Shown here: in pieces, positions 1-33,611 of the stretch
Layout of the letters: every line of letters begins with the position of its first letter
How positions within the stretch are numbered: the first letter of the stretch is position 1
Assembly: GCA_028722515.1 (NCBI GenBank)
Contig: JAQYGS010000003.1
Coordinates: forward strand, 1 to 33,611
Source of the DNA: Clostridia bacterium
GTDB lineage: Bacteria; Bacillota; Clostridia; Lachnospirales; Lachnospiraceae
Reading direction: 5' to 3'
Length of the DNA stretch: 33,611 nucleotides
Translations under genes and position numbers: made by a program
The notes under the pieces: model-generated
What the model saw: only the letters and a program-made list of their open reading frames with translations
What the model was told of the DNA's origin: nothing
Databases searched by the model: none

Positions 1-975
1 TCCTGCAGTCTGGCCGTATTCATCTACCACAATGGCCATATGGATCTTCCTTGCCTGCATGGAATGAAACAGGTCACCAATGCTCCTTGTTTCGGGAATA
101 AAAGATGCCTGGCGGATGATTCCCGGCAGTTCCTTCAATGGCTTGAATTTGGCCCATGGATTCTGGGTCATAAATTTCAGTGCATCCTTATAATGAACGA
201 TTCCCTTGATGTTGTCGATATTTTCCTCATATACGGGATACCTGGAATTACCCTCCTCAAGCATGGTATCGATCATATTTTTCAGCAGAATCTCCTGATC
301 AAATGCTACCACGTTCTTCCTGTGGGTCATGATATCCTGAGCATCCGTTTCATTAAATGAAATAATATTCTGGATCATTTCCGCTTCATTTTCTTCAATG
401 ACTCCCTGCTCATGGGCTTCATCCACAATGGAAATGATCTCTTCTTCTGTCACTGCAGCCTCCGTATGGTTCATCTCCACCCCAAAGGGAACTGCCGCAA
501 TTCTGGCAATCCAGGTAATCGCAAAGGTAAAAGGTTTCAGGATCATAACCCAGAAATGCACAAGTTTCAGATAGCGATATGCATATTTCTCCGGGTGGTA
601 AGTACCAACACGCCGGAAAGTAAGGATTCCCAGGCCTGCAAGCAGAATAACACAGACTGCAATCACAAGTACAAGAGCAGCTACATGCTTTATGTAGGGA
701 TGAAATGCGCTTAAAACCCAGGGAACAAAAAAAGCGCCAAAGCAGATACCGGTGGATAATGCGATCAAAGGGATAGCATTTACAAACTGAGCCGGATTAT
801 CCATAAAGGTAAGCAGAAGTCTGGCTTTTTGATCACCTTCCTGTGCTTTTTTTTCAGTTTCATTCTCACTTAAGTTTCTGACTGCAGCAGCAAATCCGTA
901 AAATATTCCATTAAGCCACAGCAGAAATACTAAAACCAACATGCCCCACAGGGGCACACTACTGCCATCTTCCAT
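1..975 (-). CDS. CorC/HlyC-family CBS-domain membrane protein (partial, C-terminus runs off window start)
   Basis: Reverse-strand translation from ATG at 975 gives MEDGSSVPLWGMLVLVFLLWLNGIFYGF... hydrophobic N-terminus, then ...EEIISMVDEAHEQGVIEENEAEMIQNII... and ...MAIVVDEYGQTAG, typical of the DUF21/CBS CorC-HlyC family. Confidence 0.88.
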   Translation of the reverse strand, partial: MEDGSSVPLWGMLVLVFLLWLNGIFYGFAAAVRNLSENETEKKAQEGDQKARLLLTFMDNPAQFVNAIPLIALSTGICFGAFFVPWVLSAFHPYIKHVAALVLVIAVCVILLAGLGILTFRRVGTYHPEKYAYRYLKLVHFWVMILKPFTFAITWIARIAAVPFGVEMNHTEAAVTEEEIISIVDEAHEQGVIEENEAEMIQNIISFNETDAQDIMTHRKNVVAFDQEILLKNMIDTMLEEGNSRYPVYEENIDNIKGIVHYKDALKFMTQNPWAKFKPLKELPGIIRQASFIPETRSIGDLFHSMQARKIHMAIVVDEYGQTAG

Positions 976-1054
976 ATTATATGATTGGTCTCCTTTGTAT
1001 GAACATGCATAGTTACGGGAAAAATATATCACTTTATATCATATCCGTCAAGGC

Positions 1055-1402
1055 TTAAAAACTCAGCTCCAGGCTGATTTCAAGTGCGTGGTTGACTTTG
1101 TCAAGCATGGCATCATCCAGATGACACACTTTGTCCTTAAGCCTTCTTTTGTCAATTGTGCGAAGCTGTTCCAGCAATATTACGGAATCTTTCTCTATAC
1201 CGTATGTTCCTGCGTCAATTTCTATATGAGTAGGAAGCTTCGCTTTATTCATCTTTGAGGTAATAGCAGCACAGATTACAGTAGGGCTGTGCCTGTTTCC
1301 CACATTATTCTGAATAATAAGTACCGGTCGGATTCCGCCCTGTTCACTTCCCACCACAGGACGAAGATCCGCATAAAAGATATCCCCTCTTTTAATTACC
1401 AC
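1055..1402 (-). CDS. mazF: MazF/PemK-family endoribonuclease toxin
   Basis: [36 protein letters not shown] motif of MazF/NdoA. The ORF track starts at 1411; an in-frame GTG at 1402 has better spacing from GGAG. Confidence 0.9.
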
Positions 1403-1519
1403 ACAATTCACACTCCGATTCTTTTAAGGCTTTTCACCTTGTTTTAAGATAAGTATTTCCATCTTTTTCTTGTGTATACATGCGTGGTTTATAAAATCAG
1501 TTTATCCTGTATGAAAGCA

Positions 1520-2677
1520 TTAAAGGTATGCTTTTGTTTCTTTGCCGTCTTTTATATAAACTCTGGGTACCCTTGGACTGATATCACAGGCAAATTCGTA
1601 GGAAAAGCGTCCGCATAGATCTCCGATCTCTTCAATACTGATAAATTCCTGTCCGTCTCTTCCAAGCAGAGTAACCTCATCTCCCTCTTTTACGTTATCT
1701 ATATTGGTTACATCCACCATAAACTGGTCCATACAGACTCTTCCAAGAATAGGGGCTTTCTTTCCATGGATCAGAACCCATCCTTTCCCGGAAAGCTGTC
1801 TGGGATATCCGTCTGCATAGCCTACCGGAATGGTTGCCACACGAAGTCTTGAAGGTGCCACAAAGGTTCCGCCATAGCTGATGGCTGTCCCGGGTTCCAC
1901 ATTTTTTATGTAGGTTATATGGCTTTTCAGTTCCATTACAGGTGTAAGCTTCACAATATCCCGTTCCACTTCTGAAGAAGGATAGATTCCGTAGATAGTG
2001 ATCCCGGCTCTGACTACGTTTAGATTTGCCTCGGGGATCCGGATGATTCCCGCACTGTTGGAGCAGTGCTTCACAGGAATCTTCACACCGGCTTCTTCCA
2101 GAAGGTCTGCAAATTTCAGGTAGCGGTCAAGCTGTACCATAGCCGGACTTCTGTCATATTCGTCTGCCCTTGCAAAGTGAGTAAACATTCCTTCAATCTG
2201 AAGATTGGGAAGAAGAGAGATTTTCCTGATCTCCTCCACGCTTTCCATAGTATCCGCAAATCCGATTCTTGTCATTCCTGTATCCAGTGCAATATGAATA
2301 TGTACTGTTTTTCCCTGAGACTCTGCCTCCTGGGAAAGCTTTACTGCGGCCTCCCTCTGGCAGACTGCAGGCCGGATATCATACTGAACCAGCTCTGGAT
2401 AATATTCTTCAAATACAATGCCAAGGATCAGAATGGGTTTCTTAATTCCTGCCTTTCTGAGATTTATTGCCTCCTCAGCAGTTGCTGTGGCAAAGCCCCA
2501 GATATAGTCATAATTTTCTACCAGATGGGCAACAGGAATGGCACCGTGTCCATAGGCATCTGCCTTTATAACTGCAATCATCTTTGTATCTTCTGCAATA
2601 TTCTTTCTCATTTCCCGGAAATTGTTCTCCACTGCATCCAGGGAAATCACTGCTTTTACTCTGTTATTTTTTTCCAT
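1520..2677 (-). CDS. alr: Alanine racemase
   Basis: PLP-lysine motif MIAVIKADAYGHGA, ISYGGTF, RVCMDQFMVDVT. Confidence 0.95.
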   Translation of the reverse strand: MEKNNRVKAVISLDAVENNFREMRKNIAEDTKMIAVIKADAYGHGAIPVAHLVENYDYIWGFATATAEEAINLRKAGIKKPILILGIVFEEYYPELVQYDIRPAVCQREAAVKLSQEAESQGKTVHIHIALDTGMTRIGFADTMESVEEIRKISLLPNLQIEGMFTHFARADEYDRSPAMVQLDRYLKFADLLEEAGVKIPVKHCSNSAGIIRIPEANLNVVRAGITIYGIYPSSEVERDIVKLTPVMELKSHITYIKNVEPGTAISYGGTFVAPSRLRVATIPVGYADGYPRQLSGKGWVLIHGKKAPILGRVCMDQFMVDVTNIDNVKEGDEVTLLGRDGQEFISIEEIGDLCGRFSYEFACDISPRVPRVYIKDGKETKAYL

Positions 2678-2682
2678 AATAT

Positions 2683-4191
2683 TTATCCTCTGCTTTTTAA
2701 TATTTCCGGCAAAAATTCATTAATATCTCTTGCCGTCATTCCCCTTGAACCAAGGTGATCTGCCGCAGCATCTCCTGCAAGTCCATGGATATAAACTCCA
2801 AGTGCAGCCTTCTCTGCCAGAGTCACATCCTTACCTGCCGATAAATACATGCATAAGATTCCGGAAAGTACACCGCTTAAAACATCTCCGCTTCCCGCAG
2901 TTGCCATTCCTTCGTTTCCGGACAGGTTCAGAAAAACCTCTCCGTCAAAACCGGCTGTTACTGTACAGGCATCTTTCAGCACACAGACACACTGTGTTTC
3001 CCTGGCATAATCAGACGCCGTCTTTATAAGGTCTTTCTGGATCTCTCCAATACTTTTGCCGCAAAGGCGGCTCATTTCCCCGATATGTGGAGTAACGATC
3101 ACATTTTTTCCCACATATTCCTTCCATTCCCTGTGTACAGAAAGAAGGTTCAGGCCATCCGCATCAAGAATAACCGGTTTCCCGGATTTGGCAGCTGCCT
3201 TAAGGAACCACTGGGCACGTTCCCTGCTCTGACCGGATACTCCAAGGCCCGGTCCGATCACCAGCACATCACACCAGTTCAATATATTTTCATTGGACGC
3301 CTCATCAAAATCACAGCATACCATAGCTTCCGGCAGAAGTGTCTGAAGAGGGATCCGGTTTTCTTCCACTGTCTGAATTTTGACCATTCCTGCAGAACTT
3401 TTCAGGGCAGCCTGGGCACTCAGAAAAGCCGCACCGCACATTCCGGGAGATCCGGCCACCAGAAGCACTTTTCCAAAGGTACCCTTATTTCCGTAAGGAA
3501 TCCTGTCAGGCAGAAGCGAAAGATCCTGTTTCTCAAGATAATGCGTAAAAGATTTGTTCAAAGGGTCCTGATATATTCCGATGTCAGCTATGATGATCTC
3601 ACCACCATACATCCTGCCCGGGTAAAAGCACAGTCCTCTTTTTCGAAATGCAAATGTAACCGTAAGATCTGCCCTGAATGCGATTCCCATTTCAAATCCT
3701 GTATCTGAATTTACTCCGGAAGGAATATCTACGGCTACCTTAAATGCAGATGCAGCATTCATTTCACTGATAACCTGTCCGTACCTTCCTTCAACAGGAC
3801 GGGTCAGGCCAACACCAAAAATTGCATCTACTATAGTAGTATATTCAGTGAAATTTAAGTTATGCACCTCCTGTGTTTCACAGTTTCGGGCAATAAGAAG
3901 CTGCTGTCTGGCCTGATCAGTCATTTTTTCCTCTGTACCCGTCAGGTAAAAGCAGGCACAATAACCTTCCAGACGTAAAAGTCTGGCAACGGCAAGGCCG
4001 TCTCCTCCATTGTTTCCGCTGCCACATACCACAAGAATTTTTTCTGCATTTTTATCTTTCAGGTGTTTTTTCATTTCCTCCACTACTTTTAAAGCAGCCC
4101 GTTCCATCAGAACAAGCGACGGAATTCCTATCCTCTCAATCGTGTGTTCATCAAGTTCTTTCATCTGAGCGCCTGTTACCACTTCTTTCAT
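2683..4191 (-). CDS. nnr: Bifunctional ADP-dependent NAD(P)H-hydrate dehydratase / NAD(P)H-hydrate epimerase
   Basis: N-terminal epimerase motif VVCGSGNNGGDGLAVARLL and C-terminal kinase-fold motif NEGMATAGSGDVLSGVLSG. The start at 4191 is preceded by AGAGAGGTGAGCAG. Confidence 0.92.
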   Translation of the reverse strand: MKEVVTGAQMKELDEHTIERIGIPSLVLMERAALKVVEEMKKHLKDKNAEKILVVCGSGNNGGDGLAVARLLRLEGYCACFYLTGTEEKMTDQARQQLLIARNCETQEVHNLNFTEYTTIVDAIFGVGLTRPVEGRYGQVISEMNAASAFKVAVDIPSGVNSDTGFEMGIAFRADLTVTFAFRKRGLCFYPGRMYGGEIIIADIGIYQDPLNKSFTHYLEKQDLSLLPDRIPYGNKGTFGKVLLVAGSPGMCGAAFLSAQAALKSSAGMVKIQTVEENRIPLQTLLPEAMVCCDFDEASNENILNWCDVLVIGPGLGVSGQSRERAQWFLKAAAKSGKPVILDADGLNLLSVHREWKEYVGKNVIVTPHIGEMSRLCGKSIGEIQKDLIKTASDYARETQCVCVLKDACTVTAGFDGEVFLNLSGNEGMATAGSGDVLSGVLSGILCMYLSAGKDVTLAEKAALGVYIHGLAGDAAADHLGSRGMTARDINEFLPEILKSRG

Positions 4192-4253
4192 CTGCTCACC
4201 TCTCTTTTCCTGCAAGATAAAAAGCTGTGACCGTCAAGATCACAGCCTGCCTG

Positions 4254-4904
4254 TTAGTGCTGTCCTCCATGCTCTTTCCTGTATTCACTCAGATTATAGG
4301 ACAAAGTCATCAGGCTCTCTGAAAGATGTACATTCTCAACCAATACATCTTCAGGAGCATCCAGATCAATATGGGCAAAATTCCAGATTGCCTTTATTCC
4401 ATTATCGATCAAAACTCTTGCCATTTCTTTTGCTTTATTCTTGGGAAGAGTCAGTATGGCAATTTCCACTTCATTTTCTTTCAGAAACAGGGGAAGCTCA
4501 CTGATCATCTGAATCTCAATACCCCGCACTGCAATTCCTTCCAGAACAGGATTAATGTCAAAAATACCTACCAGTTTAAATCCGCGTTTCTCAAAATCCA
4601 CATAATTGGCCAGTGCCTGGCCAAGATTTCCTGCACCCAGGATGATCATTGGATGCACTGTGTCAAGTCCCAGGATTTTCCCTATTTCCGTATATAAATA
4701 TCTTACATTGTAACCATATCCCTGCTGACCAAATCCACCGAAATTATTTAAATCCTGACGAATCTGGGAAGCTGTAACGTGCATTTTCTTACTGAGATCA
4801 TTTGAAGAGATCCTCTCAACATTCTCCTCCATCAATTCACCCAGATAGCGGTAATAACGGGGAAGACGTTTGATGACCGCTTTTGAAATTTCCTTAGCTT
4901 CCAC
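4254..4904 (-). CDS. rex: Redox-sensing transcriptional repressor Rex
   Basis: Winged helix ISKAVIKRLPRYYRYLGEL and Rossmann ILGAGNLGQALANY. Confidence 0.95.
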   Translation of the reverse strand: MEAKEISKAVIKRLPRYYRYLGELMEENVERISSNDLSKKMHVTASQIRQDLNNFGGFGQQGYGYNVRYLYTEIGKILGLDTVHPMIILGAGNLGQALANYVDFEKRGFKLVGIFDINPVLEGIAVRGIEIQMISELPLFLKENEVEIAILTLPKNKAKEMARVLIDNGIKAIWNFAHIDLDAPEDVLVENVHLSESLMTLSYNLSEYRKEHGGQH

Positions 4905-5105
4905 AATATTCCCTCCTTATAATTCCTATGTCAATTATACCGAGTTGTTATTTTACTGTCAAATTGATTTTGTACTTTTTAGACAAAATTTTTTGTTTTT
5001 TTTATTAATTTTGTTTTTTACTTTCAAAAACCGGGAAATTCCGCTATAATAAAAAACATACTGTTGCATTCTGTGCACAAATGAATTATATTTGGAGGAA
5101 TTTGT

Positions 5106-7016
5106 ATGATCTTATCATGCCAGAACATCTGCAAATCCTTTGGGGAACATGTTATACTTGAGAATGCCTGTTTCCATATAGAAGACCGTGAGAAGGCTGC
5201 TCTGATCGGTAACAACGGAGCCGGGAAAACCACTCTGCTGAAAATTATAATGCATGAAATTCCAGCGGATTCCGGTACGGTTGTTCTTGCAAAGGATAAA
5301 AAAATCGGGTATCTTGCCCAGTATCAGGACATTCACGGCCACCACACTATTTATGAGGAGCTTCTCTCTACAAAGCAGCATGTTATTGATATGGAAAGCC
5401 GTCTCAGAAGTCTGGAATCCCAGATGAAATCTGCATCCGGGGAAACTCTGGACAGTCTGATGAATACGTATACCAGGTTAAACCACGAATTTGAAATCGA
5501 AAACGGATATGCTTATGAAAGTGAAATCATGGGAGTGGTACATGGACTTGGATTTACCCGGGAAGACATAGACAGACAGATAGAAACTCTCTCCGGCGGC
5601 CAGAAAACCAGAGTGGCACTGGGTAAACTTCTTCTTTCAAAGCCTGATATCCTTCTTCTGGATGAGCCCACCAACCACCTGGACATGGAGAGTATCTCAT
5701 GGCTTGAAACGTATCTTATGAATTACCCGGGAGCTGTATTTATTGTATCTCATGACCGGTATTTTCTGGATAAGGTAGTGACCAAGGTGGTGGAGATCGA
5801 AGCCGGACAGATGCGTATGTATTTGGGCAATTATTCCGCGTATGCTCTGAAGAAAGCCAGCCTTAGGGATGCCCAGTATAAAGCGTACCTTAACCAGCAG
5901 AGAGAGATAAAGCACCAGGAAGCAGTGATCACAAAGCTTAAATCTTTTAATCGTGAAAAATCTATAAAAAGAGCAGAAAGCCGTGAAAAAATGCTTAATA
6001 AGATCCAGAGAATCGAGAAGCCTCTGGAAATTCAGAATCAGATGCGTATTTCTCTGGAACCCCGGTATATAAGCGGAAACGATGTGCTGACTGTAGAGGG
6101 GCTTTCCAAATCTTTTCCGCAGCAGATGCTGTTTAGCGATATTTCTTTTGATATCAAGCGTGGAGAGCGTGTGGCTCTCATAGGAAACAATGGTACGGGC
6201 AAAACCACCATATTAAAGATACTAAATGGGATCATTGACGCTGATGAGGGCAAATTTTCTCTTGGATCCAAGGTGAAGATCGGATATTATGATCAGGAAC
6301 ATCACGTACTCCATATGGAAAAGACTATTTTTCAGGAAATTTCTGACACGTATCCCACTCTTACGGAAACACAGATCCGCAATATGCTTGCTGCTTTTCT
6401 GTTTACTGGAGATGATGTATTTAAAGAAATTTCTTCCCTTTCCGGTGGTGAAAGAGGCCGTGTATCCCTGGCAAAGCTTATGCTTTCGGAAGCCAATTTT
6501 CTGATCCTTGATGAGCCTACCAACCATCTTGATATCGCTTCCAAGGAAATTCTGGAGGAAGCACTGAACAGTTACACAGGAACTGTACTTTATGTATCTC
6601 ATGACCGGTATTTCATTAATCAGACTGCCACCAGAATTCTGGATCTGACCAATCATACTCTGGTAAATTATATTGGAGATTATGATTATTATCTTGAAAA
6701 AAAAGAGGAACTGACTGATAAATATGCTCCTTCCACTGAGAAAGAGGCATCATCAGAAAAAAGCTCTTCTGACAATAAGCTTTCCTGGCAGCAGAAGAAA
6801 GAAGAACAGGCCCGCCAGCGTAAACGTGAGAACGACCTGAAGAAAGTTGAAAACCGGATCGAAGAACTGGAAAACAGAGACAGGGAAATTGATGAAACTC
6901 TGGTTCTTCCTGATATCTGTACAAACGTGGCTGAATGTACCAGGCTAAGCAGAGAAAAAGAAGCGATCGGTGAAGAACTTGAGAAACTGTATGAAAAATG
7001 GGAAGAACTTGCATAA
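5106..7016 (+). CDS. ABC-F family ATP-binding protein
   Basis: Two ABC cassettes (GNNGAGKTT / LSGGQKTRVALGKLLL; GNNGTGKTT / LSGGERGRVSLAKLML), no TM segments, C-terminal charged coiled coil. Confidence 0.93.
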   Translation: MILSCQNICKSFGEHVILENACFHIEDREKAALIGNNGAGKTTLLKIIMHEIPADSGTVVLAKDKKIGYLAQYQDIHGHHTIYEELLSTKQHVIDMESRLRSLESQMKSASGETLDSLMNTYTRLNHEFEIENGYAYESEIMGVVHGLGFTREDIDRQIETLSGGQKTRVALGKLLLSKPDILLLDEPTNHLDMESISWLETYLMNYPGAVFIVSHDRYFLDKVVTKVVEIEAGQMRMYLGNYSAYALKKASLRDAQYKAYLNQQREIKHQEAVITKLKSFNREKSIKRAESREKMLNKIQRIEKPLEIQNQMRISLEPRYISGNDVLTVEGLSKSFPQQMLFSDISFDIKRGERVALIGNNGTGKTTILKILNGIIDADEGKFSLGSKVKIGYYDQEHHVLHMEKTIFQEISDTYPTLTETQIRNMLAAFLFTGDDVFKEISSLSGGERGRVSLAKLMLSEANFLILDEPTNHLDIASKEILEEALNSYTGTVLYVSHDRYFINQTATRILDLTNHTLVNYIGDYDYYLEKKEELTDKYAPSTEKEASSEKSSSDNKLSWQQKKEEQARQRKRENDLKKVENRIEELENRDREIDETLVLPDICTNVAECTRLSREKEAIGEELEKLYEKWEELA

Positions 7017-7041
7017 TCTGCAGGCTCTTCCCTTTTTATGA

Positions 7042-8250
7042 TCACAGCATTTTTTCCAGTCTGTCTTTAATCGCCAGGATAAAATCTCTGCTGTTTAATA
7101 CAGTTACATGCTTCAGGGATGTGATCAGTGCCAGATCCTTGGTCATTTTTCCACTTTCAATGGTTCCAAGTGTGGCCTTCTCCAGCTTGTCCGCAAAATC
7201 CATAAGCTGGCTGTTTGAGTCAAGCTCTCCACGTTTCCTTAAAGCACCTGTCCATGCAAAGATGGTTGCTACGGAGTTAGTGGATGTTTCCTTTCCCTCA
7301 AGGTGACGGTAATAATGTCTCTGAACTGTACCATGGGCAGCTTCATATTCATAATTTCCATCTGGTGACACCAGAACAGAAGTCATCATTGCCAGAGAAC
7401 CAAATGCTGAGGAAACCATATCACTCATTACATCGCCATCATAGTTCTTGCAGGCCCAGATAAATCCTCCCTGAGATTTCATTACACGGGCTACAATATC
7501 ATCGATCAGGCTGTAAAAATATTCCAGACCTGCCGCTTCAAATTTTTCTTTAAATTCTTTCTCATAAATTTCAGCAAAAATTTCCTTAAATCGGCCGTCA
7601 TAAGTCTTGGAAATGGTATCTTTGGCTCCCAGCCACAGGTTCTGCCTTGTATCAAGAGCATAATTAAAGCAGCATCTTGCAAAGCTTGTAATGGATGCAT
7701 CCAGATTATGCATTCCCTGAAGCACGCCTGAGCCATCAAAGTGCTGGATCAGCTCTTTCTTCTTCTCTCCATTCTCACCTTCAAAAACAAGGTAGGCATC
7801 TCCAGGGCCGTCTATATACATTTCTGTATTTTTATATACATCGCCGTATGCGTGACGGGCAAGCGTAATGGGCATTTTCCAGTTTTTCACACACGGTTCG
7901 ATTCCCTTCACAACTATAGGAGCACGAAATACGGTGCCATCCATGATCGCACGGATCGTTCCATTGGGACTCTTATACATCTTTTTTAAGTGGTATTCTT
8001 CCATCCTGGCCTTGTTTGGAGTAATAGTTGCACATTTAACGGCTACTCCATACTTCTTTGCTGCATTAGCGGCATCTACAGTTACTTTGTCATCCGTTTC
8101 ATTTCTGTGCACCAGGCCAAGATCATAATACTCTGTTTTCAAATCAATGTACGGAAGAAGAAGTTCCTCTTTAATTATTTTCCACAGGATCCTGGTCATC
8201 TCGTCTCCGTCCATTTCCACCAATGGTGTGCTCATTTGAATTTTTTTCAT
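7042..8250 (-). CDS. icd: NADP-dependent isocitrate dehydrogenase
   Basis: MKKIQMSTPLVEMDGDEMTRILWKIIKEELLLPY; ANGT-type motif NGTIRAIMDGTVFR; YEAAHGTVQRHY. Confidence 0.94.
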   Translation of the reverse strand: MKKIQMSTPLVEMDGDEMTRILWKIIKEELLLPYIDLKTEYYDLGLVHRNETDDKVTVDAANAAKKYGVAVKCATITPNKARMEEYHLKKMYKSPNGTIRAIMDGTVFRAPIVVKGIEPCVKNWKMPITLARHAYGDVYKNTEMYIDGPGDAYLVFEGENGEKKKELIQHFDGSGVLQGMHNLDASITSFARCCFNYALDTRQNLWLGAKDTISKTYDGRFKEIFAEIYEKEFKEKFEAAGLEYFYSLIDDIVARVMKSQGGFIWACKNYDGDVMSDMVSSAFGSLAMMTSVLVSPDGNYEYEAAHGTVQRHYYRHLEGKETSTNSVATIFAWTGALRKRGELDSNSQLMDFADKLEKATLGTIESGKMTKDLALITSLKHVTVLNSRDFILAIKDRLEKML

Positions 8251-8334
8251 AATGTCCCTCCTCTTTAGCTTTAAATTTATCATACATTGTAGCGGATAGA
8301 ATTTGATTCGTCAATGCTTTTATACATTAAAGTT

Positions 8335-9171
8335 TTACTGTTCTATAAAATGAACAAGATCAAGTTTTCCCCATCCCTGAAGATTTTTGGGAAGTCCCAG
8401 ATCCTGAGCACTTTCCATTAACTTCATCTTTATTTCCACATTGGAAATAAATGGGTTCTTTTCAAGCATAAGAGCGCAGGCTCCGGAAACCAGAGGTGTT
8501 GACATGGATGTTCCGCTTTTTCTCCCATATCCGTTATCAGGTCCGGGCGCACAGGACATGATATGACTGCCCGGTGCCACAATATCCGGTTTACAGATAC
8601 ACTCAAAAGTGGGACCCCTGCCTGAAATAGCCTCCTTGCCCATAAGCATATCGCTGCAGCCTACTGTAATGATCTTCCGGCTGCTTCCGGGTGCTGTAAT
8701 ACTTCCAGGTCTTGGTCCCTGATTCCCGGCTGCAGCTACAACTACCATTCCTTCATCCCAGAGTTTTTCCACGCCTCTTATGAGTATTCTGTGGTCTTTT
8801 ACAGTTCTGCAGGTTGTGCCTACAGATATATTCACGACCCGGATACCATACCGGATTTTATTTTCCGAAATCCAGGCACAGGCCTTCAGAACATCCTCTT
8901 TTTTTCCATTTCCCATGTGGTCCAGTACCTTTAATACAATAAGTCCACAGCCCGGAGCAATTCCTGTGATTCTTCCTCCTGAGCCGGTACCATCTCCGCC
9001 AATAATACCACTGACATGAGTGCCATGCGAATTATCATCATAAGGGGCTCTTCTTCCTGATATAAAATCGCGAAAAGCCCATATGCGTCCTGAAAAGTCC
9101 ACATGTGGATAAATCCCGGTATCAAGGACAGCAACTCCTATCCCTTTTCCCGTATATCTTGTTTTTTCCAC
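8335..9171 (-). CDS. S8-family subtilisin-like serine peptidase, minimal catalytic domain
   Basis: Catalytic triad motifs VAVLDTG, NSHGTHVSG, SGTSMSTPLVSG. GTG start preceded by GGAGG; no signal peptide. Confidence 0.9.
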   Translation of the reverse strand: MEKTRYTGKGIGVAVLDTGIYPHVDFSGRIWAFRDFISGRRAPYDDNSHGTHVSGIIGGDGTGSGGRITGIAPGCGLIVLKVLDHMGNGKKEDVLKACAWISENKIRYGIRVVNISVGTTCRTVKDHRILIRGVEKLWDEGMVVVAAAGNQGPRPGSITAPGSSRKIITVGCSDMLMGKEAISGRGPTFECICKPDIVAPGSHIMSCAPGPDNGYGRKSGTSMSTPLVSGACALMLEKNPFISNVEIKMKLMESAQDLGLPKNLQGWGKLDLVHFIEQ

Positions 9172-9322
9172 AGATACATCCTCCGAATATAAGAACAGAA
9201 CTTATTTTATTTTATTCGGAAAATATACTTTATGTTATTTTGCCAATTTTCCTGCATAAAATGTATCAAATCCCATGAATATGCAAATACTTCACATATC
9301 AGAATCAAAAAGGAGGAATTTT

Positions 9323-9475
9323 ATGATTCTTTTACTGGTCATTGCATTTTTCATATTTCAGACCTTTATCCTTCTGTGCTGTGTAGCTGCCGGGGATGAT
9401 GCCAGTTCCCAGGAAATTTCCGATCAGGAACAGATGGAGTTCATACAGGAATGGAAAAAAGCCCATCACCGATGA
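9323..9475 (+). CDS. Small single-TM membrane protein, hypothetical
   Basis: AAAAAGGAGGAATTTT immediately before ATG at 9323; MILLLVIAFFIFQTFILLCCVAAG TM segment. Confidence 0.65.
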   Translation: MILLLVIAFFIFQTFILLCCVAAGDDASSQEISDQEQMEFIQEWKKAHHR

Positions 9476-9479
9476 ATAA

Positions 9480-11318
9480 TTATTCTACTGTCACACTCTT
9501 GGCCAGATTTCTTGGTTTATCCACATCCAGTCCTTTTGCCACACTGACATAATACCCCAGAAGCTGCAGTGGAATAATAGCAAGAGAAGTGGCAAAATGA
9601 GGATCTGTCTTTGGAATATATACAGTAAAATCAGCAGTATCCTCGATGTTATAATTTCCAAAGGTTGTAAGTCCCATAAGGTAAGCACCCCGGCTTTTGC
9701 ATTCTACCATATTGGAAACTGTCTTCTCATATAAGCCGTTCTGGGTCAGTATTCCAATTACAAGAGTACCCTCTTCAATCAACGAAATGGTACCATGTTT
9801 TAATTCTCCTGCAGCATATGCCTCGGAATGAATATAGCTGACCTCTTTCATCTTCAGGCTTCCTTCCATACTGATGGCATAATCAATTCCCCTGCCTATA
9901 AAGAAAACGTCTCTGGCATTTGCCTGTTTGGATGCGAACCACTGAATCCTTTCTTTATCTTCCAGAACCCGTTTGATCTTATCCGGAATCGTCTGAAGTT
10001 CCTCCAGAAGTTCATGATATTTTTCCTCTGTGATCTCTCCCCTTACCATGGCAAACTGAATTGCCAGTATATAAGATGCAACAAGCTGTGTGCTGTATGC
10101 TTTGGTTGTCGCAACTGAGATTTCCGGTCCTGCAAGAGTATAGAATACATTATCTGCTTCCCTTGCAATGGAAGAACCGACTACATTTACGATTCCAAGT
10201 GTTCGGATTCCTCTCTTTTTCGCTTCTCTTAATGCTGCCAGGCTGTCCGCAGTCTCTCCTGACTGACTTACAATGATCACAAGGCTGTCAGATGGCATAA
10301 TTGGGTTTCTGTAACGAAATTCTGATGCCAGCTCTACACGTACCGGAATTCTGGCCAGATCCTCAATCACATACTGGGCTTGCATTCCTACGTGATAGGC
10401 AGATCCGCATGCTACTATAAAAATCTGGCTGATTTTCTTAATATCCTCATCAGACAGGCCAACTTCCGAAAGATTGATCTCGCCATCTTTGATCACAGAA
10501 TTCATAGTATCTCTTACTGCCTTGGGCTGTTCATGAATTTCTTTTATCATGAAATGTTCAAATCCTGACTTTTCCGCCGCTTGTGCATCCCATTCGATCA
10601 GTTTGGGTTCCTTCTGGATCTCATCTCCATCCAGATTGTAAAATGTGATCTCGCCCTTTCTTACTCTTGCCATCTCCATATTGCCGATATAGTATACATT
10701 TCTTGTATATTTCAAAATTGCAGGGACATCAGAGGCAATATAAGATTCTCCATCTTCCACTCCAAGAATCATGGGGCTGTCTTTTCTGGCAACATAAATC
10801 TCACCCGGATAATCTTTAAACATAAGGGCAAGAGCATAAGATCCCCTGATCCGGACCATGGCATGGTTAATGGCATCTACAGGAGTTCCCAGGTATTTCT
10901 TATAATAATAGTCCACCAGCTTCACAGCTACTTCTGTATCTGTATTGGAATAAAAAGTATATCCCTTGCGGAGCAGTTTATCCTTTAATTCCTGATAGTT
11001 CTCAATAATTCCATTATGAACTGCAACTACATTGCCGTCATCACTCATATGGGGATGTGCATTGGTCTCTGACGGTTCCCCATGTGTTGCCCATCTGGTA
11101 TGGCCTATGCCGCAGGTTCCCGGAACAGACTCTCCATCGTTGGTCTTCTCAGCCAGTACCTTCAACCTTCCTTTCGCCTTTATGATCTCTGTATCTTTTT
11201 CTCCGTCACGGACAGCAAGTCCTGCTGAATCATATCCTCTGTATTCAAGTTTGGAAAGTCCATATAAAAGAACTGGCGCTGCCTGATGCTCACCTGTATA
11301 TCCAACAATACCGCACAT
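9480..11318 (-). CDS. glmS: Glutamine--fructose-6-phosphate aminotransferase (isomerizing)
   Basis: MCGIVGYTGEHQAAPVLLYGLSKLEYRGYDSAG N-terminus (start corrected from ORF-track 11462 to 11318), SIS domains, C-terminal DKPRNLAKSVTVE. Confidence 0.97.
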   Translation of the reverse strand: MCGIVGYTGEHQAAPVLLYGLSKLEYRGYDSAGLAVRDGEKDTEIIKAKGRLKVLAEKTNDGESVPGTCGIGHTRWATHGEPSETNAHPHMSDDGNVVAVHNGIIENYQELKDKLLRKGYTFYSNTDTEVAVKLVDYYYKKYLGTPVDAINHAMVRIRGSYALALMFKDYPGEIYVARKDSPMILGVEDGESYIASDVPAILKYTRNVYYIGNMEMARVRKGEITFYNLDGDEIQKEPKLIEWDAQAAEKSGFEHFMIKEIHEQPKAVRDTMNSVIKDGEINLSEVGLSDEDIKKISQIFIVACGSAYHVGMQAQYVIEDLARIPVRVELASEFRYRNPIMPSDSLVIIVSQSGETADSLAALREAKKRGIRTLGIVNVVGSSIAREADNVFYTLAGPEISVATTKAYSTQLVASYILAIQFAMVRGEITEEKYHELLEELQTIPDKIKRVLEDKERIQWFASKQANARDVFFIGRGIDYAISMEGSLKMKEVSYIHSEAYAAGELKHGTISLIEEGTLVIGILTQNGLYEKTVSNMVECKSRGAYLMGLTTFGNYNIEDTADFTVYIPKTDPHFATSLAIIPLQLLGYYVSVAKGLDVDKPRNLAKSVTVE

Positions 11319-11428
11319 ATTTAATTCCTCCCTTACCTGCAATATATCTGATCTGGTTTTAAGATTACTAAGCATTATTAAAACATTAATAAGAATAATT
11401 GTCAATCTTCCGTTTTTGCACAAAAATA

Positions 11429-11459
11429 CCGAGGTGCAGTTTTTCGTACTGCACCCCGG
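11429..11459 (-). terminator. Rho-independent terminator downstream of the 11510-12517 gene
   Basis: CCGAGGTGCAG...CTGCACCCCGG stem followed on the minus strand by TATTTTTG. Confidence 0.8.
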
Positions 11460-11509
11460 CATCTTTTTGTCATTTAAACTTTCACTATGGATTTTTGTCT
11501 GTTTGTCTT

Positions 11510-12517
11510 TTATTCATAGTTCATAACAAGGAATATAGGCTTGATCGCCATAATCTCTTCATATTCTTCCTGTTCTACAGAAACACTGGAATTCAGTGCC
11601 TTAAGGTCTGATTTGAGTATTCCCAGTGACTCTGATATGGTCTCACTCCGTCCTTGCAGAAGGATATCTTTTATACGCTTCAAAACCACAGGATGAGCAT
11701 AACGGGCAGGTATTGGAAATCCGGGATATTTTCCCACATATTCTTCCATAGCTTCTACTGCTTTTTTCATACGGTTTTCAATATACTTTTTGTTATTTTT
11801 CGCCGTAGGCAAAACATGAGCACCGGAAAAAAGAAATATTGCAGCCAGCCCGAACAACAGGAAATACATAGCAGATCCTGCATGATTAACCAGAGAGTAA
11901 ATCCCGTAAGCCAGAGAAACTACACCCATAAGATTAATAAACAATGCTACCCACTTGTATGCAGGATTACTTTTATCATATATCCTTTTATTTTTGGCTG
12001 CATTACTCAGTTCATTGTACAGATCCGGTTCTTTTTCCAGATAAGAATAAGAATTTTCCAGCACGCGGAGGCTTTCCTGAGCCTTTGGAGAAATTACCGC
12101 GGCTTTCTTCTCTGAAAGCCTTCTTTCTTTTTCTGCCAGTCGTTTCTCTGCTTTCTTACTGTGAATGGAAATCTCGGGATGAGTACTTCCTATGTATGAA
12201 AGGAGCCTGTCCACATCTTCTTCATGCTTAAAGATGCACTGTTTCTCCTGTCCATTATCATATTCAACTACCAGATAGGACAATGTTGCAAAAAGTCCTT
12301 TACCGGTAAAACCGCCCTTACTCATGGCAACTCTCTTAAACACACGCTGAACGGATGTCAGCTTCACATAATATCTTCGGTCAAGATAAAAGCTGTTTAA
12401 ATAGATTGCTTTCTCTCCCACTCCACAGGGACCAAATTTTCTGCACTTCTTTTTATCTGCTGCCAGTTCTTCCTGATCAATGGAAATTTTTCCTAACTGT
12501 CTGGTTTTAAAAATCAT
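11510..12517 (-). CDS. Hypothetical membrane protein with two central TM segments
   Basis: Long continuous ORF; hydrophobic WVALFINLMGVVSLAYGIYSLV and MYFLLFGLAAIFLFSGA; terminator downstream. Confidence 0.75.
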   Translation of the reverse strand: MIFKTRQLGKISIDQEELAADKKKCRKFGPCGVGEKAIYLNSFYLDRRYYVKLTSVQRVFKRVAMSKGGFTGKGLFATLSYLVVEYDNGQEKQCIFKHEEDVDRLLSYIGSTHPEISIHSKKAEKRLAEKERRLSEKKAAVISPKAQESLRVLENSYSYLEKEPDLYNELSNAAKNKRIYDKSNPAYKWVALFINLMGVVSLAYGIYSLVNHAGSAMYFLLFGLAAIFLFSGAHVLPTAKNNKKYIENRMKKAVEAMEEYVGKYPGFPIPARYAHPVVLKRIKDILLQGRSETISESLGILKSDLKALNSSVSVEQEEYEEIMAIKPIFLVMNYE

Positions 12518-12573
12518 ATAAATATTCCTTCTTGTTTCGTAATGTCACATAATTTATGCCATAAATATTTGTT

Positions 12574-14019
12574 TTACTGTGCTGTCTTCGGTGTCTTTTT
12601 CGTTGCATATAAGAAAATTCCGAAGAAAACAATTGCTGCGATAATACCAACCGGATATCCTATAGCTGTGCTCAGATGCAGGCATTCCGGTGCGATCACG
12701 AAGTATGTAATGGATACAGCGCTCATGAAAACAGCCGGTACAACGGTAATCCAATAGTTCTTCTTTTCCTTGAAGAGGAACATACTTGCTGCCCAGAGAA
12801 CGATCATGGCAAGTGTCTGGTTCGTCCAGCTGAAGTAACGCCAGATAATCTGATAATCAATCTTTCCAAGTGCATTACCGATACCAAGAACTGCGCCAAC
12901 ACCAAGAACCGGGATGCAAAGTTTCAGACGGTTCATCATAGGTTTCTGATCGATCTTGAACCAGTCAGCCAGTACAAGACGTGCACTTCTGAATGCAGTA
13001 TCACCGGAAGTGATAGGACATGCGATTACACCCAGCATAGCCAGAACAAGTCCTACAGAACCCATTGTCTTGGAGCAGATATCGTATACTGTAGCAGGAC
13101 ATCCACCGCCCATTTCAAGAAGCTTGGAGCCTTCATAAATTGCACATCCTGCAGCAGCCCATACAAGTGCAATGACACCTTCACTTACCATAGCGCCGTA
13201 GAATACGCAGTGTCCCTGACGTTCACTCTTCATACAACGAGCCATCAGAGGAGACTGGGTAGCATGGAAACCTGAAATAGCTCCACAGGCTACAGTGATA
13301 AACATAAAGCTCCAGATTGGTGTTCCTGACGGATGCATATTCCTGAAGTTATTCCAGATCTCAGGAATTACGTATTCGGAATTAGTCATTACACCAAAGG
13401 CCACACCTACTGCCATAATAATCAGGCAGATACCAAATACCGGATAAATCTTACCGATGATCTTATCAATGGAAATAAAGGTTGCAATGAAATAATAGAT
13501 CAGGATCAGTATCAGCCAGAAGAGCTTGCTGGAAAGAATGTTATCCATACCAGCATTCTGGAACAGAAGCTGAATCAGTCCGGCAGGTCCTACTGCAAAT
13601 ACAGTACCAACCATGATCAGAAGAACAACGCTGAATACACGCATTACATTCTTCATAGCTCCACCCAGGTAAATTCCGGTGATCTCAGAAACAGATGCAC
13701 CATTATTACGTTCGGAAAGCATACCGGCGAAATAATCATGTACACCACCGGCAAAGATGGTACCAAATGTGATCCACAGGAACACAACCGGCCCCCAAAG
13801 TGCACCGGTCAGAGCACCAAAGATCGGTCCAAGGCCGGCAATGTTCAGAAGCTGTACAAGGAACAGTTTCCACTGAGGCATAACTACATAGTCAACGCCA
13901 TCATTGATCTTAACAGCCGGAGTCTCTCTGTCATCCGGTGCAAAGGTATTCTCTACGATCTTACCATAGACGAAATACCCTCCAATTAAAAGAGCAAGAC
14001 AAATGATGAAACTAATCAT
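12574..14019 (-). CDS. cstA: CstA-family carbon starvation/peptide-pyruvate transporter
   Basis: Many TM segments; NIAGLGPIFGALTGALWGPVVFLWITFGTIFAGGVHDYFAGMLS and GFHATQSPLMARCMKSE signatures. Confidence 0.93.
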   Translation of the reverse strand: MISFIICLALLIGGYFVYGKIVENTFAPDDRETPAVKINDGVDYVVMPQWKLFLVQLLNIAGLGPIFGALTGALWGPVVFLWITFGTIFAGGVHDYFAGMLSERNNGASVSEITGIYLGGAMKNVMRVFSVVLLIMVGTVFAVGPAGLIQLLFQNAGMDNILSSKLFWLILILIYYFIATFISIDKIIGKIYPVFGICLIIMAVGVAFGVMTNSEYVIPEIWNNFRNMHPSGTPIWSFMFITVACGAISGFHATQSPLMARCMKSERQGHCVFYGAMVSEGVIALVWAAAGCAIYEGSKLLEMGGGCPATVYDICSKTMGSVGLVLAMLGVIACPITSGDTAFRSARLVLADWFKIDQKPMMNRLKLCIPVLGVGAVLGIGNALGKIDYQIIWRYFSWTNQTLAMIVLWAASMFLFKEKKNYWITVVPAVFMSAVSITYFVIAPECLHLSTAIGYPVGIIAAIVFFGIFLYATKKTPKTAQ

Positions 14020-14247
14020 AAAAAACCCTCCTTTGAAGTTAAATAGTGTAATTTCCCCATGCTTTTTATTATAGTATATTTTGTTGCAAAATCAAGCTTA
14101 AATTTTGAATATTTTCAATTTTTTATCCTAAATTTTTTTATGTTTTTAAAATTATTTTGTATATTTTAGACATTATATCTGTTTGTACAATATTATAATT
14201 GTATAATTTCACAAGCATGCAAAAAGGAATTTCTTATTTGACAGCAA

Positions 14248-14286
14248 AAAGGCAGGAAGACCGGTCGGGCCAGTTTTCCTGCCTTT
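14248..14286 (-). terminator. Rho-independent terminator downstream of the amino-acid ABC transporter operon
   Basis: AAAGGCAGGAA...TTCCTGCCTTT inverted repeat, T-tract on the minus strand. Confidence 0.8.
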
Positions 14287-14310
14287 GTATTTTTCTTTTG
14301 CCTGTTCAGT

Positions 14311-15057
14311 TTAAAGCACTTTATTCAGGAAATCTATGGTACGTTTTTCCTTAGGATTGAGGATCACTTCCTGAGGAGTTCCCTCTTCCACAATATATCC
14401 GTCATCCATAAAGATCACTCTGTCCGCCACTTCCCTTGCAAATCCTATCTCGTGGGTTACTACGACCATTGTCATGCCATCTGCTGCCAGCTGCTTCATA
14501 ACCTGGAGAACCTCACCTACCATCTCCGGGTCCAGGGCACTGGTAGGTTCGTCAAACAGCATGATATCAGGTTTCATACAAAGTGCCCGTGCAATTGCCA
14601 CACGCTGTTTCTGACCGCCGGACAGCATAGCCGGATACACTTCGGCTTTTTCTTCCAGGCCTACCTTTTTCAGCATTTTCACTGCCTGATCATGGGCTTC
14701 CTGTTTGGAAGCTTTCTTCAGATCTACAGGTGCAAGCATCAGGTTTCTGAGAACATTCATATTGGAAAACAGATTAAAATGCTGGAACACCATTCCGATA
14801 TTCTCCCGCATTTTATTGATATCGATCTTCTTATCTGAAAGATGAAATCCATCTACCACAATATCTCCTGCAGTAGCATCCTCCAGCTTATTCAGGCAGC
14901 GCAGGAACGTAGACTTGCCACTTCCTGACGGTCCAATGATAACTACTACTTCCCCTTCATAAATGTCTGTAGAAATATCAGACAACACTTCAAGATCACC
15001 GAAGCATTTCTTCAGATGAGATACATGAATCTTCACATTATCTTTATTAACGGCCAC
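14311..15057 (-). CDS. Polar amino acid ABC transporter, ATP-binding protein
   Basis: [49 protein letters not shown]. Confidence 0.95.
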
Positions 15058-15715
15058 GGTTCAGCCTCCTCTCCAGTCTCTTGGCAACTACAGACAGAAT
15101 GGTAATTACGATAAGGTACATAATACCAACGATTCCCCATGTCTGGAAAGACATAAAAGTATTGGCCTGTACGTTCTTGGCAGTATTGACCAGTTCCGGA
15201 AAGCCGATAACAGACAGAATGGATGTATCCTTCAGAGTTATGATAAACTGGTTGATAATACTTGGAATCATTGTCCTTATTGCCTGTGGAAGCACAACTC
15301 TTACCATTGCTCTCCAATAGGGAAGGCCAAGGCTCCTTGCTGCTTCCATCTGACCCTTGTCTACCGACTGGATACCTGCACGGATGATCTCTGCCATATA
15401 AGCACCACAGTTTAAAGCCAGACAGATGGTACCTGCCTGCAGTGCAGACAGATTAAAGGACACCCCTACCATATTATTAAAGAAATAGGGAACGCCAAAG
15501 AAAACAAAATAGGCAAGAACGATCATAGGGACGCCACGGATCACATCTACAAAAATTCGTGCAATTACATTACAGGCTCTGTTCTTCAGAACACTGAGAA
15601 GTCCAAAGATCATACCAAGAATGCAGGCAAAAAACAGACCGCAGAGAGCCAGAAGAAGGGTCTGGCCCATTGCCCTGAGCAGCAGGCTGCCATATTTGGT
15701 CACAATTAAAGCCAT
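15047..15715 (-). CDS. Polar amino acid ABC transporter, permease
   Basis: HisM/GlnP-type EAA loop [43 protein letters not shown]. Overlaps the ATPase gene by 11 nt. Confidence 0.94.
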
Positions 15716-15800
15716 TAATCAGAAGCTCCTTTCAAAAAGGGGCCCTGAATGAAATATCAGTGCCCCCTTGTATATTATTTCTATAACAAGATCACGCTTA

Positions 15801-16646
15801 TTATTCAGCCTTTTCTGTTGTTTCCTCTACTGCCTCTTCAGTTGTTTCTTCTGTAGTTTCTTCTTCTGAACCCTTAGCGCCTGCTACAGCTTCCTCGCCA
15901 AGATATTTGGCAATGATCTCATCATATTTGCCATTCTCTTTAATATCTTTAAGTCCTGCGTTAAATGCATCCAGAAGTTCCTGATTGTCAGCATTAAAGA
16001 TTGCAAAACCATAAGGAGCTCCTTCGTTCTCAGAACCTTCCACGATCTTCAGATCAAGATCACCATCCTTAATGGAAGCAGCCATAATAGGTGTATCCTC
16101 AAAGCATGCAGCAACCTGTCCTCCAAGAACTGCCTGATACATTGTAGGTGAATCCTCAAAGTATGTGATCTTGAAACCATTCTCATCTGCCAGGCTCTCT
16201 GCATACTCGGCACCCTGTGTACCTGTCTTTACGCCGACCGTCTTATCTTTCAGATCAGCAAATCCTGTAATATCAGAATCAGCTTTTACTGTCATGCTCT
16301 GTGTTGCATTATAATATCCATCGGAGAACAGCCATCCGCTCTCTTTTCTCTCATCTGTAATGGAAGCGCCTGCGATCATGCCGTCAGCCTGTCCGGACTG
16401 GCATGCTGCGATAGCTGCATCCCATCCAAGACTCTTTAAATCATATTCAAAACCCTGGTCTTCTGCTACAGCTGCAAGAATATCAACATCAATTCCTACA
16501 AAGTCGCCGTTCTCATCTGTATACTCAAACGGTTTAAATACAGTATCCGTAGCAATGGTCCATTTCTTGTCTGCTGCTGCAACAGGAACTGCCATTCCCA
16601 GAACCATAATACCTGCCATCATAAGAGAAATCACTTTTTTCTTCAT
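15801..16646 (-). CDS. Amino acid ABC transporter substrate-binding protein (family 3)
   Basis: Signal peptide MKKKVISLMMAGIMVLGMAVPVAAA; KWTIATDTVFKPFEYTDENGDFVGIDVDILAAVAED; E/T-rich C-terminal tail. Confidence 0.93.
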   Translation of the reverse strand: MKKKVISLMMAGIMVLGMAVPVAAADKKWTIATDTVFKPFEYTDENGDFVGIDVDILAAVAEDQGFEYDLKSLGWDAAIAACQSGQADGMIAGASITDERKESGWLFSDGYYNATQSMTVKADSDITGFADLKDKTVGVKTGTQGAEYAESLADENGFKITYFEDSPTMYQAVLGGQVAACFEDTPIMAASIKDGDLDLKIVEGSENEGAPYGFAIFNADNQELLDAFNAGLKDIKENGKYDEIIAKYLGEEAVAGAKGSEEETTEETTEEAVEETTEKAE

Positions 16647-16698
16647 AATTCATTACTCCTTTACTCTTTTACTCTGATGAACTACCTTAATACTAAAA

Positions 16699-16729
16699 AA
16701 AGGCGCAAATAAAAAATATCGACGCCTTT
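16699..16729 (-). terminator. Putative leader hairpin/attenuator upstream of the substrate-binding protein gene
   Basis: Minus strand AAAGGCG-N17-CGCCTTT followed by TTTT, between the predicted promoter and the ORF. Confidence 0.45.
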
Positions 16730-16745
16730 GTCTTGAATGTATATT

Positions 16746-16763
16746 ATCACATTTCTTTGTGAT
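16746..16763. promoter_or_regulatory. Palindromic operator candidate overlapping the SBP promoter
   Basis: ATCACA-TTTCTT-TGTGAT; on the minus strand it lies just downstream of TTGACA and upstream of the GATAAT -10. Confidence 0.45.
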
Positions 16764-16807
16764 TTGTCAATAAATTTTATTTGTCCTGAATTTCTCTTAA
16801 ATTTCTG

Positions 16808-16836
16808 TTGACTCGAACATTTGTTCGGTGTATAAT
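16808..16836 (+). promoter_or_regulatory. LexA (DinR)-regulated SOS promoter
   Basis: TTGACT (16808-16813) - 17 nt - TATAAT (16831-16836); spacer begins with LexA box CGAACATTTGTTCG (16814-16827), matching Gram-positive consensus CGAAC-N4-GTTCG. Confidence 0.92.
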
Positions 16837-16867
16837 ACACTCAGAAATCATATTAGGAGAATTGGTT

Positions 16868-17155
16868 ATGAGAGTGATAAAATGCCCTCAGATGGAGAAA
16901 ATTTATGTAAAAGTAAATTCTGATTTTGATTCCACCGGATATATGCAGCCGAAATCCATTACTCTGAATGATGGAAGAACCTTTGCCATTGAGCAGGTCA
17001 AGGATTTCCGTCCGGCTGAGCTTACAGGACATTCCGGTGACTGTTATACCGTTGTCATCCAGGGTCAGGAGAAACATCTCTTTTTCGAGAGGACAGACCG
17101 GCTTTTTTCAGCCAGACTGGGGCGATGGTTTGTAGAACGCCCTGTTTCCACATAG
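16868..17155 (+). CDS. Hypothetical SOS-regulated protein (95 aa), first gene of the Y-polymerase operon
   Basis: MRVIKCPQMEKIYVKVNSDFDSTGYMQPKSITLNDGRTFAIEQVKDFRP...; first ORF downstream of the LexA promoter and 46 nt upstream of the polymerase gene. Confidence 0.7.
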   Translation: MRVIKCPQMEKIYVKVNSDFDSTGYMQPKSITLNDGRTFAIEQVKDFRPAELTGHSGDCYTVVIQGQEKHLFFERTDRLFSARLGRWFVERPVST

Positions 17156-17201
17156 TAACAGTGTTTACTATCTTTTCTGCAATCGCAAGGAGGCCGTATA
17201 A

Positions 17202-18749
17202 TTGGAGAAACAGCATACTTATGTCGCCATTGATCTGAAATCCTTCTACGCTTCCGTAGAATGTGCCGACCGGAATCTGGATCCACTGACTACCAATCTT
17301 GTTGTGGCAGATGAGTCACGTACAGCGAAAACAATCTGTCTGGCAGTTTCCCCTTCTCTGAAATCCTGGGGAATTCCAGGCAGGCCCAGGCTTTTTGAAG
17401 TAATACAGAAAGTCCGGGAGATCAATGCGATCCGCCGGGCAGATGCTCCTGGAGGCAGATTCTCCTCTTCTTCTTTTGATGCTTTGGCACTCAGGTCTGA
17501 CCCGTCCCTGAAACTCTCCTATATTACTGCTGTTCCACGTATGGCACGGTATATGAAAGTCTCTTCATCCATCTATGAGATTTATATGAAATATATAGCA
17601 CCTGAGGATATAGTTGTCTACAGCATTGATGAGGTTTTCATCGATGTGACACATTACCTTGAGCTTTATCATATGACTGCCCGTGAACTGACTATGACTA
17701 TGATCCGTGAAGTTCTGTATACAACAGGGATCACTGCTACGGCAGGTATCGGTACCAACCTTTATCTTGCCAAGATTGCCATGGATATCGTTGCCAAGCA
17801 TGTGCCTGCGGACCGTGACGGTGTACGGATTGCCCAGCTTGATGAACACACCTACAGAGAACAGCTTTGGACACATCAGCCATTAACTGATTTCTGGCGT
17901 GTTGGAAGGGGATATGCAGACAGATTACAGAAGAACGGAATTTTTACCATGGGGGATATTGCAAGGTGTTCTCTGGGCGGTCCTAATGATTATCATAATG
18001 AAGATCTGCTTTTCCGGTTATTTGGAATAAATGCCGAACTGCTCATAGACCATGCATGGGGATGGGAACCCACTACCATTGAAGACATCCGCAATTACCG
18101 TCCACGTTCCAATTCTCTTGGATCCGGTCAGGTATTACAGGAACCTTATGATTATAATAAGACCAAACTGGTAGTAAAAGAAATGACAGATCTTCTGGTA
18201 CTGGATCTTGTTGATAAAGGTCTTGTTACCAATCAGATCGTACTTACCATAGGATATGATGCCACAAATGTAACCAGTGGCAATTACCAGGGAGCTGTTA
18301 CCACTGACAGATACGGGCGCAGGATTCCTATGCATTCCCACGGAACCGGCAATCTTACAGGTTATACCAGCTCCACCAGACTGATCATGGAATGTATGAT
18401 GAACCTTTTTGAACGTATCGCCGACAGGAATCTTCTTGTCCGCAGAATCACCATTTCAGCCAATAATGTAATACCTGAGACAGACATTCCTGACGAAGAC
18501 TGTTATGAGCAGCTTTCTCTTTTTACAGATTACGATGCACTGGAAAAAAAGAAAGAAAAAGAAAAATCTGTTATGGAAAAGGAAAAGAAGCTTCAGAAGG
18601 CAGAATTGGATATTAAGAAGAAGTTTGGAAAAAACGCAATATTAAAGGGAATGAATCTGCAGGAAGGTGCTACAGCAAGGCAGAGAAATGCCCAGGTGGG
18701 CGGCCACAGAGCTGGGAATCCCACGGACGCATCAGGAGATTCTTCATGA
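17202..18749 (+). CDS. Y-family DNA polymerase (UmuC/UvrX-like translesion polymerase)
   Basis: TTG start with AAGGAGG upstream; YVAIDLKSFYASVEC, VVYSIDEVFIDVT, TATAGIGTNLYLAKIAMDIVAKH. Confidence 0.93.
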   Translation: MEKQHTYVAIDLKSFYASVECADRNLDPLTTNLVVADESRTAKTICLAVSPSLKSWGIPGRPRLFEVIQKVREINAIRRADAPGGRFSSSSFDALALRSDPSLKLSYITAVPRMARYMKVSSSIYEIYMKYIAPEDIVVYSIDEVFIDVTHYLELYHMTARELTMTMIREVLYTTGITATAGIGTNLYLAKIAMDIVAKHVPADRDGVRIAQLDEHTYREQLWTHQPLTDFWRVGRGYADRLQKNGIFTMGDIARCSLGGPNDYHNEDLLFRLFGINAELLIDHAWGWEPTTIEDIRNYRPRSNSLGSGQVLQEPYDYNKTKLVVKEMTDLLVLDLVDKGLVTNQIVLTIGYDATNVTSGNYQGAVTTDRYGRRIPMHSHGTGNLTGYTSSTRLIMECMMNLFERIADRNLLVRRITISANNVIPETDIPDEDCYEQLSLFTDYDALEKKKEKEKSVMEKEKKLQKAELDIKKKFGKNAILKGMNLQEGATARQRNAQVGGHRAGNPTDASGDSS

Positions 18750-18769
18750 AAATTTAATGAAATTAATTT

Positions 18770-19204
18770 TTACAGATCCATATCACGAAAAATTTCTCCT
18801 TCCAGGCCACATATATCATCCATCCTTATACTCTGCCCTGTGACTGTAACAATGGATCTGGTATATTCGTCCACTTTTCTGATTCTGGCGGTAATTTTTC
18901 TGTATTGGCCCCCGCTTTTTTTCTCATCCGGAACGAAATAAGTAATATCAATCACAGGAAGCTGAGAGATCCTGTCCTCTATAACTTGCAGTTTCATGTC
19001 AAGACAGTTTCTGGCTGTCTCATCCAGATCAGTCCGGGCATCCGTGGTCCTTGCTGTTTCTGAAATCTCCTCCTCATATCCAGACAAAGCCTTAAAAGAA
19101 GCAAACTGAGCAGCACGATCTATTCTGTCCATGCGGACATGTTTTAATTCAAAAGGATACTGTGTATCAATAATATCAGCATAATCTTCTGGTTTCACAG
19201 CCAT
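18770..19204 (-). CDS. YolD-like family protein
   Basis: YADIIDTQYPFELKHVRMDRIDRAAQFASFKALSGYEEEISETARTTD resembles YolD-like proteins; genomic association with a Y-family polymerase. Start at 19204 has better Shine-Dalgarno spacing (GAGAGG). Confidence 0.8.
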   Translation of the reverse strand: MAVKPEDYADIIDTQYPFELKHVRMDRIDRAAQFASFKALSGYEEEISETARTTDARTDLDETARNCLDMKLQVIEDRISQLPVIDITYFVPDEKKSGGQYRKITARIRKVDEYTRSIVTVTGQSIRMDDICGLEGEIFRDMDL

Positions 19205-19231
19205 GGCCATACCTCTCTTTTTCACGTTAAC

Positions 19232-19260
19232 TTGCAAACTGGATTAATTGGAACTATAAT
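19232..19260 (+). promoter_or_regulatory. Sigma-A-type promoter upstream of the structured element and phosphatidyltransferase gene
   Basis: TTGCAA - 17 nt - TATAAT. Confidence 0.6.
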
Positions 19261-19452
19261 AAGATGTTGGGGTCAAAAGATGCCATACGGATTGTTCCGT
19301 GCTTTGCACTCCCACAATCCTGCCCCGAATTCGGATATCGCGGGACTTACGTCCCGCTTTTATCCTCATTTGGGGCGGGTCAACAAGTCATAAAACCACT
19401 TATGTGCAAGCACACAGTGGTTTATGACCTTTTGACCCTGGCATCATAATAA
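19256..19452. repeat. MITE-like / structured palindromic element with terminal inverted repeats and 7-bp flanking direct repeats
   Basis: Flanking ATAATAA at 19256-19262 and 19446-19452; TIR GATGTTGGGGTCAAAAG (19263-19279) vs CTTTTGACCCTGGCATC (19429-19445); internal hairpins 19289-19320, 19322-19376 and 19377-19438. Confidence 0.7.
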
Positions 19453-19480
19453 ATAAAAATTATCTGTTGTGGGAGGAAAA

Positions 19481-20038
19481 ATGAAGAAAGAACTGTTTTC
19501 AATACCAAATTTAATGGGTTATTTCCGTATACTTATGCTGCCTGTATTTCTTGTATGCTACCACCGGGCAGAAACACCGAAAGATTTCGTATTTACTTTC
19601 CTGATTCTTGGGGTTATTTTCCTGTCTGATGCATTGGATGGGTACGTTGCAAGGAAATATAATATGGTAACAAACTTCGGGAAAATTCTGGATCCGGTAG
19701 CAGATAAGCTGGTTCAGGGCACGCTGGCACTGGCTGTTGCATCCAGACATCCGTTAATGAAAGTATTTTTCCTTGTCTTTATCATAAAAGAAGCCTATAT
19801 GGCTATTATGGGCTTATATCTGATCAAAGCCAAAAGTTCATTGAACGGAGCTCAGTGGTTTGGTAAGATATGCACCGCCGTAATAGACATAGGCGTACTT
19901 ATTTTATTGTTCATACCCCAAATGCCGGAAACCATCAGTAATGCCATAATTATTCTCATGCTTATAACAGAACTGTTCGTAACTATAAAATATATAATAT
20001 TCCATGTAAATATCATCAGGAAAAAATCTGAGCTTTAA
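19481..20038 (+). CDS. CDP-alcohol phosphatidyltransferase (PgsA-like)
   Basis: LSDALDGYVARKYNMVTNFGKILDPVADKL matches the CDP-OH-P motif DGxxAR-x8-G-x3-D-x3-D; TM-rich. Confidence 0.92.
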   Translation: MKKELFSIPNLMGYFRILMLPVFLVCYHRAETPKDFVFTFLILGVIFLSDALDGYVARKYNMVTNFGKILDPVADKLVQGTLALAVASRHPLMKVFFLVFIIKEAYMAIMGLYLIKAKSSLNGAQWFGKICTAVIDIGVLILLFIPQMPETISNAIIILMLITELFVTIKYIIFHVNIIRKKSEL

Positions 20039-20748
20039 TTTATAATCTTATTCAGCCTGCTGAAATCCTTTAGGGCTTTTCTGCCAATGGCAAAGATCTT
20101 CTTCATATTAATGGAATTGACTCCGCCCTGGCGGGGTCTGAAGGTAATGGGCAGATACTTGATCTTACAGTTTTTCTTTTTGTATATCACAGAAAGAAAT
20201 ACATTGGATAGATTAAAGTCCACCGGGATCAGACTGATATACTTTTTCAGAGTATCTGTTCTCATCAGCCGGTACGGCGTATTGGCATCTGTCAGGCTGA
20301 CCCTGAAGCAGAGTCTGATAACAAGCTTCAGTGTCTTAGTCACAACAATTCTTGAAAATCCGTCCTGTCTGTTTTTTCTCCATCCAATCACCATATCATA
20401 TTGATCTCTCAGTTTCCAGAAAGGTTCAAATTCTTCCGGAAGAGTCTGTCCATCTGAATCCGTCTGAAAAACATAGTCAGCTCCATGTACCAGAGCATAA
20501 TGATAACCATACAGAACAGTGGCTCCATGGCCTCCGTTTGGTTTAGTAAGCGGCATAAAAAGGGGTCTTGTCCGGGCATATTCTTTCATTTTATCATAAG
20601 TAGAATCCCTGCTTCCGTCATCGATGATCACGAGACGGGACTTTCCACCGCCGTTATGTTTCTCCACAACCGGATACCAGTCCTTGATCACCTGTTCAAT
20701 GTTGTCCTGTTCATTGTAGGCAGGGATAACTATGTATAAACTGTCCAT
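20035..20748 (-). CDS. Glycosyltransferase family 2
   Basis: MDSLYIVIPAYNEQDNIEQVIKDW, VIIDDGSRDST, DYVFQTDSDGQTLPEEF. Confidence 0.9.
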   Translation of the reverse strand: MDSLYIVIPAYNEQDNIEQVIKDWYPVVEKHNGGGKSRLVIIDDGSRDSTYDKMKEYARTRPLFMPLTKPNGGHGATVLYGYHYALVHGADYVFQTDSDGQTLPEEFEPFWKLRDQYDMVIGWRKNRQDGFSRIVVTKTLKLVIRLCFRVSLTDANTPYRLMRTDTLKKYISLIPVDFNLSNVFLSVIYKKKNCKIKYLPITFRPRQGGVNSINMKKIFAIGRKALKDFSRLNKIIN

Positions 20749-20820
20749 AGTTGGCGCCTCCTTAATTGTCTTATGTCTATTATTATACCACAGTCGAAAT
20801 AAGAATAGTATCATAAAAAT

Positions 20821-20852
20821 ACTCCGGGAGTGCTTAAGCTTTCTCCCGGAGT
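20821..20852 (-). terminator. Rho-independent terminator (possibly bidirectional)
   Basis: ACTCCGGGAG...CTCCCGGAGT; T-runs on both sides. Confidence 0.8.
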
Positions 20853-20857
20853 GTTTT

Positions 20858-21385
20858 TTATTCTTTCTCTTTTTCCGTTTCCTTTGTTTCTTCTAACTTC
20901 TGGACATTGGAAATCTTCACCTTATGATCATACCATTTGCCTTTTTTTCCTACAAGGGCAACATCAAATTCTTCATCAATGGCAGGAACCGGAATATCAA
21001 ATCCATACACTTCCTCTGTGGTTCCATCACTGTAGGTAACTGTATCCGTTGTAGGTTCAAGAAGTTCTGCTCCTTCTTTCTTTGCATCTTCTGCTTTTCC
21101 CACAAACAGATTCAGGATTCCCTTGGATGCAAGACTCACATGAATAGTCATCTTGCCATCTTTTACAGTTAATGTTCCCTTTCCATCATTGGCTTCACTT
21201 ACATGGAACATTCCACTGTCTGTATCAAAACTGACACTGTAAGTTCCATCTTCCAGGAGATTATCTTCAGACTCTGACGGCTTCTCCGTTGCCATAGGAG
21301 TAACAAGAGTATTCTGTGCAAAAACCGTACAGTTTCCTAACATAATAGCCAAAACAGATAACATAGCAACAATAGAACGTTTCAT
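20858..21385 (-). CDS. Secreted protein with NEAT-like sequence pattern (hypothetical)
   Basis: Signal peptide MKRSIVAMLSVLAIMLGNCTVFA; DGTYSVSFDT...GTLTVKDGKMTIHVSL...YGFDIPVPAIDEEFDVALV...WYDHKVKISN pattern resembles NEAT beta-sandwich domains; 21 nt from the upstream cbiK-like gene. Confidence 0.6.
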   Translation of the reverse strand: MKRSIVAMLSVLAIMLGNCTVFAQNTLVTPMATEKPSESEDNLLEDGTYSVSFDTDSGMFHVSEANDGKGTLTVKDGKMTIHVSLASKGILNLFVGKAEDAKKEGAELLEPTTDTVTYSDGTTEEVYGFDIPVPAIDEEFDVALVGKKGKWYDHKVKISNVQKLEETKETEKEKE

Positions 21386-21406
21386 GATTCTACTCTCTCC
21401 TTTAAA

Positions 21407-22639
21407 TTATTCTGCTGCTTCTGTTCCAAGAGAATCGATGGCTGCTTTTGTATGATCTACATAAATCTGTTTCACAGCATCAATTCTGCCAAGACCTGCA
21501 ATCTGAGCATCTACACTGTCAAAATTTCCAGATGCTATGAACAGGCTCTTCCATGAATCTTCCTCATCCCCTGCCATATCGTTGTTTGCATGATCACCTG
21601 CTACTACCATAAGGGGACGAAGAATTACTTTCTTATACCCTGCCTCTTTAACCTTATCAATAACAGCTTCACAGGAAGTATCTTCCGGTTTTCCTTCAAC
21701 AGTTCCTACAAATACATTCTTATATCCCAGTTCGTCCATCTGTGACTGCATCTGGTTGTAAGTAATGGCTGCTTTATGAGAAGTACCATGACCCATAAAT
21801 ACAAAGGCAGTGCCATCAGCTTCTGCTGCATCCAGACTGTCATAACCTGCTTCTTTTACAGCCTCATCTGTAATATCAACTGCCACAGCTTCCTTATCTT
21901 CATTTACAGTTGTCTGGTCTTCTCCAACTTCACCAAGGAGCGGCTCTGCAATTGCAATGGATTCAAATTTATCCTGATATTCATCAATAGCAGCCTTCAT
22001 TTCATCATATTCTGCCCCATGCATCAGATGTGTAGGCTGAACTACAAGATTCTTTACTCCATTTTCAACTGCACGGTCAAGTGCCTGCTGCATATTGTCA
22101 ATTTTTTCCTCATCTCTGGCCTGAATGTGATTGATGATGATCTGAGCTGTAAATGCTCTTCTTACTGACCAGTCCGGATATGCTTCCTGAAGAGCATCCT
22201 CTATACCTTTAATATCCTCAACACGGCTGTCATTAAAGGATGTACCAAAGCTTACCACAAGAAGCTCATTCTCACCGATCTCATCTGCGTTACGTGGATC
22301 ATCTTTGGAAGCATCGCCTGTATCACGTCCAAAGTATTCAGGACTTGCTTCTTCGCCTTCAACCAGTTCCTTCTGAGCATCTGTCAGCTGATTCCAGGCC
22401 TCTTTGGCTGCAGTACAGTCATCATCTGTTGTATCTGTTCTCTCCTGAACATAAATCTTATCAATAAGGGCTGCCACATTATCTGCTGCCGCCTGATCAT
22501 CAGATACCTCTGCAGCTTCTGTTGTCTCTTCTGCCGCCTCTGTGGTTTCCTCTGCCATAACCAGGGAACCAGTTGCTGCAGTCATCCCGCAGGTCATAGA
22601 TACTGCCAGTAATACAGCTAACATTGTTTTTCTTTTCAT
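21407..22639 (-). CDS. Exported CbiK-type sirohydrochlorin cobaltochelatase
   Basis: Signal peptide, then ELLVVSFGTSFNDSRVEDIKGIEDALQEAYPDWSVRRAFTAQIII, PTHLMHGAEYDEM, VFMGHGTSHKA; cobalamin riboswitch upstream. Confidence 0.9.
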   Translation of the reverse strand: MKRKTMLAVLLAVSMTCGMTAATGSLVMAEETTEAAEETTEAAEVSDDQAAADNVAALIDKIYVQERTDTTDDDCTAAKEAWNQLTDAQKELVEGEEASPEYFGRDTGDASKDDPRNADEIGENELLVVSFGTSFNDSRVEDIKGIEDALQEAYPDWSVRRAFTAQIIINHIQARDEEKIDNMQQALDRAVENGVKNLVVQPTHLMHGAEYDEMKAAIDEYQDKFESIAIAEPLLGEVGEDQTTVNEDKEAVAVDITDEAVKEAGYDSLDAAEADGTAFVFMGHGTSHKAAITYNQMQSQMDELGYKNVFVGTVEGKPEDTSCEAVIDKVKEAGYKKVILRPLMVVAGDHANNDMAGDEEDSWKSLFIASGNFDSVDAQIAGLGRIDAVKQIYVDHTKAAIDSLGTEAAE

Positions 22640-22690
22640 TGCTTTTATCCTCTTTTTCTTATATATTTCCGGATGTTAATATGCAAAAAA

Positions 22691-22712
22691 GCGGCTGCAT
22701 CTCTGCAGCCGC
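22691..22712 (-). terminator. Intrinsic terminator of the cobalamin riboswitch expression platform
   Basis: GCGGCTGCA-TCTC-TGCAGCCGC followed on the minus strand by TTTTTT, between aptamer and ORF. Confidence 0.85.
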
Positions 22713-22809
22713 CGACATTCCCATACATACACGGTCTTTGTGTAACAAACGAAATTATATAAGCACTATGTATTGTTATGAGAATAAAGGTCATGTATTC
22801 CGCAGACCA

Positions 22810-22990
22810 TGAATTCCACGCCAAGGCAGTTCTCCTGACTTTGTTCAACGTCTCTCTTCCTTCCCGGTTACCCAGTGGTTTTAAGAGAAACTCCCATACA
22901 CAGTGACGGTATCGTTCCGGATTCTCACCGGATTCTCTTTTGCACGCCATTATAATGACGTAACCTTTGCGTTATAACTATTGCACATAT
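22810..22990 (-). ncRNA. Cobalamin riboswitch aptamer
   Basis: Minus strand: AAGAGAATCCGGTGAGAATCCGGAACGATACCGTCACTGTG...CCACTGGGTAACCGGGAAGG...GTCAGGAGAACTGCC (B12 box-like). Confidence 0.92.
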
Positions 22991-23046
22991 TCGATTCGGA
23001 TATTATCCTTTTACCACAAAAACAAGTATATGTCAAGATAAAACAA

Positions 23047-23547
23047 TTATTTTATTTCCGCCTTAAGTTTCATCAGAGCCCTGGTATGCATACGCTTAAT
23101 ACGTCCATAGGGAATATTCATATCTGAAGCAATGCTGCAAAGGGATCTTTCTTCATAATAATGAAGAATGATCAGATCCCGTTCCTCCTGGCTTAATTTC
23201 ATAAGAGCCTGAAGCAGCATCTCCTGTACTTCTTCCGAAATTATATTTTCCAGAATATCCAGTTCATCCTGAACAGGCTCATCAATCTCTTCCAGATCTG
23301 TATGCCTATGATGTGTGCGGTAAAAATCAATTACTGCATTCCTGGCAATGGTATAGATCCAGGTAGAAACTGATGCTTTCTGTGAATTAAAGGTATCCCA
23401 TTTATTACAGATCTTAATAAACACTTGATGAGTCAGATCTTCTGCATCTTCTTTACTGAAAATTTTATTATATATATATCCGTAAATTCTGGGATAATAT
23501 TCCTGATATAATTTTTCTATTTCAGTTTTTGTGTCAGTCTGCTTCAT
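23047..23547 (-). CDS. ECF-type RNA polymerase sigma-70 factor
   Basis: Region 2: YYPRIYGYIYNKIFSKEDAEDLTHQVFIKICNKWDTF; region 4: LMKLSQEERDLIILHYYEERSLCSIASDMNIPYGRIKRMHTRALMKLK. Confidence 0.92.
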   Translation of the reverse strand: MKQTDTKTEIEKLYQEYYPRIYGYIYNKIFSKEDAEDLTHQVFIKICNKWDTFNSQKASVSTWIYTIARNAVIDFYRTHHRHTDLEEIDEPVQDELDILENIISEEVQEMLLQALMKLSQEERDLIILHYYEERSLCSIASDMNIPYGRIKRMHTRALMKLKAEIK

Positions 23548-23578
23548 ATTTTTCTCTCCTGGAATAAAATTTTGAAGC

Positions 23579-23611
23579 ATTATATCATACCCTTTGTAAC
23601 CAAACCGTAAC
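23579..23611 (-). promoter_or_regulatory. Promoter of the sigma factor gene (motif copy A)
   Basis: Minus strand GTTACGGTTTGGTTACAAAGGGTATGATATAAT; extended -10 TGATATAAT; 28/33 identical to 28694-28726. Confidence 0.75.
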
Positions 23612-23625
23612 TCAAAAGCCAGATT

Positions 23626-23817
23626 TTAAATTTCTTTAATACCCGGATTCTTCTTTTTTTCCATATCCATATCGCCGGCAGCATTTACATATTTAAGCTC
23701 ATCATCCGATATACATTCTCCATAACGTTTCTCTGTCTGTATGATCAGTTTCTCAAGCTCTGCATTGGGAATAAAGCGCTGAAAATCAAAAATATTTTTC
23801 AGAAATCTTTCCATCAC
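23626..23817 (-). CDS. Small protein (63 aa) with RiPP-leader-like motif, hypothetical
   Basis: MMERFLKNIFDFQRFIPNAELEKLIIQTEKRYGECISDDELKYVNAAGDMDMEKKKNPGIKEI; located between the MATE gene and the sigma factor gene. Confidence 0.5.
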   Translation of the reverse strand: MMERFLKNIFDFQRFIPNAELEKLIIQTEKRYGECISDDELKYVNAAGDMDMEKKKNPGIKEI

Positions 23818-23902
23818 CCATAATCCTCCCTCTTCTTTTTATCGTAAGAGCTTAACTTTCTGTTCTTTTATACGAATAAGGCAGGAAAATGGCCGCTTTT
23901 GA

Positions 23903-25231
23903 TCATAAATTATATCTTTTTTTATTAAACAGTGTGACTGTGACCGTCACAAGAATGGACAGTATTTCTGACAGTACCAGGGAAAACCATACACCATCAA
24001 GTCCCCATATCTTTGAACAGGTAAACACGCATATTACCGGACATATAAGTGTTCTGACCACAGACAGGGATGCGGATATCAGTCCATTGTTTAAAGCTGT
24101 AAACAAGGATGAGCCAAAGAAGTTCAGTCCTGTAAAAATATAAGAAAGGGCATAGATTCTGAAACCATGTATAGCCAGCTCCTTTGCAGCCTGATCATAT
24201 CCAAGAAATGTGGAAACAAAGAATCCGGAAAACGCATAGGATACCACAAGGATCAAGAGAGAATAACCACCTATGATAATCAGGCTTTTGTGGAAAAGTC
24301 CCTTTAACTCATCTGTATTCTGAGCGCCGTAGTGATATCCGATAACCGGAACAATCGCTATATTATATCCCATAAAAATGCAGGCAAAAAGCAGAGTAAT
24401 ATAGAGAATCACCCCATACGCATCCACACCTACTTCTCCCGCCATTTTCAGAAGAATAAAGTTATACAGAGAGCTTACAACAGAAGTTGTAATGTTCATA
24501 ATCATCTCTGAAGAGCCATTCCCACATACCTTAAGGATAGCCCGGGGCATCATTCTGGCACGTACCAGTTTCAGGGTTGTTTTTTTACTGCGGAGGAAAT
24601 AAAGCAAAGGCCCTACTCCTCCTACAACCTGGCCAAGTACGGAAGCAACTCCTGCTCCAACAACACCCCATTTAAACACACATACAAATAATGCATCCAA
24701 AGCAATATTAGTGATACCGGCCATCATAGTAAAGACAAATGCCATAGCCGACTGGTCAGCTGCCACAAAAAATTCCTGGAATTCATACTGCATAACAAAT
24801 ACCGGAATTCCAGCAAGCATAATCACACCATATATAACACCCAGCTCCAGCATCTCTCCGGATGCCCCCTGGCTTACCAGGAAAGGCCTGGTAAACACAG
24901 CAGCTATAATGGCAATTACGATTCCCAGAATTACCGAAAAAAGAACAAGGGAAGAGAATACCTGATTTGCTTCTTCTTTTTTATTTTCGCCCAGCATCTT
25001 ACTCACAAGTGCATTTCCACCTGAACCGATCATAAACCCAAAGGACGGAAAAATCAGAATATAGGGATTGATCATATTTACTGCAGCAAAAGCAGTAGTT
25101 CCGCAGAAATTGGAAATAAACAGTCCGTCAACCAATGCATATGTAGAACAGAGTATAATGGTAATAATAGGGATTAAGGTAAATTTAAACAGCTTTTTCA
25201 GTGTAAAATGTTCTGAGATCTGTATATTCAT
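23903..25231 (-). CDS. MATE-family efflux transporter
   Basis: About 12 TM segments; PIITIILCSTYALVDGLFISNFCGTTAFAAVNMINPYILIFPSFGFMIGSGGNALVSKMLGEN. Confidence 0.92.
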   Translation of the reverse strand: MNIQISEHFTLKKLFKFTLIPIITIILCSTYALVDGLFISNFCGTTAFAAVNMINPYILIFPSFGFMIGSGGNALVSKMLGENKKEEANQVFSSLVLFSVILGIVIAIIAAVFTRPFLVSQGASGEMLELGVIYGVIMLAGIPVFVMQYEFQEFFVAADQSAMAFVFTMMAGITNIALDALFVCVFKWGVVGAGVASVLGQVVGGVGPLLYFLRSKKTTLKLVRARMMPRAILKVCGNGSSEMIMNITTSVVSSLYNFILLKMAGEVGVDAYGVILYITLLFACIFMGYNIAIVPVIGYHYGAQNTDELKGLFHKSLIIIGGYSLLILVVSYAFSGFFVSTFLGYDQAAKELAIHGFRIYALSYIFTGLNFFGSSLFTALNNGLISASLSVVRTLICPVICVFTCSKIWGLDGVWFSLVLSEILSILVTVTVTLFNKKRYNL

Positions 25232-25257
25232 AATCTTCTCCTTTAGTATTCATTCTG

Positions 25258-28200
25258 TTACTGTTCTTTGAGTGCAAGTATGGTTTTCATATCATCTGTT
25301 TCCAGCGCAATATTTAACATATGGTTGATATCCTCCAGCAGAGCATGCATTTTCTCTTCTGAATAAAGTTCTCCATGGTAATCCAGCACCCATCTGATAC
25401 CGGAAGGTGTTTCTTCTGCCTGAAAAACAGCAAGAGAATCTGAAGGCTGATTATCCTCCAGGAAGGTACCCTTTGCAACCGTACCTCCTATTTCAAAAGT
25501 GTCCTCATCCAGAGGCTGATAAATGTACGCTGAAGATAATATATCCATACATTTCTCAGAAAGTTGAATCAGCGGCATTGTGGGGAATATCATAAGATCC
25601 ATGATCTCTTTCTGAAATTCCTGTAAATATTTACTGAAAGAATCATAATCTCCCACATAACAGTATGCCATCAGTGTAGTAGCAATATATCCAAATGTAT
25701 CTTTCAGCTGAGAAGAATTTCTGCCATTATAGCCAAAAATATATGCAGAATTGCTATGCTGACAATATTTCGTAAAAGCCATTCCCAGAAGACCGGCCAT
25801 AAGAATATTAGGACTTACTCTGTTTTTCTTACAATACTCCTGAATTTTCTCCATAGATGCATCCAGATCACAGATACACCTCTTTGGTACAAATTCCTTT
25901 CCCTGAAGATCAAAAGGAATCATTCCGGGTCTTTCTATCCTTTCCATGTATTTCATGTACATCTGAGTACATTTTTCTCCTGCAGGTGTATTCCAGAACT
26001 CTGCCAGATCTTCTCCCAGCTCAAACATGGTATAACTTTCCGAAGTCAGTTCTTTTCCATCATATGCTTTACCAATATCCTCTGCTACAATACCTATAGA
26101 CCGGCCATCAGAATTTAAATGACTGAAATCTGTAAAAAGAAACTTCCTCTTTCCTGTTTCAATGATCTCAAAACAGAAAAGCCATTTATCCATAGGGCCA
26201 ATAGTTTTACTCAGATGCTTAGATTCCTCATCAAAGGTTTCATCATCCATATGAATGACCTTTATTTCATAGTCCCTGTAATCGTCCTGTGGAATCTGAT
26301 ATACAGCATGATCTTCTCCCATTTCCATTCTCATAGTAAGCCCTGGATGCGCTTCCATAGTCTTATAGATTGCTTCTTTCAGTCTCTCATTATCAATGGA
26401 CAGGTCCAATTGATAAAGAGTAGGCATATTTAAATTTGTTCCTTTTTGAAGCATTTCATAGAAAGTTGCAGTCTGGATCATAGTTGCAGGATATCTGTCT
26501 TTCTTTTCAAAAGTTTTCAGTTTCGGAGCATTTTTTACAAATTCTTCCAGTTTAAGAATATCTGTATGGTCATAAATATCTGCCACATTAATTCCAATAT
26601 TAAATTCATCACCGATCATAGATATAAGCAGCATAATGTCCAGGGATGAAACTCCCAGTTCCAGAAGGTTAGTGGTAATGCCTACTTTTCTGTCAGGAAG
26701 AACATTCTCAACAATTTCCACCAGTTTCTTCTGAACCTCTGTTTCAGGAGGAACAATTTCTTTTTCTTTGATCACAGGTCTGGGAAGAGCTTTCCTGTCT
26801 ACCTTCTGATTAGCAGTCATGGGCATTTCATCCATTCTCATCCAGATATCAGGCATCATGTAATGGGCCAGATGCTCATGGGCAAATTCATGCACTTCTT
26901 CTTCCGTAACAAAGGCCTCACATGCGTAATAAAGGCAAAGATATCTGTTATCGATCACTGCTGCAGTACAGATATTCATTCCCCGCATGGAAGACATAGC
27001 TGCTTCCACCTCACCAAGCTCAATTCTTAAGCCCCTGAGTTTTACCTGATTGTCCCTTCTTCCAAGATATTCTATTTCATCATTTTCATTGATACGGACA
27101 ATATCTCCGCTCTTGTAGCCTCTCATTCCGCCATACTCAATGAATACATCATTTGTCTTTTCAGGAAGGTTAATATAACCACGTCCCACGCCCCTGCCAC
27201 AGATCAGAAGTTCTCCTTTTTCTCCTTTTGGCACTTCTTTATTGTTTTCATCAATTACAAATACATAAACATTTGCATTAGGTACGCCAATGGTAACACA
27301 ATCCTCACTGTCAATCACTTTCATAGTACAGCTGATGGTGGCTTCTGTAGGACCATACCCATTCATAATCATTACATCTGGATTGTATTCCCTGATCCTG
27401 GTATACAAAGTTCCTGGGAAAGCTTCCGCGCCAAGATCAAGAACCTTCATTCTTCCAAATGCATCTTTCACTTTAGGAAGCTTCAGCAGACCGGACAGAT
27501 AGCTTGGAGTCACACACATAGCATCCACCTTATTTTTCTCCAGGAAATCGATCATCAGATTGGGATTCATGATTTCATCGTCCAGAGCATAGGCTACCGT
27601 ATTTCCGCTGATAAGAGGAATATACTCTTCCATCACAGACACGTCGAAGGTCATCTGGGCCATGGCCAGGCACACAGTTCCCCGTTCATATAATCCCATA
27701 AGCTCATAATTTTTTTCACTGGGATGAAGAAAATTGGAGAGATTTCCATGTTCGATCATTACGCCCTTGGGATTTCCTGTGGAACCGGAAGTATAAATAC
27801 AATAACAAAGATCATTTTCCTGTATATCCACATCTGGATTATCCTTATCCGGGCAGCTTAACAGATCCTCGATAAACTGTGGCCTTTTCTGCAGCTCGTC
27901 CACAAAAAGCTCAAGTCTGTCGTATACGATCTTTCTTGTGGAAATAATCTGTTTACAGGAAGCATCCTGGAAAATATATTTAATTCTTACATCTGGATAC
28001 TGGGTGTTGACAATGGTATAGGCCGCACCGGCTTTTAATACCCCAAGAGTTGCCACATAAGTACTGATGCCTCTCTCCAGCATAATGCATACCACATCCT
28101 CCGCGCCAACTCCCAGATAGATCAGGGAATGAGCAACACGGTTGGCAGCTTCATTTAATTCTCTGTAAGTGTAAGAGCCCTGAGAACTTACCACTGCAAG

Positions 28201-28662
28201 CTTGTCCGGATTTTTCTCCACCTGTTCTTCAAACATTCTGGTTACAGGAACAAAATCAAAATCCACAGTTGTGTCGTTGATTCCGGTCAGAGGTATATCC
28301 GGCTGGTATTTCTTTTCTCTTGTGTAATGAGTATGCAAAGCTTTAACTTCAGATTTTTTCTCAGCTTTCTTCTCAATGCCAAATACATCCATCATTCCGG
28401 TTATGGCAAATACTTCATATACCTCATCGGAAACATTTATGATAGAAAAATCAGTAATTTTCTTTCTGATCCTGAGCAAAATACGAAGTCCCACAGAAGA
28501 AATATAAGTCAGATCAGCAGCATCAAAAACGATTTTTTCAGGTGATGGAGTCAGGCTGCTCAGGTATTCCTCAAGTTCTTTTTCAATTTCAGGAGCATTA
28601 TCCGAAAATACCCTTTCCGGCAGAGTAACTGTTACAGTATTTTCTTTAAAAATTTTATCCAT
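25258..28662 (-). CDS. STAS domain fused to single-module NRPS: STAS-A-PCP-C
   Basis: N-terminal IVFDAADLTYISSVGLRILLRIRKKI (STAS); A-domain motifs CIYTSGSTGNPKGVMIEH, MNGYGPTEATI, YKSGDIVR, GRRDNQVKLRGLRIELGEVE, NQKVDRKALP; PCP LLELGVSSLDIMLL; C-domain DFSHLNSDGRS. Confidence 0.93.
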   Translation of the reverse strand: MDKIFKENTVTVTLPERVFSDNAPEIEKELEEYLSSLTPSPEKIVFDAADLTYISSVGLRILLRIRKKITDFSIINVSDEVYEVFAITGMMDVFGIEKKAEKKSEVKALHTHYTREKKYQPDIPLTGINDTTVDFDFVPVTRMFEEQVEKNPDKLAVVSSQGSYTYRELNEAANRVAHSLIYLGVGAEDVVCIMLERGISTYVATLGVLKAGAAYTIVNTQYPDVRIKYIFQDASCKQIISTRKIVYDRLELFVDELQKRPQFIEDLLSCPDKDNPDVDIQENDLCYCIYTSGSTGNPKGVMIEHGNLSNFLHPSEKNYELMGLYERGTVCLAMAQMTFDVSVMEEYIPLISGNTVAYALDDEIMNPNLMIDFLEKNKVDAMCVTPSYLSGLLKLPKVKDAFGRMKVLDLGAEAFPGTLYTRIREYNPDVMIMNGYGPTEATISCTMKVIDSEDCVTIGVPNANVYVFVIDENNKEVPKGEKGELLICGRGVGRGYINLPEKTNDVFIEYGGMRGYKSGDIVRINENDEIEYLGRRDNQVKLRGLRIELGEVEAAMSSMRGMNICTAAVIDNRYLCLYYACEAFVTEEEVHEFAHEHLAHYMMPDIWMRMDEMPMTANQKVDRKALPRPVIKEKEIVPPETEVQKKLVEIVENVLPDRKVGITTNLLELGVSSLDIMLLISMIGDEFNIGINVADIYDHTDILKLEEFVKNAPKLKTFEKKDRYPATMIQTATFYEMLQKGTNLNMPTLYQLDLSIDNERLKEAIYKTMEAHPGLTMRMEMGEDHAVYQIPQDDYRDYEIKVIHMDDETFDEESKHLSKTIGPMDKWLFCFEIIETGKRKFLFTDFSHLNSDGRSIGIVAEDIGKAYDGKELTSESYTMFELGEDLAEFWNTPAGEKCTQMYMKYMERIERPGMIPFDLQGKEFVPKRCICDLDASMEKIQEYCKKNRVSPNILMAGLLGMAFTKYCQHSNSAYIFGYNGRNSSQLKDTFGYIATTLMAYCYVGDYDSFSKYLQEFQKEIMDLMIFPTMPLIQLSEKCMDILSSAYIYQPLDEDTFEIGGTVAKGTFLEDNQPSDSLAVFQAEETPSGIRWVLDYHGELYSEEKMHALLEDINHMLNIALETDDMKTILALKEQ

Positions 28663-28693
28663 AAGAATTCCCCTTTTATAATAATAATTTTAG

Positions 28694-28726
28694 ATTATAT
28701 CATGCCATACGTAACTAAACCGTAAC
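28694..28726 (-). promoter_or_regulatory. Promoter of the STAS-NRPS operon (motif copy B)
   Basis: Minus strand GTTACGGTTTAGTTACGTATGGCATGATATAAT; extended -10 TGATATAAT. Confidence 0.75.
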
Positions 28727-28746
28727 CGGACTTATGTGAAAATAAA

Positions 28747-28775
28747 AAAAACAGGACTTATGTCCTGCTTTTTTA
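28747..28775 (-). terminator. Rho-independent terminator after the stand-alone STAS gene
   Basis: Minus strand GCAGGAC-ATAA-GTCCTGTTTTTTTT. Confidence 0.75.
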
Positions 28776-28791
28776 CAAATTTCTTAATGAT

Positions 28792-29094
28792 TTATTCAAT
28801 GGTGAGGATATCGGCAAATCCTGTAACATCAAATACTTCCATAATCATTTCATTTACATGGCAGATCTTCATGGATCCCTGCTTGTTCATCTGTTTCTGA
28901 GCACCCAGAAGTACTCTTAAACCTGCTGAAGATATGTAAGCAAGATCAGAGAAATCAAGAATCAGCTCCTTTACTCCCTCTAAGCTGTTCTTAAGCTCGG
29001 TCTCAAGCTGTGGAGCTGTAGTTGTATCCAGTCTTCCTTCCAGTTTTAATGTTAACTTTTCTTCGCTCTGTTCCTTTGAAATTGTCATATCCAA
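28792..29094 (-). CDS. STAS-domain anti-sigma factor antagonist (RsbV/SpoIIAA-like)
   Basis: LILDFSDLAYISSAGLRVLLGAQKQM. Confidence 0.93.
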   Translation of the reverse strand: MDMTISKEQSEEKLTLKLEGRLDTTTAPQLETELKNSLEGVKELILDFSDLAYISSAGLRVLLGAQKQMNKQGSMKICHVNEMIMEVFDVTGFADILTIE

Positions 29095-29111
29095 GTTCTC
29101 CCTTTCATATA

Positions 29112-29732
29112 TTAAAACTTTTTATAAACAACCATCTCGACTGTGTTTGCATGGACTCTCACACGTACATCATCTGCAAGTTTAGCAACAATGGACTTTT
29201 CCAGTTCGTCCTTTGCCTCTTCTGTTTCCTTATCGTCGGTCTTTCTGGAAAGTACAGCAACCTTATAGCTCTGCAGAGACCATTCATTCTTATTCTCTTT
29301 ACCGGCATCTTCCATATCAGACATTCCATAAGTCATCATGTTCACGCCGGATTTTTTCTGCTGTACGGAATTCTCCACGTAACCTGTCATGTACAGTTCA
29401 AGAATATTACGGATTTTACCCATAATGCCTTTCACAGTAACATGTTCTTCGCCTCTTGATGTATTAAGAAATTCCTGGTGTTTCTTTCTGTCCATCTGAG
29501 TACTCACACACAAATGAAGCTCACAGCAGCTTCCCGTATTCTCAGCCCAGAAGTCTGCCACAAACTCTCCGGCAATACTCTTTACCATACCCATCATTTC
29601 CTCTGTCAGAAGACGAAAACGAAGAGAATCTTTCTCAGACAGTTTCTGATGAACACAAAACTCCTCTACTTCCTGGAATGCCTTGTCTGCCCCATTCCAC
29701 ATATTATCAACTTTTACCACATCTGTTTTCAT
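29112..29732 (-). CDS. ATPase/anti-sigma-like protein, apparently degenerate (GHKL-related N-terminal region)
   Basis: RFRLLTEEMMGMVKSIAGEFVADFW aligns by eye to the N-box helix of RsbW-type kinases but lacks the canonical Asn and a clear GxGxG box; co-encoded with STAS. Confidence 0.55.
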   Translation of the reverse strand: MKTDVVKVDNMWNGADKAFQEVEEFCVHQKLSEKDSLRFRLLTEEMMGMVKSIAGEFVADFWAENTGSCCELHLCVSTQMDRKKHQEFLNTSRGEEHVTVKGIMGKIRNILELYMTGYVENSVQQKKSGVNMMTYGMSDMEDAGKENKNEWSLQSYKVAVLSRKTDDKETEEAKDELEKSIVAKLADDVRVRVHANTVEMVVYKKF

Positions 29733-29788
29733 CGATTTCCTCCTTAAATGTATTTCAATATAATATGAACATCCACTTCCTTCTGGCT

Positions 29789-29817
29789 ATTATATTGTAT
29801 TATGACACTACTGTCAA
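29789..29817 (-). promoter_or_regulatory. Consensus sigma-A promoter for the 29112-29732/STAS transcription unit
   Basis: Minus strand TTGACA (29817-29812) - 17 nt - TATAAT (29794-29789). Confidence 0.85.
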
Positions 29818-29846
29818 CTTTTTTAATGTAGAATGCATCTATATGG

Positions 29847-30257
29847 TCATCCAATATATTTGGTCATAGTCAGGATATTTTCTCCGTTCTCATATACATA
29901 ATACACCTCATCCATGGTTTTTTTCATCATATAAATGCCAAGACCACCAATCTGCCTTTCCTCAGCAGAGAGGGTAATATCCGGATCCTTTCTGTCCAGA
30001 GGGTTAAAAGGTATGCCATGATCGGCCATTCTGATTTTCATCTTTGTTTTTCCGCTGTCAAATTCAATTGAGATCTTTACCTGCCCTGGTTCATCCGGAT
30101 ATGCATAGTCTGCAACATTTACAAACATTTCTTCCATGACAACTGTGATCTGCATAATCTTCTTCATGGAACAGTCTGCTTTTTCCATTTCTGTGCTCAC
30201 AAAATCCAAAACATCATCTAAATTATTCTTATCAGCAGGAAATACTTTTTCAGTCAT
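29847..30257 (-). CDS. RsbW/SpoIIAB-like anti-sigma serine kinase (HATPase_c)
   Basis: N-box VVMEEMFVNVADYAYP; ADHGIPFNPLDRKDPDITLSAEERQIGGLGIYMMKKTMDEVYY. Confidence 0.92.
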   Translation of the reverse strand: MTEKVFPADKNNLDDVLDFVSTEMEKADCSMKKIMQITVVMEEMFVNVADYAYPDEPGQVKISIEFDSGKTKMKIRMADHGIPFNPLDRKDPDITLSAEERQIGGLGIYMMKKTMDEVYYVYENGENILTMTKYIG

Positions 30258-30269
30258 GCTGTACGCCTT

Positions 30270-32027
30270 TCATTTTTTTAAATCCATGATCAACATAGTG
30301 ATATCATCAAACTGGGGTGCGCCATCTGCAAATTTATCAATATCCCCTCTCAGACTGTGGAGCATATCCTCAACCGATTTTTCCATATTATGGTTCATGA
30401 AATCTTTCAGACGGTCTTCCCCATAGAGTTCTTCTTTGGAATTACAGCTTTCTGTTACGCCGTCCGTATAAAGAAACAATCTGTCGCCAGGCCCAAGAGT
30501 AATTTCATTTCTCCGGTATCTGATATCTTCCATACCGGCAAGCACAAATCCCGGACGACTGACAAGATATTCAAAGTCTCCCCCATTAGTTCTTAGAAGA
30601 GGCGGATTGTGTCCTGCATTGGCAAAGCAAAGCTTTCCGTCTGAAAGATTCAAAATACCCATCCATGCTGTTACAAAAAGTCCCGCATCATTTCCCTCAC
30701 AGAGTAAATTATTTACTTTGGTAAATACCTGTTCCGGTTCCAGACCCATCTGGGCATAGTTTTTGATCAGTGTCTTGGCTATGACCATAAACAGCGCAGC
30801 TGGAACACCTTTACCGGATACATCGGCAATGACCAGTGCCAGATGTGTATCATCTGTCATAAAGAAGTCATAGAAATCTCCTCCAACTTCCTTGGCTGGT
30901 GTCATTGTGGCATAAAGATCAAACTCATTATGATCCGGGAATGGCGGAAAGATAATGGGAAGCATATGGGCCTGAATACTGGATGCCAGACTTAACTCCG
31001 CATTGATCCTTTCCTTTTCGGCAGTGATCTTCTTAAGATTGTCCACATAGTTTTCCAGATTCTGTGCCATTGAAATGTAAGATCTTGCAAGACTTCCTGC
31101 TTCTGTATTGTCATTTTTATATTTCTCACATCTTGAGATCATGTTTTTTCTCTGTTCATCTGTAGAGCTCTCATGATAATAGCTCTCGGCTATATCAGCA
31201 AGATCTTCTACCGGATCAGCAATCTTCTTTTCGGTAAACCACATAAACCCAATGGAAAGCAGAAAATAGCAATTAAGCGCAATAGTCTGAAACAGATACA
31301 TCTGTCCCCAGATTCCGACAGGCATACCTTTTACACCGATTTTATTTGAAAGATAAACAGACATACCCACCAGAATACAGATTCCAAGGCCTATAGCAAT
31401 TGTATTCAGGATCATTCTCTCATTTAAAGAAAATACAAATATTTTTTCCTTTTCCCCGTTTGTAATATTGGTCAGTTTCTTCTGGATAAGATGACAAAGG
31501 ATTACCAGAGGACAGCCAAAAAGAAGACCTGAATCAAATACATTAAAAAAGAGATACAGACTGTTCAGTGAAATAAAGTCAGACACAGAATATGCATGGT
31601 TAATAATTCCTGTAAACAAGACAGCCAGAATGGCATCAATGAACATAACAAGGCAGAATTTCAGCATTCTTTCAATACTGTCAAGCCTGAATTCCTGTCC
31701 ATTACGTTCCTTATTTAATTTCTTCCACAGAAAATAAGGAATCATTCCATATACGATCTGCTGAATAAAGCTAAAGCATGCATAGGTCAGTCCATAACCG
31801 GAGATCATATCTGCCAGGAACGCACCTGCCCCGCAGCCTAGGGCTGCAGGGATACCAAAGATCATTCCCAGAACAGGCGTAAGTGCAGAGCTGGGGCGCA
31901 TATCCGTAATTTCTGCTGCCGAAAGCCAGACTCTGAAAGGCATAGTCAGAATCATAAACAAAGCCAGGCTGGCAACAAAAATAACCGGCAACAACCATTG
32001 TCTTTTTGTTTCTTTTCTCAAAATCAT
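30270..32027 (-). CDS. Membrane-anchored PP2C/SpoIIE-type serine phosphatase (RsbU-like)
   Basis: N-terminal multi-TM region; C-terminal MTPAKEVGGDFYDFFMTDDTHLALVIADVSGKGVPAALFM, FANAGHNPPLL, LYTDGVTES, QFDDITMLIM. Confidence 0.93.
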   Translation of the reverse strand: MILRKETKRQWLLPVIFVASLALFMILTMPFRVWLSAAEITDMRPSSALTPVLGMIFGIPAALGCGAGAFLADMISGYGLTYACFSFIQQIVYGMIPYFLWKKLNKERNGQEFRLDSIERMLKFCLVMFIDAILAVLFTGIINHAYSVSDFISLNSLYLFFNVFDSGLLFGCPLVILCHLIQKKLTNITNGEKEKIFVFSLNERMILNTIAIGLGICILVGMSVYLSNKIGVKGMPVGIWGQMYLFQTIALNCYFLLSIGFMWFTEKKIADPVEDLADIAESYYHESSTDEQRKNMISRCEKYKNDNTEAGSLARSYISMAQNLENYVDNLKKITAEKERINAELSLASSIQAHMLPIIFPPFPDHNEFDLYATMTPAKEVGGDFYDFFMTDDTHLALVIADVSGKGVPAALFMVIAKTLIKNYAQMGLEPEQVFTKVNNLLCEGNDAGLFVTAWMGILNLSDGKLCFANAGHNPPLLRTNGGDFEYLVSRPGFVLAGMEDIRYRRNEITLGPGDRLFLYTDGVTESCNSKEELYGEDRLKDFMNHNMEKSVEDMLHSLRGDIDKFADGAPQFDDITMLIMDLKK

Positions 32028-32054
32028 CTGCTCCTTTGTAAATCAGTTATGTTA

Positions 32055-33131
32055 TCAATACCATTCCTTACCATTTTCGTCAACCCAGGCACCGTCTTCC
32101 CTGTGGAAATAGGACATTTGATTTTTATCATAGTAAAGACCGTCTTCTCCTCTGGTGAGAGTATTAGATTCGCCTGTGCTCTCATCTGTTACGACTATAG
32201 TGGTATCATTTGGATCATAAGTAGTAAATTTCTCACCATCGCTTAATCTTTTCCACATATCTCCACTGCCGCCACTGATCTCATAAGCTTCCCCGTCTCC
32301 GTCATAATAATATCCATCTGTGTAAGGATATATACCAAAAGTAGAACCATCTGCTCTGTACAGAATCAGTTCTTCACCTTCATCTCTTGAGAGAGGCTCA
32401 CCGCCCGGCACCTTATTTCCGTCAGTTTCAGAACCTTCTGTGGTCTGTTTTTTTGGTTCTTCCTTCTGTGCAGAAGGCTGTTGATCAGAAACAAATTCTC
32501 CGTAAATGTAGCCCACAGAGCCATTCAACGCCACACGATACCACTCTGTACCTGCTCCGTCAATCACAACCTGGCCTGTCACCTGAACTGCATCTCCATA
32601 ATCCAGTTCGCCAATGATGTAATCCTCAGTAGTATGTCCGGCACGTACATTAAGTGTGTCCACGGCCACGTACACGGTTTTATTCATTTCTTCGATCTTA
32701 AAACTGCTCTTGTCAATGTTTTTGGAAGATTTTACTGCTTTTTTTGTATTGTATTGTTTAATTTCAATACTGTCAACTGCTTTTTTCACTGCATCAAAAT
32801 GATCCTCTTTCTCTGAAAGTCCAAGAAAGACAAATACTTCATTTTTATTGGAAATAACCTTTTCATAAACCCATTCATAGGTTTCATCTGCTTCAGCTAC
32901 AGCAGGAAGCTCTTCGCCGTTACTGTAATGCAGCATAGCCACTGCATCATATCCGTTGGAGAAAATTGCCCATCTCTGTGGATCTGATACTTCCTTCCAT
33001 GTTTCATCCGGAAGCTCGATCTGAGCTACACCGTCTGATGTTTCAGCTGTTTTTGCATAAACTGTTGTCCCTCCTGCCATTAATACTGCTGTTGCAGCAA
33101 AGGCAGCTGCAAACATTAAATTTTTTTTCAT
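32055..33131 (-). CDS. Secreted SH3b-domain protein
   Basis: Signal peptide MKKNLMFAAAFAATAVLMAGGTTVYA; SH3b VDTLNVRAGHTTEDYIIGELDYGDAVQVTGQVVIDGAGTEWYRVALNGSVGYIYGEFVS; Y/G/D-rich C-terminus. Confidence 0.85.
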   Translation of the reverse strand: MKKNLMFAAAFAATAVLMAGGTTVYAKTAETSDGVAQIELPDETWKEVSDPQRWAIFSNGYDAVAMLHYSNGEELPAVAEADETYEWVYEKVISNKNEVFVFLGLSEKEDHFDAVKKAVDSIEIKQYNTKKAVKSSKNIDKSSFKIEEMNKTVYVAVDTLNVRAGHTTEDYIIGELDYGDAVQVTGQVVIDGAGTEWYRVALNGSVGYIYGEFVSDQQPSAQKEEPKKQTTEGSETDGNKVPGGEPLSRDEGEELILYRADGSTFGIYPYTDGYYYDGDGEAYEISGGSGDMWKRLSDGEKFTTYDPNDTTIVVTDESTGESNTLTRGEDGLYYDKNQMSYFHREDGAWVDENGKEWY

Positions 33132-33322
33132 TATTTTATCCTCCTTTTTTTGATTTCAGGGTCAATCAGGCTTCCAGTTTAAAGTCAGAAATTTTAAACC
33201 GGATTCCTTCACTAAGTTCACAGGAAAATCCCTGAGAACGGATCAGTTCCGCTATCTTCTTTGCATATGCATCACCACCTTTTACCTGTTTATACGATTA
33301 TCTTCCATCAGATGGCCATATT

Positions 33323-33611
33323 TTATTTTTTCCTTACTTTTTTTAGATATTTTCCCTTTTTATCAAAGTAGTAGTATGTTTTATTTTTTTTATTATAAGC
33401 TTTCCCAGTAACCAGCTGCCCTTTCTTTACAGCATTACTTTTTATGGAAGTATCTCCGGTCCAGAAATAAAACTTGTTTCCTTTTGTACTGGTGACCCAT
33501 CCAGTACACATCTGGCCCTTCTGTCTGGCGGACGTTTTCACGGCAGAATTTTCTTCTTTAAAATAGAATCTGGAACCGTCCTTCATGGTAACCCATCCGG
33601 TACACATCTGG
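33323..33611 (-). CDS. Cell wall/choline-binding repeat protein (partial, extends beyond window end)
   Basis: Repeats GWVTMKDGSRFYFKEENSAVKTSARQKGQMCTGWVTSTKGNKFYFWTGDTSIKSNAVKKGQLVTGK. Confidence 0.75.
   Translation of the reverse strand, partial: QMCTGWVTMKDGSRFYFKEENSAVKTSARQKGQMCTGWVTSTKGNKFYFWTGDTSIKSNAVKKGQLVTGKAYNKKNKTYYYFDKKGKYLKKVRKK

Follow-up and report, generated by a model that had tools for sequence, protein, structure and literature searches.

Is a short, hairpin-rich intergenic segment with inverted repeats at its ends and a perfect direct repeat on its flanks a piece of mobile DNA, a structured RNA, or both at once? This question is raised by a 183-bp segment in the window, i.e. 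the whole stretch of 33,611 nucleotides of a Lachnospiraceae genome that was analysed here. The initial annotation, made from the letters alone, had suggested either a mobile element of the non-autonomous kind or a structured RNA that transposition had dispersed, and the two halves of this suggestion hold together in the light of target-site duplications (TSDs), terminal inverted repeats (TIRs), an empty site, a transposase and covariation. Very probably, the segment is a non-autonomous element (MITE) with a structured-RNA interior, which would be moved in trans by an IS1182-like DDE transposase.

Table 1. Features of the element and its immediate surroundings, in positions of the window.
Feature	Position	Strand	Basis or remark
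Promoter-like TTGCAA-17-TATAAT	19232..19260	+	abuts insertion
TSD, left copy, ATAATAA	19256..19262	.	sequence; 7-bp TSDs at 40/110 copies
Complete non-autonomous element (MITE), 183 bp	19263..19445	-	strand given is the RNA-sense strand
TIR, GATGTTGGGGTCAAAAG	19263..19279	+	17/17 identical to end of same-genome IS1182-like transposon
Other TIR, CTTTTGACCCTGGCATC (GATGCCAGGGTCAAAAG on minus)	19429..19445	-	doubles as RNA P1/P2 strand
TSD, right copy, ATAATAA	19446..19452	.	sequence
Clostridiales-1 RNA (RF01699), four-way junction	19278..19446	-	141.9 bits
Closing helix P1, 5' strand (pairs with 19278-19284)	19440..19446	-	overlaps right TIR; model alignment, covariation
Hairpin P2, conserved GCUUGC (CUUG tetraloop)	19379..19436	-	
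Hairpin P3, conserved AUGAG/CGAAU internal loop	19323..19375	-	
Hairpin P4, conserved GGGAG/CGGA internal loop	19289..19320	-	
CDP-alcohol phosphatidyltransferase (PgsA-like) gene, downstream	19481..20038	+	

Ends and interior of the window element

As initially described, ATAATAA can be read directly at both ends of the element, the 17-nt TIRs are complementary at 14 of 17 positions, and there is no ORF of note inside (none of at least 80 aa). The TIR is imperfect because the mismatching CCA lies at the 5' end of the RNA, with its two Cs within helix P1. The additional statement that the ends pair at all 17 positions when G:U pairs are counted is true for the plus strand, but on the Rfam strand the three positions are A-C mismatches, and there the CCA side of the end largely pairs with an inner GGCATC, closing the cloverleaf. 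The three proposed internal hairpins are all present, but the middle one, GCCCCGAATTCGGATATC-GCGGGAC-TTAC-GTCCCGC-TTTTATCCTCATTTGGGGC, has internal mismatches. The cloverleaf is a four-way junction, and the biologically meaningful strand for this inner fold is the minus strand. The fold energy of the element corresponds to z = -11.7 (plus) and -9.9 (minus) relative to dinucleotide shuffles, and these scores together with a minus-strand match to Rfam family RF01699 (Clostridiales-1 RNA; E = 6e-33, curated cut-off 48 bits) make a chance fold untenable.

The match covers the model in full (positions 1-166), which makes the window copy a member of RF01699 with the same strand-specific fold and the same hosts (Clostridiales, human gut). 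The family is typed 'Gene; sRNA' in Rfam and was originally listed as a probable RNA that is not cis-regulatory, occurring in Clostridiales and the human gut (Weinberg et al., 2010; PMC2864571). Two differences from this description emerged. The Rfam boundary stops at 19278, whereas the genomic unit runs on at the RNA 3' end, by 15-35 nt among the copies, to the second TIR. Moreover, the genomic unit is mobile, while a term search of the main text of the discovery paper (PMC2864571) found no mention of mobility; judging from their titles and abstracts, the papers naming the family appear to add nothing on its function.

Dispersal and insertion sites

Confinement to this one locus, which the initial annotation had linked with a cis leader, did not occur, since BLAST returned 45 matches of the element in its own 2.4-Mb genome. 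Many of them lie at contig ends, as expected of a repeat that breaks assemblies. RF01699 itself gave 31 matches in this genome, the maximum among the 41 genomes compared (this one and its relatives), of which 17 have matches above the cut-off. In a sample with almost one genome per genus, 130 of 299 Lachnospiraceae genomes carry the family, and all four genomes with matches in a class-wide sample (n=118) are Lachnospiraceae; the sole exception seen outside is G052, from another family of the same order. The assignment of the host family to Lachnospiraceae follows from named relatives of the candidate partner transposase described below. Among viral contigs, nine exact 17-mer matches were found, which we estimate to be roughly chance level for a collection of this size; human-faecal 'phage' records with the element were left out, as they are unannotated linear scaffolds marked UNVERIFIED.

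Of the 110 copies (31 genomes), 40 lie between exact 7-bp direct repeats, with the element ending at consistent positions. Defined in this way, the ends of the element lie at RNA position +1 and, on the other side, past the Rfam 3' boundary. More than half of the copies are without an exact TSD (decay, recombination or assembly error), and TIR identity, 14/17 in the window copy, ranges over 10-15/17 in others. The target consensus is ATWWTAT, i.e. A(.87) T(.93) W W T(.70) A(.96) T(.87), from 46 sites with at least 6/7 identity, a few of which may be chance. We also considered a targeting of -10 boxes, which was rejected because the logo of these sites is just ATWWTAT with no -35 upstream. Short derivatives of approximately 66-76 bp carry TSDs of their own, e.g. 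tttgaat and attacaa. Beside the one-ended copies L063, L064 and L066, a search for a linked transposase found only truncated element ends near ordinary genes.

An insertion can be traced at copy L008 (G000:C180), for which an empty counterpart exists in the same assembly (L266, G000:C199), 93% identical across the junction and with one copy of the target; orthologous sites without the element were also found in five sister species (L267-L271). The presence of two 93%-identical versions of one locus in the MAG of the window implies that the bin is probably a mixture of two strains or species. The empty site that the initial annotation had called for thus exists for L008, but for the window copy an orthologous empty site could not be demonstrated among 60 species of the genus, because the intergenic DNA is too diverged and the left neighbour is not syntenic. 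A copy in G237 had no empty-site match in one other genome of its genus.

The copies are intergenic in 100 of 105 cases. The downstream gene is co-oriented with the RNA in 66 of 103 copies (p = 0.0055; no bias for the upstream gene), counts that derive from crude ORF calls and from copies that are not independent within one genome. No conserved promoter was found ahead of the RNA among the copies, since the flanks of different copies diverge immediately outside the GAT end; hence the RNA is probably made by read-through.

These data bear on the possibility of an ordinary trans-acting sRNA gene family, multi-copy by duplication, with TSD-like flanks that arose by chance. The Rfam type would be in line with it, as would the strong covariation and the conserved loops (see below), but we consider it very improbable in view of exact 7-bp repeats at fixed ends, unrelated intergenic sites without a conserved upstream promoter, the empty site, and ends that are identical to those of an IS. 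As a complete account it is refuted by the TSDs and the empty site; at most, such a gene could have been the origin of the captured RNA. As judged from these genome comparisons, the Clostridiales-1 RNA owes its spread to transposition, unlike an ordinary small-RNA gene with a fixed location.

Some arrangements deserve separate mention. In L149 (G330; 1001-1635), a full RF01699 copy and, behind it, three partial ones spaced 159 bp apart form a tandem array, and head-to-tail dimers also occur in G017, G019, G002 and G052. By eye, one copy with an exact TSD (L095, G008:C3) sits between an apparent T-box leader terminator and a thrS-like gene, and another (L210, G002:C8) interrupts a cluster of tRNA genes, apparently separating tRNA-Leu from tRNA-Lys.

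Constraint on the RNA

The covariation across copies that the initial annotation had proposed to look for was analysed with a covariance model built from 16 copies, because the plain MAFFT and RNAalifold alignment lost hairpin P2. In the resulting alignment of 126 matches, all 59 of 59 pairs change on both sides. Covariation scored 0.42, compared to 0.145 for shuffled and at most 0.08 for slid controls, and none of 500 shuffles reached this value; the 16-copy sample in an alignment not fitted to the structure gave the same picture. Furthermore, unpaired bases are conserved in the tetraloop of P2 and the internal loops of P3 and P4 (Table 1). Compared with its complement, the Rfam strand forms the more stable fold in 104 of 110 copies and 30 of 31 genomes. 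On this strand, GU/(GU+AC) amounts to 0.63 (95% 0.54-0.73; 41 non-redundant rows), a modest excess obtained from a structure-fitted alignment (A2) that leans towards the fold. Both the preference for G-U over A-C and the stability of the Rfam strand are signs of selection on the RNA of that strand. The interior of the element is a real structured RNA under RNA-level constraint.

Structured DNA ends are known from other mobile elements such as IS200/IS605 and integron cassettes. With this precedent, and given that the DNA strand folds too, the fold could matter as single-stranded DNA or cruciform in transposition, the RNA being irrelevant. Such a role is unlikely, however, because the candidate partner enzyme is of the DDE type, which goes with TIRs and TSDs here, and not of the Y1/HUH type, because the strand asymmetries in stability and G-U pairs favour the RNA of the Rfam strand, and because a CUUG tetraloop and tandem-GA-like loops are conserved.

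Most genera have a small palindrome, GGGGTCAAAATACCTTTTGACCCC (e.g. L142 and L179), filling the stretch from the RNA 3' end to the TIR; it is absent from the genome of the window. A plus-strand hairpin that resembles a terminator (19340-19357) was rejected, because other genera do not share its T-run in alignments inspected by eye.

A candidate partner transposase and the proposed mode of movement

A transposase with matching TIRs, the remaining check suggested at the outset, was located in the same genome by a TIR pattern search. On contig C115, a 17/17 copy of the left TIR lies 106 bp before a 520-aa transposase ORF; the contig ends before the right TIR of the IS, which was therefore not seen there. 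The candidate partner L097 has the same TIR as the element (17/17), and its relatives L108, L110, L112 and L119 have both ends. The protein has Pfam domains DUF772 and DDE_Tnp_1_6 above their cut-offs, and D157, D350 and E477 are invariant in an alignment of nine sequences, features shared with the IS1182 family. Its best NCBIfam model is IS1182 (NF033551), with 132.3 bits over residues 45-516, which is below the equivalog cut-off of 270 and marks a divergent Lachnospiraceae branch instead of a certified IS1182 equivalog. Copies of the IS that have a TIR at either end and are flanked by 7-bp TSDs occur in sister species (L112, ataatat; L108, attttac; L110, attgaat, with a broken reading frame) and in more distant relatives (L125, atataat; L130, ataggaa). 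L119, 1843 bp long, is a complete IS bounded on either side by TIR GATGTTGGGGTCAAAA, without matching TSD.

Three TIR subtypes are identical between IS and MITE, although not always in the same genome: GATGTTGGGGTCAAAAG in IS L097/L119/L121/L122 and the window MITE, GATGTGGGTGTCAAAAG in IS L109 and L132 and the MITE of G087, and GATTAGGGTGTCAAAAG in IS L278/L279 and the MITE of G009. Beyond the TIR, the IS continues with CCCCTCTATAGTACC and the element with ATGCCATACGG, without similarity. Hence, the MITE is not a deletion derivative. An internally deleted IS (type I MITE) would explain the common terminal 17 nt, but it is extremely improbable given that the interior is an independent covarying RNA and that the similarity does not go beyond the TIR. 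Instead, the restriction of the similarity to the terminal approximately 17 nt suggests that the RNA domain at some point came between IS ends, and the element looks like a structured RNA captured in this way. The two ends of the element resemble the IS end to different degrees, 15.2/17 for the RNA-3' end and 13.1/17 for the RNA-5' end (p = 0.0014; 18 genomes), and in several genera the RNA-3' end is still 17/17. We attribute this to the bases of the RNA-5' end, which also build P1/P2 and drifted, while the RNA-3' end lies outside the RNA domain.

The IS1182-like transposase is thus the probable mobilising partner of the MITE. In 20 MITE-bearing genomes, its group gave no match in 11, weak partial matches in three, degraded or partial genes in four and an intact gene in two. 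This scarcity may reflect MAG gaps, loss of the partner or the involvement of another transposase. That the MITE is moved by a different enzyme with similar ends, the IS1182-like gene being only a cousin, would agree with the lack of an intact gene in most MITE-rich genomes searched, but is improbable given the 17/17 TIR identity within one genome, the exact matches of three TIR subtypes, and the same TSD length and AT-rich sites in IS and MITE.

In the mechanism that we propose, the element, which has no transposase of its own, would have its ends recognised by a DDE transposase of the IS1182-like type, whose gene lies at another place in the genome. The enzyme would cut out or copy the element and insert it at AT-rich ATWWTAT sites, making the 7-bp duplications. 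The RNA-5' end would act as transposon end and as P1/P2 helix strand at once. Most likely, the fold is kept because copies sit in transcribed intergenic leaders or spacers, where a compact fold would make insertions tolerable in transcripts or act in cis. A more far-reaching idea is that a functional, loop-conserved RNA module was made mobile by IS1182-type ends and distributed through a bacterial family as a ready-made leader or spacer that acts in cis, transposon end and closing helices being written in the same bases; this is a tentative proposal, possible but not probable at present.

For the window copy, the promoter-like site upstream of the PgsA-like gene probably represents the former promoter of this downstream gene. 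As it abuts the insertion, the element would sit in the 5' leader of the gene, in antisense orientation.

Other bacterial MITEs (Correia/NEMIS, RUP, ERIC) are likewise short and ORF-less, with TIRs, a TSD, dispersed intergenic copies and TIRs common to an IS. In contrast to them, the interior of the present element is a multi-branched RNA with compensatory changes across many genera and not a simple hairpin or IS remnant. By analogy only, eukaryotic SINEs also spread a structured RNA with the enzyme of an autonomous element in trans, but they do so by retrotransposition, whereas the present element would move as DNA through a DDE enzyme and its TIRs. We found no literature tying IS1182 to the Clostridiales-1 RNA or to MITEs in Lachnospiraceae. 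A known RNA family is re-read here as a MITE that probably has an IS as its partner. RF01699, for which the literature searched has offered no explanation since 2010, gains a spread mechanism, true boundaries and a probable mobilising enzyme. More generally, multi-copy candidate sRNA families can be transposons, which calls for caution. The element is also a natural case in which one sequence must serve a DNA transposase and an RNA fold together, and it raises the question why a non-autonomous element keeps an elaborate RNA across many genera.

Regarding the wider neighbourhood, a Y-family DNA polymerase with IMS domains is encoded at 17202-18749 (+) of the window, followed on the opposite strand by a small ORF (18770-19237) without Pfam match, for which YolD-like is a guess. 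A cobalamin riboswitch aptamer (RF00174, 90 bits) lies at 22808-22983 (-).
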